Part shown: one piece after another, positions 1 to 64,000 of the stretch
Layout of the letters: each line of letters opens with the position of its first letter
Position numbering within the stretch: position 1 is the first letter of the stretch
Position numbers and translations under genes: made by a program
Assembly: GCA_014879565.1 (NCBI GenBank)
Contig: JACSRW010000022.1
Span: 1-64,000 of the forward strand
From: Chitinophagaceae bacterium
Lineage (GTDB): Bacteria > Bacteroidota > Bacteroidia > Chitinophagales > Chitinophagaceae
DNA: 64,000 nucleotides
Direction: 5' to 3'
Notes under the pieces: model-generated
Databases searched by the model: none
What the model was told of the DNA's origin: nothing
Seen by the model: the letters and a program-made list of their open reading frames with translations, nothing else

Positions 1-882
1 CCGGATATCCATGGTAGTGGCGGCCACGCAGGCAGCCATGGTGTTATACTGATTGTGTTTCCCTTTCAGGGCAAAATCAAAAACACTCATTCTGGTGAAC
101 TCTTCTCCTGTTCTGATATACATATCCCCGTCTTTAATAAAGGCGCCGTTTGGCAATTCTCTTTTCATACTTATTGGCAGTTGGTTTGATTTGATATTGA
201 ATACCGGTAAATATTTCATGGTTACTTCATCATCGGCACAGTAGATGAAGAAATCCGTTTCCTGCTGATTCATGATAATCCGGAACTTACTCCGGATATA
301 GTTTTCGAATTTGTAATCGTAACGGTCCAGGTGATCTTCCGTGATATTGGTCAGGATGGCTATATCCGGCCGGAATGTCACGATATCATCCAGCTGGAAA
401 CTGCTGACCTCCACGACATACACCGGTTTCGGATCCTGGGCCACCTGCCGGGCAAAGGATTCCCCGATATTCCCGACCAGGGCTGCATCCAGTCCGCCTG
501 TTTTGCAGATATGGTGAGTCAGCGCGGTGGTAGTGGTTTTGCCGTTGCTTCCAGTGATGGCGATAATGCGGCTGTTTTCCTTAAACCGGTAAGCCAGTTC
601 GATCTCACTGATTACCGGAATACCTTTTGCCCGGATCTTTTTTACCATCTCCGCTTTTTCGGGAATACCCGGACTTTTCATCACTTCATCGGCGGCCAGG
701 ATACGTTCTTCCGTATGCTGTCCCTCCTCAAATTCAATCCCGGCGGCGATCAGTTCGTCACGATACGCTTTCTTCAAAGAACTTCCGTCAGATAAAAACA
801 CTTCATACCCCTTTGCCTTTGCCAGCAGCGCCGCACCGGCACCGCTCTCCCCTCCTCCCAGTATGACAAATCTTTTTCCCAT
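1..882 (-). CDS. murD: UDP-N-acetylmuramoyl-L-alanine:D-glutamate ligase MurD (3' end outside window)
   Basis: Cytoplasmic Mur ligase that adds D-glutamate to UDP-MurNAc-L-Ala in peptidoglycan precursor synthesis. The 294 codons present run from MGKRFVILGGGESG (N-terminal nucleotide-binding fold) through the ATP-binding loop GSNGKTTTT and the central-domain stretch ILTNITEDHLDRY, and continue off the window edge. About the last third, the C-terminal ligase domain, is missing because of the boundary, not because of damage. The ATG at 882 gives the usual MurD N-terminus. It follows mraY by 143 bases in the dcw order expected for Bacteroidota. Identification is secure from motifs and context. 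Confidence 0.95.
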   Translation of the reverse strand, partial: MGKRFVILGGGESGAGAALLAKAKGYEVFLSDGSSLKKAYRDELIAAGIEFEEGQHTEERILAADEVMKSPGIPEKAEMVKKIRAKGIPVISEIELAYRFKENSRIIAITGSNGKTTTTALTHHICKTGGLDAALVGNIGESFARQVAQDPKPVYVVEVSSFQLDDIVTFRPDIAILTNITEDHLDRYDYKFENYIRSKFRIIMNQQETDFFIYCADDEVTMKYLPVFNIKSNQLPISMKRELPNGAFIKDGDMYIRTGEEFTRMSVFDFALKGKHNQYNTMAACVAATTMDIR

Positions 883-1025
883 AACATAAAACCGTGTACG
901 GAGTCCGGTTTTTCACAAGTATTGGTTTTATACAACTGCACCACAATTCGATCAATCAGAACACGGTGTCCGAAGGGTGCGGATAAGGGGTTTTTCGGTT
1001 ATACATTCTGCAGGCGTACCTGCTT

Positions 1026-2306
1026 TTATCTCAGTTTCAGGGTTACAATACTGAAAACCACCAGCAACACTGTCACAATCCAGAACCGGGTCACAATCTT
1101 CACTTCATGGTAATTCTTCATCTGGTAATGGTGATGCAGGGGTGATTTCAGGAATATTCTTCTGCCTTCCCCGTACTTTTTCTTTGTGTATTTGAAATAA
1201 CTCACCTGGATCATCACACTCAGGCTTTCCACGAAGAAGATGCCGCAGAAAATCGGGATCAGCAGTTCCTTGTGTACGATGATCGCGATCGCCGCGATGA
1301 TACCTCCCAGAGTCAGGCTGCCGGTATCTCCCATAAACATCTGTGCCGGGAAAGAATTGTACCAGAGAAAACCGACACAGGCCCCGATCATGGCGGCGAT
1401 AAAGATGGTCAGCTCTCCCAGGTTCGGGATATACATGATATTCAGGTAATCGGCAAAGACCAGGTTACCGCTGGCATAGGCAAAAATGCCGAGCAGGGCC
1501 CCGATAAGCGCGGAGGTTCCTGTGGCCAGTCCGTCGAGACCATCCGTTAAGTTAGATCCGTTGGAGACCGCCGTGATAATGAAAATCACAATCAGGATAT
1601 ATAATACCCAGGTATAATCACGCAGGGAAGCCGGCAGCAGTTTGGAATAATTGAACTCGTGGTTTTTGACAAAAGGAATCGTGGTAATGGGCTCCTTGGT
1701 TTCCACGAAGTATTTTATATTCCCGTTGACAAATTTCTGCTGTACATGGACGGTATCGGCAGGCGGCACCTTGCCCACATATTCGCGCCATATTTTCACT
1801 TCGCTGCTGAAATAAAGCGTGGAACCCACCAGTATACCGAGACCCACCTGCCCGAGAATTTTAAACCAGCCGGCCAGTCCGTCTTTATTGGTTTTTTTAT
1901 AATCCTTTCCCATTTTCTGGGCCATCCACTTGCTCCGCAGTTTGAGGTAATCATCAATGAATCCGATAATACCCAGCCAGACAGTACTGATGAGCAGCAC
2001 CTGTACATATACATTGGTGAGGTCGGCCAGCAGCAGGGTCGGGATCAGGATCGCAAGAATGATAATGATGCCTCCCATTGTGGGGGTTCCCTTTTTGAGG
2101 TGTTCACCCGCCAGTCCTTCCTCGCGGATGGATTCACTGATCTGTTTCTTTTGCAGAAAGCGAATCAGTTTTTTCCCGTAAACCAGGGTGATAAAGAGTG
2201 ACAGTAATACAGCAGCCAGTACCCGGAAAGTAATGAAACCGAACAGGCGGCTGCCCGGAATTTCGATCCCCTCGTTATTGAGCCATTCAAAAAAATGATG
2301 CAGCAT
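1026..2306 (-). CDS. mraY: Phospho-N-acetylmuramoyl-pentapeptide transferase MraY
   Basis: Polytopic inner-membrane enzyme that transfers phospho-MurNAc-pentapeptide to undecaprenyl phosphate, forming lipid I. Conserved signatures are visible: GTPTMGG near residue 75, the Asp-rich [15 protein letters not shown], the FMGDTGSL loop and PLHHHY near the C-terminus. At 426 residues it is longer than the roughly 360 of proteobacterial MraY. The excess is an inserted segment around residues 160-235, between membrane spans, as in other Bacteroidota MraY. It lies 17 bases after murE and is transcribed with it. Confidence 0.96.
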
Positions 2307-2323
2307 TTTTCCGTGGTTGTGGT

Positions 2324-3787
2324 TTACTTGTTAAAAAGTTGAAATAACTCCGTTACGGTTTCCTTATCATCAAAATGATTCCTTACTCCTTTTATTTCCT
2401 GGTATTTCTCGTGTCCTTTTCCGGCCACCAGGATGATATCCTCTTTTCCCGCCAGGCTGACAGCCGTTTTAATAGCTTCTTTCCGGTCGGTAATGGCGAT
2501 ATATTTTCTTTTATATGCCGGCGCCAGTCCTTCTTCCATGTCCCTGATGATCTGTTCAGGGTCTTCACTCCGGGGATTGTCACTGGTGAAAATCACCCGG
2601 TCGCTGTGTTCACAGGCCACGGTGGCCATCACCGGTCTCTTGGTACGGTCGCGGTCGCCGCCGCAACCCACCACCGTTATCACCTGTTCAAATCCCTTTT
2701 TCAGTTTTTTGATGGTGGCCAGCACATTCAGCAGGGCATCCGGTGTATGCGCATAATCAACAATCGCGATCACCCGTTCATTGGGAGAAACCTGGTAATC
2801 AAAGCGACCTTCCGCTCCCGTCAGTTCGCTGAGCGCGGTCAGTACCTGTTGTTTGTCCTGGCCCAGGCAGATTGCGGCCCCGTATACTGCCAGCAGGTTA
2901 TACGCATTGAATTCACCGATCAGCAGGAAATTCACTTCCGTGTCGTTGACCAGCATCTGCAAACCACTGAGACTGTTGTCCAGGATCTTTCCTTTAAAAT
3001 CGGCAACGGTACGCAGGCTGTAGGTGAATTTTTTCGCAGCGGTGTTTTGCAGCATCACGAGTCCCCGTTTATCATCCGCGTTGCTCAGCGCGAAAGCCCC
3101 GGCCGGCAGTGAATCAAAAAAGGATTTTTTTACCCGGATGTATTCATCAAATGTTTTATGATAGTCCAGGTGATCGTGCGTGATATTGCTGAAAATGCCA
3201 CCCCGGTACTGCAGACCTGCCACACGGTGCTGATGGATGGCATGGGAACTGGTCTCCATAAACACATGGGTGCAGCCCGCATCCGCCATTCTGCGGAGGA
3301 GCTGGTTCAGGCTGACGGCATCGGGTGTGGTATGTGTGGAGGGCAGCACTTCTTCCCCGATCCGGTTTTCCACGGTGCTGATCAGTCCGGTCTTATATCC
3401 CAGTTTTACAAAGAGCTTATAGAGTAAAGTGGCAATCGTGGTCTTTCCGTTGGTGCCTGTAACACCGGTCAGTTGTAAACGGGTACTCGGCTGACCGTAA
3501 AAATTATGCGCCATAATACCGGCAGCTGCGGCGCTGTTTTCCACCTGCACATAGACCACCTTTTCCGGCAGAGCAACGGGCCAGTCTTCCCCGACCACTA
3601 CAGCGGCCCCGTTATCCACAGCGGCCCCGATAAAGCGGTGCCCATCGGCTGCAGCGCCGCGGACCGCTACGAAGAGCTCTCCCGGCTGCAGTTTCCTGGA
3701 GTCGGGCTGAATGGCCGTCACGTCCACGGATGTGGAACCTGCCACCGCTCTTACCGGCACCTGATATAGTATCTCTCTTAATTCCAC
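2324..3787 (-). CDS. murE: UDP-MurNAc-L-Ala-D-Glu:meso-diaminopimelate ligase MurE
   Basis: Cytoplasmic Mur ligase that adds the third residue of the stem peptide. It has the ATP loop GTNGKTT near residue 110, a central domain with [10 protein letters not shown], and a C-terminal domain with DNPRSEDP. The DNPR tetrad is the known specificity signature for meso-diaminopimelate rather than lysine, so the peptidoglycan is predicted to be mDAP type. The length of 487 aa is normal. It sits between ftsI (13-base gap) and mraY (17-base gap) in the dcw operon. Confidence 0.96.
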
Positions 3788-3800
3788 TTTTTTATTTCGT

Positions 3801-5933
3801 TCAGCTCAGTTCCAGCATGACGGACACTCCTTTTTGCAAAACGGTGCCCGGCGCCAGTGACTGGGCCGTGATTTTTCCTTTTCCTTTTACCAATACTTTT
3901 ACGCCCATATTTTCCAGCAGGAAGAGCGCGTCTTTCAGTCCCATTCCCCGTACGTTGGGCATTACCTGTTTGCGTACCACACCCGCCCGGATGACCGGCT
4001 GACTGGCGGAAGCATAAACAGAAGCCCACTGCTGATTCAGCACGGAATCCGCGTATTTAACCCGCAGGGTGTTGTATACATTTTTTATATCCGGTGCATA
4101 CCCGGCATAATAGAAGGCGCTGCTGTCTTTTTGTCCTGCAAAGAGTGAAGGATCTTTTTTATCTACATACAGGGCGTAGAGTTTGGTAGCAATTTCCCTG
4201 AAAACAGGAGCGGCAAGTGTTCCGCCATAGTGAGAAGCCGCATGCGGTTTTGTCCGGATCACCACGATGCAGGTATACTGCGGTTTATCTGCCGGAAAGT
4301 ATCCCACAAAACTGGCCTGGTATACACCATGATTGTATTTCACCGGTCCGTCGGCCACATGCGCGGTCCCTGTTTTTCCTGCCACCGGGAAAGGCAGTCC
4401 TTCCATAGCGCGCCGTGCCGTTCCTTCTTTCACCACCATTTCCATGGCTTCGCGTGCCTGGCGGATAACTTCCGGTTTACAGATATTTTCCTGCAGTGTG
4501 ACCGGACTGAAATCCTGGTATATCACGCCGCTGCTGCGGATGCTGCTGACCAGGTAGGGTTTCATCATCCGGCCGTTGTTGGCCACCGCATTGTAGAGCA
4601 TCAGGGTGTGGAGCGGACTTACCTGTACCCCGTATCCAAAACTCATCCAGAGCATGTTTCCTTCGGCGCTGCCTTTCTGATCCAGCGGGGCCATGGAAGG
4701 CCGGGGCAGGTTTGACAGATCAACGGGCACCCGGCTGTCGAGACCAAAACGGTGAAAGAAATCTTTGATTGCGGCGGGTTTTTGGGCGAAGGCTTTATAG
4801 GCCAGTTTGCTCATGCCGATATTGGAGCTGTGGGCAAAACATTCCTGTACTGTCAGTACCGGTTTGGGCTGTCGTTCGGCATCGGTTACCATTTTTTTCC
4901 CTACCTGCATACGTCCGGCTGTTCCTACTTCCACCAGGTCACCGGGACGGCTGGTGCCTTTTTCCAGTACGGAGAGCAGGGTAACCAGTTTGATGGTGGA
5001 GCCTGGTTCGGTCACCCGCAGGGCATAATTATCATCTTCCCAGTAACTGCCATCGGGCCGGCGGCCCAGGTTGGCGATGGCACGGATTTTACCGGTAGCC
5101 GTTTCCATGACGATCGCGGTGCCATAGGGCCCTTCGCATTGCAGCATCATACGCATCAGGGCTGTTTCCGTAATATCCTGGATCCGCACGTCTATGTTTG
5201 TATGAATGTCTTTCCCGTTTTCCGGTTCGGTTTCAGAACCATCAATGGGAATGGAGGCGCCCCCTGCGATGTAACGGACCAATTTCTGTCCGCTGCGGCC
5301 ACTAAGCACACTGTCATAACTTTTTTCCAGGCCCACGTTCTGTTTGCGCAGCTTACCGTCGCTGGCGATATGCTCGCGTGAGAGTCCGATAGTGCGGCTG
5401 GCGAGGATACCGAAGGGCGGCAGCCGCTTGCTGTTTGTCTCCACAATGATTCCGCTTTTATTACGGCCGAGCCGGGCCAGGGGGAAATCACGGAAAACTT
5501 TATACTGGGCAAAACTGAGTTTCTTTTTCAGCGGATAATAGCGGGCATTCTTTTTAAAGGCAGCTTTCAGTTCGGCTGCGTAGCGGGCGGCGGATTTGTC
5601 GCCGAAATAAGCGGCCAGTGAAAGGGCAAAGGAGTCAACGTTTTCATAAAAGCGTTTTCCCTTTTTCTCCCGGAGACCGTCAGCGTTAAAATCAATGTAG
5701 ATATCGAATGTAGGGATGGAAGCGGAGAGCATCTGACCATCATCACTGTAGATGGTTCCGCGGGTGGCATCCAGTTCAATAAAGCGCTGGTGCAGGCTGT
5801 CGCTCATACTGCGCCAGTGTTCTCCTTCGGCCTGCTGTATCCATATCGCTTTACCGAGGATAAACAGGCTGAGTATAACAATGCCCAGAAAGCTGAGGTA
5901 TACCCTCCACAGTATGTCACGTTTGACTTCCAA
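3801..5933 (-). CDS. ftsI: Division-specific penicillin-binding protein (FtsI/PBP3 type) with PASTA domain
   Basis: Septal peptidoglycan transpeptidase anchored in the inner membrane. A single N-terminal anchor helix lies at about residues 9-31, followed by a dimerization domain and a transpeptidase domain. All three catalytic motifs are present: S312-x-x-K315 (STIK), S369-S-N371 and K520-T-G522. The C-terminal 60 or so residues (MPNVRGMGLKDALFLLENMG onward) form one PASTA domain. At 710 aa it is longer than E. coli FtsI because of the PASTA tail, which is common in Bacteroidota dcw-encoded PBPs. It lies between the ftsL-like gene and murE. Confidence 0.94.
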   Translation of the reverse strand: MEVKRDILWRVYLSFLGIVILSLFILGKAIWIQQAEGEHWRSMSDSLHQRFIELDATRGTIYSDDGQMLSASIPTFDIYIDFNADGLREKKGKRFYENVDSFALSLAAYFGDKSAARYAAELKAAFKKNARYYPLKKKLSFAQYKVFRDFPLARLGRNKSGIIVETNSKRLPPFGILASRTIGLSREHIASDGKLRKQNVGLEKSYDSVLSGRSGQKLVRYIAGGASIPIDGSETEPENGKDIHTNIDVRIQDITETALMRMMLQCEGPYGTAIVMETATGKIRAIANLGRRPDGSYWEDDNYALRVTEPGSTIKLVTLLSVLEKGTSRPGDLVEVGTAGRMQVGKKMVTDAERQPKPVLTVQECFAHSSNIGMSKLAYKAFAQKPAAIKDFFHRFGLDSRVPVDLSNLPRPSMAPLDQKGSAEGNMLWMSFGYGVQVSPLHTLMLYNAVANNGRMMKPYLVSSIRSSGVIYQDFSPVTLQENICKPEVIRQAREAMEMVVKEGTARRAMEGLPFPVAGKTGTAHVADGPVKYNHGVYQASFVGYFPADKPQYTCIVVIRTKPHAASHYGGTLAAPVFREIATKLYALYVDKKDPSLFAGQKDSSAFYYAGYAPDIKNVYNTLRVKYADSVLNQQWASVYASASQPVIRAGVVRKQVMPNVRGMGLKDALFLLENMGVKVLVKGKGKITAQSLAPGTVLQKGVSVMLELS

Positions 5934-5997
5934 TGCCCTTCTGTTGTTTTTAGTTGTTGGCCGGGTACCGTTCCATTCCCCGGTATTGTTGTTCCGC

Positions 5998-6348
5998 CTA
6001 TTCAGCTGAATCTTTCAGCACCACCGGCGGGGTGGTCAGTTCTTTCAGTCCGAGTGGTTCCACCGCGGGAATCAGTTCACTTTGTTTACTGCGGGAGATC
6101 AGTTCTCCTTTCACAGCGGTGTACTCGTACTGCAGTTCCTTTACTTCCTTTTCCGTGCGGTTGATCCTGCGGATCGTCTTATCGGCATGGTGACCGTTAT
6201 AGATATACAGGACCGCCAGCATGGCCAGGAATAAAAAGAAAGGGATTTGTTTCACGACCGACTGGTAATTCAGCCAGCGCTTCCAGGACAACTGCGGTTC
6301 CGGCGCAGTTGTTTTTCCCGCTTCTTTTTTTGTTTGTTGTTCGTCCAT
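5998..6348 (-). CDS. ftsL: FtsL-like division protein
   Basis: Small bitopic protein at the position always held by ftsL, between rsmH and ftsI. From the ATG at 6348 it has 116 residues: a charged N-terminus (MDEQQTKKEAGK), one membrane span at about residues 37-54 (IPFFLFLAMLAVLYIYNG) and a periplasmic segment with heptad character (IRRINRTEKEVKELQYEY), as expected for the FtsL/FtsB coiled coil. An upstream in-frame TTG at 6423 would add 25 residues with no typical feature, so the ATG was chosen. Sequence identity in this family is low, so the call rests on topology and position. Confidence 0.8.
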   Translation of the reverse strand: MDEQQTKKEAGKTTAPEPQLSWKRWLNYQSVVKQIPFFLFLAMLAVLYIYNGHHADKTIRRINRTEKEVKELQYEYTAVKGELISRSKQSELIPAVEPLGLKELTTPPVVLKDSAE

Positions 6349-6460
6349 TGAATCTGCACAGCGGTTACGGATTGGTTTTTCATTCAACCGGAGGGTTGAT
6401 TTCAAAGGATATAGATTTTCCAAAAAGGTTTATATCCTGATATGGTGTGTTTCGTTCCTC

Positions 6461-7411
6461 TTAATTTTTTTCAGCCACCCTGAGTTTAGCGCTTCTTGAC
6501 CGCGGGTTTCTTTTGAGTTCTTCCGCCGAAGGCAGGATGGGTTTTTTTGTAATCACTTTCAGTTCGCTGACCTTTTCCGTACTGATAAAAGGATGCTGTT
6601 CGGGCTCATCCCATGAACCGCGTTTGAAAAAGTTCTTGACCAGTCTGTCTTCCAGAGAATGAAAGGTGATGATGGCGACCCGCCCTCCGGGTTTTAACAG
6701 GGGCGGGATCTGCTGCAGCAATTCCTTAAGCGCACCCATTTCATCATTCACAGCAATCCGCAGCGCCTGAAATACCTGGGCAAAGTACTTGTTGGGATTT
6801 CCTTTTACCACTTCCCGGAGCGCGTTCTTAAATCCGTCAATTGTTCTGAGCGGGGCGTTCTGGCGGATATGAACGATAGTGCGGGCCAGCGTTTTCGCGT
6901 TGGTAACCTCCCCGTATTCGCTGAATATCCGCTGCAAGTCCTGTTCGCCGAGGGTACTGATCAGTTCATAAGCGGTTAGCGGTTGCCTTCTGTCCATCCG
7001 CATATCCAATTCCGCATTAAAGCGGGTGGAGAAGCCCCGTTCCGCTTCATCAAACTGGTGACTGCTTACACCCAGGTCTGCCAGGATTCCATTTACTGCA
7101 CCGACCTGCTGCAACCGGAGGAAACGCTGCAGGTGACGAAAATTGTGTGAAATAAAAACTAATCTTTCGTCTGCCGGCAGGTTCTTTTTTGCATCGGCAT
7201 CCTGGTCAAACGCATACAGCCTGCCCTGCGGGCCGAGTTTGCTGAGTATGGCTTTGGCATGTCCGCCTCCGCCAAATGTGCAATCCACATAGATGCCATC
7301 CGGCCGGATCTGTAATCCGTCAAGCGCCTCCTGCAATAATACCGGCACATGGTACACATCCCCTTCAGCAGGCTTTCCGGATTCCCCATTATGTACACCG
7401 GGTTTTTCCAT
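6461..7411 (-). CDS. rsmH: 16S rRNA (cytosine(1402)-N(4))-methyltransferase RsmH
   Basis: SAM-dependent enzyme (formerly MraW) that methylates N4 of C1402 in 16S rRNA. It begins with a short tail, then HVPVLLQEALDGL, the SAM-binding motif YVDCTFGGGGHAKAIL, LADLGVSSHQFD, and the family C-terminal block ITFHSLEDRLVK followed by NPRSRSAKLRVAEK. The length of 316 aa is typical. It starts 9 bases after mraZ, as in nearly all dcw clusters. Confidence 0.97.
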   Translation of the reverse strand: MEKPGVHNGESGKPAEGDVYHVPVLLQEALDGLQIRPDGIYVDCTFGGGGHAKAILSKLGPQGRLYAFDQDADAKKNLPADERLVFISHNFRHLQRFLRLQQVGAVNGILADLGVSSHQFDEAERGFSTRFNAELDMRMDRRQPLTAYELISTLGEQDLQRIFSEYGEVTNAKTLARTIVHIRQNAPLRTIDGFKNALREVVKGNPNKYFAQVFQALRIAVNDEMGALKELLQQIPPLLKPGGRVAIITFHSLEDRLVKNFFKRGSWDEPEQHPFISTEKVSELKVITKKPILPSAEELKRNPRSRSAKLRVAEKN

Positions 7412-7420
7412 ATTCCTGCT

Positions 7421-7888
7421 TTACGCTTTTGTCCGGTCGCCTCCGCTGCCCAGCACCTGGTCGCCCAGGTCACTGAATGACTCCGAAGAAAGTGAATCAA
7501 AGATCTCTTTGTACTTATTACTATCCCAGATTTCCAGTTTATCGCCTGTTGCCATCAGCACAATGTCTTTCTGCAGTCCTGCATACATTTTCAGGTTGGG
7601 CGGCAACAGGATCCGCCCCGCGCTGTCCGGCTCCACGAATGTGGCGCCGTTTAAGAAGGCCCTCCGGAACTCCCTTTGTTTGGGATCAAATTCGTTCAGG
7701 CCGGTAATTTTTTGAAAGAGCGGCTCCCAGGTTCGCATCGGATAAAGAGCCAGGCATTTTTCAAACCCCCTGTTGATAACGAAACGGCTTGTCTCCTCCT
7801 CAGGCAATTGCCTTTTGAACCCCGCCGGGAGGAGGAAACGCCCTTTGGCGTCTAACGTAGCCTCGAATTCTCCGAGAAAGCCTGTCAT
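7421..7888 (-). CDS. mraZ: Transcriptional regulator / division protein MraZ
   Basis: First gene of the dcw operon. MraZ is a ring-forming DNA-binding protein with two SpoVT/AbrB-like domains that represses its own promoter in E. coli. The protein opens FLGEFEATLDAKGRFLLPAGFK and has a second repeat FVEPDSAGRILLPPNLK, each containing the conserved D-x-x-G-R signature. It is 155 aa, the usual size. The ATG at 7888 is preceded by 10-bp spaced GTGnnA repeats that resemble MraZ boxes (see 7920-7956). Confidence 0.95.
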   Translation of the reverse strand: MTGFLGEFEATLDAKGRFLLPAGFKRQLPEEETSRFVINRGFEKCLALYPMRTWEPLFQKITGLNEFDPKQREFRRAFLNGATFVEPDSAGRILLPPNLKMYAGLQKDIVLMATGDKLEIWDSNKYKEIFDSLSSESFSDLGDQVLGSGGDRTKA

Positions 7889-7919
7889 TATCAGTAAATT
7901 GAGTCAAAATCACCTTAAT

Positions 7920-7956
7920 TGACACAAAATAACACTTTTTCCCACTTTGCACCCAA
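7920..7956 (-). promoter_or_regulatory. Candidate MraZ-box repeats and mraZ promoter
   Basis: On the minus strand GTGGGA, GTGTTA and GTGTCA occur at an exact 10-base period (plus-strand starts 7940, 7930 and 7920), with a TTTGGGTG just upstream. MraZ in characterised bacteria binds direct repeats of a TGGG-type box at about 10-bp spacing ahead of its own gene. A TATTTTG element within the array resembles the phylum -7 box. The match to the known logic is good; the exact box sequence is inferred. Confidence 0.5.
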
Positions 7957-7983
7957 ATTTTTCCTATTTTCTTTTTTCCACAG

Positions 7984-8027
7984 AAAAAAATCGGCTGAAA
8001 TGCGCCAGCAGCAAGGCTTTCAGCCGA
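7984..8027 (-). terminator. Rho-independent terminator-like hairpin facing mraZ
   Basis: The arms TCGGCTGAAA (7991-8000) and TTTCAGCCGA (8018-8027) pair perfectly over 10 bp with a 17-base loop. On the minus strand the stem is followed by seven T. No minus-strand gene lies directly upstream, so it either ends an unannotated short transcript starting near queA or insulates mraZ. Confidence 0.6.
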
Positions 8028-8075
8028 TGGGAGCCCTGAAATGGCCCAACTGGCTGTTAGCAGGGTGTGAATTGC

Positions 8076-8097
8076 GGTGGATAAGCTGTTGATAAGC
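8076..8097 (-). repeat. Tandem 11-mer resembling DnaA boxes
   Basis: On the minus strand GCTTATCAACA is followed directly by GCTTATCCACC, two copies of an 11-base unit that differ at two positions. Each contains a DnaA-box-like nonamer (TTATCAACA and TTATCCACC) close to the consensus TTATCCACA. The pair lies just upstream of the queA-type promoter. Two imperfect boxes are not evidence of an origin by themselves. Confidence 0.4.
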
Positions 8098-8115
8098 AGG
8101 TTGAGGGTTGGCCCG

Positions 8116-8123
8116 TATCTTTG
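8116..8123 (+). promoter_or_regulatory. -7 promoter element for the queA-type gene
   Basis: TATCTTTG matches the Bacteroidota -7 consensus TAnnTTTG exactly and lies 22 bases before the chosen ATG at 8146. A TTG at 8089-8091 is a possible -33 element, although the 24-base spacer is slightly long. Confidence 0.6.
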
Positions 8124-8145
8124 CCCTCCAACAACAGTTAGTTGT

Positions 8146-9381
8146 ATGCCACAAGATCCGCGCGAGATTTCTATTCTCGACTATACCTATACGTTACCAG
8201 ACGAACAGATTGCCCGCTACCCGTTAGCTGAACGGGATTTATCCCGTCTCCTTGTCTATGAGGAAGGAAGGATCAGCACCGCTGTTTACCGGGATCTTTC
8301 AGCCTTTATACCGGAAGAAAGCTTACTTGTATTCAATGACACAAAAGTGGTGGAAGCGCGTCTGCTTTTTCAAAAACCGACGGGAGGCTGGATTGAGATT
8401 TTTTGTCTTGAACCGCATGAACAATATGCGGATGTCCATTCGGCCATGTTGCAACAGGGCCATGTTGACTGGCATTGTCTTGTCGGCGGTGCCTCCAAAT
8501 GGAAACCCGGCCAGTTACTGGAAAAAAATATACAGACAGCAAGGGGCCATGTGAAGCTGACAGCCACTTTCCTGGAGAAAAGATCCGGTAGTTTTATTAT
8601 CCGGTTAAACTGGACACCCGCCACCCTTGCTTTCGCTGAATTACTGCACCTGGCCGGCGCCATTCCCCTTCCCCCCTATCTGAAAAGAAAAGCGGAGGCC
8701 AGTGATACCAACAGCTACCAGACCGTCTATGCCAAAGAAGAGGGATCTGTTGCAGCGCCTACAGCGGGACTTCATTTTACAGAACAGGTATTTACAAAAC
8801 TGCAGGCAAAAAATATCCGCCGGGAATTTGTAACGCTGCATGTGGGAGCCGGTACTTTTCAGCCGGTAAAAGCGGAAAAAATGGAAGCGCATGCCATGCA
8901 CGCGGAGTGGATTGATGTAAGCCGGCCATTTATTGAAACACTGCTGAAGTCCTTAAGCGGAACTATCATTACAGTCGGAACAACTTCTTTACGAACCGTG
9001 GAGAGTCTCTATTGGATCGGTGTGAAAATAGTGCGGGGTGAGTGGTCTATGGGGAGCGGGGGAATCTCTCAATGGGAAGTTTATGAAGGAGCCGATAAGG
9101 ATATAACCACTGAAGCGTCCTTAACGGCGGTGCTGGATTGGATGAAGGCCAATCATCTTGAACGACTGGTGACGAAAACACAGATCCTGATTGCGCCTGG
9201 TTACCGTTTCAGAATCATCAAGGGGCTGATCACGAATTTTCACCAGCCGCAATCAACACTCCTGCTGCTGGTAGCAGCCATAACCGGTGAAGACTGGCGG
9301 AAAATTTATACTTATGCGCTGCAGGAAGGATTCCGATTTCTGAGCTATGGCGACGGCAGTCTGCTCTGGCTGAAAAAATAA
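8146..9381 (+). CDS. queA: S-adenosylmethionine:tRNA ribosyltransferase-isomerase (QueA family)
   Basis: QueA transfers the ribosyl part of SAM to preQ1-tRNA, giving epoxyqueuosine in the tRNA anticodon. Family signatures are present: LPDEQIARYPLAERDLSRLLVY, LVFNDTKVVEARL, AGAIPLPPYLKR, SVAAPTAGLHFT, LHVGAGTFQPV and a C-terminal TNFHQPQSTLLLLVAA. At 411 aa it is longer than the roughly 350 aa of E. coli QueA, as in a long form common in this phylum. The ATG at 8146 was chosen over an upstream in-frame ATG because it follows the TATCTTTG promoter and matches the usual N-terminus. It converges on the kinase gene with an 11-base gap. Confidence 0.85.
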   Translation: MPQDPREISILDYTYTLPDEQIARYPLAERDLSRLLVYEEGRISTAVYRDLSAFIPEESLLVFNDTKVVEARLLFQKPTGGWIEIFCLEPHEQYADVHSAMLQQGHVDWHCLVGGASKWKPGQLLEKNIQTARGHVKLTATFLEKRSGSFIIRLNWTPATLAFAELLHLAGAIPLPPYLKRKAEASDTNSYQTVYAKEEGSVAAPTAGLHFTEQVFTKLQAKNIRREFVTLHVGAGTFQPVKAEKMEAHAMHAEWIDVSRPFIETLLKSLSGTIITVGTTSLRTVESLYWIGVKIVRGEWSMGSGGISQWEVYEGADKDITTEASLTAVLDWMKANHLERLVTKTQILIAPGYRFRIIKGLITNFHQPQSTLLLLVAAITGEDWRKIYTYALQEGFRFLSYGDGSLLWLKK

Positions 9382-9392
9382 AATCTTTTTAC

Positions 9393-10733
9393 TCAGGATA
9401 ATTTTTTGAGCGGCAGTTCAACGGTAAAAACCGTTCCCTTGCCAAGTGTGCTTTCCACTTTTATTTCACCCTGGTGGGCTTCCACCATTGTTTTAACATA
9501 ACTAAGTCCGAGACCAAATCCTTTCACATTGTGTACATTGCCGGTGTGTGCCCGGTAGAACCGTTCAAAAATTCTCTTCTGTGTATCCCGGTTCATCCCA
9601 ATGCCATTATCCTCAATCCGGAGTACAAATTTTTTAGCTGAAGATCCGGTGCTGATTTTTATAACCGGGGGTACATTATCCCGTGCATATTTCACCGCAT
9701 TATCCACCAGGTTGTTGACGAGGTTGGAGAAATGGACTTCATCTGCTTCTATCAGGTCATCTGCTGCCTGGAGGGTCAGTTCCACCCTTCCTTTCTTGCT
9801 TTCCAGCTGTAAGGCGAAATTCTCCACCACATCCTGAATGACCTGGTGAACCTGAACCGGTTTTAAAAGCAGGTTCACCTCCTGTTTTTCCAGCTGGGAG
9901 GCTTTCAGAATGGTTTCCACCTGGCGGTTCATCCGCTGATTTTCTTCCTTGATAATCCCGCTGAAATACTTCAGTTTTTCAGGACTGCCGATCACCTTAT
10001 CATTCCGCATGGCATCCACCGCCAGGGAGATCGTGGCAATAGGCGTCTTGAATTCATGGGTCATGTTATTGATAAAATCATTTTTAATCTCCCCGATCTT
10101 TTTCTGCCGGAGCATGGTACGAACGGTCAGATAAAAAGCGGCCAGGATGATAATGGTAAACAGTACGGAGGCGGCGATTCTCCAGCGGAGATCTTTCAGC
10201 ACCAGGCTTTTCAGGTTGGGGATCACCACAAACAGGACTTCATTGACACCCAGGTTTTCCCCGGCTGTACCACTGAAAGCTTCCAGTCCCCAGTTAAAGG
10301 AAAAATTATTCAGGGTGTCCTCATAGGCCGTGATAAAATTCGGGGAAATCTTTTCAAACACATTGTTGCCCATCCTGTCAAAGGAAGCAATCCCGAACTC
10401 AAAATCAATATTCTTCAGGTTATGCTGCTGAAAGACCCGCAGAAATTTTTTCCGGATCTCCTCCACATCGAACCGCTGGCCGATGGTTACCGGTTTGAAT
10501 AGTTCAAGGGTAAAATCTTCCGTCAGAAAACCGCGTTTGGCCGGTCCGGTGGAAAAACCGCCCTTATGCATTGACAATTCGTTGCCCACTTTTTTGGTGC
10601 TTTCTTCCACACTGTGTTTGATCTGTTCCTGCCTGAGCAGTACCATATTATTGATCCAGGATACCTGGATCAGGATCAACCCGATGAGCGAAAGCGTGAT
10701 CAGAACAGTGATGACGGAAAAAATTCTTTTCAA
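9393..10733 (-). CDS. Sensor histidine kinase (orphan in this window)
   Basis: Membrane two-component sensor. There is an N-terminal span at about residues 6-27, a periplasmic sensing region to about 183, a second span at about 185-205, then HisKA and HATPase domains. The phospho-acceptor is H226 in NNMTHEFKTP. The ATPase has an N box (LVNNLVDNAVKYA), G1 (IEDNGIGM), F box (RIFERFYRA) and G2 (GFGLGLSYV). No response regulator gene is adjacent, which is unusual for this class. The signal sensed cannot be read from the sequence. Confidence 0.92.
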   Translation of the reverse strand: MKRIFSVITVLITLSLIGLILIQVSWINNMVLLRQEQIKHSVEESTKKVGNELSMHKGGFSTGPAKRGFLTEDFTLELFKPVTIGQRFDVEEIRKKFLRVFQQHNLKNIDFEFGIASFDRMGNNVFEKISPNFITAYEDTLNNFSFNWGLEAFSGTAGENLGVNEVLFVVIPNLKSLVLKDLRWRIAASVLFTIIILAAFYLTVRTMLRQKKIGEIKNDFINNMTHEFKTPIATISLAVDAMRNDKVIGSPEKLKYFSGIIKEENQRMNRQVETILKASQLEKQEVNLLLKPVQVHQVIQDVVENFALQLESKKGRVELTLQAADDLIEADEVHFSNLVNNLVDNAVKYARDNVPPVIKISTGSSAKKFVLRIEDNGIGMNRDTQKRIFERFYRAHTGNVHNVKGFGLGLSYVKTMVEAHQGEIKVESTLGKGTVFTVELPLKKLS

Positions 10734-10764
10734 TTCTTATTATTGGGTTTGTAAGATACATTAT

Positions 10765-10782
10765 CCTGTTTATTTAAACAGG
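10765..10782. promoter_or_regulatory. Short inverted repeat upstream of the kinase gene
   Basis: CCTGTTT (10765-10771) and AAACAGG (10776-10782) form a perfect 7-bp inverted repeat with a 4-base loop, 32 bases upstream of the kinase start. There is no T-run, so an operator or an mRNA leader hairpin is as likely as a terminator. Confidence 0.3.
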
Positions 10783-10942
10783 TTTGCCACCCCGGGGCCG
10801 GCTGCAAAACTACAACAGTGCGGCCCACCGGTGAAACCCTGATCAGCCACTGGTCTTTTTTTACGCCTACTTTAACGTTTGGGTAATCCGGGAAATTCAT
10901 TTCCGGTATTTTTCATTCCGGATTTTCATCTTAAATTGAAGT

Positions 10943-11494
10943 ATGATTGACCCGGCTCCCGGTATTTTACTGATTGCCGATCCTTTCCTTAAGGATCCCA
11001 ATTTTCTCCGTTCAGTCGTGCTGTTATGTGAACACCAGACGGAGGGCAGTTTCGGTTTTGTCCTGAACCGCCGGATCGCATTCACACTGGATGAACTGGT
11101 TCCGGAACTGGAGGGGCATCCGCTTCCGGTTTATGAAGGCGGACCGGTACAAAAGAATTCCCTGCATTTCCTGCACCAGATGCCGGCCGAAATTCCCGGT
11201 GGTCAGGAAGTGGTGAAAGGAGTTTACTGGGGAGGCGATTTTGAGGTCCTGACCGAATTGATCAAGAACGACCAGGCTGATCCCTCCCGCATCCGCTTTT
11301 TCCTGGGTTATTCCGGCTGGAGTGAAGGACAACTCGCGGGTGAAATGAATGAAAAAACCTGGCTGACCACCGCGGCCAGCCGCCAGCTTGTATTTCATAA
11401 TGACCCGGCAGAAATCTGGAAAGAAGCCCTGCGCCAGTTGGGCGGAGACTATGAAATGCTGATCAATTTTCCGCTGGACCCCCAGCTTAATTAG
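10943..11494 (+). CDS. yqgE: YqgE/AlgH family protein
   Basis: Conserved cytoplasmic protein of the UPF0301 (YqgE/AlgH) family; its molecular function is not established. Characteristic stretches are ILLIADPFLKDPNFLRSVVLL near the N-terminus, GSFGFVLNR, YEGGPVQKNSLHFLH, and FFLGYSGWSEGQLAGEM. The length of 183 aa is normal. It is followed 8 bases later by the ThuA-like gene, so the two are probably co-transcribed. Confidence 0.92.
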   Translation: MIDPAPGILLIADPFLKDPNFLRSVVLLCEHQTEGSFGFVLNRRIAFTLDELVPELEGHPLPVYEGGPVQKNSLHFLHQMPAEIPGGQEVVKGVYWGGDFEVLTELIKNDQADPSRIRFFLGYSGWSEGQLAGEMNEKTWLTTAASRQLVFHNDPAEIWKEALRQLGGDYEMLINFPLDPQLN

Positions 11495-11502
11495 CCCAAA
11501 TC

Positions 11503-12228
11503 ATGAACCGCCTGCCGTTTTTGCTCATTCCGGTAATACTATTATCTATGACCGCTTCCGATACCAGTTCCCCCAGGCCCAGGATTCTTGTTTTTTCCAG
11601 GACAGCCGGCTTCCGGCACAGCTCCATTCCGGATGGAAAGAAAGCCTTGCTGGAGATGGGTAAAAAAGAGGGATTCCTGGCAGATACGACAGAAGATGCC
11701 GGCTTTTTTACCCGGGAGAAACTAAAGGAATATAAAGCGGTGGTTTTTCTGAATACTAGCGGGAATGTGCTGGACAGTGCACAACAGGTTTCCTTTGAAG
11801 AATATATCCATAGCGGTGGCGGATTTGCCGGTGTCCATGCGGCTACGGATACGGAATATGACTGGCCCTGGTTTAACCGGTTAGCCGGCGCCCGGTTTTC
11901 CGATCATCCCAAACCCCAGGAAGCTTTACTCAGAAAAACGGAAGAAATACATCCGGCAACCAGCGGACTCCCCCCGGTCTGGACCCGCTTTGATGAATGG
12001 TATAATTTTAAAGATATGGTATCCGGCATCCGTCCCCTGTTGCTGCTGGATGAAAAAAGCTATGTAGGTGGTAAACACGGTGATTTTCATCCTGTAGCCT
12101 GGTACCGGCCATTTGAGGGCGGCCGGAGTTTTTATACAGCCCTCGGACATACAGCTGAATCTTACCGTGAACCCCTTTTTCTTACCCATTTGCTGGGTGG
12201 TATTCGTTACGCAGCCGGGCTGCCATAA
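11503..12228 (+). CDS. Secreted ThuA-like domain protein
   Basis: A 241-aa protein with an N-terminal signal peptide (MNRLPFLLIPVILLSMTASD) and a ThuA-like (class I glutamine amidotransferase-like) fold. It has RILVFSRTAGFRHSSIPDG, then VVFLNTSGNVL, GGGFAGVHAATDTEYDWPW, and a C-terminal AWYRPFEGGRSFYTALGHT. ThuA-like proteins are linked to trehalose/disaccharide use and often occur as modules of secreted glycoside-catabolism proteins. The actual substrate here is unknown. The gene ends just before a bidirectional terminator shared with atpC. Confidence 0.85.
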   Translation: MNRLPFLLIPVILLSMTASDTSSPRPRILVFSRTAGFRHSSIPDGKKALLEMGKKEGFLADTTEDAGFFTREKLKEYKAVVFLNTSGNVLDSAQQVSFEEYIHSGGGFAGVHAATDTEYDWPWFNRLAGARFSDHPKPQEALLRKTEEIHPATSGLPPVWTRFDEWYNFKDMVSGIRPLLLLDEKSYVGGKHGDFHPVAWYRPFEGGRSFYTALGHTAESYREPLFLTHLLGGIRYAAGLP

Positions 12229-12231
12229 AAA

Positions 12232-12251
12232 AACCCTCCATACGGAGGGTT
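12232..12251. terminator. Bidirectional terminator between thuA-like gene and atpC
   Basis: AACCCTCC (12232-12239) and GGAGGGTT (12244-12251) form a perfect 8-bp stem around a 4-base loop, with A-rich sequence on the left and T-rich on the right. It sits between convergent genes and can end both transcripts. Confidence 0.8.
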
Positions 12252-12273
12252 AATTTATTCAGGTTCTTTTTAT

Positions 12274-12528
12274 TTAAAGTTCTTTAGCGCCTTCCACCAG
12301 CACCGTTACCTTATTATTCAGCACTTCCACAAAACCGCCCTCCACTTCAAAGAAAGCGTCGGCATTTGTTTTATCCCGCAGTACTTTAACCTTTCCTGCA
12401 CGCAGGGCGCTCACCATGGGTGCGTGTTTGTCGAGTACTTCAAAACTACCCGTAAGACCGGGCATCTGCACGCCATAAGCTTCTCCGCTGTACAATTTTT
12501 TTTCCGGTGTCAGTATTTCTACATTCAT
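12274..12528 (-). CDS. atpC: F1 ATP synthase epsilon subunit (short form)
   Basis: Epsilon subunit of the F1 sector, which couples rotor and catalytic head. The 84 residues cover only the N-terminal beta-sandwich (MNVEILTPEKKLYSGEAYGVQMPG, FEVLDKHAPMVSAL, FFEVEGGFVEVLNNKVTVL). The C-terminal helical domain that inhibits ATP hydrolysis in E. coli is absent, as in other short Bacteroidota forms. It lies 59 bases downstream of atpD and is transcribed with it. The other ATP synthase genes are not in this window. Confidence 0.93.
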   Translation of the reverse strand: MNVEILTPEKKLYSGEAYGVQMPGLTGSFEVLDKHAPMVSALRAGKVKVLRDKTNADAFFEVEGGFVEVLNNKVTVLVEGAKEL

Positions 12529-12587
12529 GATATAAACGCTAAAGGATTAATCTGCTCATCTAAAATCTGCTGAATAGTAATGCCCTG

Positions 12588-14174
<1,587 letters not shown>

Positions 14175-14281
14175 TCAAAGATTTTTTGTTGTGGAAAAGG
14201 GGTTGAAAACCCGTCGGGAAAGGCTTTCAGGCAAATAACCGGAAGCTATTCTTCAAGCGGCCGGCCGGGTGTCATTGTCCA

Positions 14282-15355
14282 TCAGATCAATGATTTGTAA
14301 ACTTCCAGGTATGCCTTCGCCTTTTCTTTCCAACTGAATGCCTCTGCCCTTTTACGGATCCGGCCAGCCAGCCCGTTTTGCCCATACAATTCCAGTCCCT
14401 CCCGGAGTACCTGCCGCATATGGGTTTCTTCAAAGCTCCGGAAGTAAAAGGCGCAATCGCCGCCGATTTCGGGAAGGGCGGTTCGGTCGGAGAGAAAAAG
14501 GGGTTTGCCAAACTGCATTACTTCCACTACCGGTGCGCCGAAACCTTCAGCCAGGGAGGGATGCACAAAGGCCAGGCAGTTTTTATAATACCAGGCTTTT
14601 TCTCCTTCAGACAGCGGTCCCGGCAGATGCAAACGGTCGGCCACGCCGAGGCGCTTTGCAGTTTCCTGTATTCCCCTTACATATTCCGGGTCATCAGGCC
14701 GGCCCGCTATAATCATTTCAATGCCTTCTTCTTTCAGCAAAGGGAGCAGTACATGGTAGTTCTTTTTCCTGTTGATATATCCCATCCCAAACAGAAAGGG
14801 TCTTTGCGGCCGCAGCGATCCGGGTTCCAGGCGGGGTGCTGCCACCTGGTGAATCCCGTTATGAATAACATGAACCGGTTTCAGGCCCGTTTCACAATGC
14901 TTCCGTACATCATCACGGGTGAAGGAAGAAATACAAACCAGCGCGTCCGCCTTATCAATGAGCGACTGGGTATGCGCCAGGCTGCGTTTTTTTTCCGGTT
15001 CAGTTTTTCCTTCGTGCAACGGATTCAGATCATGGATGGTCAGCAATACCCGGATATGCGGGTGTTTCTTTTTATCCGGTACAATCCGGCCTGACTGAAA
15101 GGGAGCGTGCCATACCGCACAATCCTTCAGCCAGGGTTTCCACCAGTGCCGCCATCCTTTTTTCTCTTCGCGCACGGAAACGGCGGCGGGAAAATCAGTA
15201 CGTGCACTGTGGGGTACATAACAGGAAATATCCAGCGAGGGATCGTCGAGCAGCAGTTCATTCATTTCTGTGCCAAGATTGAGACAATAGTGATAGAGTC
15301 CCGAATGCGGGTATTTCATCAGATCACAATCGAGCCAGATTTGCTTTCGTTTCAT
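14282..15355 (-). CDS. GT4-family glycosyltransferase (paralogue A)
   Basis: GT-B fold retaining glycosyltransferase of 357 aa. The C-terminal nucleotide-sugar domain shows RPFLFGMGYINRKKNYHVLLPLL, IIAGRPDD, LGVADRLHLPGPLSEGEKAWYY in part, and the E-x7-E motif in AEGFGAPVVEVM, then SDRTALPEIGG. The N-terminus (WLDCDLMKYPHSGLYHYCLNLG) is shared with the divergent gene at 15537. About half of the aligned residues agree between the two, so they are a duplicated pair. A role in cell-surface polysaccharide or LPS assembly is inferred from the neighbouring exporter. The sugar specificity is not readable. Confidence 0.85.
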   Translation of the reverse strand: MKRKQIWLDCDLMKYPHSGLYHYCLNLGTEMNELLLDDPSLDISCYVPHSARTDFPAAVSVREEKKGWRHWWKPWLKDCAVWHAPFQSGRIVPDKKKHPHIRVLLTIHDLNPLHEGKTEPEKKRSLAHTQSLIDKADALVCISSFTRDDVRKHCETGLKPVHVIHNGIHQVAAPRLEPGSLRPQRPFLFGMGYINRKKNYHVLLPLLKEEGIEMIIAGRPDDPEYVRGIQETAKRLGVADRLHLPGPLSEGEKAWYYKNCLAFVHPSLAEGFGAPVVEVMQFGKPLFLSDRTALPEIGGDCAFYFRSFEETHMRQVLREGLELYGQNGLAGRIRKRAEAFSWKEKAKAYLEVYKSLI

Positions 15356-15450
15356 ACCGGAAAAGGATAAATTTAGTCAGCCTGCTGACATGATTTGTAA
15401 CCGGGCCGTTGCTTTTTTTTAAAAAACAGGTTATACCGGGCCGGGCGGGA

Positions 15451-15483
15451 TTGACTTATTCCGGGCGGGCGGCATTATATTTG
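15451..15483 (+). promoter_or_regulatory. Promoter of the glycosyltransferase B / ABC exporter operon
   Basis: TTG (15451-15453), a 22-base spacer and TATATTTG (15476-15483), an exact TAnnTTTG match, lie 53 bases upstream of the ATG at 15537. Confidence 0.65.
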
Positions 15484-15536
15484 ACGTTTCCGGTTATTTT
15501 CCGGGGGTATGTGCCGGTCATTAAGTAAATAAACGT

Positions 15537-16613
15537 ATGAATAGTATTGTTTTTGACTGTGAACGCATGAAATACCCCGACACGGGTCTTTATCACTACT
15601 GCCTGAATCTGAGCCGCGCTCTTCAAAGGCATGCAGACCCGGAAAAAGAAAAACTTTGCTGTTACCTGCCCCCGGCTGCCCGGTTTACCAGTCCGGCGGG
15701 AACAACCGTATTACCACAGCACCCGCTTCATAAATACAGGATGCCGGATCTTTCCGGCCACCGGATCTGGCATGCCACCTATCAGAACACTAATTATATG
15801 CCGCTGCGCGACCGCCGGATAAAGGTTGTGCTGAGTATTCACGATCTGAATTTTCTTTATGATGAAAAAAAATCAGCAGCCAAAAAAGCCAGATACCTGC
15901 GTCACCTGCAGCGGATGGTTGACCGTTCGGATGCCCTGGTGTGTATATCGGCATTCAGCAAAAAAGATGTGCAGTTGCATTGTCATACCGGCAATAAGCC
16001 CCTGCTGGTAATACACAACGGAAGCAATATGCTGCAGCCGCCGGCCCTGCTGGAAAAATCATACAGACCCCGCCGGCCCTTTCTTTTTTCCATAGGCGTT
16101 TTACACCGTAAGAAAAACTATCATGTATTACTGCCCCTGCTCCGGAATACACCACTTGAATTACTGATTGCCGGCTGTCATGAGGATGAATCCTATATTC
16201 ATTTTATCCGGGAGCAATCCCGTATGCTGGGTGTATCGGACAGGCTTCACCTGCTCGGGCGTATCAGTGAAACGGAGAAATCCTGGTATTTCAATAATTG
16301 TAACGCTTTTGCTTTCCCCTCACTTTCCGAAGGATTTGGTCTGCCTGTTGTAGAAGCCATGAGTTGCGGCAAACCCCTTTTTCTTTCCGACCGCACCGCA
16401 TTGCCTGAAATAGGGGGAGAAGTTTCCTTTTATTTCCGGGATTTCTCTCCTGACCATATGCAGGAAGTATTCCGAAACGGCATGCAGGCTTATCATTCAG
16501 GCGATCTGGCGGCCAGGATCCAGGCAAGAAGTTACCGGTTCAGCTGGGAGAAAGCGGCAAAACAGTATCTTGCCCTATACCGTTCGCTGTACGAAGAAAA
16601 TTCCGGACAATGA
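15537..16613 (+). CDS. GT4-family glycosyltransferase (paralogue B)
   Basis: A 358-aa GT-B glycosyltransferase, diverged copy of the gene on the opposite strand. Matching landmarks are FDCERMKYPDTGLYHYCLNL at the N-terminus, VVLSIHDLNFL, ALVCISAFSKKDV, VIHNGSN, HRKKNYHVLLPLL, SEGFGLPVVEAM (E-x7-E) and LFLSDRTALPEIGG. Its stop overlaps the start of the ABC exporter gene by four bases (ATGA), which implies translational coupling. The glycan it builds is therefore a good candidate substrate of that exporter, but this is inference from context. Confidence 0.85.
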   Translation: MNSIVFDCERMKYPDTGLYHYCLNLSRALQRHADPEKEKLCCYLPPAARFTSPAGTTVLPQHPLHKYRMPDLSGHRIWHATYQNTNYMPLRDRRIKVVLSIHDLNFLYDEKKSAAKKARYLRHLQRMVDRSDALVCISAFSKKDVQLHCHTGNKPLLVIHNGSNMLQPPALLEKSYRPRRPFLFSIGVLHRKKNYHVLLPLLRNTPLELLIAGCHEDESYIHFIREQSRMLGVSDRLHLLGRISETEKSWYFNNCNAFAFPSLSEGFGLPVVEAMSCGKPLFLSDRTALPEIGGEVSFYFRDFSPDHMQEVFRNGMQAYHSGDLAARIQARSYRFSWEKAAKQYLALYRSLYEENSGQ

Positions 16614-18448
16614 GAGATGTTTACAGAAGACTGCTTGGATATGCCCGGCCCTGGCGGAGGGTACTGGTTCCTTTTTTTGCATTTACCCTGCTGGCGGTTT
16701 TTTTTACCGTTTTTCAGTATGCCCTGATTATTCCGCTGCTGAATGTACTGTTTGAAACCAGACCCGCCGGCAGTGCTTCACCCCTGCCTTCTTTTTCTTT
16801 TTCGGGTCATTTTTTCCGGGAGTTATTTTATTACCAGGTGTACCGGCTTAAAGCCATGCATCCTGCCTATGCCCTTTATTTTATAACCGCTGTACTGGTG
16901 GCGGCTGTACTGTTATCCAATCTTTTCCGGTACCTGGCGCAACGGACTCTGCTGACAGCCAGAACCCTGCTGGTGAAAAAAATCAGGGAGGCCCTTTTTG
17001 AAAAAATAAACCGGCTGCACCTGGGTTTTTTCACCAAAGAGCATAAGGGAGATTTGATTTCCCGCATGAACAGTGATGTGTTTGAGATAGAAGGGGTGGC
17101 AGCCGGTTCGCTGGAAATCCTGATCCGTGAACCGGCGCTGATTATCGGTTATTTCGCCGCTCTTTTTGCCATTTCCGGCCCCCTTACCCTGTTCACCCTG
17201 ATTATCATTCCGGTTTCAGCTCTCGGTATCGCTACTGTACAGAAAAAACTGAAACGGGATGCTTCGGATGCACAGGCATCGGTAGGCAGGCTGCTTACCA
17301 TTATGGATGAAACCCTGACCGGAATGCGGATTATCAGGGCCTTTAATGCCAGTGGTTTTATTATCCGCAAATTCAGCCGCGAGAATGACATATACCGAAG
17401 GGCCAGTTTGCAGGGATTCCGACGCCGGGAACTTGCCCCTGCTTTTTCAGAAGCTGCCGGGGTGATGGTAGTGGCGGGTATATTATTGTATGGAGGAAAC
17501 CTGATCCTGAGTGGCGGGGCAGCTGGCGCGGGACTGCAGGCCAGCGAATTCATCGCTTTTATTGCCATTTTTTCCCAGGTTCTCCGCCCGGCAAAATCAA
17601 TGGTGGTAGCCGGCGCGAATATCCAGCGCGGAAGAGCTGCCGGGGAAAGAATCCTGGAACTGATTGACCGGAAAGTGGAAATTGAAGACGCCCCTGATGC
17701 CCGTCTGTTGCCCTCCTTTAACAGCCAGATTGAATTCAGACAGGTTGATTTCAGCTATACCAGCCAGCCGGTACTCCGCAATATCAGTTTCACCATAGAA
17801 AAAGGGAAAACGGTAGCCCTGGTAGGTGTTTCGGGAGTGGGAAAATCAACCATCGCCGATCTGATCCCCCGGTTTTATGATGTGAAAGGAGGCGGCATTT
17901 TCATTGACGGAACAGATATCCGGGAATTACAGACAGAGTCGCTGCGGAGTCATATGAGCTTTGTGACACAGGATACCTTTCTGTTCAACGATACGATCTT
18001 CAATAATATCGCATTGGGACAGCCGGATGCCGATCCGGGAAAAGTTATTGAAGCAGCCCGGATAGCCAATGCCCATGAATTTATTGAACAGACGGAACAG
18101 GGATATCAGACGGAAGTGGGTGACCGGGGGATCCGGCTTTCCGGGGGACAAAGACAACGCCTCTGTATTGCCCGGGCTGTTTTTAAGAACCCCTCCATTT
18201 TGATCCTGGATGAAGCCACTTCCGCGCTGGATACTGAATCAGAAAGACTGGTACAGGAGGCGCTTTCCCGTTTAATGAAGGGCCGGACCACCCTGGTTAT
18301 TGCCCACCGGCTTTCCACCATCAAAGAGGCAGATGAAATTATTGTCCTGCACGAAGGACAAATTATTGAAAGAGGTTCGCATACCGAACTCGTGGAAAAG
18401 GAAGAAGGGGTATACCGGAAACTCTCCCGGCTGCAGCATATTGCCTGA
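16610..18448 (+). CDS. ABC exporter, MsbA/lipid flippase-like (TMD-NBD half transporter)
   Basis: Inner-membrane half transporter of 612 aa. The N-terminal transmembrane domain has about six spans to roughly residue 330, followed by an ATPase domain. The ATPase shows Walker A GVSGVGKST (about residue 405), Q-loop FVTQDTFLFND, signature LSGGQRQRLCIARA, Walker B ILILDEATSALD and the switch His in IAHRLSTI. The family exports lipid A, lipid-linked oligosaccharides or other amphiphiles. Overlap with the glycosyltransferase gene (ATGA) favours a glycan- or lipid-linked substrate. Confidence 0.88.
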   Translation: MRDVYRRLLGYARPWRRVLVPFFAFTLLAVFFTVFQYALIIPLLNVLFETRPAGSASPLPSFSFSGHFFRELFYYQVYRLKAMHPAYALYFITAVLVAAVLLSNLFRYLAQRTLLTARTLLVKKIREALFEKINRLHLGFFTKEHKGDLISRMNSDVFEIEGVAAGSLEILIREPALIIGYFAALFAISGPLTLFTLIIIPVSALGIATVQKKLKRDASDAQASVGRLLTIMDETLTGMRIIRAFNASGFIIRKFSRENDIYRRASLQGFRRRELAPAFSEAAGVMVVAGILLYGGNLILSGGAAGAGLQASEFIAFIAIFSQVLRPAKSMVVAGANIQRGRAAGERILELIDRKVEIEDAPDARLLPSFNSQIEFRQVDFSYTSQPVLRNISFTIEKGKTVALVGVSGVGKSTIADLIPRFYDVKGGGIFIDGTDIRELQTESLRSHMSFVTQDTFLFNDTIFNNIALGQPDADPGKVIEAARIANAHEFIEQTEQGYQTEVGDRGIRLSGGQRQRLCIARAVFKNPSILILDEATSALDTESERLVQEALSRLMKGRTTLVIAHRLSTIKEADEIIVLHEGQIIERGSHTELVEKEEGVYRKLSRLQHIA

Positions 18449-18479
18449 TCGCTGTAAGGGTTACATGTAAACACTTTAG

Positions 18480-18487
18480 TAAATTTG
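18480..18487 (+). promoter_or_regulatory. Near-leaderless promoter of the GNAT-like gene
   Basis: TAAATTTG, an exact TAnnTTTG match, ends only four bases before the ATG at 18492. If used, the transcript would be leaderless or nearly so. No convincing -33 element was seen at the usual distance. Confidence 0.45.
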
Positions 18488-18491
18488 CGGG

Positions 18492-19658
18492 ATGCAGCTG
18501 ATTGAAGTCAATTCTCCCCGGTTGGCCCGGGATTTTATCCGGGTTAATGTGGAATTGTACCGGGGTGACCCGAACTATATCCGTCCGTTGGATAAGGATA
18601 TCCATGAAATCTTTGATCCCTCTCATAATAAATCCTTCCGGTTTGGGGAGGCGGCACGCTGGGTTTTACGGGACAAAGAGGGCAAACTGGCGGGCCGGAT
18701 TGCCGCTTTTGTCAATAAAAAATATAAAACCAAGGGAGATACGGTACCGGTGGGTGGCATCGGTTTTTTTGATTGCATAGACGACCAGGCTGCTGCTGAT
18801 CTCTTATTCGATGTGGCCCGGCACTGGCTGCTGCAAAGAGGCATGGGCGCCATGGACGGACCGATCAATTTCGGGGAACGGGACCGCTGGTGGGGGCTCC
18901 TCGTGGATGGATTCAGGCCACCCACGTATTGTATGAATTACAATAAGCCGTATTACCGCCGGTTGTTTGAAACCTATGGGTTCCGCTGTTTCTTTAACCA
19001 GTATTGTTACGGACTGGATCCACGCCGGGAACTGAGTCCGAAAATCCTGGAAAGGCATGCCAACCTGGTCAAAGACCCTGCTATAAAATCCCGTCATATC
19101 AATAAAAACCAGCTGGAGAAATTCGCGGCTGATTTTGCCACGGTGTACAACAAAGCCTGGGCCGGTCACGGGGGTATGAAGGAGCTGAAAAATGAACAGG
19201 TGCTGGCACTGTTCCGGAGAATGCGGCCGGTGATGGATGAAAAGATTGTTTGGTTTGTGTATTATAATGAGGAGCCTATTGCGCTTTTTGTAAATATCCC
19301 GGACCTGAATCAATGGTTTAAATACCTGGATGGCCGGTTTAATTTCTGGGGAAAACTGAAATTTGCCTGGCTGCGGCTCACCCGGAAAAATAAACGCTTT
19401 GTCGGGCTTGCCTTCGGGGTGATCCCCGAATTTCAGGGCAAGGGGGTGGATTCTTACATGATCAATGAGGCCAAATTTGTGGTACAGGCGCTGAAGCAGT
19501 ACGAAGAGTATGAACTGCAATGGATCGGCGACTTTAACCCCAAGATGATCAGTGTCGCGGAAAATTTCGGGGATACTTTTCGCACCCGCCAGTTTATTAC
19601 CTACCGTTATCTTTTTGACCGGAGCAGTGAATTCAGCCGGCATCCCATACTGCACTGA
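18492..19658 (+). CDS. GNAT-like acyltransferase family protein (YghO type)
   Basis: A 388-aa soluble protein with an acetyltransferase-like fold. The C-terminal half contains the acyl-CoA loop pattern VGLAFGVIPEFQGKGVDSYMINE, equivalent to GNAT motif A (Q/R-x-x-G-x-G). The N-terminal part includes NYIRPLDKDIHEIFDPSHN and MGAMDGPINFGERDRWWGLL, strings typical of a conserved bacterial family resembling E. coli YghO. The substrate is unknown. It is followed by dnaX after 52 bases, with no evident functional link. Confidence 0.75.
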   Translation: MQLIEVNSPRLARDFIRVNVELYRGDPNYIRPLDKDIHEIFDPSHNKSFRFGEAARWVLRDKEGKLAGRIAAFVNKKYKTKGDTVPVGGIGFFDCIDDQAAADLLFDVARHWLLQRGMGAMDGPINFGERDRWWGLLVDGFRPPTYCMNYNKPYYRRLFETYGFRCFFNQYCYGLDPRRELSPKILERHANLVKDPAIKSRHINKNQLEKFAADFATVYNKAWAGHGGMKELKNEQVLALFRRMRPVMDEKIVWFVYYNEEPIALFVNIPDLNQWFKYLDGRFNFWGKLKFAWLRLTRKNKRFVGLAFGVIPEFQGKGVDSYMINEAKFVVQALKQYEEYELQWIGDFNPKMISVAENFGDTFRTRQFITYRYLFDRSSEFSRHPILH

Positions 19659-19710
19659 ACTTATGCACAGGCGGGCCCGGTTGCGGCGGGTTCCTTAAAT
19701 TGCAGCCGGT

Positions 19711-21525
19711 ATGGATAAATTCATCGTTTCAGCCAGAAAATACAGACCCCAGACTTTTGACACGGTGGTGGGACAAGCACATATTACCACCACCCTGCGG
19801 AATGCGATCAAAAATCAGCAGCTCGCGCATGCTTTCCTTTTTTGCGGACCCCGCGGTGTGGGCAAGACCACCTGTGCCCGGATCCTGGCCAAGACCATCA
19901 ATTGCGAGCACTCCACCAAAGACGGGGAAGCCTGCGATAAATGCCAGAGCTGCACTTCCTTTAATGAAGGCGCTTCGATGAATTATTTTGAACTCGATGC
20001 CGCTTCCAACAATTCAGTGGAGAATATCCGTGACCTGGTGGATCAGGTGCGGTTTGTACCCCAGACCGGCCGGTACAAAGTATATGTGATTGACGAGGTA
20101 CACATGCTCAGTTCGGCGGCCTTTAACGCGTTCCTGAAAACGCTGGAAGAGCCCCCTCCCTATGCCATTTTTATCCTGGCTACCACCGAAAAACACAAGA
20201 TCCTGCCAACGATCCTGAGCCGCTGCCAGATTTTCGATTTTAAACGGATCACCACGGCAGATACGGTGGAGCACCTGGAAAATATTTGCCGGAAAGAAGA
20301 AATAAATGCAGAGAAACCCGCCCTGCAGCTGATTGCCCAGAAAAGTGAGGGCTGTATGCGGGATGCCCTCAGTATCCTGGATAAAATTGTGAGTTTTACC
20401 AACGGGGAACTCCATTACAGCAATACCCTTGAACACCTCAATATTCTGGACGCGGACTATTATTTCCGTTTGCTGGCCTTTATGCAGCAACAGGATCTTT
20501 CTTCGGCAATGCTGCTCTATGATGATATTAACCGGAAGGGTTTTGAGGGAGACCTGGTACTGAACGGTTTTGCCGAATTTATCCGGAACCTGCTGGTATG
20601 CCGGGATGAAAAAGCAGCGGTGCTGCTGGAAACGGTGGAAAGCTTCAGGGACCGGTATACCGAAACCGCGAAGAAAGTGTCCCCCGCCCTGCTGGTCAGC
20701 GCCCTGAATATCCTGAATGAAGCAGAAATCAATTATAAAGCGGCCCGTAATAAACGGCTGCATGTGGAACTCTGCCTTATAAAACTCTGTTACCTCGGGC
20801 AGGCCCTGGAACTGGTATCCGATGCTTCCGGCACCGGCAAAAAAAAAATAACAGATACCCCACTGGCATTCAGAACCCGGAACATTATTCCTTATAGCAG
20901 GAATAATGCAGTTCCTGAACGGCCTTCCCAACCGCCCGTGCAGGAAGGAGCAAGGCTTTATTTGGACAGTCCGGCACCGGCAGTGATACAAGAAACGGTC
21001 CGGACTGCTACCCCGGCAGTATCCGCCTCCCCTGCCTCTCCGGCCTCTCCCGCTCCGCGCACCGGAAACGGCGGGGGGTTAAGCGCGCTGGATAAAATCC
21101 GGAAACAATACAAGGGCAACGGACAAAACGGGGCGGCTGTTGCTGCCCGGCCACTGGATACGGAATCCCTGCATAAAGCCTGGGCCGGGTATATTGAAAA
21201 ACTTAAAGCAGAACGAAACCCTGCTGCCCAGCCTTTCTCCCTGGCCCGGTTGCGGATAGTGGACCCGCAGACATTTGAAGTGGTGACCGGCAATAATATT
21301 GAACAAAAGTTCATAGAACAGGAGCGCAACAGCCTGTTTCATTTTCTGCAGGAACAACTGCAGAACAAACAACTCCAGTTTTCTGTACTGGTGGAAGAAA
21401 ATACCGGAGAAAAACAGGTAGCGGAACCGGTTCTGACCTCCAAAGAACAGTTTCTGAAAATGGCACAGGCCTATCCCCTGGTCGGGGAATTAAGAGACCG
21501 GCTGCGGCTGGAACTGGATTATTGA
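19711..21525 (+). CDS. dnaX: DNA polymerase III subunit gamma/tau
   Basis: Clamp-loader ATPase of the replicative polymerase. Domain I has the P-loop GPRGVGKTT (residues 46-54), a zinc module with C65, C75, C78 and C81, and VIDEVHMLS. Domains II-III extend to about residue 368, followed by a Pro/Ala-rich linker (about 390-455) and a C-terminal tau region, 604 aa in total. Codons 377-380 contain a run of ten A (20839-20848), placed just after domain III. Slippage there would create a short gamma-like product (see findings). Confidence 0.95.
   Translation: MDKFIVSARKYRPQTFDTVVGQAHITTTLRNAIKNQQLAHAFLFCGPRGVGKTTCARILAKTINCEHSTKDGEACDKCQSCTSFNEGASMNYFELDAASNNSVENIRDLVDQVRFVPQTGRYKVYVIDEVHMLSSAAFNAFLKTLEEPPPYAIFILATTEKHKILPTILSRCQIFDFKRITTADTVEHLENICRKEEINAEKPALQLIAQKSEGCMRDALSILDKIVSFTNGELHYSNTLEHLNILDADYYFRLLAFMQQQDLSSAMLLYDDINRKGFEGDLVLNGFAEFIRNLLVCRDEKAAVLLETVESFRDRYTETAKKVSPALLVSALNILNEAEINYKAARNKRLHVELCLIKLCYLGQALELVSDASGTGKKKITDTPLAFRTRNIIPYSRNNAVPERPSQPPVQEGARLYLDSPAPAVIQETVRTATPAVSASPASPASPAPRTGNGGGLSALDKIRKQYKGNGQNGAAVAARPLDTESLHKAWAGYIEKLKAERNPAAQPFSLARLRIVDPQTFEVVTGNNIEQKFIEQERNSLFHFLQEQLQNKQLQFSVLVEENTGEKQVAEPVLTSKEQFLKMAQAYPLVGELRDRLRLELDY
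20839..20848 (+). other. A10 slippery run inside dnaX
   Basis: Ten consecutive A span codons AAA AAA AAA and the first base of ATA. The +1 frame meets TAA at 20849-20851, directly after the run. The -1 frame meets TAG at 20895-20897 after 16 further codons. Both would truncate the protein to about 380-395 residues, the size of the clamp-loader gamma form. Confidence 0.65.
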
Positions 21526-21629
21526 AAATACAACCGGAAAGGCGCGCCTGACTACCCGGGCATGACGGTACCTGATGGCGCCTGCCAATTCCCCATTTTA
21601 CCTTAATTTCGGCCAAAATTTTACAGTAC

Positions 21630-23267
21630 ATGGCTGAAGTGATTTTAATGCCCCGGCTGAGCGATACTATGACCGAAGGTGTGATAGCTGCCTGGCACAA
21701 AAATGTGGGAGACCCGGTAAAAAAAGGGGACCTGCTGGCCGAAGTGGAAACGGATAAGGCCACAATGGAATTGGAAAGTTATAAAGACGGCATACTCCTG
21801 CATATTGGCACCGCCAAAGGAGGCAAACTGCAGGTGAATGATCTGCTGGCTATCATTGGAAGCGCGGGAGAAGATATTTCCTCCCTGCTGAACAGTTCCG
21901 CCAGTCCTGCCCCTGCAGCAGTTCCTTCCGCTCCTGTACCGGCAGAAGCGGCGCCGGCAGCCGGTACGGGCAGTCTGGATATTTCAAAGCTGGAAGAAGT
22001 GGTGCTGATGCCGAGGCTCAGCGATACCATGGAAGCCGGGGTGATTGCCGGATGGAATAAAAAAATCGGCGACCCCGTAAAAAAAGGAGACGTGCTGGCT
22101 GAGATTGAAACAGACAAGGCAACCATGGAGCTGGAAAGCTATAAAAACGGCACCCTCTTATATACAGGTGCCCAAAAAGGGGAGAAAATTGCGGTGAACA
22201 GCCTGCTCTGTATTATCGGCGAGCCCGGCAAGGTAGATGTGGATGCGATTGTAGCCGCTGCCAGTTCCGGAATGAGTTTAACTGCCCAGCCTGCACCTGC
22301 TCCTGCGGCAGCACCAGCCCCGGCAGCCGCTGCGGCACCGCAAACGGCTGTGGCACCGGTTAGCACTGCTGTCAATGCCCCCGCTGCCGTTTCAGAAAAT
22401 GGACGGTTAAAAGCTTCTCCGCTTGCCCGGAAGATTGCCAAAGAAAAAGGAGTGGATCTGCGTCAGCTGCGTGGCAGCGGAGACGGGGGTCGTATAATAA
22501 AGGCCGATATAGATAATTATGTGCCGGCCCCGGCTGCGGCGCAAAGTTCTGTTGCATCCATGCCTGTATTCCAGGCCAGCGGGGAAGAAGGGTATACAGA
22601 TATACCCAATTCCCAGATGCGGAATGTGATTGCCCGCCGGCTCGGAGAGAGCAAATTCAGCGCCCCGCATTTCTATCTTACGATGGAAATCAATATGGAC
22701 AATGCGATGAATGCCAGAACCCAGCTGAATGAACTCAGCCCGGTTAAAATAAGTTTTAATGATATGGTGGTGAAAGCCGTTTCCCTGGCCCTGCGTCAGC
22801 ATCCGGCTATCAATGCCTCCTGGATGGGGGACAAGATCCGTCGTTACAGTCATATTCACATTGGTATAGCCGTGGCGATAGAAGACGGGCTGATCGTACC
22901 GGTTGTCCGGTTTGCCGACCAAAAAACCCTTCCGCAGATTGCGGCAGAAAGCAAGGAACTGGCCGGAAAAGCAAAGAACAAAAAACTCCAGCCTAACGAG
23001 TTTACCGGAAACACCTTTACTATCTCCAATCTCGGCATGATGGATATTGACGAATTTACCGCCATCATCAATCCTCCCGACAGTTGTATTATGGCCGTGG
23101 GAAGAATCAAGGAGACTGTGGTGCGGAAAGGAGAAGGATTCGGTGTCAGTCATTTTATGAAAGTCACCCTCAGCTGTGACCACCGGAGTGTGGATGGCGC
23201 TTCCGGTGCCGCTTTCCTCCAGACATTCAAGAAATACCTGGAGAACCCGATTACAATGTTACTGTAA
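21630..23267 (+). CDS. pdhC: Pyruvate dehydrogenase E2, dihydrolipoamide acetyltransferase
   Basis: Core subunit of the pyruvate dehydrogenase complex; transfers acetyl from lipoate to CoA. It has two N-terminal lipoyl domains, each with ETDKATMELES (lipoylated K43 and K163), separated by Ala/Pro-rich linkers. An E3/E1-binding domain follows (KASPLARKIAKEKGVDL), then the catalytic domain with DHRSVDGASGA (H518, D522). The length of 545 aa fits a two-lipoyl E2. E1 and E3 genes are not adjacent. The gene ends at a strong bidirectional terminator. Confidence 0.93.
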   Translation: MAEVILMPRLSDTMTEGVIAAWHKNVGDPVKKGDLLAEVETDKATMELESYKDGILLHIGTAKGGKLQVNDLLAIIGSAGEDISSLLNSSASPAPAAVPSAPVPAEAAPAAGTGSLDISKLEEVVLMPRLSDTMEAGVIAGWNKKIGDPVKKGDVLAEIETDKATMELESYKNGTLLYTGAQKGEKIAVNSLLCIIGEPGKVDVDAIVAAASSGMSLTAQPAPAPAAAPAPAAAAAPQTAVAPVSTAVNAPAAVSENGRLKASPLARKIAKEKGVDLRQLRGSGDGGRIIKADIDNYVPAPAAAQSSVASMPVFQASGEEGYTDIPNSQMRNVIARRLGESKFSAPHFYLTMEINMDNAMNARTQLNELSPVKISFNDMVVKAVSLALRQHPAINASWMGDKIRRYSHIHIGIAVAIEDGLIVPVVRFADQKTLPQIAAESKELAGKAKNKKLQPNEFTGNTFTISNLGMMDIDEFTAIINPPDSCIMAVGRIKETVVRKGEGFGVSHFMKVTLSCDHRSVDGASGAAFLQTFKKYLENPITMLL

Positions 23268-23284
23268 CCTGCTATAGGGAAAAG

Positions 23285-23314
23285 AAAAAGCTGTACAGAT
23301 TTGTACAGCTTTTT
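23285..23314. terminator. Bidirectional terminator after pdhC
   Basis: AAAAAGCTGTACA (23285-23297) and its complement TGTACAGCTTTTT (23302-23314) pair over 13 bp around a 4-base loop, with a T-run on each strand. It separates convergent pdhC and the phosphoesterase gene. Confidence 0.9.
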
Positions 23315-23348
23315 TTATGCTTTTGAAAATCTATAAAAGGCAGGCTTA

Positions 23349-25193
23349 TTATTTTTCTTCCAGCAGTACCACTCTTCCGTCCATTGTGGTCACCAGCAGG
23401 GCCCCGTTTCCCAGGGGCAATACTGTATTCACCATTGAGTTATCAATTTTATGCGCCCATTGCCTGGTCCGGGACAACGGATCAAGCGCATAAACGGTGC
23501 CGCTGCGGGTGCCAAAATAAAGTAATCCCTCTTTCTCTATGAGCATGGAAGGAACGTGTTCATACCCAAAGCCGGCATGCATTTTCCAGACAAAGGAACG
23601 GGTATCATAACCGGTGGCATAAGCGACAACCGTATCCTGCATGGTTTTTCCATAAATAAAATTTCCGTCTGTGGAAATTCCGATTGACTCTCTTACCCCC
23701 GCGTCTTTCAGTCTCCAGGCTGTCTGCCCGTCGGAAAGAGAAATAGCCGTTGTGTACCTGTCCGGCGCCATGATATATACCAGTCCTTTTGCGGTGACCG
23801 GGATACAGGATGCCGGAGAAAAATTCCGGACAGAAGAGCCATTGTTCCATTTCCAGCGCAGGGTACCGTCTGCTGAATGAATTGCATAGAGATGACGGTC
23901 CCAGGCCCCGAAAACAAGTAAACCGGCCGTGAGCAGGGGTTTGCTGACAACCGGCCCTTCCAGGCCGTTGAATAACCAGATCTGTTTTCCGTTTTTATGC
24001 AACAAAGCCCGGAAAGAATGGTCACTCCCGCCGATAAATACCGTGTCTCCGTTTATCAGCGGACTGCCCAGTACTGCGGCACCTGTTTTAACCTTCCAGC
24101 GCAGCTTTCCCCTGGCCGTATCGAGGCAATAAATATATCCGTCAGCCCCCCCGAAAATCAGCGCCGAACCTGCAATAGCGGGGCTTGAAAAAACCGGTCC
24201 GCCGGCTTTGTACGTCCATACAGGTTTTCCGGTCAGCAAAGACAAGGCTTTCATTTCTCCCAATTGATTCCCTACATATGCCCGTCCGGCTGATACAGCC
24301 GGTGTGGAAATGATGTTGGCTTTATCGGCGAAATCCCAGCGGCGACGGACAGTTGAAAAACTGTCATTCACTGCATAATCGGGTCTTTTAAATTTTTTAC
24401 CTGTTTGATATAGCCGCTTTTCTGCCGCTATGGCGGTCCATTTTTTCTCCTGCCGGCTGATTGGTTTTCGCTCAGTAAATACAAGGGAGTCTGGTCGTAC
24501 ATCCACAAGATTATACCCCCCTTCTGCCGCTTTTGCCCGCAGATTGGAACGGCCCATCACACCGGGTATATCTTCAAAATTCATGGCTTTATTCGCATGT
24601 CCGTGCCCGCAAAGAATGGCCTGTGTATTCAGCAGACGCAGCCGGTCCGTCAGTTCATACCAGTTATCCAGCCCTTCATCAACGGGATAATGATTAAAAA
24701 AAATGAGGGGCTGACGGGGGTCGGCTTTTTTCACTTCGTTTTCCAGCCAGTTAACGGCATCCCTGGGTACATGGCCATCACTCATCCGTACATAAGGCCC
24801 GGAGGCGCAGCCCATGAACCGAACACCTGCGTACTCAAAACTGAATTTATCCGATCCGAATACACGGGTAAACATATCGCCGCCGCTTTCACTCCAGCCG
24901 GTATCATGATTGCCGGGAATAATATACCAGGGTACCCGCAGACTATCCAGTATCTGACGGGCCAGCCTCAGTTCTTCATTCGTTCCCATTTCAGTTATAT
25001 CACCGGTCAGTACAACAAAAGCAATATCCGGCTGCGCGTTGATATCCCTTACGGTCCGGCGCAGGTCTTCCTCGGCGGACCCATTGGGAGAGCCAATATG
25101 CGTATCACTGACAAAAGCAAAACGGAACGGACGCTGTTGCGCCGGAAGCAGGAGCCCGGCGAACAGCAGGAAGGATAAAAAGCAATATTTCAT
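23349..25193 (-). CDS. Secreted calcineurin-like phosphoesterase fused to a PQQ-type beta-propeller
   Basis: A 614-aa exported protein: signal peptide (about residues 1-18), metallophosphoesterase domain (about 22-235), then a seven- to eight-bladed PQQ/WD-like propeller (about 290-614). The phosphoesterase metal ligands are visible: D30-T-H32, G-D65, G-N95-H-D97, NHYP and GHGH. The propeller has repeated AVSAGRAYVGNQLGEMKAL- and SPLINGDTVFIGGSDH-type blades. The propeller probably binds a partner or a polymer. The enzyme's substrate is not evident. It stands alone on the minus strand. Confidence 0.85.
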   Translation of the reverse strand: MKYCFLSFLLFAGLLLPAQQRPFRFAFVSDTHIGSPNGSAEEDLRRTVRDINAQPDIAFVVLTGDITEMGTNEELRLARQILDSLRVPWYIIPGNHDTGWSESGGDMFTRVFGSDKFSFEYAGVRFMGCASGPYVRMSDGHVPRDAVNWLENEVKKADPRQPLIFFNHYPVDEGLDNWYELTDRLRLLNTQAILCGHGHANKAMNFEDIPGVMGRSNLRAKAAEGGYNLVDVRPDSLVFTERKPISRQEKKWTAIAAEKRLYQTGKKFKRPDYAVNDSFSTVRRRWDFADKANIISTPAVSAGRAYVGNQLGEMKALSLLTGKPVWTYKAGGPVFSSPAIAGSALIFGGADGYIYCLDTARGKLRWKVKTGAAVLGSPLINGDTVFIGGSDHSFRALLHKNGKQIWLFNGLEGPVVSKPLLTAGLLVFGAWDRHLYAIHSADGTLRWKWNNGSSVRNFSPASCIPVTAKGLVYIMAPDRYTTAISLSDGQTAWRLKDAGVRESIGISTDGNFIYGKTMQDTVVAYATGYDTRSFVWKMHAGFGYEHVPSMLIEKEGLLYFGTRSGTVYALDPLSRTRQWAHKIDNSMVNTVLPLGNGALLVTTMDGRVVLLEEK

Positions 25194-25247
25194 AAACCAA
25201 ATTAAAACTTTACCGGGACTCCACGGTTATATAAATTTTCAATGTTT

Positions 25248-25278
25248 TTTGAAACTTCGGAACAAACGGCTATTTTTG
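25248..25278 (+). promoter_or_regulatory. Consensus promoter of the GbsR-type regulator
   Basis: TTTG (25248-25251), exactly 19 bases, then TATTTTTG (25271-25278): a full match to the Bacteroidota -33/-7 consensus. The ATG at 25283 is only four bases after the -7 box, so the transcript is predicted to be nearly leaderless. Confidence 0.75.
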
Positions 25279-25282
25279 TGTT

Positions 25283-25789
25283 ATGAAACTCACAGACGCC
25301 CGTCACCAATTTATCAGCAACTGGGGAGCCTTCGGCACCCACTGGGGGATTAACCGGACCATGGCACAGATCCATGCCCTTTTACTGATCAGCCCGGATC
25401 CGCTTACACAGGATGATATTATGGAAGAACTGAATATCAGCCGGGGAAATACCAATATGAATATACGCGAACTGATCAACTGGGGGCTGGTGGATCGGGT
25501 GTTGATCCCCGGGGAAAGAAAAGAATACTTTTCAGCGGAGAAAGATATCTGGAAAGTAGTGACCCAGATTGTCAAAGAAAGAAAGAAAAGGGAACTGGAA
25601 CCTATGCTCCAGTTACTCGACCGGCTGGAAGCGGTGGAAGGGGATAAAAAAGACCCGCAGGTAAAAACCTTTGTTGAAACCATCAGCAGTATCAAAAAGC
25701 TGGGCAAACAGGCAGACCGTACACTTGACACAATGATCAAAGCAGAGGAAAGCTGGTTTGTGGGCGCTTTACTGAAAATGTTCAAATAA
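25283..25789 (+). CDS. GbsR/MarR-family transcriptional regulator
   Basis: A 168-aa winged-helix DNA-binding protein. The GbsR subfamily N-terminus FISNWGAFGTHWGINRTMAQIHALL is followed by the recognition-helix region LTQDDIMEELNISRGNTNMNIRELINWGLV and the wing with PGERKEYFSAEKDIW. The C-terminal half is helical and likely dimerises. GbsR-type proteins control osmoprotectant or membrane-lipid genes in other bacteria, but the target here is unknown. It is followed after 37 bases by a CoA-binding protein gene, probably in one unit ending at the terminator near 26250. Confidence 0.88.
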   Translation: MKLTDARHQFISNWGAFGTHWGINRTMAQIHALLLISPDPLTQDDIMEELNISRGNTNMNIRELINWGLVDRVLIPGERKEYFSAEKDIWKVVTQIVKERKKRELEPMLQLLDRLEAVEGDKKDPQVKTFVETISSIKKLGKQADRTLDTMIKAEESWFVGALLKMFK

Positions 25790-25826
25790 CCTTATCCTTC
25801 CCGTCTGACTGATTAAACCAACCATC

Positions 25827-26192
25827 ATGTCTCCCAAAAAAACACTGGTCCTCGGCGCTTCAGATAACCCTTCCCGTTACAGCTACCTCGCCGTACACCG
25901 TTTGCTGGCTGCCGGTCACCCGGTGGAAGCCATTGGCCGGAAAGAAACCGTGGTAGCCGGGATAAAAGTGATTACCGGGCGGCCTCCTTTGCAGGACATT
26001 GATACGGTAACGCTCTATTTAAATCCGCAGCACCAGCGGGATTATTATGCATATATCCTTTCCCTGCATCCCCGGCGGATCATTTTTAATCCGGGCACAG
26101 AGAACGATGAACTGATTTCCCTGGCTACCGCCAAAGGGATTGAATGTCCGGAAGCCTGTACCCTTGTGCTATTAAGTACTAATCAGTACTGA
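25827..26192 (+). CDS. CoA-binding domain protein (YccU type)
   Basis: A 121-aa single-domain protein with a Rossmann-like CoA-binding fold: KTLVLGASDNPSRYSYLAVHRLLAAGHPV at the N-terminus and IIFNPGTENDELISLATAKGIECPEACTLVLL at the C-terminus, which holds the conserved PGxEN and the final Cys-containing strand. Family members bind CoA; no enzymatic activity is assigned. It is co-directional with the GbsR regulator. Confidence 0.85.
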   Translation: MSPKKTLVLGASDNPSRYSYLAVHRLLAAGHPVEAIGRKETVVAGIKVITGRPPLQDIDTVTLYLNPQHQRDYYAYILSLHPRRIIFNPGTENDELISLATAKGIECPEACTLVLLSTNQY

Positions 26193-26235
26193 ATCGTAAA
26201 TAATCGGAGCAGTGAGTAGGAATACTACGTTTTAC

Positions 26236-26260
26236 AACGGGGAATAGTCCCCGTTTTTTT
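26236..26260 (+). terminator. Rho-independent terminator after the CoA-binding gene
   Basis: AACGGGGA (26236-26243) pairs with TCCCCGTT (26248-26255) around a 4-base loop, followed by T to 26260. It ends the gbsR-type/CoA-binding unit. Confidence 0.9.
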
Positions 26261-26391
26261 ATGATTATGGCTTTCATATTTGGAAAAAGCCGTATTCCGT
26301 GCAGAACTTTGGTGTACCGTATCTCAGAAAACCGCAGCAAATGTTTCAGGCTGCCATCCAATATCAGTTTTTGACAATTAAAAGTGTTCAG

Positions 26392-26865
26392 ATGAAAAAC
26401 CATCATGCCTTCCTGTGCATACTATTTGCATTTGCCACACTTGCCGTTTCTGCGCAAGCCCAGGATAAACTTCCGCTCAACGAGCCTGATTATACCAAAC
26501 CCCGTCTTTTTTCCCGTTTGCCCGAAAGTATTCCGGTAACCGCCGCGCGTGCCGATGAGATCATCCATTCCCCGGCTGGCCGTATCAGCCAATTCAGCCT
26601 GGATGAAGCCGGTAAAGTGCAGGTAGACGGAGAAGTGGTTTCTGCCGCCAGTAAGTATAATAATACCATTCAGAGTGTGGTGATCCGTACCTCCCAGTTT
26701 GAAGGAGCCCGCCTCACTCTCAGCCGTATTGTACTGGCAGACGGCAAGATTAAATATACCGGAAGAATCATCAGCTTTCAGCACGGTGATCTCTATGTGC
26801 TTGAAGAGAAGGAAGGACAGCTTTCATTTGTCCGGAAAACGTATTACGAACTTATCAATGAATAA
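26392..26865 (+). CDS. Secreted protein of unknown function
   Basis: From the ATG at 26392 this is a 157-aa exported protein with a clear signal peptide (MKNHHAFLCILFAFATLAVSAQAQ). The start was chosen because it opens directly into the signal peptide; upstream in-frame starts would bury it. The mature part has no recognised motif. It begins LPLNEPDYTKPRLFSRLPESI and alternates polar and hydrophobic strands, which suggests a small beta domain. The next gene encodes a secreted metalloprotease 80 bases downstream, so joint expression is possible. Confidence 0.7.
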   Translation: MKNHHAFLCILFAFATLAVSAQAQDKLPLNEPDYTKPRLFSRLPESIPVTAARADEIIHSPAGRISQFSLDEAGKVQVDGEVVSAASKYNNTIQSVVIRTSQFEGARLTLSRIVLADGKIKYTGRIISFQHGDLYVLEEKEGQLSFVRKTYYELINE

Positions 26866-26945
26866 ATCCATGATGAACGGCTCTGCCTGACCCGTTTTTG
26901 ATCCGTGTCCCTTGTACCCAATTGAATCCGAAAATCCACCTTGTT

Positions 26946-28538
26946 ATGAAAAACATTTTTACACCTGTGCTGGCTTTGTTACTCTGGGCCGGAACTGTTT
27001 CCGCCCAGGTTCCGGTGATGAGCAGTTACCCTTCCGCCTCGGCCGTTCTTTTCCTGGACTTTGACGGGCACACGGTAAGCGGCACCAGCTGGAATATGAC
27101 AGGCCCCATTTTCTGCGCTCCTTCCGGACTGGATACCGCCCAGATACGAACCGTTTTCAACCGCGTAGCGGAAGATTACCGGCCTTTCAATATCAATATC
27201 ACTAACGACTCTGCCAAATACCTGGCAGCCCCGGTTGACAAACGCATGCGGGTTATCCTGACCCCCACTTACCAGTGGTACGGCAATGCCGGTGGTGTGG
27301 CCTTTGTAACGTCCTTTATCTGGGGAGACGACACCCCCTGTTTTGTATTTACCAGTCTGCTGAACTATAACGTGAAAAATATTGCCGAAGCTGCCGCGCA
27401 CGAAGCCGGTCATACCCTCGGACTTTATCACCAGGCCAGTTATGACGCCAACTGTGTAAAAACAACGGATTACAATCCCGGTACCGGAACCGGAGAAATC
27501 GGCTGGGCGCCTATTATGGGTGTAGGGTATTACCGCAACCTGACGTTGTGGAATGACGGACCCAATTCATTTGGCTGTACCAATTACCAGAGTGACCTCA
27601 GCGTGATTACAACCAATAACGGCTTTGGTTTCCGCACCGATGATTTCGCGAATACCTTTGCCGGCGCCACACAGGTCAGTTTCAGTAACAACCTGTTCAC
27701 CATTAACGGAGTGGTGGAGCAAAGTACAGATGGCGACCTTTTCCGTTTTACCCAGCCATCTTACGGCCGTTTCCAGTTGAATGCGATTCCCTACAATGTG
27801 GGTACCGGGAATGCCGGATCCAACCTGGATATGCAGGTAACGCTTTATAATAATGCCCAGACCCAGATCAGTGTATATAACCCGGGTACCCTGCTGAGTT
27901 CCCTGGTGGATACCCTGCTGGCTGCCGGAACCTATTATATCCGGGTGGAAGGAAAAGGAAATATCTACGCACCCAATTATGCCAGTCTCGGTTCTTATGC
28001 CCTGGAAGGCTCCTATGCGGTTGCCGTTCCGCTGCCCCTTCGCCAGCTTACCCTGCAGGGTCAGCTGAACGGAGACCGTCACCAGTTCAGCTGGATCATT
28101 GATGCCGATGAGGCCGTGACCAGCCAGGTGCTGGAAGTTTCCACCGACGGGCGCCAGTTTGCCCCCGTCAGCCAGTCTGCCAATGCCGACCGCAGCTATA
28201 ATTACAAACCCTGGGCATCCGGCAGTCTGCAATACCGGCTGAATGTGGTATTTGACAATGGCCGCCAGTATTACTCAAATATTGTAACCCTCCGAAATAA
28301 CTCGGAAGGCGGACGGCCGAAGATCATCGGTAACCTTACAGAGAGCAGCCAGATCACCATCACCAGCCCCGGCGCCTTTGACTACCAGGTGCATGATTTC
28401 AATGGGCGGGTACTGGTCCGCGGTATGCTGGCAAATGGCATCAATACCGTGAACATTCCCGGTATGCGTAACGGGATGTATCTGGTGCGTTTTCATAAAG
28501 ACGGACAACAATGGACAGAAAGAATCGTACGCCAATAA
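26946..28538 (+). CDS. Secreted zinc metalloprotease with type IX sorting domain
   Basis: A 530-aa exported metzincin-like protease. The signal peptide (MKNIFTPVLALLLWAGTVSAQ) is followed by a catalytic domain with the zinc motif H152-E-A-G-H156-T-L-G159-L-Y-H162 and a downstream PIMGVGYY that fits the Met-turn. A beta-sandwich like the bacterial pre-peptidase domain (about 240-360, LFRFTQPSYGRFQLN) follows. The last 75 or so residues look like a T9SS type A sorting domain, with FNGRVLVRGML and GMYLVRF and a basic end IVRQ. It is predicted to be secreted and possibly anchored through the T9SS pathway. The ATG at 26946 was chosen as the signal-peptide start. Confidence 0.88.
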   Translation: MKNIFTPVLALLLWAGTVSAQVPVMSSYPSASAVLFLDFDGHTVSGTSWNMTGPIFCAPSGLDTAQIRTVFNRVAEDYRPFNINITNDSAKYLAAPVDKRMRVILTPTYQWYGNAGGVAFVTSFIWGDDTPCFVFTSLLNYNVKNIAEAAAHEAGHTLGLYHQASYDANCVKTTDYNPGTGTGEIGWAPIMGVGYYRNLTLWNDGPNSFGCTNYQSDLSVITTNNGFGFRTDDFANTFAGATQVSFSNNLFTINGVVEQSTDGDLFRFTQPSYGRFQLNAIPYNVGTGNAGSNLDMQVTLYNNAQTQISVYNPGTLLSSLVDTLLAAGTYYIRVEGKGNIYAPNYASLGSYALEGSYAVAVPLPLRQLTLQGQLNGDRHQFSWIIDADEAVTSQVLEVSTDGRQFAPVSQSANADRSYNYKPWASGSLQYRLNVVFDNGRQYYSNIVTLRNNSEGGRPKIIGNLTESSQITITSPGAFDYQVHDFNGRVLVRGMLANGINTVNIPGMRNGMYLVRFHKDGQQWTERIVRQ

Positions 28539-28595
28539 ATAAACGCTTTCCGGTTCTGAAACCCGCGTGGTAACAGAACGATAATCCGTGCCCCT

Positions 28596-28626
28596 TTTGT
28601 AATTCAGAGGTTTTCCTGTAACTTAG
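28596..28626 (+). promoter_or_regulatory. Candidate promoter of the YkuK-like gene, overlapping a terminator
   Basis: TTTG (28596-28599), 19 bases, then TAACTTAG (28619-28626; one mismatch to TAnnTTTG). The -7 element lies in the loop and right arm of the hairpin that ends the protease gene. Confidence 0.4.
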
Positions 28627-28640
28627 GAAAACCTCTTTTT
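28606..28640 (+). terminator. Terminator after the metalloprotease gene
   Basis: AGAGGTTTTCCT (28606-28617) pairs perfectly with AGGAAAACCTCT (28625-28636), with a 7-base loop and T's to 28640. The YkuK-like ATG follows only two bases after the T-run. Confidence 0.85.
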
Positions 28641-28642
28641 AT

Positions 28643-29116
28643 ATGCGCTGGAGACGATTTAATGGTGACCCCATTGAACTCCCGATACTGGATGCTGTGG
28701 AGTCCGCAATCCGGAGGGAGACTGAAAAAGGGCACCGGCTTAAAGTTTGTATCGGTACCGATTCCCAGGTTAAAGGACAGGAAACTGAGTTTGCCACGGT
28801 GATTGTTTTCCTCCGGGAAGGCCAGGGCGGATTTATGTTCATCCACAATGAGAAGACCCGTCACTCCTTTACGATTAAGGAACGTATGCTGACCGAAGTG
28901 GCCAAAAGTATTGAGATCGCGTATGAGCTCTGTCACCTCTTTACCCGCTACGATGTGGATATGGAAGTGCATGCGGATATCAATACCAACCCTCAGTTCA
29001 AAAGCAATGACGCCCTCCGGGAAGCCATGGGTTATATTCTGGGAATGGGCTTTGCCTTTAAAGCCAAACCGGAAGCATTTGCCAGCAGCAGCTGTGCGAA
29101 TAAAATTGTGAACTGA
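28643..29116 (+). CDS. YkuK-like RNase H-fold protein (DUF458)
   Basis: A 157-aa cytoplasmic protein of the DUF458/YkuK family, which has an RNase H-like fold and no assigned activity. It shows IELPILDAVESAIRRETEKGHRLKVCIGTDSQVKG with the acidic residue of strand one (GTDSQ), VEVHADINTNPQFKSN-like sequence (MEVHADINTNPQFKSN) and GYILGMGFAFKAKPEAFASSSCANKIVN at the C-terminus. The start codon directly follows a terminator, so its promoter must lie within or upstream of that hairpin. Confidence 0.85.
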   Translation: MRWRRFNGDPIELPILDAVESAIRRETEKGHRLKVCIGTDSQVKGQETEFATVIVFLREGQGGFMFIHNEKTRHSFTIKERMLTEVAKSIEIAYELCHLFTRYDVDMEVHADINTNPQFKSNDALREAMGYILGMGFAFKAKPEAFASSSCANKIVN

Positions 29117-29206
29117 AGGTTCCCTCTCTCTTGATAAAGCGGAAACCCTCCGCTGCCGTCACCCCCACCCCCTTACTGCAAGTTACTTGTTGCGGATAAT
29201 AAAGAA

Positions 29207-29386
29207 TCAACGCCCCTGTTGCCAGAGCGCCTGTACCTGTCTGCCGCTGTCAGCGGGTGTTTGCTGCGCTGTGTTTGTGTAAGGCCCTCCCATACTGCGG
29301 GCATACTCCTGGGCAAGGGAAAAAGTCAGCATGACCAGGATAAAAAGAAGGATGACAATATTTCTTTCGGATAAGATTCTTCTCAT
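29207..29386 (-). CDS. Small single-span membrane or exported protein
   Basis: A 59-aa protein of unknown function. From the ATG at 29386 it has a short basic N-terminus (MRRILSERN), one hydrophobic segment (IVILLFILVMLTFSLAQ) and a small polar tail (EYARSMGGPYTNTAQQTP onward). It could be a membrane-anchored peptide or a signal peptide with a short mature part. It lies 49 bases downstream of engB on the same strand. No family was recognised. Confidence 0.5.
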   Translation of the reverse strand: MRRILSERNIVILLFILVMLTFSLAQEYARSMGGPYTNTAQQTPADSGRQVQALWQQGR

Positions 29387-29435
29387 GGATAATAAGTAAG
29401 GCAAAGTACCGGAATATTCCTGAATTCAGCAAGGT

Positions 29436-30053
29436 TCAGCTTTTGCCGATCCGCCGGTTAAGGGAGTTAATAAAATCCAGGATTTCCTTTTTTCCTTCCC
29501 CGGTTGTCGCTGAACTGATAAAATGCGGGGGCAGCTCTTCCCATTCAGCCGCAAGGGCATCCAGAAATGCCTGCACATTCCGCAGAGTGGCCCCGGGTTT
29601 ATTTTTATCCGACTTGGTAAACACAATGGAAAACGGTACCTGCCAGGCCCCAAGCTGATGGATGAATTCCAGGTCAATAGCCTGGGGACTATGCCGGCTG
29701 TCAATCAGCACAAAAAGATTGACAAGGCTTTCTCTTTTCCGGATATAGGATTCGATCATATTGCCCCAGTTATTCCGTGCTTTCTGGGACACTTTCGCGT
29801 AGCCGTAACCCGGCAGATCAACGATATACCAGCCAACCTGTCCCGAGGAAATGATGTCAAAATGATTGATCAGTTGTGTTTTACCTGGTGTGGCAGAGGT
29901 TTTGGCCAGCTTTTGCCGGCCGGTCAGCATATTGATCAGGCTGGATTTACCCACATTGCTGCGCCCGATAAATGCATATTCAGGTTTATCCGCAGCCGGG
30001 CATTGTTTATACGTGGCACTGCTGATCAGGTATTTGGCCGAAAAAATTTCCAT
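29436..30053 (-). CDS. engB: Ribosome biogenesis GTPase EngB/YsxC
   Basis: Essential GTPase for 50S ribosomal subunit assembly, of 205 aa. The G motifs are G1 GRSNVGKSS (residues 30-38), G2 region TSATPGKTQ, G3 DLPGYG, G4 TKSD and G5 SSAT. The length and N-terminus (FSAKYLISSATYKQCP) are typical. It is divergent from ubiE with an 84-base shared promoter region in which both genes have a TACCTTTG element just before the start. Confidence 0.95.
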   Translation of the reverse strand: MEIFSAKYLISSATYKQCPAADKPEYAFIGRSNVGKSSLINMLTGRQKLAKTSATPGKTQLINHFDIISSGQVGWYIVDLPGYGYAKVSQKARNNWGNMIESYIRKRESLVNLFVLIDSRHSPQAIDLEFIHQLGAWQVPFSIVFTKSDKNKPGATLRNVQAFLDALAAEWEELPPHFISSATTGEGKKEILDFINSLNRRIGKS

Positions 30054-30057
30054 GGCG

Positions 30058-30065
30058 CAAAGGTA
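30058..30065 (-). promoter_or_regulatory. -7 element of engB
   Basis: TACCTTTG on the minus strand, an exact TAnnTTTG match, ends four bases before the engB ATG (30053). Near-leaderless transcription is predicted. No clear -33 element was found at 19-22 bases. Confidence 0.5.
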
Positions 30066-30122
30066 AAGAACCCCGCGGCAAAGCCCGGCTTAAACAAAGC
30101 CCGTAAAACCCCGGCTTAGTGC

Positions 30123-30130
30123 TACCTTTG
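30123..30130 (+). promoter_or_regulatory. -7 element of ubiE
   Basis: TACCTTTG ends seven bases before the ubiE ATG at 30138. It is identical to the engB element on the opposite strand. Confidence 0.55.
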
Positions 30131-30137
30131 CCCCCGC

Positions 30138-30890
30138 ATGAGTCAGACGCACCCGCACGATTCCATAACGCCGTTCAACGATCCTGAAAAAAGTAAAAAG
30201 GAACAGGTAGCCGACATGTTTAACCGGATTGCCGGCCGTTATGACCTGATGAACCGTTTTTTATCCGCCCGGATTGATATTACCTGGCGAAAAAAAGCCA
30301 TCGGCCTCCTAAAAAAAGATAAACCCGCGCATATTCTGGATGTGGCAACCGGTACGGCCGATATGGCCCTGATGGCCTGGAAACAAGTGCAACCCCGCCA
30401 GATTACCGGAATTGACATATCCGAAGGCATGCTGGAACTGGGCAGAAAAAAGATTGAAAAAGAGGGACTTACTGAAAAGATCCACTTACATACAGGAGAC
30501 GCCGAAACAATAAATTTTGCAGATAATACGTTTGATGCCGTAATGGTGGCATTTGGTGTAAGGAATTTTGAAAACCTCGAAAAAGGACTCACAGAAATAA
30601 AAAGAGTGCTGAAACCCGGCGGCCGGCTGGTCGTACTGGAGTTTTCAAAACCCCGCCAGAAGGCGGTGAAAGGGTTGTATAACGTGTATATGCGCCTGAT
30701 TGCGCCCCGGGTGGCCCGCTGGTTCAGACAGAATTCGGAAGCTTATGCCTACCTGAATGAATCAGCCAATGCCTTTCCCGACCGCCAATTATTCACTGAC
30801 ATTTTAAAAAAAGTGGGGTACTCCGACACAGAGTTTCAGCCGCTGACCCTTGGTATATGCTGTATTTATTCCGGAAGAAAACAGAAATAG
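30138..30890 (+). CDS. ubiE: Demethylmenaquinone methyltransferase UbiE/MenG
   Basis: SAM-dependent C-methyltransferase of menaquinone synthesis, 250 aa. It shows the family opening MFNRIAGRYDLMNRFLS, SAM motif I ILDVATGTADMAL, MVAFGVRNFENLEKGL, and LKPGGRLVVLEFSKP. In this phylum the quinone is menaquinone, so MenG activity is more likely than ubiquinone synthesis. Its last 34 bases overlap the start of porT, which indicates translational coupling. Confidence 0.94.
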   Translation: MSQTHPHDSITPFNDPEKSKKEQVADMFNRIAGRYDLMNRFLSARIDITWRKKAIGLLKKDKPAHILDVATGTADMALMAWKQVQPRQITGIDISEGMLELGRKKIEKEGLTEKIHLHTGDAETINFADNTFDAVMVAFGVRNFENLEKGLTEIKRVLKPGGRLVVLEFSKPRQKAVKGLYNVYMRLIAPRVARWFRQNSEAYAYLNESANAFPDRQLFTDILKKVGYSDTEFQPLTLGICCIYSGRKQK

Positions 30891-31606
30891 CGCGTCTGAG
30901 CCGGTTGTTTTTCCCGGTTTTATTGCTTTCCCTTTCGCTTCCAGCCGGCGCCCAGTTCGGCAAGGCGGAAATGAATATGTTTGATCACGACAATAAGCCC
31001 TATTATTTCGGGATAACAGTCGGAATCAATCTGGCCAGGTTTCAAACCGAATGGCATCCCCGGTTTTTACAAACAGACAGCATCCTGGTGGGGGAACCGG
31101 TTAACTCCGGTGGTTTGACGCTGGGGCTTTCCGCAACCGGCCGTATCTCCAACCGTTTCCAGATCCGCTTTAATCCCCAGCTGATGTTTATTGAAAGAAA
31201 TATCTTCTATAAACAGAAGTATCCTGATTTTGACGGTTTCACGGATGTCACCAAAAAAGTGGAATCCGTTATTATGTCATTCCCGGTACAACTTAAATTT
31301 CAGAGTGACCGGATCGGAAATTTCCGGGTTTATACCCTGGCCGGTTTCAAGGCGGATATAGATATGGCCAGTAATGCCAGGGCCAAAAGAGCCGAGGAAC
31401 TGATCAAAATCCAGAAACATGATTTCGGACCGGAATTCGGGATCGGCTTCAACTTCTTTTTCCCGAGTTTTATCTTCTCTCCGGAAATAAAAATCAGCAA
31501 CGGTTTACGCAATATTCACGCGCGTGATGAAAACCTCCGCTTCTCCAGTATGTTTGATAAAATACAGTCGAGGATGATTGTGTTTAGTATTCATCTGGAA
31601 GGATAG
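30857..31606 (+). CDS. porT: PorT-family outer-membrane protein (type IX secretion)
   Basis: A 249-aa beta-barrel protein of the PorT family; PorT is required for type IX secretion in Porphyromonas. It has an N-terminal signal region (LFFPVLLLSLSLPAGAQ), then strands such as PYYFGITVGINLARFQTEW, IRFNPQLMFIERNIFYKQ and IFSPEIKISNGLRNI. The 34-base overlap with ubiE is a known Bacteroidota gene order and supports the call. T9SS cargo in this window includes the metalloprotease at 26946 and the DUF1501 protein at 46785. Confidence 0.88.
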   Translation: MLYLFRKKTEIARLSRLFFPVLLLSLSLPAGAQFGKAEMNMFDHDNKPYYFGITVGINLARFQTEWHPRFLQTDSILVGEPVNSGGLTLGLSATGRISNRFQIRFNPQLMFIERNIFYKQKYPDFDGFTDVTKKVESVIMSFPVQLKFQSDRIGNFRVYTLAGFKADIDMASNARAKRAEELIKIQKHDFGPEFGIGFNFFFPSFIFSPEIKISNGLRNIHARDENLRFSSMFDKIQSRMIVFSIHLEG

Positions 31607-31611
31607 GGGCG

Positions 31612-31745
31612 AAAGAACCAAAGAGCCAAGAGCCAAAGATCCAAGAACCAAAGAACCAAGAGCCAAGAGCCAAGAACCAAAGAGCCAAGAACCAAGAGCC
31701 GAAGATCCAAGAACCAAAGATCCAAGAACCAAAGATCCAAGAGCC
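31612..31745. repeat. Heptamer/octamer tandem array (AAGARCC type) after porT
   Basis: Eighteen contiguous units, ten of 7 bases (AAGAACC, AAGAGCC) and eight of 8 bases (AAAGAACC, AAAGAGCC, AAAGATCC, GAAGATCC), begin five bases after the porT stop codon. All frames are open through it, which creates spurious Glu-Pro-Arg or Leu-Gly-Ser-Trp repeats on paper. Confidence 0.9.
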
Positions 31746-31790
31746 AGGGGGCTGCGTAGAAGTATGGTCGCTGAAATGGTGCTGAAAGAA

Positions 31791-31825
31791 GGTACTACTG
31801 ACTTCTACCTACCAGCTACCGACTA
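31791..31825 (-). repeat. TAG-based heptamer array at the stop codon of the Wzi-like gene
   Basis: Read on the minus strand, five heptamers TAGTCGG, TAGCTGG, TAGGTAG, AAGTCAG and TAGTACC start with the gene's own stop codon. TAG recurs every seven bases and so appears in all three frames. Confidence 0.75.
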
Positions 31826-33493
31826 AAAATCAAACTCTCTCCGGTGCATATTCCATCGCAGTCCGATGGAGATCACAGACCGGTTGTCTGAAATAAGCGG
31901 GATTGTTTTTGTTTCCCTTTTCCGGATCAGGGCATTGAGTTCAAGGAAGAAATTCTCTTTCCATTCATAAGAAACCAGGAGGGAAGCCAGGAAAACCTGG
32001 TTATTCCACCCGTCACCTATCCCATATCCGAAATCACCCTGCCGGTAAGGGGGTACATTGGGAAAAAAGATATTACTGCCGAAACTGCGGCTGCTGCTGT
32101 CTTTACCCTGGGTATAGGCGATCAGTTTACCACTCAACAACCATTTCGGAGCCGGCTGGTAGCGGGCCATGGCAATCCATTCTTTGAAGTTGGCCCCCAG
32201 CGGGTGCGCCAGCGGCTGATTGTAATGGGTATAATTGGCCACCGAATCCCCGTGGGAATAGGTAAAGGGCCTCACCCGGTTATGTTCCAGTTGCAAATCC
32301 AGGTTAGGTATCCCAAATGCATCCATATACTTCGCCCCGAGCTGTAAGCCCCATTTATTGGCCCACCAGCCCCGGTTATTTTTTATCTCAGAAAGCAGGA
32401 ACTCATCCAGCATAAACTGTCCGTATAACTGGATATTACGGGGCAGATTGGCTTTAATATCCAGTCCCGCCAGAGAGTTGTCAAAACTACCGTTCTGCTG
32501 TTCAATGGAGCGGTAAAAGATAACGGGATTCAGGTAGCCGAAATCAAACCGGTTGGGCCGGCCAAAAACAACGGCCTCAAATAAGCCGACATTCAGCCAT
32601 TTGGTAACCGCCAGATCGAGGTGGTGCATGGCTGCATATTTTTTCCCGATCAGCCGGTCTCCGGTCCGGTTGTCTGCATTATGCAGCTCCATAAACAGGT
32701 TCTGGTAGTTGAATTTCCAGATCCGGGTATTGAGTTTCAGGAAGAGGTTGTTATTGCCAAAGTCACTCAGAAATAAACTGCGGTGACCGTTCCCAATAAA
32801 ATTCCGGTCGTACCCGAAAGCCACATCAATATAGGGCGTTACATTAAAGGTAAAATAACCGCGGGCATCAAAATAGTCATAGCCGGTTGTTTTGAAATCC
32901 TTGTAAAACCCGGCCCCGGGAACGGCCCTTCTTTCTGCTTCAAATGCCCTGACCCAGGAAGGAGTACGTTCCTGGTTTTCGGTGAGATAAGCGGCGAACC
33001 CGATTTTCTTCGCTATCCGGCCCCGGAGACTTACGCCCCGGGTATTCTGAAACAGCGTGGCATCATTATCCTTTTCTTTGGAATAAACCAGTTGTAAAAC
33101 GGGATTAATAACCAGGTCAAAATCCTTTACATGCACTTCATACAGGTGTGCCGGACTGGTATAAAAATTTTTCAGGAAAGGTTTGGCAGAAAGTCCTTTC
33201 CCTTTCAGGCTGTCGGGCAGCCATTCGGGGTTATTCAGCAAAAAACGGTCAAAATTATAGCGGTCCACCCGGCTGAGCCCGGTCCCTTTACCGGCCAGGG
33301 CCTGCATCATCCGGTTACGGGCAAAAGGGCGGGTTTTGGAAAAATTGAGCTGCGAATCCTTTCGGGCTTTTATTTCGAATCTTTCCAGCAGCAGCCCTGC
33401 CTTATCCCCCTGCTGAAAAAAGGTGGTCTGTGAAAATCCGGATAAGGGAAGCAGGAAGAAGGCCAGTCTTAACAGGCTTTGATTAAATTGCAT
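31823..33493 (-). CDS. Wzi/RemB-like outer-membrane beta-barrel protein
   Basis: A 556-aa protein with a signal peptide (LLRLAFFLLPLSGFSQ) and a mature part of many amphipathic strands, including YDYFDARGYFTFNVTPYIDVAFGYDRNFIG. It resembles the capsule-assembly Wzi family and the Flavobacterium gliding protein RemB; sequence alone does not decide between them. The terminal residues (HRREFDF) end in Phe, as usual for an outer-membrane barrel. It is divergent from pyrC (37-base gap) and convergent with porT. Confidence 0.7.
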   Translation of the reverse strand: MQFNQSLLRLAFFLLPLSGFSQTTFFQQGDKAGLLLERFEIKARKDSQLNFSKTRPFARNRMMQALAGKGTGLSRVDRYNFDRFLLNNPEWLPDSLKGKGLSAKPFLKNFYTSPAHLYEVHVKDFDLVINPVLQLVYSKEKDNDATLFQNTRGVSLRGRIAKKIGFAAYLTENQERTPSWVRAFEAERRAVPGAGFYKDFKTTGYDYFDARGYFTFNVTPYIDVAFGYDRNFIGNGHRSLFLSDFGNNNLFLKLNTRIWKFNYQNLFMELHNADNRTGDRLIGKKYAAMHHLDLAVTKWLNVGLFEAVVFGRPNRFDFGYLNPVIFYRSIEQQNGSFDNSLAGLDIKANLPRNIQLYGQFMLDEFLLSEIKNNRGWWANKWGLQLGAKYMDAFGIPNLDLQLEHNRVRPFTYSHGDSVANYTHYNQPLAHPLGANFKEWIAMARYQPAPKWLLSGKLIAYTQGKDSSSRSFGSNIFFPNVPPYRQGDFGYGIGDGWNNQVFLASLLVSYEWKENFFLELNALIRKRETKTIPLISDNRSVISIGLRWNMHRREFDF

Positions 33494-33530
33494 GGGTATT
33501 GGCTTTGACTATAAATTCAATGGACAAGAT

Positions 33531-34877
33531 ATGCAAAATTACCTGATCCGGAATATACAGGTTGTCAATGAAGGCAGGACCCTTACAGCTGATGTATGGG
33601 TGAAAAACGGACGTATTGAAAAAATCGCGCCGCAAATCCATATACCTGCCGGCCATTTCACTGAGATTAACGGCGAGGGGAAATATCTTCTGCCAGGCTG
33701 TATTGATGACCAGGTACATTTCCGGGAACCCGGACTGACGCATAAGGCTACTATCGCTACAGAAGCCAAAGCGGCGGTGGCCGGAGGCGTGACCAGTTTT
33801 ATGGAAATGCCCAATACCATTCCCAATGCGCTGACGCAGGAATTACTGGAAGACAAATACCGGATCGCGTCCCGCAGTTCACTGGCCAACTATTCTTTTT
33901 TTATGGGCACGGCCAATAACAATACGGAGGAAGTGTTACGCAGCAATGAAAAAAAGCAGGATATCTGCGGCATTAAAATATTTATGGGCAGCAGCACGGG
34001 GAATATGCTGGTGGATAATCCCACTACACTTGACCGGGTATTCAGTGAGGCCGAACTGCTGATCGCCACCCATTGCGAAGATGAAACCATCATCAAACGA
34101 AACCTGGACCGGCTGAAAGCAGAAGGCCGGGATCTTGTTCCGCAGGACCACCCGCTGATCCGGGATGAGGAAGCCTGTTATGCATCCTCCCTGTATGCCA
34201 TTCAGATTGCCAAAAAATACGGCACCCGGCTGCATATTTTACATATCAGTACTGAAAAAGAACTGGCCCTGTTCACCAATATGTTCCCGCTGAAGGATAA
34301 ACGGATCACCGCGGAGGTTTGTGTACACCACCTGCATTTTACCAGCGACGATTATCCGGCATTGGGTAACCGCATTAAATGTAATCCGGCTATCAAGGCT
34401 CCGCAAAACCGGGAAGCACTCTGGACCGCACTGCTGGACGACCGGCTGGATATTATTGCCACTGATCATGCGCCCCATACATGGGAAGAAAAAAATGAAC
34501 CGTATGAAAAAGCCCATGCCGGTCTGCCCCTGGTACAGCATTCCCTGTTGCTGATGCTGCACTATGTCAAAACCGGAAGAATTACACTGGAAAAGCTGGT
34601 GGAAAAAATGTGCCATGCTCCGGCGGCCTGTTTCCAGGTAAAGGAAAGAGGCTATATCCGGGAGGGTTATCATGCCGATCTGGTCATTGTTGATCCCGCG
34701 GAAAGTTATACGGTAGAAAAAGAAAACATCCTGTATAAATGCGGCTGGAGTCCGCTGGAAGGCTTCCGCTTCCCGGCCCGGATCACCCATACTTTTGTTA
34801 ACGGCCACCTGGTTTATGGAAACGGCGTATGGGACGAGTCTCATTATGGAGAAAGATTAAGGTTTGAGAGGGAGTGA
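33531..34877 (+). CDS. pyrC: Dihydroorotase
   Basis: Amidohydrolase that closes carbamoyl-aspartate to dihydroorotate in pyrimidine synthesis, 448 aa. It shows GCIDDQVHFREPGLTHK, the substrate Asn in MPNTIPN, THCEDE, LHILHIST and ATDHAPHT. The first metal-binding HxH is QVH here, a variation I know from other Bacteroidota dihydroorotases. The ATG at 33531 was preferred over one at 33492 because it gives the normal N-terminus (YLIRNIQVVNEGR). pyrD lies elsewhere in the window, so the pathway genes are dispersed. A heptamer array begins inside the stop codon. Confidence 0.9.
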   Translation: MQNYLIRNIQVVNEGRTLTADVWVKNGRIEKIAPQIHIPAGHFTEINGEGKYLLPGCIDDQVHFREPGLTHKATIATEAKAAVAGGVTSFMEMPNTIPNALTQELLEDKYRIASRSSLANYSFFMGTANNNTEEVLRSNEKKQDICGIKIFMGSSTGNMLVDNPTTLDRVFSEAELLIATHCEDETIIKRNLDRLKAEGRDLVPQDHPLIRDEEACYASSLYAIQIAKKYGTRLHILHISTEKELALFTNMFPLKDKRITAEVCVHHLHFTSDDYPALGNRIKCNPAIKAPQNREALWTALLDDRLDIIATDHAPHTWEEKNEPYEKAHAGLPLVQHSLLLMLHYVKTGRITLEKLVEKMCHAPAACFQVKERGYIREGYHADLVIVDPAESYTVEKENILYKCGWSPLEGFRFPARITHTFVNGHLVYGNGVWDESHYGERLRFERE

Positions 34878-34956
34878 AGAACCAAGAACCGAAGAGCCAA
34901 GAACCAAGAGCCAAAGAACCAAGAACCAAGAGCCGAAGAACCAAGAACCAAGAGCG
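34877..34956. repeat. Heptamer array (AAGARCC type) starting at the pyrC stop codon
   Basis: Eleven contiguous units of 7 or 8 bases (AAGAACC, AAGAGCC, GAAGAGCC, AAAGAACC, GAAGAACC) begin at the last base of the pyrC TGA. The same unit family occurs after porT. The reverse-complement orientation occurs at 35488-35515, on the far side of the IVP gene. Confidence 0.9.
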
Positions 34957-35011
34957 GGAAAAAAACGGAAGATTTGAGGGGGAAATACAGGGGAAGCAGG
35001 GGGAAAAAAGC

Positions 35012-35042
35012 TTGATGACCGACATGCTTTCATTTAGGTTTG
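35012..35042 (+). promoter_or_regulatory. Promoter of the four-helix-bundle gene
   Basis: TTG (35012-35014), 20 bases, then TAGGTTTG (35035-35042), an exact TAnnTTTG, five bases before the ATG at 35048. This gives the gene its own promoter and decides the start against ATGs at 35015 and 35024. Confidence 0.65.
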
Positions 35043-35047
35043 TGCAA

Positions 35048-35413
35048 ATGAATGTCCCAAAAAAGTTATTTGATTTAGCGGAAAGAACAGCTTTGTATGC
35101 TGAGAACATCCGGGACTTCTGCATGGAGCTTCCCAAAAACCCTGCAAACCACATCTATTTATCGCAACTGATACGGTCTGGCAGTTCGCCGGCTGCAAAC
35201 TATATTGAAGCGAATGAAGGAATCGGGGATAAGGATTTTATTATGAAAATTAAAACCTGCCGGCGGGAGGCAAAAGAATCAGCCTTGTGGCTCCGCCTTA
35301 TTTTAACCGGTGGGAATCCAATTCTTGAACAAAAAAGAAACAGTTTAAAGCAGGAAGCCAGGGAATTAGTTTTAATTTTTTCCGCCATCCTCAAAAAAAG
35401 AGAAATCAGGTAA
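35048..35413 (+). CDS. Four helix bundle protein (S23/IVP family)
   Basis: A 121-aa helical protein of the 23S rRNA-intervening-sequence (IVP/S23) family. It shows FDLAERTALYAENIRDFCMELPKN, LSQLIRSGSSPAANYIEANE, FIMKIKTCRREAKESALWLRLI and a Lys/Arg-rich helical tail. Family members form pentamers; their role is not settled, and relatives include the avd accessory protein of diversity-generating retroelements. No reverse transcriptase or variable repeat is visible nearby. The open frame continues upstream to the pyrC stop only because the heptamer array has no stop codons. The gene is bracketed by inverted heptamer arrays. Confidence 0.88.
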   Translation: MNVPKKLFDLAERTALYAENIRDFCMELPKNPANHIYLSQLIRSGSSPAANYIEANEGIGDKDFIMKIKTCRREAKESALWLRLILTGGNPILEQKRNSLKQEARELVLIFSAILKKREIR

Positions 35414-35454
35414 CCAATATTTTTATGCCTGATCTTAAAAATCAATAATTTGAG

Positions 35455-35515
35455 CCCAACACCCATCAACCCAACGAAAGCGGATTTGGTTCTTGTCATT
35501 TGGTTCTTGGTTCTT
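35455..35515. repeat. Inverted heptamer array between the IVP and mutS-like genes
   Basis: GGTTCTT occurs at 35488, 35502 and 35509, in heptamer register (35495-35501 is a decayed unit). It is the reverse complement of the AAGAACC unit at 34877-34956. Just before it CCCAACA-CCCATCA (35455-35468) is another period-7 pair of different sequence. Confidence 0.7.
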
Positions 35516-35528
35516 ATCTCATATACTT

Positions 35529-36857
35529 ATGCAAATTGACCAAACATCCTTCTCCGACATCTCCATCTTCCATACAGAAGAAGAGTTCTCGGTATTTCAT
35601 AAGCTGAACTTTACCCGTACTACGGGCGGGCGGGAATGGCTGCGGCGGTTTTTCAGCGAGCCCTTTCATGACCTGGAAAAAATTAGGGGTACCCAGAAAG
35701 TTATCCGCACTTTTATGGAGCATACCCGGGACTGGCCAACCGAAATCAGTAACGGTACCGTACTGGTGATGGATAAATTCCTGGATTATCCCCTTGATCC
35801 GATCAGTGAAGCGCCGGCCTCCTTCAACAACCTGCTGTATAAGTGGCTGCACCATGCGGATTATTCCATGATCCGGTATTCCGTTCCGCATTTTGCCGAT
35901 TTTTTCCGGGGACTGAAACAGATCACTGATTTACTGGAGGGACTGGACCTGCCTGCTTCCATCCGTTTTTATACAGACCGTATCAGCGGCATGCTCCGGG
36001 AAACTCCCCTGGCCCGCCTGTCAGAATCACAAAAGGGGCAAAAATTCAGACCCGGACAATTGCTTTATTTTGCCTACTTCCTGCGGGGACGCTACAAGAC
36101 CAATATACTGGAGCTGATGGATATTTACAGCCGGCTGGATGCCTGGTATTCCATGGCCATGGCCGTTAAAACCTATGGACTGAGCTTTCCGGAATTTGTG
36201 GATCAGGACCGGCCCCTGGTAGATGCCAAAGGACTTTATCATATTCTGCTCCCCCACCCTGTTGCCTATGACCTGCAGATGCACCCCGAACAGCATTTTC
36301 TCTTCCTCACCGGGGCCAATATGGCCGGCAAAAGCACCCTGATCAAATCCGTAGGCGCCGCGGTATTTCTGGCCCATATCGGCATGGGCGTACCGGCGGA
36401 AAAAATGCGGCTGACCCTGTTTGACGGCCTCATCAGCAATATCAATGTGGTGGACAATATCGCCCGGGGAGAAAGTTTCTTTTTCAATGAAGTGCAGCGG
36501 ATCAAAAACACGGTGGAGAAAATCAATAACGGGAAAAAATGGCTGGTGCTGATTGATGAGCTCTTCAAGGGTACCAATGTACAGGATGCCATGAAATGCT
36601 CCCTGACTGTGATCAAAGGCCTGATTAAAATTAAGAACTCCCTCTTTATACTTTCCACTCACTTATATGAAATCGGGGAAGAGTTAAAAGAGGTACCCAC
36701 TATTTCTTTCCGGTATTTTGAAACTACCGTCACGGAAGACCAGCTCAGTTTTAGTTACCAGCTTCGGGAAGGCATCAGCAATGACCGGATCGGGTATGTG
36801 ATCCTGAAAAGAGAAAAAGTGGTGGAGATGCTGGAAGGCCTGGGAGAGGGGGAATAG
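35529..36857 (+). CDS. Short MutS-family ATPase
   Basis: A 442-aa protein that covers the MutS core (connector/lever helices) and ABC-type ATPase but lacks the N-terminal mismatch-binding domain of full MutS (about 850 aa). Walker A is TGANMAGKST (about residues 261-270), Walker B is LVLIDELFKGTN, and STHLYEI follows. No Smr or nuclease domain is attached. Such short MutS forms are widespread in Bacteroidota and their role is unknown; canonical mismatch repair is unlikely without domain I. The ATG at 35529 follows the inverted heptamer array. The stop codon starts a second array. Confidence 0.85.
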   Translation: MQIDQTSFSDISIFHTEEEFSVFHKLNFTRTTGGREWLRRFFSEPFHDLEKIRGTQKVIRTFMEHTRDWPTEISNGTVLVMDKFLDYPLDPISEAPASFNNLLYKWLHHADYSMIRYSVPHFADFFRGLKQITDLLEGLDLPASIRFYTDRISGMLRETPLARLSESQKGQKFRPGQLLYFAYFLRGRYKTNILELMDIYSRLDAWYSMAMAVKTYGLSFPEFVDQDRPLVDAKGLYHILLPHPVAYDLQMHPEQHFLFLTGANMAGKSTLIKSVGAAVFLAHIGMGVPAEKMRLTLFDGLISNINVVDNIARGESFFFNEVQRIKNTVEKINNGKKWLVLIDELFKGTNVQDAMKCSLTVIKGLIKIKNSLFILSTHLYEIGEELKEVPTISFRYFETTVTEDQLSFSYQLREGISNDRIGYVILKREKVVEMLEGLGEGE

Positions 36858-36905
36858 GCAGTAGGCAATAGGCAGAAGGCAATAGGCAGCAGGCAATAGG
36901 GAATG
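36855..36905 (+). repeat. TAG-based heptamer array at the stop codon of the mutS-like gene
   Basis: Seven units TAGGCAG, TAGGCAA, TAGGCAG, AAGGCAA, TAGGCAG, CAGGCAA and TAGGGAA start with the TAG stop of the gene itself. The first three TAG lie in three different reading frames. The same unit appears at the stop of the DUF1501 gene. Confidence 0.9.
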
Positions 36906-36949
36906 GAAAGGAGGGTGTACAATTCGCGGGATTTTCTCAAATTTGCCAA

Positions 36950-38524
36950 ATGAGCAAACGATTTTTTAGCCCCGTACTCCTCTTTCTTTTTCTGTTCACT
37001 GCAGGCCAGCAGCCGGCCGATATATTACACTACCGGTTTCAGGTACACCTGTCAGACCAGTCGGATACCCTCAACGGCCTTACAACTGTACGGGCTAAAT
37101 TACTGGACAATGTATCTTCTCTGCGTCTCGACCTTACCCGGACAGGAAATAACGGAAAAGGAATGCGGGTAAACCGGGTGACCCGCTCCGGAAAAGAAGA
37201 TCTCCGTTTTTCCCAGTCAGACAACCAGGTTCATCTTTATTTTACCCATCCCGCAAAAAAGGGAGATACGTTAGATCTGCAAATAGCCTATGCCGGCATA
37301 CCGGGTGACGGATTAATTATCTCCAAAAACAAATACGGGAAAAGAACCTTTTTTGCCGACAACTGGCCCAACCGGGCGCATCACTGGATTCCCTGTGTGG
37401 ATGACCCGGCTGATAAAGCCTCCTTTGAATTTCTGGTAACGGCGCCGGAGCATTACCAGGTAATCAGTAACGGAATACAGGTAGAGGAAACCAATCTGCC
37501 GGGGCAACAAAAACTCACCCACTGGAAAGAAGAGATTCCGCTCCCCACCAAGGTAATGGTGATCGGGGTGGCGGAATTCGCCGTGCAACAAACCGGCTGG
37601 CTGCATAACTGTATTCCGGTCAGCAGCTGGGTATTCCCGGAAAACAAGAACCAGGGATTTTATGACTATGCGCAGGCAACTGAGATCCTCGCTTTTTATG
37701 ACGGGTATATTGGCCCCTACCCCTTTAAAAAACTCGCCAATGTACAATCGAAGACGATATACGGAGGCATGGAAAATGCCGGAGCCATTTTTTATTCGGA
37801 ATATTCTGTAACCGGGGAACGCCGCGCGGAAGCGCTGATCGCGCATGAAATAGTGCACCAGTGGTTCGGGGATATGGCTTCGGAAAAAAATTTCTCCCAT
37901 CTCTGGCTGAGCGAGGGTTTTGCCACTTACCTCACGCATATTTATCTGGAGAAAAAATACGGCACCGACAGTCTCCGGCAGCGAATGCGCGAAGACCGGA
38001 ACCAGGTGCTGGAGTTTGTAAAACTTTCCCGGCGGCCGGTGGCAGACACAAGCCGTAACCTGATGAGCCTGCTCAATGCCAACAGTTACCAGAAAGGCAG
38101 CTGGATATTACATATGCTGCGCCAGGAACTGGGTGATACCGTTTTTCACCAGGCGGTTCGTCAGTATTATGCACAATATGCAGGCAGTAATGCGGACAGT
38201 GATGATCTGCAGCGTGTGTTTGAGAAGGTCAGCGGGAAAGATCTCGGTTATTTTTTCAGCCAGTGGCTGCACCGCCCTTATAACCCGGAACTGAAAATAA
38301 CCCGTAAAGCGGATCGGTTACAAATTGAACAGGTACAAAAGGGACTTTCCTTTCGTTTCCCTTTAACGCTGAAACTGGATTACTCCGGCCACACAATTAC
38401 CCGGACTTTTGCTATCACTGATCAGACCCATCAATTTACCATCGAAAATTCAGATTCGCTGCTCAGGGTGGAAACAGACCCTCTTGTAGGATTACTTGCA
38501 GCTATCCAGTTTGTTGAATTCTAA
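36950..38524 (+). CDS. Secreted M1-family metallopeptidase (aminopeptidase)
   Basis: Gluzincin peptidase of 524 aa with a signal peptide (LFLFLFTAG). The M1 landmarks are GGMENAG (substrate N-terminus binding, about residue 270), the zinc motif H299-E300-I-V-H303 and the third ligand E322 in WLSEGFATY, at the exact M1 spacing. It is shorter than full ERAP-type enzymes, lacking the large C-terminal helical domain, and ends after a short beta segment. It is expected to trim N-terminal residues from peptides in the periplasm or outside. Confidence 0.92.
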   Translation: MSKRFFSPVLLFLFLFTAGQQPADILHYRFQVHLSDQSDTLNGLTTVRAKLLDNVSSLRLDLTRTGNNGKGMRVNRVTRSGKEDLRFSQSDNQVHLYFTHPAKKGDTLDLQIAYAGIPGDGLIISKNKYGKRTFFADNWPNRAHHWIPCVDDPADKASFEFLVTAPEHYQVISNGIQVEETNLPGQQKLTHWKEEIPLPTKVMVIGVAEFAVQQTGWLHNCIPVSSWVFPENKNQGFYDYAQATEILAFYDGYIGPYPFKKLANVQSKTIYGGMENAGAIFYSEYSVTGERRAEALIAHEIVHQWFGDMASEKNFSHLWLSEGFATYLTHIYLEKKYGTDSLRQRMREDRNQVLEFVKLSRRPVADTSRNLMSLLNANSYQKGSWILHMLRQELGDTVFHQAVRQYYAQYAGSNADSDDLQRVFEKVSGKDLGYFFSQWLHRPYNPELKITRKADRLQIEQVQKGLSFRFPLTLKLDYSGHTITRTFAITDQTHQFTIENSDSLLRVETDPLVGLLAAIQFVEF

Positions 38525-38697
38525 AATCCGGCTCTGGCGGGGCCCCGGCGCATTTTTTTGATTAACTTTTTCAGGACACTAAGAACCAGGCCCGGATCAG
38601 CACACTTGTGATTGCATGATTTTCTAATTTAGAACTGTATGGTATTTAGGGATACTTACAAGGTGGTTCAATCTGTTCATCAATTAAACAAAGAAGA

Positions 38698-39027
38698 ATG
38701 AAGAAGATACTTTCCTTTTTTATCGAAGCCGTGTTTTGGGTTCAATTTTTTATTACTCCGCTTATTGTATGTGCTTTAATTGGGGTATTTATTTATATCA
38801 AAAATGAAAGATTGTTATGGTTGTCTATTACCTTAACTTCTCTTGGTGCAATTGGAGGTGTCATTTATGCTGAGAGAGTTAGAAGGAGGCACGGCACTTC
38901 CAGATATGCAGCAAGAATCAGCGCTACATCTGATATCTGGCCAGATCAATACCCCGAAGAAATAGAAGCCAGAGAAAAAAGAGCAAGAAATGAGAGAAGC
39001 AAAAAAGAAAGGAAAAAAACAAGATAA
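38698..39027 (+). CDS. Small two-span membrane protein of unknown function
   Basis: A 109-aa protein: short N-terminus, two hydrophobic segments (about residues 11-32, WVQFFITPLIVCALIGVFIYI, and 39-58, LLWLSITLTSLGAIGGVIY) and a strongly basic/charged tail (EAREKRARNERSKKERKKTR). No family was recognised. By eye its codons are richer in A and T than those of neighbouring genes, which could mean recent acquisition. It has its own terminator 15 bases downstream, so it looks like a monocistronic unit. Confidence 0.65.
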   Translation: MKKILSFFIEAVFWVQFFITPLIVCALIGVFIYIKNERLLWLSITLTSLGAIGGVIYAERVRRRHGTSRYAARISATSDIWPDQYPEEIEAREKRARNERSKKERKKTR

Positions 39028-39035
39028 ACAATAAC

Positions 39036-39066
39036 AACAAAGCCGCAGTGATGCGGCGTTTGTTTT
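39036..39066 (+). terminator. Terminator after the small membrane protein gene
   Basis: GCCGCA (39042-39047) and TGCGGC (39052-39057) form the core stem around GTGA. AACAAA and TTTGTT extend it with one bulged G, and the sequence ends in T's. Confidence 0.75.
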
Positions 39067-39306
39067 AAAGAACATACGCTTTTTTTGCTTTATGGTATCA
39101 AAGAAACACCACAATACTTCAAAACACAGCCGCTCTCCCGGGTGATTTTTTTATGCCATGCCTATGGCAGGTAAACCTAAAACCTAAAGAATATGGAACT
39201 ACACACAACAAACCCGAACTGTTTCACCACTCAGGAACCCGAAAAAAACATTTTTCCGCGGGGAAAAACACCGGGCCGGACTTAGTCGCGGTTGTATTTT
39301 TCGGGC

Positions 39307-40857
39307 ATGCTCATCAAAACTTTTGGCAGCGCCGTATATGGCGTGGAAGCCACTACCATTACCATTGAGGTGAACTGGATACAGAACCAGGGCAAGGACC
39401 CGATGATTGTGGGTCTTCCCGACAATGCGGTAAAAGAAAGCCTGCAACGGATCGAAAGTACGTTTAAGACCAACAGTTATGAGTTTCCCCGGACCAAGGT
39501 TGTCGTTAACCTGGCCCCGGCGGATCTGCGCAAGAGCGGTACCGCTTTTGACCTCCCGATTGCACTGGGTATCCTGGCCGCTTCGGAACAGATCCCTAAC
39601 CCGGAGGCCCTGGCTTCCTATATCATTATGGGAGAACTGGCCCTGAACGGGGACATCAGGCCTATCAAGGGAGCCCTGCCCATTGCCATCCAGGCGAGAA
39701 AAGAAGGATTTAAAGGACTGATCGTGCCGGCTGTAAATGCCCGGGAAGCGGGTATTGTCAATGCCGTACAGGTATATGGCATCCGCCATATCAATGAAGT
39801 GATTGATTTTTTCAGCAACGGGGAAAACGGCCTGGAGTCCACGGTAATTGATACCAGGGACGAATTCTTCCGCTCCCAGTATGATTTTGAAACAGATTTC
39901 TCGGAAGTAAAAGGCCAGGAAAATATCAAACGGGCCCTGGAAATTGCCGCAGCCGGCGGACACAATGCCATCCTCATCGGCCCGCCGGGGGCCGGAAAAA
40001 CCATGCTGGCTAAAAGGCTGCCCAGCATCCTTCCTCCGCTCAGTCTGCAGGAAGCGCTGGAAACAACCAAAATTCACTCGGTGGCTGGTAAACTTTCCGA
40101 GCATGCCACCCTGATCTCCAGGCGCCCATTCCGGTCCCCGCATCATACCATTTCAGATGTGGCGCTTGTCGGCGGCGGAGGTATTCCCCAACCCGGTGAA
40201 ATATCCCTGGCCCATAACGGGGTGCTCTTCCTGGATGAATTACCCGAATTTAAACGAACGGTACTGGAAGTGATGCGGCAACCGATGGAAGAAAGAAAAG
40301 TAACCATCTCGCGGGCTAAAGTGGCCGTTGACTTTCCGGCTTCCTTTATGCTGATGGCTTCCATGAATCCCTGCCCCTGCGGTTTTTACAATCACCCGGA
40401 AAGAGAATGCAGCTGCCCGCCGGGATCCGTACAAAAATACCTGAACCGGATATCCGGTCCTTTACTCGACCGGATTGACCTGCATGTGGAAGTCACCCCG
40501 GTTTCCTTCAGTGAATTATCGGCCCAAAAACCCGGAGAAGCCTCTGCGATCATCCGCGAGCGGGTAATCCGCGCCCGGGATTTGCAGGGCGAGCGGTACC
40601 GGGATCATCCCGGAATTTATTGCAATGCCCAGATGAGCAGCCGGATGCTGAAACAGATCTGTGTGATCGGACCAGCGGGCGCCGCTCTGCTGAAAGCGGC
40701 CATGGAAAAACTGAATTTATCGGCCCGTGCCTACGACCGGATCCTGAAAGTCAGCCGGACAATCGCCGATCTGGCAGACAGCGGAGAGATAAAGGCTGAA
40801 CACCTGGCAGAAGCCATCCATTACCGGAGCCTTGACCGGGCAGGCTGGGGCGGGTGA
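39307..40857 (+). CDS. comM: YifB/ComM family Mg-chelatase-like AAA+ ATPase
   Basis: A 516-aa protein: an N-terminal Lon-protease-like domain (GLPDNAVKESLQRIESTFK, PADLRKSGTAFDLPIALGIL), an AAA+ Mg-chelatase ATPase with Walker A GPPGAGKTM, Walker B VLFLDELPEF, the LMASMNPCPCGFYNH loop, and a C-terminal winged region (LSARAYDRILKVSRTIADL). ComM is a branch-migration helicase-like factor for integrating transformed DNA in naturally competent species, but the gene is also present in species not known to be competent. The ATG at 39307 was preferred over a TTG at 39292. Confidence 0.9.
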   Translation: MLIKTFGSAVYGVEATTITIEVNWIQNQGKDPMIVGLPDNAVKESLQRIESTFKTNSYEFPRTKVVVNLAPADLRKSGTAFDLPIALGILAASEQIPNPEALASYIIMGELALNGDIRPIKGALPIAIQARKEGFKGLIVPAVNAREAGIVNAVQVYGIRHINEVIDFFSNGENGLESTVIDTRDEFFRSQYDFETDFSEVKGQENIKRALEIAAAGGHNAILIGPPGAGKTMLAKRLPSILPPLSLQEALETTKIHSVAGKLSEHATLISRRPFRSPHHTISDVALVGGGGIPQPGEISLAHNGVLFLDELPEFKRTVLEVMRQPMEERKVTISRAKVAVDFPASFMLMASMNPCPCGFYNHPERECSCPPGSVQKYLNRISGPLLDRIDLHVEVTPVSFSELSAQKPGEASAIIRERVIRARDLQGERYRDHPGIYCNAQMSSRMLKQICVIGPAGAALLKAAMEKLNLSARAYDRILKVSRTIADLADSGEIKAEHLAEAIHYRSLDRAGWGG

Positions 40858-40943
40858 ATCGCCGTTCCTGTAATTCAGGCAGAAATTGGGAAACTTGTCC
40901 GAAGTTTGCACATTGATCCCAACCGGACACCTCAATTCCTTAT

Positions 40944-42794
40944 ATGAAGATATTATTCCAATACCTGAAGCCCTATAAAGGGCTGGTAGCCCTTGTGCTT
41001 TTCCTGGCAGCTGTGAATATCGGTTTCTCCCTGGTAGACCCGATCATTTTCGGGAAACTGATCAACCTCGCCACCTACCACCAGCACAAAGAAGCTTTTG
41101 ACTGGAACGGTTTTCTGTTTGTGAAAGAATCCATCACGGAAGAAACCCTCAAGGTAAAACCCGGCGGAGAAGTGGAAAAGGTGATGGAGACCAAAGTTTA
41201 TTACGGGGTGCTCTGGCTGCTCCTCGCATCCATCACTGTGGCCATGATCAGCCGGATTGCCAAAGCCTTCCAGGATTATTTCCTGAACCTGATTACCCAG
41301 AAATTCGGGGCTACTATTTTCACGCAGGGATTGCAGCATGCCATGAAACTTCCCTACCAGGAATTTGAAGATGCCCGCAGCGGGGAAACCCTGAGTATAT
41401 TGCAGAAAGTGCGGATTGATACGGAAAAATTTGTCGCCTCCTTTATCAATATTCTCTTCCCGGTTATTGTAGGGATTCTCTTTGTGGCAGTTTATGCCAC
41501 GACCATTCACTGGAGTCTGCCCCTGGTTTATTTTGGCGGTATTTTCCTGCTGACCATCATATCCAACCTGCTCAGCAAAAAAGTTAAAAACATCCAGAAA
41601 AAAATTGTCGGCCAAACCACAGCCCTGGCCGGCGCCACCACCGAATCGCTCCGGAATATTGAACTGGTAAAAAGCCTGGGACTGACCGAACAGGAAGTCA
41701 GCCGGCTGAATAAAAACACTTTTAAAATCCTGGGACTGGAACTGACCAAGGTAAAACGGATCCGCAGTATCAGTTTTATCCAGGGTACTTTTGTGAACAC
41801 CCTGCGGCAGATTATTCTCTTCCTGCTGATGCTCTTTATCTACCGGGGAAGTATGGATGCCGGGCAGATTGTAACCATGCAGATTTTCTCCTTCTTTGTA
41901 TTCGGTCCGCTGCAGGAAATCGGCAATATCATCCTCACGTACCGGGAAGCCCAGGCCTCTCTGGAGAATTTTGGCAACCTGATGAAAAAGGCACCTGAAC
42001 CCCGGGCTGCCAATCCAACCCATCTGGGCAGGATTGAGACACTCGCCTTTGACCATGTGGCATTCAAACATCAGACCGCTTCCCAGAATGCCATTAACGA
42101 TATCAGTTTTGAAGTGCGCACAGGTGAAACCATCGCTTTTGTCGGCCCTTCCGGTTCAGGAAAAACCACCCTGATGAAACTGCTCGTCGGACTCTATCGT
42201 CCGCAGCAGGGAAAGATTCTGTACAATGGCATGGATGAAAACAGTATTGACTTTGAAGATTTGCGCAACCAGATCGGGTTTGTTACCCAGGACACCCAGT
42301 TATTCTCCGGGTCTATTCGCGAAAACCTCTTATTTGTCAATCCGGCTGCCGGTGAAGAGGAATTGCAGGATGTATTACAGAAAGCCTCCTGCCAGAATCT
42401 GCTGGCCCGTGCCGAAAACGGCCTGGATACCATGATCGGGGAAGGCGGACTGAAACTGTCGGGGGGCGAAAAGCAAAGGCTCTCCATTGCCCGGGCTTTA
42501 TTGCGCCAGCCCAAACTGCTGTTGTTTGATGAAGCCACCTCCGCGCTGGATTCGCTGACGGAAGAGGAAATCACCGATACGATCCGGGCGATTTCAAAAG
42601 ACGGCCGGCAGATCACCATCCTGATCGCTCACCGGCTGAGTACCATTATGCATGCCGACCGGATTTATGTACTGGAACAGGGAGATGTGGTGGAAACGGG
42701 CAATCACGAAAAACTGCTCGGAGAAAAAGGACTTTATTATGCCATGTGGCGGCAACAGATCGGGGAACGTAAATTGCGGCCGGTCACTGTTTAA
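40944..42794 (+). CDS. ABC exporter half transporter
   Basis: A 616-aa TMD-NBD protein. Six predicted spans occupy the first 330 residues, with an unusual charged insertion after the first span (residues about 45-75, VKESITEETLKVKPGGEVEK). The ATPase has Walker A GPSGSGKTT, Q-loop FVTQDTQLFSG, signature LSGGEKQRLSIARA, Walker B LLLFDEATSALD and switch region IAHRLSTIMHADR. It is unlike the exporter at 16610 and has no linked biosynthesis gene, so its substrate is open. It is co-directional with comM and the rhodanese. Confidence 0.86.
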   Translation: MKILFQYLKPYKGLVALVLFLAAVNIGFSLVDPIIFGKLINLATYHQHKEAFDWNGFLFVKESITEETLKVKPGGEVEKVMETKVYYGVLWLLLASITVAMISRIAKAFQDYFLNLITQKFGATIFTQGLQHAMKLPYQEFEDARSGETLSILQKVRIDTEKFVASFINILFPVIVGILFVAVYATTIHWSLPLVYFGGIFLLTIISNLLSKKVKNIQKKIVGQTTALAGATTESLRNIELVKSLGLTEQEVSRLNKNTFKILGLELTKVKRIRSISFIQGTFVNTLRQIILFLLMLFIYRGSMDAGQIVTMQIFSFFVFGPLQEIGNIILTYREAQASLENFGNLMKKAPEPRAANPTHLGRIETLAFDHVAFKHQTASQNAINDISFEVRTGETIAFVGPSGSGKTTLMKLLVGLYRPQQGKILYNGMDENSIDFEDLRNQIGFVTQDTQLFSGSIRENLLFVNPAAGEEELQDVLQKASCQNLLARAENGLDTMIGEGGLKLSGGEKQRLSIARALLRQPKLLLFDEATSALDSLTEEEITDTIRAISKDGRQITILIAHRLSTIMHADRIYVLEQGDVVETGNHEKLLGEKGLYYAMWRQQIGERKLRPVTV

Positions 42795-42803
42795 TTTTAT
42801 CAA

Positions 42804-43112
42804 ATGGGATTGTTTTCATTTTTCAGTAATGCCTCCCTGTTATCTGCGTTAAAAAAGGGAGCCGTAATTGTGGATGTACGTACCGCTGCAGAATATGACC
42901 GGGGCAGGGTGCCCGGATCCCTGCATATTCCGGCCGACCGGATAAAGATCAATGCAGAAAGATTAAGGGCTATGAACCGCCCGGTGGTTTGCTGCTGCAG
43001 CAGCGGTCACCGCAGCCGGCAGGCCGTGAACCTGCTGAAACAGGCGGGACTGAAAGAAGTATACAATGGTGGCAGCTGGGAGAAAGTGCTGCGTTTACTG
43101 AACCGGCTTTAA
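42804..43112 (+). CDS. Single-domain rhodanese
   Basis: A 102-aa sulfurtransferase-type protein. It has VIVDVRTAAEYDRGRVPGSLHIP and the active-site loop C65-S-S-G-H-R-S, with C65 as the likely persulfide-carrying cysteine, preceded by two further cysteines (C63, C64), which is unusual. The domain is complete and cytoplasmic. It starts 9 bases after the ABC exporter gene and overlaps the convergent DUF2721 gene by four bases. Confidence 0.88.
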   Translation: MGLFSFFSNASLLSALKKGAVIVDVRTAAEYDRGRVPGSLHIPADRIKINAERLRAMNRPVVCCCSSGHRSRQAVNLLKQAGLKEVYNGGSWEKVLRLLNRL

Positions 43113-43561
43113 TCTTCTTTTCTTTTATCTTTTCCGGGTAATAAATCTTTGAAGAAAGCAAACTTATCATGTTCTTCAATATCGCTGAGTTCCAGTTCCA
43201 GCGCTTTGGTGCTCTGGGCAATCTCGATAAGGGATACCACCAGGGAAACAAGCAGGCTCAGAAGGGCGATAGCGAAAATGAAGCGGGAACCCATCACCCA
43301 TTCGTTGTAGATACTGTACATGGTAAATACCGCGCAGATAAAACTGAACACGCCCAGTGTCTGCATGTACCGGACGAGGCGAAGGCGGTAACGCAGGCTT
43401 TTAATCTGGTTCAGCACCAGCTGATTTTCTTTTCCTTTTTCATATTCATCATGGAGCTTGCGTACCAGGCTGGCCAATGCCAGAAACCGGTTGGTATAGG
43501 CCAGCAGCAGCAAACTGATGGCGGGAAAAAGTAAGGCAGGTGTGTTAAAGGTTATTTCCAT
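43109..43561 (-). CDS. DUF2721 membrane protein
   Basis: A 150-aa protein with three hydrophobic segments: about residues 7-24 (ALLFPAISLLLLAYTNRF), 70-92 and 97-120. Between the first two is a charged helix (LVRKLHDEYEKGKENQLVLNQIKSLRYRLRLVRYM). This arrangement matches DUF2721. The function is unknown. The ATG at 43561 (MEITFNTP) was chosen over an upstream start whose extra residues are not membrane-like. The 3' end overlaps the rhodanese gene by four bases on the other strand. Confidence 0.8.
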   Translation of the reverse strand: MEITFNTPALLFPAISLLLLAYTNRFLALASLVRKLHDEYEKGKENQLVLNQIKSLRYRLRLVRYMQTLGVFSFICAVFTMYSIYNEWVMGSRFIFAIALLSLLVSLVVSLIEIAQSTKALELELSDIEEHDKFAFFKDLLPGKDKRKED

Positions 43562-43606
43562 GGGGCAAAGGTCGGGGAAAAGCAAGACCCGTCCCGGAGC
43601 TGCCCT

Positions 43607-46063
43607 TTATTTCAGTTTAAAATCAAGGGGCACATTCAGTTTTACGGAAAAGTTTCTTCCGGCGTTAAAGACGCCGTTCCGGCCGGTTACCAGGTTTTCA
43701 GCAGTATATTTCAGCCGGCTGAGGTGGTTTTGCCAGGCTACATCCCCGATATTCAGCAGGGACAGGTGCAGGCTGAATAAGGTCTTCTTCCCTTCTTTGG
43801 TTATATCCGCACCCAGGCCGGCATTGAGCAGGAGGTAAGCGGCTGTTTCGGTTTCTGTGCCATAGCCGGCAAAGAACCGGTCCTGTTTAAAAGTCTGGTC
43901 AGCTTCAAAACGGAAGTACAGGTTGCGCAGATTTTTCCCCGCTTTTTTGAAATCGGCCCGCAGTTCACTGCTCCAGCGGGGAGCCGGGATCAGGGGCAGG
44001 TTATTACTGCCATCAACGGCTTCACCGAAACGACCGCGTACAAAAGAGAAACTGTTTTCAATATGCAACCAGTCCAGCGGATGCGGATGAATATCCAGCA
44101 CAAATTCCAGTCCGGCCAGCCGGGCATTTTGCTGATTAAAAATAAAAGCGGGAATATCCTCCCCATCTGCATTCACCAGTGAATCTCCGCCGAAAACAGA
44201 TTCCAGTTTCCGGTAAAAAATAAAGTCGTTGATGTGATTATAAAAAGCGGAGAGGCCGATGCTGAAATGCTCATATTCCATATCCAGTCCCGCATCTCCC
44301 TGCCAGCTGGTTTCCGATTTCAGATCAAGGCTGCCGTATTCATACCGGTTTGTTCCTTCATGTGTACCATTGCTGGCAAGTTCTGCCAGGGTGGGCGCCC
44401 GGAATCCACGGGCCAGGTTGAGTTTGAGGGTGATTTTATCCGAAGGCTCATAACTAATACCGGCACTTCCGGATATATTGGAGAAATGTTTCCGGAATGC
44501 CCTGAACTTTTCTTCCGCCCCTTCAAAAAAGGCTCTTGAATCCACGGTGCGGTTATCAAACCGAAGTCCGCCGCTCAGGGTAAGGTTTCTGTAAAAACGC
44601 TGGGTATGCACAAAAACCCCTGCATCAAAGAGATTATATTCCGGGATCAGGACTTCTTCCCCCTTGTTCCGGTTGGTTTGCTGCATCCCGCTGGCGCCAA
44701 GAGTGGTATGCCATTCATTCATTTCATGGAGCAGCCATTGCAGGTTATAGTTCACTGTTTTCAGGTCAAAAAAGAGTTCCACTTCAGCCGGATCTTCGGC
44801 GTTACCATATTCCCGGCGGCGGTTATTCTGGTAACCGAGATTAAATTTTAAGCGGCTTTTACCAACGGAGAAATTATTATCACTGACCAGCTTGTAATGC
44901 TGTACCCGCTGATTGGGTATAAACAGTGAACGGGAATCAAGATCATCAGCCGTTGCGATTCTTTCCAGAACAGTTCCGGCATTCACCAGGAATTTTCCGG
45001 TCGCATCATCCCGGTCGCCCTCCACCAGTCCAACCCGCTGGTCATAGGCAGAAAAGATCAGATGACTGAATCCCCATCCTTTATTGACACCCAGGTAACC
45101 CCCGGCATTTTTTTCATTGAAACGGGAATTCAGTACCCTGCCGTCAAATTTATTCCGGTAATCCCCGGCAGATTTATGGCTGCCGTAAGCATTCCAGTTA
45201 AATCCTTTTTTATTCCCGCTGACACTGAGATTATTCGCGAAAAGCCCATTATTTGACTGGTAATTGCTGAGCCAGTTCACCCGGAGATGTCCATCCGGGG
45301 CGGGCACCTGTGTAATAAAGTTCACCACCCCGGCCAGGGCATCACTGCCATAGATCAGGGAGGCGGGGCCTTTCAGCAGTTCAACTTTGTTTACGCTGAG
45401 CTCGTCAATCTCCATACCATGCTCATCGCCCCATTGCTGTCCTTCCTGCCGCACCCCGTCATTTACGGTTACTACCCGGTTATAGCCCAGTCCCCTGATA
45501 ATGGGTTTGGATATCCCCGGACCGGTGGATAGTTGCGAAACACCGGGGACATGACTGAGCGCGTCAATGATATTCGAAGAAGGTATTTGCAGGAGATTGG
45601 CCTTTTTCAGTGCTGTTATGGGAACCGGGGCTTTCCGGATTGACGTGGCGCCGGTAACACCCGTTACAATGACTCCCTGGTTTTCTATAATACGGGGGGA
45701 GAGGGAAAAGTCTTTATGTAATTCGCCTTTTATTTCAATATGCTCAACATAGGTACTGTACCCGGCAAAAGACACTTCCAGTACATGGTGCCCCTCGGGA
45801 ATATTGGCGAGGAGGTATTTTCCGTTCTCATCAGTGCTCGTACCGAGTTTATCATCGGTCAGGTACACGTAGGCTCCCTGGAGGGCCTCACCGGTGCGGG
45901 CATCGGTAACTTTTCCGCTCAGGCTGGCTTTAAACGGAAGCAGCGGGACTGAACTTGTTTTTTCTTTTGCGTATGTAAGTGCTTCCTGGGCATGCAACCC
46001 CTGCAGGGAGAGAATGGCCAGCAACAAAGGGACTAGTTTTTGTTTCCAGTTATTTGTAACCAT
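43607..46063 (-). CDS. TonB-dependent outer-membrane receptor (metal-type, ZnuD-like plug)
   Basis: An 818-aa receptor. It has a signal peptide (about 1-25), a carboxypeptidase-regulatory-like domain (SGKVTDARTGEALQGAYVYL), a plug domain with PIRG-type sequence (SKPIIRGLGYNRVVTVNDGVRQEGQQ in part, WGDEHGMEID, VELLKGPASLIYGSDALAGVVNFI) and a long beta-barrel ending in PLDFKLK. The plug resembles ZnuD-type zinc receptors; heme or other metal chelates remain possible. The ATG at 46063 follows a TATATTTG promoter inside a palindrome (46063-46085), which suggests metal-responsive repression. No ExbB/TonB gene is nearby. Confidence 0.85.
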   Translation of the reverse strand: MVTNNWKQKLVPLLLAILSLQGLHAQEALTYAKEKTSSVPLLPFKASLSGKVTDARTGEALQGAYVYLTDDKLGTSTDENGKYLLANIPEGHHVLEVSFAGYSTYVEHIEIKGELHKDFSLSPRIIENQGVIVTGVTGATSIRKAPVPITALKKANLLQIPSSNIIDALSHVPGVSQLSTGPGISKPIIRGLGYNRVVTVNDGVRQEGQQWGDEHGMEIDELSVNKVELLKGPASLIYGSDALAGVVNFITQVPAPDGHLRVNWLSNYQSNNGLFANNLSVSGNKKGFNWNAYGSHKSAGDYRNKFDGRVLNSRFNEKNAGGYLGVNKGWGFSHLIFSAYDQRVGLVEGDRDDATGKFLVNAGTVLERIATADDLDSRSLFIPNQRVQHYKLVSDNNFSVGKSRLKFNLGYQNNRRREYGNAEDPAEVELFFDLKTVNYNLQWLLHEMNEWHTTLGASGMQQTNRNKGEEVLIPEYNLFDAGVFVHTQRFYRNLTLSGGLRFDNRTVDSRAFFEGAEEKFRAFRKHFSNISGSAGISYEPSDKITLKLNLARGFRAPTLAELASNGTHEGTNRYEYGSLDLKSETSWQGDAGLDMEYEHFSIGLSAFYNHINDFIFYRKLESVFGGDSLVNADGEDIPAFIFNQQNARLAGLEFVLDIHPHPLDWLHIENSFSFVRGRFGEAVDGSNNLPLIPAPRWSSELRADFKKAGKNLRNLYFRFEADQTFKQDRFFAGYGTETETAAYLLLNAGLGADITKEGKKTLFSLHLSLLNIGDVAWQNHLSRLKYTAENLVTGRNGVFNAGRNFSVKLNVPLDFKLK

Positions 46064-46099
46064 GTTGCAAATATAAAATGCAACAATGTTTCAAACAAA
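46063..46099 (-). promoter_or_regulatory. Receptor promoter with overlapping palindromic operator
   Basis: Minus strand: TTTG (46096-46099), 20 bases, then TATATTTG (46068-46075), a full promoter match ending five bases before the ATG. A perfect inverted repeat, TGTTGCA (46063-46069) and TGCAACA (46079-46085) with a 9-base AT spacer, overlaps the -7 box and the start codon. A bound dimer would block both. Confidence 0.65.
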
Positions 46100-46146
46100 A
46101 AAAATTTACCCCGCCCCTGCCGGGCCGACCTGCGGGCAACTGCTGC

Positions 46147-46737
46147 CTAGTCTGTGATCCGGTGGCCGGCATTCACCCAGTCAGTAATTTTTTGCTTATC
46201 AGTGGCTGAAAGGGGGCTATTGGGTGCCGCAGGCATAAAGGAAGGATTCCCGTCCACCACCCTGGCCCTGATCCGGTCCCAGCTGGCGACGATGGACGCA
46301 TCCGTATCAAAATTCTTTCCACCGCTTATTCCCCCGTTCAGATGACAGGGGCCGCAGTAACCTCCTGCCCCTCCGATACCACTGATCAGTTGTTTGACCT
46401 GCGCATACTTTATACCATAATTGTAGAGCGTAACAGACAATGTATCGGTACAGCCCTTTTGATTTTTTACCACCAGACTGTATTCGCCGGCACCCAGGTT
46501 ACTGAAGAAGGGAGAGGACTGGAAGGCCCCGTTGTTCAGCTGGTAACTGAGCGTATCTCCCAGCGGAGATGTTACGGTAATGGTACCGTTATTCACAGCC
46601 CCCACCGCTTCGGTTTTAAACACCTGTATATCGTAGTGTACTCCGAGGCAGGGATCAGGCGGGCCGTCCTTTTTATTGCAGGATATCATCCAGCCCAGCA
46701 GTACCATCACTTTAATATAACTCCAGTAAATCCGCAT
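46147..46737 (-). CDS. Cytochrome c-type lipoprotein
   Basis: A 196-aa predicted lipoprotein with signal region VMVLLGWMISC and Cys20 as the likely lipidation site. An Ig-like or SprB-repeat-like beta region follows (IQVFKTEAVGAVNNGTITVT, GAGEYSLVVKNQKGCTDTLSVTL), then a C-terminal cytochrome c domain with one CGPCH haem site and a distal Met candidate in FMPAAPNSPLS. It is the last gene of the DUF1800-DUF1501 operon, which implies a joint role outside the cytoplasm. Electron transfer is an inference from the haem motif. Confidence 0.8.
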   Translation of the reverse strand: MRIYWSYIKVMVLLGWMISCNKKDGPPDPCLGVHYDIQVFKTEAVGAVNNGTITVTSPLGDTLSYQLNNGAFQSSPFFSNLGAGEYSLVVKNQKGCTDTLSVTLYNYGIKYAQVKQLISGIGGAGGYCGPCHLNGGISGGKNFDTDASIVASWDRIRARVVDGNPSFMPAAPNSPLSATDKQKITDWVNAGHRITD

Positions 46738-46759
46738 TTTTCATTCTTTTTGTTTCCCG

Positions 46760-46787
46760 CTACCCATTGCCTATTGCCCATTGCCTA
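46760..46787 (-). repeat. TAG-based heptamer array at the stop codon of the DUF1501 gene
   Basis: On the minus strand TAGGCAA, TGGGCAA, TAGGCAA and TGGGTAG begin with the gene's own TAG stop. The units are the same type as those after the mutS-like gene 10 kb away. Confidence 0.85.
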
Positions 46788-48383
46788 CTCCCTCACCTTC
46801 AGCATCGCCCTTACCTGCTGGGTAACCCCGTTCTGCAAACGGGCATAATAGATACCGGTGGGTAATCCCTCCGCATTAAAATCCAGTGAATAAGTGCCGG
46901 CAGCATAGTCTTTGTCGGTTAGCACTTTTACCACCCGGCCCAGGGTATCCATTATCTGTATGAATGTATGCCCCCCGGCCGTTGTAAATTTAATGCTGGT
47001 CGTATTACTGAACGGATTCGGGCTGTTACTGATCCGGATATTATCCGCATCGGGTGGCGGCGGTGTAATTCCGCTGCAGGCACTGGCTTTAATCAGCGGC
47101 AGGGTCTGTAACTGGTTATTCATATTCGGCGGGAAAAGAGATTCGACCACGGTTTTTTCCAGGCAGAACCATTTTTCCAGCAGGGTGGCATATACACTGC
47201 GGAAATCATACTGCATGGGCACATTATCATTCACCGTGGCACTGGCCGGCAGCGTGGGATTCACACCGAGCATACCGGCTTCCACATGGGTGCCGAAGAG
47301 GAACATTGGTGCGGCGGCTCCGTGGTCAGTACCGGTACTGGAGTTGGATTTGATCCTTCTGCCAAACTCGCTGTAAGTCATACCGATCACCCGGTCTTCC
47401 ACATTCAGAAAACGCAGATCTTCCTGGAATGCGCGGATGGCATCAGATACCCGTTGCAGTAAAGTGGCATGGGTACCGGTTGTGGTATCGCTGCTGTTTA
47501 CCTGCACAGAATGGTTATCAAATCCGCCAAAACTCACCATAAATACCCGGGTCTGTAATCCGCCGGCAATCAGCCTGGCAACTATTTTCAACTGATCGGC
47601 CAGTGAATTTCCTGTGGGGTAGGTGCTTTGCTGGGTAACAGCAGCCGCGGCATTTTTAATTACCGTTGAGTATTTCTGGGTTTGCTGATTTACCTGTCTG
47701 ATAAATTTCAATTCCCGGCCCGCCGGAGTATCCGGGGCGGGATCGGTGGTTCCGTTAATCAGGTTATAAAAATTGGTCGGGTTGGTAATGCTCATGCCCA
47801 TGTTTACCGCGGTGCCCTGTGTGGTAAGCGTCGTCGTTGAACCTATCTGGATGGCCAGGGGATCCGGCATGGTACTGTTGGGGTATCCTTCCGGGAAATT
47901 GGGAAATTCATAATTCAGGTAACGCCCGGCCCAGCCGCTGTACACTTCCTGATTACTGTTGGAAGCGCTCATCCAGATATCGGTGGCACGGAAATGAGAA
48001 AAATTCGGCTGGGGATAACCAACCGCCTGAATCAGTTTTGCCTTGCCTTCCGCAAACAGGCTCTGCAAGCCGGTCATGGAAGGGTGCAGCCCGGTACCCG
48101 TAATACCGCTTATCGGAAGCACCCGGTTCTCCGGAATCGCAATATTGGTGCGTGCGTTATAATATTTTGAATAATCCGCTACGGGAATAACCATATTCAG
48201 TCCGTCGTTACCGCCCGACAACTGTACAATAACCAGCACATGATCGGTCAGGGTTTGTCCCCTTAACAAAGCCTGCACCAGGGGGGAATCACCGGAAACA
48301 GCCGACACGGCGTACCCGTTAATCAGCTCCGGTACAAGGGCTGCTGCGGGTAAAGAGTGTCTTAAAAAATTTCTTCTGTTCAT
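46785..48383 (-). CDS. DUF1501 secreted protein with T9SS sorting domain
   Basis: A 532-aa exported protein. The N-terminus MNRRNFLRHSLPAAAL fits a Tat-type signal (RRNFL). The DUF1501 body has VLVIVQLSGGNDGLNMVIP, HPSMTGLQSLFAEGK, GFDNHSVQ and TYSEFGRRIKSNSSTGTDHGAAAPMFLFG, the alkaline-phosphatase-like fold signature. Residues about 455-532 form a T9SS type A sorting domain (NSPNPFSNTTSIKF, GIYYARLQNG). It pairs with the DUF1800 gene 13 bases upstream, a conserved but uncharacterised arrangement in several phyla. The array at the stop is described separately. Confidence 0.9.
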   Translation of the reverse strand: MNRRNFLRHSLPAAALVPELINGYAVSAVSGDSPLVQALLRGQTLTDHVLVIVQLSGGNDGLNMVIPVADYSKYYNARTNIAIPENRVLPISGITGTGLHPSMTGLQSLFAEGKAKLIQAVGYPQPNFSHFRATDIWMSASNSNQEVYSGWAGRYLNYEFPNFPEGYPNSTMPDPLAIQIGSTTTLTTQGTAVNMGMSITNPTNFYNLINGTTDPAPDTPAGRELKFIRQVNQQTQKYSTVIKNAAAAVTQQSTYPTGNSLADQLKIVARLIAGGLQTRVFMVSFGGFDNHSVQVNSSDTTTGTHATLLQRVSDAIRAFQEDLRFLNVEDRVIGMTYSEFGRRIKSNSSTGTDHGAAAPMFLFGTHVEAGMLGVNPTLPASATVNDNVPMQYDFRSVYATLLEKWFCLEKTVVESLFPPNMNNQLQTLPLIKASACSGITPPPPDADNIRISNSPNPFSNTTSIKFTTAGGHTFIQIMDTLGRVVKVLTDKDYAAGTYSLDFNAEGLPTGIYYARLQNGVTQQVRAMLKVRE

Positions 48384-48396
48384 ACGGATCTTTATT

Positions 48397-50067
48397 TCAG
48401 GCGAGCTGGTATTCGGATAAATTAAATAAATACTGGAAAAGGGATTTCAACCGGGTGTTAACCGTGTTAAAATTGGCTGTCGTGGGATTCGATACATACG
48501 CCGTCCAGGCATTGGTCCAGTAATAATCCCATTGCTGACCGGTAAGCAGGATCTGTGTTTTCATCTGCACCCGGCTTTGCGCGGAGAGTTCATTCCGGAA
48601 AAAGATACGGATGGCTTCCTCAATTAAATCATCCGGGTTACCGGGATTGCGAAAACTTTGCGCCATGGCCACACAATTGAACTGTACCCGGAAGCCGTTG
48701 CGGGCATAACCCGAATTGATCATGGTGTCTGTAAACTGATTGCGTTTGGGCAGGGAGTCGGAATTAATCCATATTTCATGAAAATTGGGTTCCTGGTAAT
48801 AGGCCGGCATACCGGATACATTGGGCGGATCGTGCAGGCTTTGGCCCATATTTACCATCCAGGAATTAAAGGTGTTCCAGAGGCCGTAGTTGGTATCCCA
48901 GTCTGTCTCGGGCCGGAAACTGACATTCATTTCCCGCAGTGATCCGATTACGATATCAGCCGGGGTTTTGATCATACAGCCCCGGTTGAGGGGGTCATAA
49001 AAATGCGCACTGGTAAACAGGGCCTGCAGCACCGGTTTCAGCTCGTAATTACTGTTCCGGAAAATTTCTGCCAGGGGAATGATTACATTGGTTTCGGTGG
49101 CGCTGTCAATAGTATAGTAAACAAACCAGCGGTATATTTTCCGAACCAGGTAGCGGGCCACTTCCTGCCGGGCAAAAATCATATTCAGAAGATCTGCAAG
49201 TTCCAGGTCCCCGGCATCGGTAGTATTCCGTCCGGTGATTACGGTATTATTAAAAAAGGAAGAAAAGGTCTTATTGGTGGTGGTATGCCGGTTGAGGTTA
49301 AAAAAAGAGGTATAGGTAGTGCCGTTGATCTGCCAGCCGGTTAGTACTTTGGCGGCTTCCTTTACATCATTTTCCGTGTACTGGGAGGCCGGTCCTTTGC
49401 CCAATGTAAAAAGCTCCATCAGTTCGCGGGCATAGTTTTCATCCGGCGCGTTTTTATTATTCAGGTAGCCGTTCAGGTAACGGAGCATAGCCACATCCTT
49501 TGTTATCTCCCGGATGAGCTCTTTGAAATTACCCAGGGCATATTGCCGGATCAGCTGGTGTTGTTTATAGTTCCAGTTGGCATTGCCCACATCCGATGCT
49601 TCATTGCCAAAATGATCCACCAGGAACATAACCAGTTTTTCCCGGATACTGCGGTCCTGCTGTATCATGACGCCGACCCACCATTTTTTGTAGGAAGCCC
49701 GGCGCTGCGACTGTACGGTACCATCGCTGTTGATATCATTCACCCAGGTAGTACCCTGTGTTATATTCCCGTCTGCATTTACCCCCGGTGTGGTGGAAGT
49801 GACGTATTCTTTTACGGGAGGAGCCGGTTGCGCTGCGGTTGGATTCAGCAATTCCGTTACCGTCTGCTCCATTCCCTGGCTAAGGAAATAGTGTATATCC
49901 TCCTTCTTAGCCCCAAACATGGTTCTTTTGAGCAGGTGGATGACTTCCTGTTCTGTCCACGCACCGGTATAGGGAGCAATACCGGACATGGTCCGGAATG
50001 GTTGGGCGGAATCGCTTACAGTTTTTTTCTTTTCCCGGTGCAGCGCCAGGAATTCACGTCTGTCCAT
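48397..50067 (-). CDS. DUF1800 family protein
   Basis: A 556-aa protein of the DUF1800 family, whose function is unknown. It shows HLLKRTMFGAKKEDIHYFLSQG near the N-terminus, EKLVMFLVDHFGNE, the hallmark ENYARELMELFTLG, VKEAAKVLTGWQ, and SALFTSAHFYDP-type sequence (ALFTSAHFYDPLNRG). There is no obvious cleaved signal peptide: the N-terminus MDRREFLALHREKKK has an RR-x-F pattern without a hydrophobic core. It is the first gene of the three-gene operon with DUF1501 and the haem lipoprotein. Confidence 0.9.
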   Translation of the reverse strand: MDRREFLALHREKKKTVSDSAQPFRTMSGIAPYTGAWTEQEVIHLLKRTMFGAKKEDIHYFLSQGMEQTVTELLNPTAAQPAPPVKEYVTSTTPGVNADGNITQGTTWVNDINSDGTVQSQRRASYKKWWVGVMIQQDRSIREKLVMFLVDHFGNEASDVGNANWNYKQHQLIRQYALGNFKELIREITKDVAMLRYLNGYLNNKNAPDENYARELMELFTLGKGPASQYTENDVKEAAKVLTGWQINGTTYTSFFNLNRHTTTNKTFSSFFNNTVITGRNTTDAGDLELADLLNMIFARQEVARYLVRKIYRWFVYYTIDSATETNVIIPLAEIFRNSNYELKPVLQALFTSAHFYDPLNRGCMIKTPADIVIGSLREMNVSFRPETDWDTNYGLWNTFNSWMVNMGQSLHDPPNVSGMPAYYQEPNFHEIWINSDSLPKRNQFTDTMINSGYARNGFRVQFNCVAMAQSFRNPGNPDDLIEEAIRIFFRNELSAQSRVQMKTQILLTGQQWDYYWTNAWTAYVSNPTTANFNTVNTRLKSLFQYLFNLSEYQLA

Positions 50068-50166
50068 AGGCAGTTGGGGTAACCCGGTTAATCAGGCCTT
50101 CTCAGACGGACAAATTACAAAAAGGTTTAAACAGTTGAAAGATATCTGCAGGATTACGTAAAACCC

Positions 50167-50940
50167 TTAAAAACGGAATCCCAGTGAAAAGCCGGCGCGG
50201 ATACCGGCCCAGGGGCCATCCAGTTGTAACCGGGCACTGTTGGCGGTAACCGTCACTTTTTTGGTGGTCAGCGGGATATCCAGGTTCTCCAGTTCATCGC
50301 GCAGATCGGCCTGTTCCGAAGGAGTCAGCGGCTGTGAGGAGAGACCGGTAAAATCACCATTACCCGCTCCGTAGTGCGGACCAAAAATCCACCAATCGAG
50401 CACCAGGCTTTTGCCCAGGGGCCATTGGGCGCCAAACATCAGTCCGCCGGTATGACTGGTCAGTTTTCCACTGAGATTGATGGTTTCCTGGCCTCCTGTT
50501 CCATTATCATAATCAAACTGCATCTGGCTGGTTTCGAATTGGGCATAGCGGTAAAAAGGCGCGATATAAAACCCACGGCCATATCCCCTCTTCCCCACAT
50601 ACCAGCGGAGTTCGGGGGTGATCGCGATATTACTCATCTTAAAAGTATTCACCACATCACGGGTATCCGGATCATCTCCTACCATATCCAGTATCTGGCT
50701 CTTAAAGGGCAATCCGGTATTGGGCATAATCCGGAAAGAAAGAGCCAGGGATAATTTTTTACTCATTACCCGTTCATACTGGAGAGAATAATTTTTAAGG
50801 GGGATGGCAGTCAGGTTGACTTTAAGCATGTTGGGCTCAGGCGTTGCCTTAACCGGGCTCGTTGCTTCCTCATCCTGGGCCTGTATCGTAATCAGGGGGG
50901 CTAAAACTAATGCGGTCAGCAGAAGACGGTAAAGTTTCAT
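50167..50940 (-). CDS. DUF3575-type outer-membrane beta-barrel protein
   Basis: A 257-aa exported protein with signal peptide (LLTALVLAPLITIQAQ). Barrel strands include MLKVNLTAIPLKNYSLQYERVM, YIAPFYRYAQFETSQMQFDY and a C-terminal GIRAGFSLGFRF ending in Phe. This matches DUF3575 and other small Bacteroidota porin-like families. No transport role can be assigned. It lies 99 bases upstream of the DUF1800 operon on the same strand and could be read through into it. Confidence 0.72.
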   Translation of the reverse strand: MKLYRLLLTALVLAPLITIQAQDEEATSPVKATPEPNMLKVNLTAIPLKNYSLQYERVMSKKLSLALSFRIMPNTGLPFKSQILDMVGDDPDTRDVVNTFKMSNIAITPELRWYVGKRGYGRGFYIAPFYRYAQFETSQMQFDYDNGTGGQETINLSGKLTSHTGGLMFGAQWPLGKSLVLDWWIFGPHYGAGNGDFTGLSSQPLTPSEQADLRDELENLDIPLTTKKVTVTANSARLQLDGPWAGIRAGFSLGFRF

Positions 50941-51024
50941 ACTGGTATTTTTTATAAAAATAATACCACGCCTGCCTTTTTGAAAGCAAATGTTTAATTA
51001 TGTCAGAAAAACCAGTATTCCCGC

Positions 51025-52203
51025 TTAAGAAATCCGTTCAATGATCCCGGCAATCCCCTGTCCTCCGCCCACACAGGCGGTGATCATCCCGTACTTTTTA
51101 TTGAGTCTTTTCAGGTCGTGCAGGTTCTGAATAGTGAGTTTGCAGCCGGTACAGCCCAGGGGATGTCCGAGTGCAATGGCCCCCCCGTTGATATTCACTT
51201 TGGAGGGATCCAGTCCTGCTTCGCGGATAACTGCTATGGACTGGGAGGCAAATGCTTCATTCAGTTCAATCAGATCAATATCAGCCAGGTTCATACCGGC
51301 CTGTTTCAGCGCTTTTGGAATCGCAGCCACCGGGCCGATACCCATAATCCGGGGATCCACTCCGGCTACGGCAGAACTAACCAGTCTGCCTATTGGCTGC
51401 AAGCCCAGTTCTTTTACCATTTTCTCTCCCATGACCACGACAAAAGCCGCCCCGTCTGAGGTCTGGGAAGAATTCCCTGCCGTTACCGATCCTCCCATTG
51501 CAAAAGCCGGTTTCAGTTTGGCCAGGGCTTCCAGCGATGTATCGGCCCGCGGCCCTTCGTCTGTATCTACGGTAAAGTTTCTTTTTTGTCTTTTTCCTTT
51601 TTCATCCAGGTAAATTTCCTCCACTGTCACCGGCAGAATGCCGTCTTTGAAATAACCGGCACTGATAGCCGACATCGCTTTCTGGTGTGAATGATAGGAA
51701 AACTCATCCTGGGCTTCCCTTGAAACGGAATAGTCCTTCGCAACCGCTTCGGCCGTCAGTCCCATACTGAGATAATAGTCCGGTTCTTCTTTGGCGATAG
51801 AATAGGCCGGTACCGTTTTCCAGCCGGCTGTTGGCACCAGGCTCATACTCTCGGTTCCGCCGGCCACAATACATTCCGCCATCCCCATACGGATTTTGGC
51901 GGTGGCCATAGCGATACTTTCCAGTCCGGATGCACAATAGCGGTTGATGGTCAGTCCGGGTACTTCAATACCCAGGGCCCGGGCGGCAATGATTCGTCCC
52001 ACCTGCAATCCCTGTTCCGCTTCAGGAACGGCATTACCCACAATCACATCATCCACCCGCTTGGGATCCAGTTGCGGCACCGCGGCCAGCAGGCCTTTAA
52101 TAACGGTTACGGCCAGATCATCCGGACGGGTAAAACGAAATCCGCCTTTTTTTGCTTTGGCAACAGCGGTGCGGTATCCGGCTACAATGTAGGCTTCCTG
52201 CAT
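51025..52203 (-). CDS. Acetyl-CoA C-acyltransferase (thiolase)
   Basis: A 392-aa thiolase of fatty-acid beta-oxidation or acetoacetyl-CoA metabolism. The acyl-accepting cysteine is C90 in NRYCASGLESIAMA. The C-terminus has GGAIALGHPLGCTG (His) and the second catalytic Cys in ACVGGGQG. The ATG at 52203 (MQEAYIVAGYRTAV) gives the normal thiolase N-terminus. No 3-hydroxyacyl-CoA dehydrogenase gene is adjacent, although thiolase genes often sit beside one. Confidence 0.92.
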   Translation of the reverse strand: MQEAYIVAGYRTAVAKAKKGGFRFTRPDDLAVTVIKGLLAAVPQLDPKRVDDVIVGNAVPEAEQGLQVGRIIAARALGIEVPGLTINRYCASGLESIAMATAKIRMGMAECIVAGGTESMSLVPTAGWKTVPAYSIAKEEPDYYLSMGLTAEAVAKDYSVSREAQDEFSYHSHQKAMSAISAGYFKDGILPVTVEEIYLDEKGKRQKRNFTVDTDEGPRADTSLEALAKLKPAFAMGGSVTAGNSSQTSDGAAFVVVMGEKMVKELGLQPIGRLVSSAVAGVDPRIMGIGPVAAIPKALKQAGMNLADIDLIELNEAFASQSIAVIREAGLDPSKVNINGGAIALGHPLGCTGCKLTIQNLHDLKRLNKKYGMITACVGGGQGIAGIIERIS

Positions 52204-52229
52204 AATATAAATAGCGTTGTACGTTTTAA

Positions 52230-52243
52230 GTGGTAGGTGGTAA
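52230..52243. repeat. Short heptamer pair (GTGGTAR) upstream of the thiolase
   Basis: GTGGTAG and GTGGTAA are adjacent in the divergent spacer between the thiolase and the secreted hypothetical gene. It may be a remnant of the heptamer family seen elsewhere in the window. Confidence 0.35.
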
Positions 52244-52358
52244 GTTACTTCATTTAGTTGTTTATGCAACTTTCTGTACCAAAATTAGGGTTTATGAGAC
52301 GTATCAAAAAAAGTTTTTGTCAGGCTGCCGGGATGGGGTTACTTTGACAAATTCCTTT

Positions 52359-52949
52359 ATGAAACGTATTTATTTCAGCCTGTTTTTTATTCTGGTCCTT
52401 ACCGGGGTTAAAGCACAGACCGATCCCGCCCTGTTGGTTCGCCTTGACAGTTTTATGAAAGTCAATCACCTCCTGGATTTTGAAAAAGTGATGGATTTTA
52501 CCTATCCCAAACTTTTCACGATAGCCCCGCGGGAGCAGATGATTGAACTGATGCAGAACACGTTTGAAAACGAAGAAATGTCTTCCGAACTGGATTCCCT
52601 GCAAACGGGCAAAATCTGGCCGGAGATTAAAACAGATGAAGGAAGTTTCGTCAAAGTGGACTATACGATGGTGATGCGGATGAAATTTAAAAGAGATCCG
52701 GCTGATACCACGGATGAGATGGAGACGCTTGGAATGATTGCCGGTCTGATGGAAGGACAGTTCGGCGAGGGGAATGTGCGTATTGACAGCGCCACCAAAA
52801 AGATTATTATTAAAGTAAATACGGCCCTGGTGGCTATCAAAGACAGCATTTCCCCGCAATGGACCTTTATTAACTTCAAAAAGGAAGAGGCCATGACCAG
52901 TATGCTGCTCAGCCAGGATATTATAGATAAACTCAGCGCCCAGCAATAA
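52359..52949 (+). CDS. Secreted protein of unknown function
   Basis: A 196-aa protein with a signal peptide (MKRIYFSLFFILVLTGVKAQ) and no recognised motif. The mature part is acidic and mainly helical-plus-beta (FMKVNHLLDFEKVMDFTYPKLFTIAPREQM in part; VRIDSATKKIIIKVNTALVAIKDS). The start at 52359 opens the signal peptide; an upstream in-frame GTG would bury it. It ends five bases before pyrD, so the two are likely co-transcribed, but no shared function is apparent. Confidence 0.75.
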   Translation: MKRIYFSLFFILVLTGVKAQTDPALLVRLDSFMKVNHLLDFEKVMDFTYPKLFTIAPREQMIELMQNTFENEEMSSELDSLQTGKIWPEIKTDEGSFVKVDYTMVMRMKFKRDPADTTDEMETLGMIAGLMEGQFGEGNVRIDSATKKIIIKVNTALVAIKDSISPQWTFINFKKEEAMTSMLLSQDIIDKLSAQQ

Positions 52950-52954
52950 AGCCC

Positions 52955-54016
52955 ATGTATTCGTTTATACGTTCCATACTTTTCCGTTTTTACCCGGAGA
53001 GTGTTCACCACTTTTCCATGCAGGCACTGCGACTGGTTTGCGCCACTGCTCCCGGACGGGCGCTGCTTCGCGCCTTATTTACCGTGGAAGACAAAGGCCT
53101 GCAAACGGATTTCCTGGGATTGCCCTTTCGCAATCCTGTAGGACTGGCCGCGGGATTTGATAAAAACGCGGAATACCTCCGCGAACTGGAATGCCTGGGT
53201 TTTGGCTTTGTGGAAACCGGAACGGTAACGCCCCGCCCCCAGCCCGGTAATGACAAACCCCGGGTGTTCCGGCTGGTAAAGGACCAGGCCCTGATCAACC
53301 GCATGGGCTTTAACAATGAAGGAGTGGATGCCGTGGCGGAAAGGCTGAAGAAATGGAAAAACCATCACCAGACGGGAGACACTGGTGCTTACAGGATGAT
53401 TATCGGGGGCAATATCGGGAAGAATAAAGTGACCCCGAATGAAGAAGCCTGGAAGGACTATGAAATCTGTTTTAATACCCTGCATCCCTGGGTGGATTAT
53501 TTTGTGGTGAATGTCAGTTCTCCGAATACACCCGGCCTACGTGAACTACAGGAAAAAGAATCCCTCCGTAAAATACTGACACAGCTGCAGGCGCTTAACC
53601 GTCAAAAAACGGTACAGAAACCTATCCTGCTGAAAATCGCTCCGGATCTCAGTGAAGCGCAGCTGGACGATGTGGCGGCGCTTGCCCTTGAAATCGGGCT
53701 CGACGGACTGGTGGCCACCAATACTACCATCAGCCGGGAGGGATTGAGTCCTGAGTCGGAAGCCGGGAGCCGGGAGACAGGCGGGCTGAGCGGAAGACCT
53801 CTTTTAAAGAAAAGTACGGAGGTACTGAAATACCTGATTGAAAAGACCAATGGCCGTATACCGGTAATCGCCTCCGGCGGCATATTTACCGGGGAAGAGG
53901 CCCGGGAGAAAATGAAAACGGGCGCCCCGTTGGTGCAGGTGTGGACAGGTTTTATATATGTGGGACCAGCTATCTGTAAAAAAATCTGCCGTCATTTACT
54001 CCGTGCAGCATCCTGA
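52955..54016 (+). CDS. pyrD: Dihydroorotate dehydrogenase (quinone), class 2
   Basis: Inner-membrane-associated FMN enzyme that oxidises dihydroorotate to orotate and passes electrons to menaquinone. The 353-aa protein has the class 2 N-terminal quinone-channel extension (RSILFRFYPESVHHFSMQAL), GLAAGFDKNAEYL, FVETGTVTPRPQPGNDKPR, the catalytic Ser in NVSSPNTPGLRELQ, and IASGGIFTGEEA. A loop near residue 270 (SPESEAGSRETGG) is encoded by three to four period-7 repeats of GAGCCGG type. Its partner pyrC lies 20 kb away. Confidence 0.93.
   Translation: MYSFIRSILFRFYPESVHHFSMQALRLVCATAPGRALLRALFTVEDKGLQTDFLGLPFRNPVGLAAGFDKNAEYLRELECLGFGFVETGTVTPRPQPGNDKPRVFRLVKDQALINRMGFNNEGVDAVAERLKKWKNHHQTGDTGAYRMIIGGNIGKNKVTPNEEAWKDYEICFNTLHPWVDYFVVNVSSPNTPGLRELQEKESLRKILTQLQALNRQKTVQKPILLKIAPDLSEAQLDDVAALALEIGLDGLVATNTTISREGLSPESEAGSRETGGLSGRPLLKKSTEVLKYLIEKTNGRIPVIASGGIFTGEEAREKMKTGAPLVQVWTGFIYVGPAICKKICRHLLRAAS
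53753..53780. repeat. Period-7 repeat inside the pyrD coding region
   Basis: GAGTCGG, AAGCCGG, GAGCCGG and GAGACAG follow one another at exact 7-base spacing within a surface-loop coding segment of pyrD. The unit resembles the intergenic AAGARCC family. Confidence 0.45.
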
Positions 54017-54049
54017 TCCCTGTTTCTGATAATTTTTATTTTTTATACT

Positions 54050-54862
54050 ATGGAGCATCTCTTTACCAGCGAAAGTATCATCAGTTTTGTCATTCTTGTA
54101 ATATTGGAAGTGGTACTGGGTATTGATAATGTAATTTTTGTCAGTATTATCCTGAACCGCCTGAGAGGAGGTAAAGAACAAAGAAAAGCCCGCCGCACCT
54201 GGATGGTAACGGGGATCCTTATGCGCAGTGTGCTGCTGATGGGACTCGGGTGGTTACTGGCCCAGAAAGGCAAAGCGGTATTCAGTATCGGCGATAAGGG
54301 ATTCGATCTGGCCAGCCTGGTCATGCTGGGCGGAGGATTGTTCCTGATTTATAAATCCGTTATGGAAATCCACCATAAACTGGAAGGCGAAGACCCCAAT
54401 GAGGCCCTGAAGGATCAGCAACCTCTTTCCTTTGGCAAGGCAATCGGTCAGATTGTGCTGATTGACGCGGTATTTTCCTTTGACAGTATCATCACCGCAG
54501 GCGGTACGGCCAAACATGTGGAGATCATGATCGCGGCCGTGGTGATTGCGATGACCATCATGTTTTTATTCAGTCCGTCCATCTCGGCGTTTATCCATAA
54601 ACATCCCACGCTTAAAATGCTGGCCCTCTCTTTCCTTGTTATGATTGGTCTCAGCCTGGTTATTGAAGGATGGAACAGCGAAGCGGCGCATGAACTGCAC
54701 CTGAAAAATTATATCTATTTCGGCATGGCTTTCTCCTTTGTGGTGGAGCTGCTGAATATGACCATGCTGAGCCGCACTAAAAAGCGGAAAGCTCACCTCG
54801 TAAAACTGAACGAACCTGTACTGAAGCAGCCGGATGAAAATTTTTCGGATCAGGCCAAATAA
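54050..54862 (+). CDS. TerC family integral membrane protein
   Basis: A 270-aa polytopic protein with about seven spans. It shows LEVVLGIDNVIFVSII with the conserved Asp-Asn pair, SFGKAIGQIVLIDAVFSFDSIITAGG (second conserved acidic site) and FLVMIGLSLVIEGW. TerC-family proteins are implicated in metal-ion homeostasis or export during secretion and in tellurite resistance; no other ter gene is present here, so a general metal-handling role is more likely. It ends at a bidirectional terminator. Confidence 0.88.
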   Translation: MEHLFTSESIISFVILVILEVVLGIDNVIFVSIILNRLRGGKEQRKARRTWMVTGILMRSVLLMGLGWLLAQKGKAVFSIGDKGFDLASLVMLGGGLFLIYKSVMEIHHKLEGEDPNEALKDQQPLSFGKAIGQIVLIDAVFSFDSIITAGGTAKHVEIMIAAVVIAMTIMFLFSPSISAFIHKHPTLKMLALSFLVMIGLSLVIEGWNSEAAHELHLKNYIYFGMAFSFVVELLNMTMLSRTKKRKAHLVKLNEPVLKQPDENFSDQAK

Positions 54863-54885
54863 ATAACGGAGATCAGTTTAAAAAA

Positions 54886-54937
54886 CTTCTGTTGTCATAC
54901 CCCGGCCAGCGCGGCATGACAACAGAAGCCTGTTTTT
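54886..54937. terminator. Bidirectional terminator after terC
   Basis: CTTCTGTTGTCAT (54886-54898) and its complement ATGACAACAGAAG (54916-54928) form a 13-bp stem with a GC-rich loop. T-runs follow on both strands. It separates convergent terC and the caspase-like gene. Confidence 0.9.
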
Positions 54938-54945
54938 GCACACAT

Positions 54946-56160
54946 TTATTTCAGTCTTTTCACTGTCAGGGCCACGGAGCCCGTATTATCTCCATAACCC
55001 ACCAGTACGTCGTTGGCATGGCACATCAGGTAACCGGAGATGGCTGCCGTATAGGTCCGGGATGTCCCGATCTTAAAATGCTGACCGGTATAGGAGGTGT
55101 TATTCAGATCACGGAATATTTCTCCCACCAGGGTCATCATATTATAGGAACTCTGCCGGCGGGCCGCATCCAGGATACCGGGCTGATAGCCATTGGCGGT
55201 GGTTTCGGTACTGCCGTTTTTCCACTTATCGGTACCGGAGACTGTAAACTGGTACTGCTCCCCGGCACTCATAAACAGGGTGGTATGGTTAAACGCTTCT
55301 CCCGCGCGGATCGTAAAGGTTTTGGTTTCATTTACCCCGAGTTTACTTGCGGCAAAACGAAGCGAACTGTTCCCGTCCACTTTCATCTTTGAACAGTCAA
55401 TCCTTGTCATACCGTTTTCAATAGTCTGCATCCCGGGTACCAGGGTATAAAAAGGCCGGCTGGCTGCCCAGGAATCATTCGCCGCCTGGAGCGCAGTTTT
55501 GCCATTGATGACAAAATCGTTGAAGAAATAGGTAATCTGCGGCTCGGGCATATAATTATTGTTCACCGTTCCTACAACAGTTTTGGCCCCGATGCTCAGC
55601 CATTCATCGTTGGTATTGCCTCCCTTACAGTTGCACATATAGACCAGCCGGAGGTTGAAGTTAAAAGAGCTGCCTTCCCTTGCCCGGGCATCGCTGAGCA
55701 GGGTACTGATGCCTTTGAATGATTTTTTCTCTTTATTAACGATATAAGACGCATCTCTTTCCGGCAGGTATTCATCATTGTGTAAAAGCAGGGAAAAAAG
55801 CGTACCATCTTTATTCCCCCCTCCATGTCCGAGGATGAGCAGGTCAACCGTTTTGCCGAGTTTGGTCTGGGTTATCAGGTAACTCAGCAGGTTGGCCCGG
55901 GTACACTGGGTATTGGTGAGCAGGATTATTTTTTCATACCTGTCCTGCAGCTGGAGTTTGGTCTTCAGGTTTTCAAAACTCTCTGCCAGTCCGTCCACCA
56001 CTTTGGTCAGGGCCCCGTTGAACGGTTCCGGAATATCCACGGCAATATTGATTTTACCGGTGTTCTCCTGCAAAACGAGCAGTACGGTATTTTTTCCCGG
56101 CTGCGCAGACAGCAACAGGCTGTAAAGGGAAACCAGTGAGAGAAGAAGGATTTTTTTCAT
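54946..56160 (-). CDS. Secreted caspase-like (clan CD) protein with C-terminal LecA-like domain
   Basis: A 404-aa exported protein. After a signal peptide (about 1-19) comes a domain with the two clan CD hallmarks, a hydrophobic strand plus His-Gly (LLILGHGGG, H112) and a second strand ending in Cys (LVYMCNC, C176 or C178), so a His-Cys protease-like dyad is plausible. Residues about 290-404 resemble the LecA/PA-IL-type lectin jelly-roll (TFTIRAGEAFNHTTLFMSAG, GDNTGSVALTV). Whether it cleaves proteins is not shown. It follows an outer-membrane protein gene by 29 bases and both are probably one operon. Confidence 0.65.
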   Translation of the reverse strand: MKKILLLSLVSLYSLLLSAQPGKNTVLLVLQENTGKINIAVDIPEPFNGALTKVVDGLAESFENLKTKLQLQDRYEKIILLTNTQCTRANLLSYLITQTKLGKTVDLLILGHGGGNKDGTLFSLLLHNDEYLPERDASYIVNKEKKSFKGISTLLSDARAREGSSFNFNLRLVYMCNCKGGNTNDEWLSIGAKTVVGTVNNNYMPEPQITYFFNDFVINGKTALQAANDSWAASRPFYTLVPGMQTIENGMTRIDCSKMKVDGNSSLRFAASKLGVNETKTFTIRAGEAFNHTTLFMSAGEQYQFTVSGTDKWKNGSTETTANGYQPGILDAARRQSSYNMMTLVGEIFRDLNNTSYTGQHFKIGTSRTYTAAISGYLMCHANDVLVGYGDNTGSVALTVKRLK

Positions 56161-56189
56161 TTTTTTCAGTTTATGTTAATGATTAATGA

Positions 56190-57410
56190 TTACCTCATCA
56201 TACAGGAAATGCCGGCAACGGGAATAAAGGCTCTTGAACGGCCATCCTTATCAATAATCCAGCGCATTCCGTAATTAATGATCACATTCCGGCTGATCCG
56301 CCAGTCGCCCCCGATACTCAGTGAATTGGGATGCACCACGGTCCACTTTACCGAAGAGGCCACGATCTCGGTCTGAGCCGGCTCGGTAAATGCATCCCGC
56401 AAAGCCTCCACAGGGGTCTTCAGGGCTTTTTTCTCATAGAGAAACTCCACAAAAAAACTGTAGAGCGGGCCGCCGTACCGTAGGTTCATACCCGCTGAAT
56501 AGAGTTTGTTTTCCGCCACGGCGGAACGCAGGTTTTCTTCCTGGGTAACGGTATTGCGCAACAGAAAGTCCAGTTCTTCTTCATACCAGGTGGTACGCAG
56601 CAGACCTGAGAGCATCCATCTTTTTCCGATCGGAAATCCTCCGTTGATCCAGATGCCCCAGCCGGTATTCCGGTTCAGCCGCAGTTTTTTGAGGGAACCG
56701 GCACTGTCGCTCTGGTACGTATATACGCGTCCGGCTGCAATATCCAGGCTGGCCGCGTTCCAGTTTTCCGCGATAAATATTTTTGCCCGTTCATTGATTT
56801 CGGTATTACGCCGGCTGTTCAGGCTGAGCAATTGTTCTTCTGTTGCGGTTATTTCTGCCCGCAGGGCGGGTTTCTCAAGAATATTCTGCAGCGTGTCCAG
56901 TTTACCCTTTAGCTCCTGCAGTTTAACCTCCAGTGATTTTTTCTCTTCGGAGAAACGGAAACCAATGTCTTCATACAGTTCCCTGGCCAGTAAAGGATCT
57001 TTTTGTTTCAGCAGGTTCAGTTTCACAGCCCCTCCGATCCGCCGGTCGTTTTCCTCGTTCTGCACCGTACCAAGGGAAAGGTCCAGGGAGGCCAGTTTGC
57101 GCATAAAGGGAGATGCCTGCTGGTAGCGGGACAGGTCTTTGCGGTTAAAGAAGATTTCCCAGAATGGTTGCGACTGCAGGGCCAGGTTGGGATTCAGCCT
57201 CCAGGATTTGAATGACCAGTCCACTTTAAAATTCTTCAGGTCGGAGGTCCGGTTGATCTGCGAAGGGGTTACGCCCATCAGGTCAAACACCGGCGAGGGA
57301 GGAATGGAAAATTCGGAAGGGGTCAGGCGGTTGCCGGCCGGCTCCTTTTCCTGTGCCATAACCAGCACCGGTAATATCCCGAAAAAAAAGAAAATACTGC
57401 GCTTAGACAT
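56190..57410 (-). CDS. Outer-membrane protein with internal coiled coil, unknown function
   Basis: A 406-aa protein. The signal peptide (FFFFGILPVLVMAQ) is followed by a beta-rich N-terminal region, a charged coiled-coil helix pair (about residues 150-210, with EEKKSLEVKLQELKGKLDTL and ITATEEQLLSLNSRR) and a C-terminal barrel-like part (WGIWINGGFPIGKRWMLSGLL, ENKLYSAGMNLRYGG) that ends at residue 406. No family was recognised. It is the first gene of the unit with the caspase-like protein and starts 78 bases from the 24-bp palindrome. Confidence 0.65.
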   Translation of the reverse strand: MSKRSIFFFFGILPVLVMAQEKEPAGNRLTPSEFSIPPSPVFDLMGVTPSQINRTSDLKNFKVDWSFKSWRLNPNLALQSQPFWEIFFNRKDLSRYQQASPFMRKLASLDLSLGTVQNEENDRRIGGAVKLNLLKQKDPLLARELYEDIGFRFSEEKKSLEVKLQELKGKLDTLQNILEKPALRAEITATEEQLLSLNSRRNTEINERAKIFIAENWNAASLDIAAGRVYTYQSDSAGSLKKLRLNRNTGWGIWINGGFPIGKRWMLSGLLRTTWYEEELDFLLRNTVTQEENLRSAVAENKLYSAGMNLRYGGPLYSFFVEFLYEKKALKTPVEALRDAFTEPAQTEIVASSVKWTVVHPNSLSIGGDWRISRNVIINYGMRWIIDKDGRSRAFIPVAGISCMMR

Positions 57411-57488
57411 AACGATGAATTATGTCACCAAAGATGAAAGTTCAATTCACGGATTCCCATACCTGAAACCGTTGAAAATGCGCTGCCG

Positions 57489-57512
57489 GAACTACCTGAA
57501 TTCAGGTAGTTC
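57489..57512. promoter_or_regulatory. Perfect 24-bp palindrome between the kinase and the caspase-like operon
   Basis: The half-site GAACTACCTGAA (57489-57500) is followed directly by its reverse complement (57501-57512), with no loop. This fits a dimeric protein-binding site rather than a terminator. The neighbouring response regulator is a LuxR/NarL-type DNA-binding protein, so it is a natural candidate to bind here. Confidence 0.6.
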
Positions 57513-57556
57513 GCCGGTCGGTTTTAATCTGTATTTTTCATGATAATTTCAGGAAC

Positions 57557-59581
57557 ATGAACCATTACCGCCATTTCATCTTTCTTTCTCTCTTTCTTTC
57601 ACTTCTGTATACTGTCACTGCACAAAAAATAAATGAAGACAGTTTGCAGCAAATCATTAAGCATAGCCGGTACGATACGGCAAGGGCGGATGCCTTGCTC
57701 GCTCTCGCGAACTACCAGTTAAAACATAAATCAGAAGACAGCGCCGGATTAAAAACGCTCGGCCAGGCAAATGCGTTATCAGAAAAGGCGGGGTACAAAC
57801 ATGGCCTGTTGCAGGTATTACTGACTACCGGCAATTACTACCGGGCTAAAAATAACTGGGCCAACAGCCTGCACAATTACCAGGAAATAGTCAACAGAAC
57901 AGAAAACGATACAGATACGCTTTTGCTGAAGGCGCGTATGATGGCTTTTAATAACCTGGGGAATGTATTCAATTTTAACGGCGACTTTAACGGTTCTCTT
58001 GGTTACCGGTTAAAAGCCCTGGAGATTGCCGAAAAGCTGCCCGTAATTAATTATTCCTTCCTGGGAATAATCATGCTGAATATCACCAGTGACTACCGGA
58101 AACTAAACATTCCGGAAAAAGCATTGCACTACCTGCGTCAGGTAACAGCCTTTTATCCCCAACTGACGGAACGGCTGAAAATGGAATATTTTTATGAATA
58201 TCATGAAGTCTATTCCCCGACCGACAGTGCCGCGCTGGCCTATGCCATCCTGGACAGCATAAGCTACGGACTAAAGCACTTCAACCTGAGTCCCTTTCAG
58301 CAGCAGGATTTTACTCAGATGTATTACAAACTGAGCGGACTCTACCACCTGGAGAAAAAAAATGATCCGGCATCGGCAATACCCATTTTTCAGCAATCCC
58401 TGGAATTTGCGAGGGAAATGAAAAGTCTGCCGGAAATCACGTCCGCCTTATACAACCTGGGCATGGCGTATGCCGGTCAAAACAGAATCCGGGACGCCCT
58501 GAATTATTTCCAGGCTTCCTTTGACTCCTCCGTGAGCCAGTCACTGAAGAACATGACGCTGAAAAATGCCAGGCAGCTGGCTAAATACTGGCAACTGGCC
58601 GGAAACAACGGCAGCGCGATTGCTTATCTGCAAAAGGCCATGGAATTACAGGAGCAGATTTATGATGATGAGAAAACAAGACAACTGAACTTTCTGGAGG
58701 CCCGGTACCAGGCAGAAAAAAAGGAAAATGAAATCAAAAGCCTGGAGCTGAAAAATGCCGAAGCCCGGCTGGTGCTTGGCCGAAGAAACAGGATTTTAGT
58801 ACTAACCGGTATTCTCTCGGTTGCGCTCATTCTTGTTCTTCTGCTTCTTTACCGGAGCGCCCGTCAAAAAAGACTGCTCGCCGAAAAAGATAAAACCATT
58901 CAGCAGGATCATATCCGTTTTCTTGAACGCCAGCAACAGGTGGTTTCCCTGCAGTCCATGATCAACGGACAAGAAACCGAACGGACCCGTATCGCCCGTG
59001 ATCTGCATGACGGGCTGAGCGGTATGTTCAGCACGGTCAGAATGTATTGCAGTTCGCTGGTGCATGAAAAAAAAGAACTGAAAGAAAACCCGGTTTTTCG
59101 GAAAACAGTGGGAATGATTGACCAGGCCGCTGAGGAGATCCGGCGCATTGCACATAATATGATGCCGGAAGTGCTGATGAAACTGGGACTGGTGCATGCC
59201 CTGCAGGACTTATGCGCCAATATCAGCGCGGGCAAACTGCTGCAGGTACGTCTGCAGGCTTATGGCATGGAGCAGCGGATGAATCCCTCCACGGAAATCA
59301 TGCTGTACCGCATCCTGCAGGAACTTCTGAATAATATCATCAAACACGCGAGGGCTACGGAAGCGATCATCCAGTTCAACCGCGACGGTAACCGGCTGAT
59401 GGTGACCGTGGAGGATAACGGCCGCGGCTTTGACCAGCTGAAAGAGGACGGGGCCTTACACGCCGGACTCGACACCGTAAAAAGCAGGGTGGATTACCTG
59501 AACGGGCAGATCACCATTGACTCACAACTGGAGATGGGTACCACCATCACCATGGAATTTCTGATTCACGAAGAAGTCTGA
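57557..59581 (+). CDS. TPR-domain sensor histidine kinase (HisKA_3 type)
   Basis: A 674-aa membrane kinase. A signal peptide (FIFLSLFLSLLYTVTAQ) leads to a periplasmic region of tetratricopeptide repeats (about 30-385), a span at about 415-435 (ILVLTGILSVALILVLLLLY), a coiled linker, then the HisKA_3 helix with H484 in RIARDLHDGLSG and a HATPase_c with LQELLNNIIKHA and VEDNGRGFDQL. It is the NarX/DesK-like class that pairs with LuxR-type regulators, and it is followed 11 bases later by such a regulator. A TATTTTTC promoter-like element lies at 57532-57539, next to the palindrome. Confidence 0.92.
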   Translation: MNHYRHFIFLSLFLSLLYTVTAQKINEDSLQQIIKHSRYDTARADALLALANYQLKHKSEDSAGLKTLGQANALSEKAGYKHGLLQVLLTTGNYYRAKNNWANSLHNYQEIVNRTENDTDTLLLKARMMAFNNLGNVFNFNGDFNGSLGYRLKALEIAEKLPVINYSFLGIIMLNITSDYRKLNIPEKALHYLRQVTAFYPQLTERLKMEYFYEYHEVYSPTDSAALAYAILDSISYGLKHFNLSPFQQQDFTQMYYKLSGLYHLEKKNDPASAIPIFQQSLEFAREMKSLPEITSALYNLGMAYAGQNRIRDALNYFQASFDSSVSQSLKNMTLKNARQLAKYWQLAGNNGSAIAYLQKAMELQEQIYDDEKTRQLNFLEARYQAEKKENEIKSLELKNAEARLVLGRRNRILVLTGILSVALILVLLLLYRSARQKRLLAEKDKTIQQDHIRFLERQQQVVSLQSMINGQETERTRIARDLHDGLSGMFSTVRMYCSSLVHEKKELKENPVFRKTVGMIDQAAEEIRRIAHNMMPEVLMKLGLVHALQDLCANISAGKLLQVRLQAYGMEQRMNPSTEIMLYRILQELLNNIIKHARATEAIIQFNRDGNRLMVTVEDNGRGFDQLKEDGALHAGLDTVKSRVDYLNGQITIDSQLEMGTTITMEFLIHEEV

Positions 59582-59592
59582 TATCTTAGGGT

Positions 59593-60225
59593 ATGCTGAA
59601 TCTTTTTATCATAGATGATCATCCGCTGGTAGCCGGTGGCATTGCCATGATGCTGAAAGATGTTACCTATCTGCAGATTTGCGGCACAGCCCGGAGCGGG
59701 CAGGAAGCCCTGGAATTTCTGGAGCAAAACACACCCGATATCATCCTGCTCGATATCAGTCTTCCTGATACAGACGGGCTGCAATTATGTGAGCAAATAC
59801 GCCGCAGCAATAAAGAGAGCCGGATCATCGGCCTCACGTCCACCAACGACGCTTCTATCATTACCCAGCTGCTGCAAAAAGGAGCCAACGGGTATCTCCT
59901 CAAGAATATGGAAAGAGAGGAGTTGCTGGAAGCGGTGGACAGAACCCTTAAAGGGAAAATTTATCTCAGCAAAGCGGCCAATGAAAAAGTACTGGAGCAG
60001 TTTATCTCTGTACAATCTGCCTTACAGAAATTCCCGGTTCTTACCCGGCGGGAAAAAGAGATTATTCAGCTGCTGAATGAAGGCCTGAAAGGACCCCAGA
60101 TCGCAGAAAAACTGCATCTCAGTCCCTATACGGTAGAGACCCACCGCAAAAACCTGATGCAAAAAATGAATGCCGGCAGTACCCAGCACCTGTTAAAAAT
60201 GGCCAGGGAAAGGGGTTTACTGTAA
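59593..60225 (+). CDS. LuxR/NarL-family response regulator
   Basis: A 210-aa regulator. The receiver domain has acidic D8-D9, phospho-acceptor D54 (ILLDISLPD) and conserved Thr/Lys positions (GLTST, GYLLKN). The C-terminal HTH (LTRREKEIIQLLNEGL, PQIAEKLHLSPYTVETHRKNL) is a standard LuxR type. It forms a two-component pair with the upstream TPR kinase. The 24-bp palindrome upstream of the kinase could be its binding site, giving autoregulation and control of the divergent operon. Confidence 0.93.
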   Translation: MLNLFIIDDHPLVAGGIAMMLKDVTYLQICGTARSGQEALEFLEQNTPDIILLDISLPDTDGLQLCEQIRRSNKESRIIGLTSTNDASIITQLLQKGANGYLLKNMEREELLEAVDRTLKGKIYLSKAANEKVLEQFISVQSALQKFPVLTRREKEIIQLLNEGLKGPQIAEKLHLSPYTVETHRKNLMQKMNAGSTQHLLKMARERGLL

Positions 60226-60228
60226 GCT

Positions 60229-60930
60229 TTATTTAATCTGCAGCAATACCGCTGCCACCACACCTGCCGTCTCCGTACGTAAGCGGGTAGCGCCCAGGCT
60301 GACGGGCTGAAACCCCGCCTGCAATGCTTCCCTGATCTCCTCCGGAGAAAAATCTCCTTCAGGGCCGATCAATATCAGGGCATCGTCTGCGGAAACAGCG
60401 TCAGCAAGGGATGTTTTATCTTCTTCCAGGCAATGTGCAATAAAGCGGTTCCCCTTTCTTACAGGGGAAAGGATATCCCGGAAGGGCATTGGCTCCTGCA
60501 GCCGGGGCAGCCATACCTGCTGACTTTGCAACATGGCGCTGATACAGATAGATTGCATCCGGTCATACCGGAACCTTTCTTTTTCGGTGCGCTCACATAA
60601 CAGCGGAATAATCTCCGTGATGCCGATCTCTGTCACTTTTTCGAGGAACCATTCAAAACGGCTGGTATTTTTTACGGGGGAAATGGCAATACTGACTCTT
60701 CCAGGCGGAGCCGGATGCTGTTCTTCCGCCAGCACTTCTACCCGGCAGCTCTTTTTATGTGCCGCGGTGATCCGGGTCTGTAAAAGACGACCAAGCCCGT
60801 CTGTCAGCAGCAGCTTTTCTCCGTCTTTCATCCGCAGCACCTGGACAATATGGCGGCTGGTTTCTTCTTCCAGGACCAGCTCTTTCCGGCCGGGAACAAA
60901 ATCCCTGATATAAAAAAATGGAACGCTCAT
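60229..60930 (-). CDS. rsmE: 16S rRNA (uracil(1498)-N(3))-methyltransferase RsmE
   Basis: SPOUT-superfamily methyltransferase that modifies U1498 in 16S rRNA, 233 aa. An N-terminal PUA-like part (HIVQVLRMKDGEKLLLTDGLG) is followed by the knotted SAM domain: EKVTEIGITEIIPLLCERTEKE, and near the C-terminus LILIGPEGDFSPEEI and VSLGATRLRTETAGVVAAVLL. The length is typical. It converges with the response regulator gene at a 3-base gap. Confidence 0.95.
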   Translation of the reverse strand: MSVPFFYIRDFVPGRKELVLEEETSRHIVQVLRMKDGEKLLLTDGLGRLLQTRITAAHKKSCRVEVLAEEQHPAPPGRVSIAISPVKNTSRFEWFLEKVTEIGITEIIPLLCERTEKERFRYDRMQSICISAMLQSQQVWLPRLQEPMPFRDILSPVRKGNRFIAHCLEEDKTSLADAVSADDALILIGPEGDFSPEEIREALQAGFQPVSLGATRLRTETAGVVAAVLLQIK

Positions 60931-61002
60931 GGTACAATCAGCTGAATTCCGGCGTTATCCTGCATAGTCAGCAGCATGGCCCCTTGAAAGAGTTATCCGG
61001 TT

Positions 61003-62565
61003 TTAGAAGGGTGTATCCTCATCATCCGGCAGATCATTCATCCGGCTGCCGGTTTGTACAAATACTTTGGCACCTCCGTCACTGTCCACATCACTTACCG
61101 GTTTCCAGTTACCACCCAGGCCCGAAGTGCCGAAGCCACCGTCATCTTCCACAAATTTCTGGATATGCAGCAGGGCTCTGAGTTTGATAGTTTCAAGGGA
61201 ACCGTTCCGGTGTTTGGCTATACGCACATGTGTTTCGCCCCGGTTGTTCTCCCCCATTTCATTGGTGGTGATATCGTAGTATTCAGGACGGTACAGGAAC
61301 ATAACCATATCCGCATCCTGTTCAATGGCTCCCGATTCCCGCAGGTCACTCAGCTGCGGCATTTTATTTCCGTCTTTACCGGCCCCCCGGGTTTCCACAG
61401 CCCGGCTCAGCTGGGAAAGCGCGATAATGGGAATACTGAGTTCCTTGGCAAGTCCTTTCAGGTTTCGGGAGATATTACTGATCTCCTGTTCCCGGTTGCT
61501 GTTCCGGTTTTCACCGGTACCGCTCATGAGCTGGAGGTAGTCAATAATCACCATCCCGATATTGTGTTTATTCTTGAGCCGGCGGCATTTGGCGCGGAGT
61601 TCAAAAATGTTCAGGGCCGGTGTGTCGTCAATAAAGAGCGGAGCCTGCGCCAGCCTTTGTACCCCTTTGGCATAAAGCTGTTTCATTTCATGCTCTTCCA
61701 TTTTACCCCGGCTTATTTTTTCCAGCCAGATCTCACTTTCAGCGGACAGGATACGCTGTACCAGCTGACCGGCACTCATCTCGAGTGAGAATACGGCTAC
61801 ACCGGTTGGCTTGGAAGGATTCATCACCGCGTTTCTTGCCAGGTTGAGGGCAAAAGCAGTTTTACCCACGGCAGGTCTGGCCGCCAGAATAATCAGGTCG
61901 GTACTCTGCCAACCATAGGTCACCCGGTCAAGCGAAGGGAAACCACTGGGCACCCCGGTCACATCTTCATTTTTATGCCGCAGGTCCTCTATCCGTTTGA
62001 TGGTATTAACCAGCACCGAGTCAATGGTTTCAAAATTCTTGCGCAGGTTATTATTGGTGATCTCAAATAATTTGCTCTCCGCGACATCCAGCAGGTCAAA
62101 TACATCGGTGGAATCTTCATAGGCATCCCCGATAATTTCGCCGCTGATCCGGATTAGTTCCCTTTGGATGAATTTCTGGAGAATAATCCGGGCGTGGGCT
62201 TCAATATTGGCCGCCGATACGACCGCATTGGTCAGTTTGGTAACATAATAAGCCCCGCCAACCAGATCTAGTTCCTCCCTGAAACGCAACTCTTCCGCCA
62301 CGGTCAGGATATCAATCGGCTGGCTTTTATTGGCCAGTCCCTGCATGGCGCTGAAGATCCGCTGGTGGGCCTCCACGTAGAAACATTCCGGTTTCAGAAT
62401 TTCCACAATGGTATCAAAGGCATTCTTTTCCAGCATGATAGCACCCAATACAGCTTCTTCAAGGTCTTTGGCCTGCGGGGGTACTTTGCCATACACCATT
62501 GTTCCCAGGTCAAGAGCTGATTTGCGTTTCGCTTTCCGGTCCTTATTGATATTTGTCAGATCCAT
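61003..62565 (-). CDS. dnaB: Replicative DNA helicase DnaB
   Basis: Hexameric 5'-3' helicase of the replisome, 520 aa from the ATG at 62565 (MDLTNINKDRKAK); an upstream TTG in frame was rejected. The N-terminal domain (PPQAKDLEEAVLGAIMLEKNAFDTI) is followed by the RecA-like domain with Walker A AARPAVGKTAFALN, SLEMSAGQLVQRIL, Walker B VIIDYLQLMSG and the arginine-finger region LRESGAIEQDADMVMFLYR. The length is typical of this phylum's DnaB. No intein is present. Confidence 0.95.
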   Translation of the reverse strand: MDLTNINKDRKAKRKSALDLGTMVYGKVPPQAKDLEEAVLGAIMLEKNAFDTIVEILKPECFYVEAHQRIFSAMQGLANKSQPIDILTVAEELRFREELDLVGGAYYVTKLTNAVVSAANIEAHARIILQKFIQRELIRISGEIIGDAYEDSTDVFDLLDVAESKLFEITNNNLRKNFETIDSVLVNTIKRIEDLRHKNEDVTGVPSGFPSLDRVTYGWQSTDLIILAARPAVGKTAFALNLARNAVMNPSKPTGVAVFSLEMSAGQLVQRILSAESEIWLEKISRGKMEEHEMKQLYAKGVQRLAQAPLFIDDTPALNIFELRAKCRRLKNKHNIGMVIIDYLQLMSGTGENRNSNREQEISNISRNLKGLAKELSIPIIALSQLSRAVETRGAGKDGNKMPQLSDLRESGAIEQDADMVMFLYRPEYYDITTNEMGENNRGETHVRIAKHRNGSLETIKLRALLHIQKFVEDDGGFGTSGLGGNWKPVSDVDSDGGAKVFVQTGSRMNDLPDDEDTPF

Positions 62566-62976
62566 TGTTACAGGGCGATAAAGATTCAACCATCAGTTTG
62601 CACTAATGACCACGGGCTTTTTCCAGGCTTGTTTTAAGAAAGGATTATTTCTTCGTTAAGGGAATGTTCCGTCAGTCAGATGGCGAAATAAAGTGCAAAA
62701 CAGGTTTGGACAAAATTTTTCTTTCTTCACCAGTTTTGCACCCTGATTTGAGGGTTATCCACATTCACTTTTTACGGCCCCGGCCATTGACAATTTACTA
62801 AAAAAGTCTGGTAAAAACACCTAACCCCTTTACTTAGCCATTGTTTAATTTTACACTTAATTATAACTCTGTACACAATAAACTGTAATTAACCGGAGTT
62901 ACAATAGCAGAAGTTCTTTTAAACCATTAACCCGCTGCAACCGTACCAATTTTTTATTTTAAAATCACTTTAGATT
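62566..62976. other. Long AT-rich intergenic region upstream of dnaB
   Basis: This 411-base region contains no supported gene. It holds a perfect DnaA-box match TTATCCACA (62755-62763) and a 9-bp inverted repeat GTGCAAAAC/GTTTTGCAC (62693-62701 and 62733-62741). A second inverted repeat, TAACTC/GAGTTA, lies at 62864-62901. Its right half is clearly AT-rich. It serves as the shared promoter area for dnaB and the hypothetical gene at 62977; no clean TAnnTTTG box was found in it. Confidence 0.6.
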
Positions 62977-63486
62977 ATGGAAACTAAGCAAACCAGCAGC
63001 CAGGCCCGCCCCGTTATCAGCCAGTCCCAGAACAACACAACCCTCTGGATCGGCCATCTGATGCCGCAAACCGAAGATCATCTTGCCGGCCAGACTTTTG
63101 TATGTCCCTCTGAAGGACTTGTGAATAATATCCAGGTTTTTGCCTCCGCGGTAACCCAGCCCGGAAAAGTAACCATGACCCTCCATGAATTTGACCCGCA
63201 GTCACGCACCTGGGGTAATGCCATTGCCAATAGTGAACGCCATGTGGACCGCAATGATGATACCCATTGGGTTCGTTTTGAAATGAATCCCGTAGAACTG
63301 AAAAAAGACAGCGCCTATGGGTTCCGTCTCCAGACTGAAGATGGTATAATCGGAATTGGCGAAGCCGCCACCGGCAACCGGCATCCTTTTACATTCGGAC
63401 ATGCCTGGAACGGACACAGCACGCATGACAAAGGAGATTTCTTCAGCTATTTCAGCCTGGCATTCAAAGTAGAACTTTGTGCCTGA
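62977..63486 (+). CDS. Beta-rich protein of unknown function
   Basis: A 169-aa protein with no signal peptide and no family I recognise. Its mixed polar, Trp- and Gly-containing strands (TTLWIGHLMPQTEDHLAGQTF, VNNIQVFASAVTQPGKVTMTLHEF, THWVRFEMNPVELKKDSAYGFRLQTEDG) look like a jelly-roll or carbohydrate-binding-like beta-sandwich. It is preceded by a long AT-rich leader and followed by a strong terminator, so it is a single-gene transcript, perhaps highly expressed. Confidence 0.6.
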   Translation: METKQTSSQARPVISQSQNNTTLWIGHLMPQTEDHLAGQTFVCPSEGLVNNIQVFASAVTQPGKVTMTLHEFDPQSRTWGNAIANSERHVDRNDDTHWVRFEMNPVELKKDSAYGFRLQTEDGIIGIGEAATGNRHPFTFGHAWNGHSTHDKGDFFSYFSLAFKVELCA

Positions 63487-63549
63487 GAAATACGCCTAGC
63501 TGAGACGGTAATACTATAAAAACCAATCGGTTGCAAAAATGCGACCCCC

Positions 63550-63596
63550 ACCCGTAACGGGCTCCCTTCCGGAAGCTCCTTACGGGTTTTTTTTTC
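63550..63596 (+). terminator. Strong terminator after the beta-rich protein gene
   Basis: ACCCGTAA (63550-63557) pairs with TTACGGGT (63580-63587), with an internal palindrome CTTCCGGAAG in the loop, followed by ten T to 63596. Confidence 0.9.
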
Positions 63597-63709
63597 AGAA
63601 ATACCGGAAAGTGGTATTGGAACTGAAAAGAAATTACCGCAATTTGTATGCAGGATTATGATCCGTACCGGAACTGCTATCAACTCAAACCGGTAACCAA
63701 TACCAACGC

Positions 63710-64000
63710 ATGCCTTTTTTTGACTTTCACCTGCATCCCGCCCTTAAAGCACAGTTTTCCTCCATTGCCCAAAAACCCTCTCCTTGGGAAAATATCCGTC
63801 TGCGTTTCCGGGACCCCGACCTGCTTTTACAAATACTGAAATGCCAGGGGATCAATGAGGTGGTGGATTCCCAGGCCTCCCTTGATCAGTTAATCAGCTC
63901 CGGCGTCAATCTGGTAGCGATTGCCCTGCATCCGCCGGAAGGAGCCATGATGCGGGACGGACTGATTCAAAAGATCGCGGAAGAGGAACAAACCCGTTAC
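63710..64000 (+). CDS. Membrane dipeptidase / amidohydrolase-like protein (N-terminal part, runs off window)
   Basis: The first 97 residues only. The protein opens MPFFDFHLHPALKAQF, where the HxH pair near the N-terminus is the metal-binding strand-one motif of the amidohydrolase superfamily, most like peptidase M19-type dipeptidases in this phylum. VAIALHPPEGAMM follows. The remaining ligands are outside the window, so the subfamily is not settled. It starts 113 bases after the upstream terminator. Confidence 0.55.
   Translation, partial: MPFFDFHLHPALKAQFSSIAQKPSPWENIRLRFRDPDLLLQILKCQGINEVVDSQASLDQLISSGVNLVAIALHPPEGAMMRDGLIQKIAEEEQTRY

Follow-up and report, generated by a model that had tools for sequence, protein, structure and literature searches.

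A conserved run of A in dnaX of a Chitinophagaceae bacterium and its relatives: a candidate slippage site for making two clamp-loader subunits from one gene

The dnaX gene of Thermus thermophilus is subject to transcriptional slippage on a run of nine A (PMC1088944, PMC5009743). The effect was demonstrated experimentally, with the two products formed in a ratio of about 1:1, and transcripts carrying extra A have been reported for Thermus (review PMC5009743). Escherichia coli arrives at its short subunit by a −1 ribosomal frameshift on the heptamer A_AAA_AAG, assisted by an SD-like and a hairpin stimulator (PMC3711429, PMC5009743). In Caulobacter crescentus, according to the same review, gamma is generated by proteolysis of tau; the short form likewise lacks the tau tail, but it is cleaved from tau and is not a product of slippage (PMC5009743). 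In an E. coli cell-free system, ribosome sliding gave little product on A9 or A10 and robust product on A11, and a truncated product was obtained with as few as three AAA codons (PMC4363877).

A further group of dnaX genes is known from a GeneTack cluster of 17 two-ORF fs-genes from 12 genera, of which Chloroherpeton and two Chlorobium species are named (PMC3711429). Twelve of the 17 contain 7 to 10 A, and nine species, unnamed in the main text, have ten A; these nine may overlap with Bacteroidia. In the GeneTack genes the zero frame encodes gamma and tau is reached by a shift. Two other papers were set aside: the frameshift in dnaX of Blochmannia (PMC3017870) lies downstream of the gamma site and is not comparable, and the relevant part of PMC3971599 merely lists dnaX as present.

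The gene described here lies on a stretch of 64,000 nucleotides (the window) from a Chitinophagaceae bacterium (contig JACSRW010000022.1). On the forward strand, positions 19,711–21,525 form an open reading frame for a DNA polymerase III gamma/tau protein of 604 amino acids (67.6 kDa), tau being the zero-frame product. The protein matches above cut-off NCBIfam NF011531 (PRK14971, gamma/tau), TIGR02397 (residues 6–360) and, with domain III (residues 246–363, encoded by 20,446–20,799), Pfam PF12169. Ten consecutive A at 20,839–20,848 (forward strand) encode Lys377, Lys378 and Lys379 and provide the first base of Ile380, the codons reading AAA AAA AAA ATA. The +1 frame ends immediately 3′ of the run in TAA (20,849–20,851, forward strand), which gives a predicted product of 379 amino acids (42.7 kDa) from an mRNA with nine A. 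The −1 frame ends 16 codons past the run in TAG (20,895–20,897, forward strand), with a predicted product of 395 amino acids (44.6 kDa) from an mRNA with eleven A. An earlier note, made from the letters of the window, had given the run and both stops exactly so.

That note had also placed the run directly behind the last helix of domain III, at about residue 368. An AlphaFold2 model, calculated with 37 aligned family proteins as input (mean pLDDT 74.4), agrees with it: the helix ends at residue 370, and pLDDT is below 50 at residues 373–458, the disordered tau linker (20,827–21,084, forward strand). The run therefore sits at the start of the linker. The tau-only C-terminal domain (about residues 484–600; 21,160–21,510, forward strand) is ordered in the model.

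We propose that the A10 run is probably a programmed slippage site, mainly for RNA polymerase, by which one dnaX gene gives rise to two clamp-loader subunits. RNA polymerase would slip on the run, and the resulting mRNAs would vary in how many A they carry. Those that keep the frame would be translated to tau (604 amino acids), while the two other frames would stop soon past the run and yield gamma-like proteins of 379 and 395 amino acids. These would still contain the ATPase part and domain III; the tau C-terminal domain and almost the whole linker would be missing. We infer from the features described below that slippage occurs in this organism, that it happens during transcription and not during translation, and that the short product serves as gamma.

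The arrangement resembles that of T. thermophilus in that the A run lies past the shared N-terminal part, tau is encoded in one ORF and stops follow near the run in both other frames, the −1 exit of the window gene being longer than in its genus. It differs in that the runs are mostly A9 or A10, in the phylum, in the switching of the layout among relatives (see below), and in being known from sequence alone. With E. coli dnaX it shares the predicted pair of products from one gene; unlike there, the pure A run is longer, the +1 frame is closed too and general stimulators are not found. Unlike the GeneTack genes, the window gene and most of its relatives keep tau in the zero frame and have no two-ORF frame transition.

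The run of the window gene by itself says little. Runs of ten or more A occur at 9 distinct places in the 3.43 Mb genome, two of the other eight lying in no open frame of 100 codons, and A9 has 99 overlapping matches. The rarity of A10 within this genome is only moderate, and it was dropped as a main argument since A9 is not rare. When the window dnaX was resampled with synonymous codons, a run of 9 or more A arose with P = 0.505 because the protein has the sequence KKKI. What exceeds chance in these sequences is the conservation of the run, not the single run in the window.

Conservation was followed through 358 dnaX loci, of which 24 exact duplicates and 3 truncated loci were dropped before counting, leaving 331. 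The genus set came from 42 genomes, 40 of them with a complete dnaX (none complete in G014 and G032). The family set comprised 51 loci chosen from 113 family genomes with a match, namely, not counting that of the window, the 29 best, 3 from a further search and 19 low-scoring or atypical ones. The further genome search had 195 genomes with a match, and loci were fetched from among the matches listed, which stopped short of the weakest; outside the class, one or a few loci were taken per family code. The loci are thus a non-random sample.

In this sample a run of 9 or more A stands at the end of domain III in 288 of 331 distinct, untruncated loci: 39/40 in the genus, 48/51 in the family, 50/56 among titled close relatives, 1/2 in the order, 136/156 in the rest of the class and 14/26 in the other classes of the phylum. 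At least one locus with a run was found for 49 of 56 family codes within the class and for 10 of 22 outside it. Within the genus 15 loci have 9 A, 18 have 10 and 6 have 11; the sole exception, L020, reads AAAAAGAAA. Over all loci, the lengths jump at 9: seven A were counted at 7 loci, eight at 5, nine at 101, ten at 165 and eleven at 20, with one locus each for twelve and thirteen. Elsewhere in the same genes runs of 9 or more A are scarce (1/331 N-terminal and 6/331 C-terminal parts), and at the site the run is present in 41 of 53 loci of at least 50% GC. It starts in codon phase 0, 1 and 2 at 110, 109 and 69 loci, respectively, and the flanking sequence varies. What the earlier note had expected of relatives, a conserved run between flanking codons that are not conserved, was thus found in the genus and well beyond it. 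Conservation of a 9A run among homologs, the criterion employed in PMC1088944, was largely observed here.

The run is lacking at 43 of the 331 loci, a point against the slippage reading. Every member examined of the class family codes f33 (5 loci), f44 (3) and f24 (2) is without it; these lineages may have no gamma or may make it another way. L300 has A10 deeper in the tau part and none at the usual place, and its slip site may have moved.

Among 242 single-ORF genes with a run, 197 have a stop within 6 codons in each of the two shifted frames, as compared with 14738 of 111095 other positions (0.133) and 0.186 in a synonymous null. The −1 frame is closed within 4 codons in 0.963 of the genes (null 0.452) and within 6 in 98% (null 50%); for the +1 frame the values are 0.579 (null 0.426) and 0.826 (null 0.534). 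Among the titled relatives, +1 closure within 4 codons is under its null (36% vs 45%), and of the 8 single-ORF loci outside the class only 2 have the +1 frame closed within 6 codons. Within the genus, codons were counted from where the run begins: the +1 frame has its stop as the fourth codon at 36 of 40 loci, and the −1 frame runs for 3 to 5 codons ahead of its stop at 39 of 40, the exception being the window gene with 18. The missing early closure of its own −1 frame speaks against polymerase slippage, as does the stronger closure of −1 than of +1, which a −1 ribosomal shift would produce too; this asymmetry fits transcripts with extra A and also the ribosomal shift.

The second line of evidence comes from genes in which tau is not in the zero frame. 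Tau is in the zero frame in 244 of the 288 run genes, and at 46 loci the zero frame stops close to the site and the longest open frame is a different one (two-ORF layout); since short open frames were fetched deliberately, these shares are no estimate of frequency. The tau frame is −1 in 42 of the 46 and +1 in 4 (L216, L252, L324, L362). When 207 single-ORF genes were used to build a profile of the C-terminal domain of tau, this matched the shifted frame with E below 1e-5 in 41 of the 46 (37 in −1, 4 in +1); without a match were L145 and, from other classes, L269, L270, L271 and L366. Most of the 46 loci are like the GeneTack genes, in which tau is reached by a shift. Two of them with runs under 9, L191 (8 A) and L213 (5 A), were counted apart from the others. 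L213, of the class family f20, carries the tau domain in the −1 frame with merely A5 near the site. The third frame is closed within 12 codons at every one of the 43 loci that have both a run of at least 9 and more than 100 codons of tau frame.

The two layouts are interspersed: both were found within ten class families, and on a FastTree tree of 245 loci, which gives local support only, 29 layout changes are required. Branches whose local support is starred already force 21 of these, and the number could be inflated by sequencing errors in single genomes. On one branch of f13 all five loci (L222, L224, L225, L338, L339) share one layout. It is difficult to see how layouts could be exchanged so repeatedly if the two products were not formed irrespective of the templated frame.

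Three other explanations must be weighed. The run might merely reflect a patch of lysines required by the protein, slippage being a side effect. Lys377 and Lys378 are indeed invariant and Lys379 is nearly so in the 37 aligned family proteins, the four loci L020, L142, L163 and L171 keep Lys-Lys-Lys with an internal AAG, and synonymous resampling of the 242 run genes still produced at least 9 A in a row in an average of 39%. The lysine content by itself can therefore make the run likely, but not near-universal. Against this, the run is present in 242 of 280 complete single-ORF genes, whereas KKK elsewhere in the 242 genes (18 cases) is written as nine A only once, with AAA making up 71% of the Lys codons. 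The occurrence of the run in all three codon phases, the closure of the shifted frames well above the synonymous null and the 41 genes that require a shift to reach the tau domain also disagree with a lysine patch, which we regard as very improbable. Still harder to credit is that homopolymer errors in sequencing or assembly, or phase variation at the DNA level, cause the apparent run and the broken frames. Single errors could add to the number of layout changes, and L145 (titled Niabella hibiscisoli strain THG-DN5.5) has a dnaX that looks broken at A9, with a tau frame open only 35 codons and no tau domain, perhaps through homopolymer errors in the assembly. However, related genomes share one layout, as on the f13 branch, 41 of the 46 two-ORF genes have an intact tau domain in the shifted frame, and most run genes are unbroken.

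The most serious competitor, though we hold it to be unlikely, is a programmed −1 frameshift or sliding of the ribosome on the A run, which would make gamma as on A_AAA_AAG of E. coli. It would account for the tighter closure of the −1 frame and for tau lying in −1 in 42 of the 46 two-ORF genes. Every run of 9 A contains a zero-frame heptamer of the A_AAA_AAN type, 47 of the 288 run loci have A_AAA_AAG itself in the zero frame, and the truncated product that was reported for no more than three AAA codons (PMC4363877) points the same way. But the heptamer requires only 6–7 A, while the site lengths jump at 9; the +1 frame, too, is closed above expectation; and the four two-ORF genes with tau in +1 are unreachable by a −1 shift. 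Slippage of RNA polymerase is favored because of this lower bound at 9, a threshold longer than the ribosomal heptamer needs, and because the two wrong frames are both closed and tau lies in +1 in four genes; the scant product of ribosome sliding on A9 or A10 in the cell-free system (PMC4363877) also supports it. A modest excess of stimulators speaks for the ribosomal explanation. SD-like motifs precede the run in 49 of 288 loci (17%, control 8.4%), with 5 bases or more in 11 of 288 (control 1.2%), and strong hairpins follow it in 5.3% of 150 loci sampled from the 288 (control 2.4%); yet 239 of the 288 have no SD-like motif of 4 or more bases, and in the 150 sampled loci the downstream 50 bases are on average not more structured than the control, their GC-adjusted energy being 0.45 kcal/mol less stable. 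An account of the site as ribosomal from its SD-like motifs and downstream folds was rejected, the modest excesses being left over. At the window run neither an SD-like word in the 20 bases upstream nor a zero-frame A_AAA_AAG is present.

It has been argued that two tRNA-Lys favor polymerase slippage (PMC5009743). In the genome of the window a pattern search, the five loci of which were checked by ARAGORN, found one tRNA-Lys(UUU) and no match to a tRNA-Lys(CUU)-like pattern, so this argument is of no help here and the single tRNA-Lys counts for the ribosome. The CUU-like pattern was found in 33 of 60 family genomes, some of the matches not looking like a tRNA. In the window's genome (locus L370) the A run has been retained, and no second tRNA-Lys was detected.

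At a few relatives whose run is broken, the site looks E. coli-like. Of the 43 loci without a run, 13 combine a zero-frame heptamer with a −1 stop no more than 12 codons away. Five of the 13 (L131, L142, L163, L171, L309) hold a zero-frame A_AAA_AAG with the −1 stop 2–3 codons later, a point for the ribosomal shift at these loci. Going by these motifs, a switch from polymerase slippage to ribosomal frameshifting of the E. coli type is possible there.

Returning to slippage of RNA polymerase, the reading put forward in the earlier note is supported by the conservation of the run, the closure of the shifted frames and the existence of both layouts, all of them features of sequence. For the class Bacteroidia and part of the phylum we lean, with less assurance than for the site itself, towards a wider proposal: the dnaX run of 9–10 A would be an ancient frame-randomizing switch with two frames closed and one open, its length held near the slip threshold. 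Since either templated frame would lead to both products, the layout would drift almost freely and would have flipped some twenty times or more. Some lineages in which the run broke seem to have gone over to a ribosomal shift site resembling that of E. coli. The earlier note had held that the mechanism was unreported in the phylum. This was too wide, as poly-A two-ORF dnaX genes are known, including those of Chlorobi (PMC3711429); the breadth of the run and the switching of layouts in this class do look new. In titles and beginnings of abstracts of the open-access literature we found no report of the single-ORF layout in Bacteroidia.

In our view, how widely gamma is important outside a few model bacteria is not settled, and for E. 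coli a controversy is noted in PMC5009743. A slippery run in most of the class, as sampled, together with a layout that is swapped, argues strongly on evolutionary grounds that tau and gamma are both wanted there. For annotation it follows that a dnaX of this group may be called short, long or broken for no other reason than the frame that is templated. For studies of polymerase slippage the group offers many natural run lengths.

Two observations on the surroundings of the run may be added. A strong hairpin of 10 bp at 20,883–20,908 in the window begins 35 bases past the run and has the TAG of the −1 frame in its loop; it was not seen in 10 folded relatives of the genus. The ORF before dnaX (18,492–19,658) gave no match in an NCBIfam search, and the gene after it (21,630–23,267) encodes a pyruvate dehydrogenase E2 subunit (TIGR01349).
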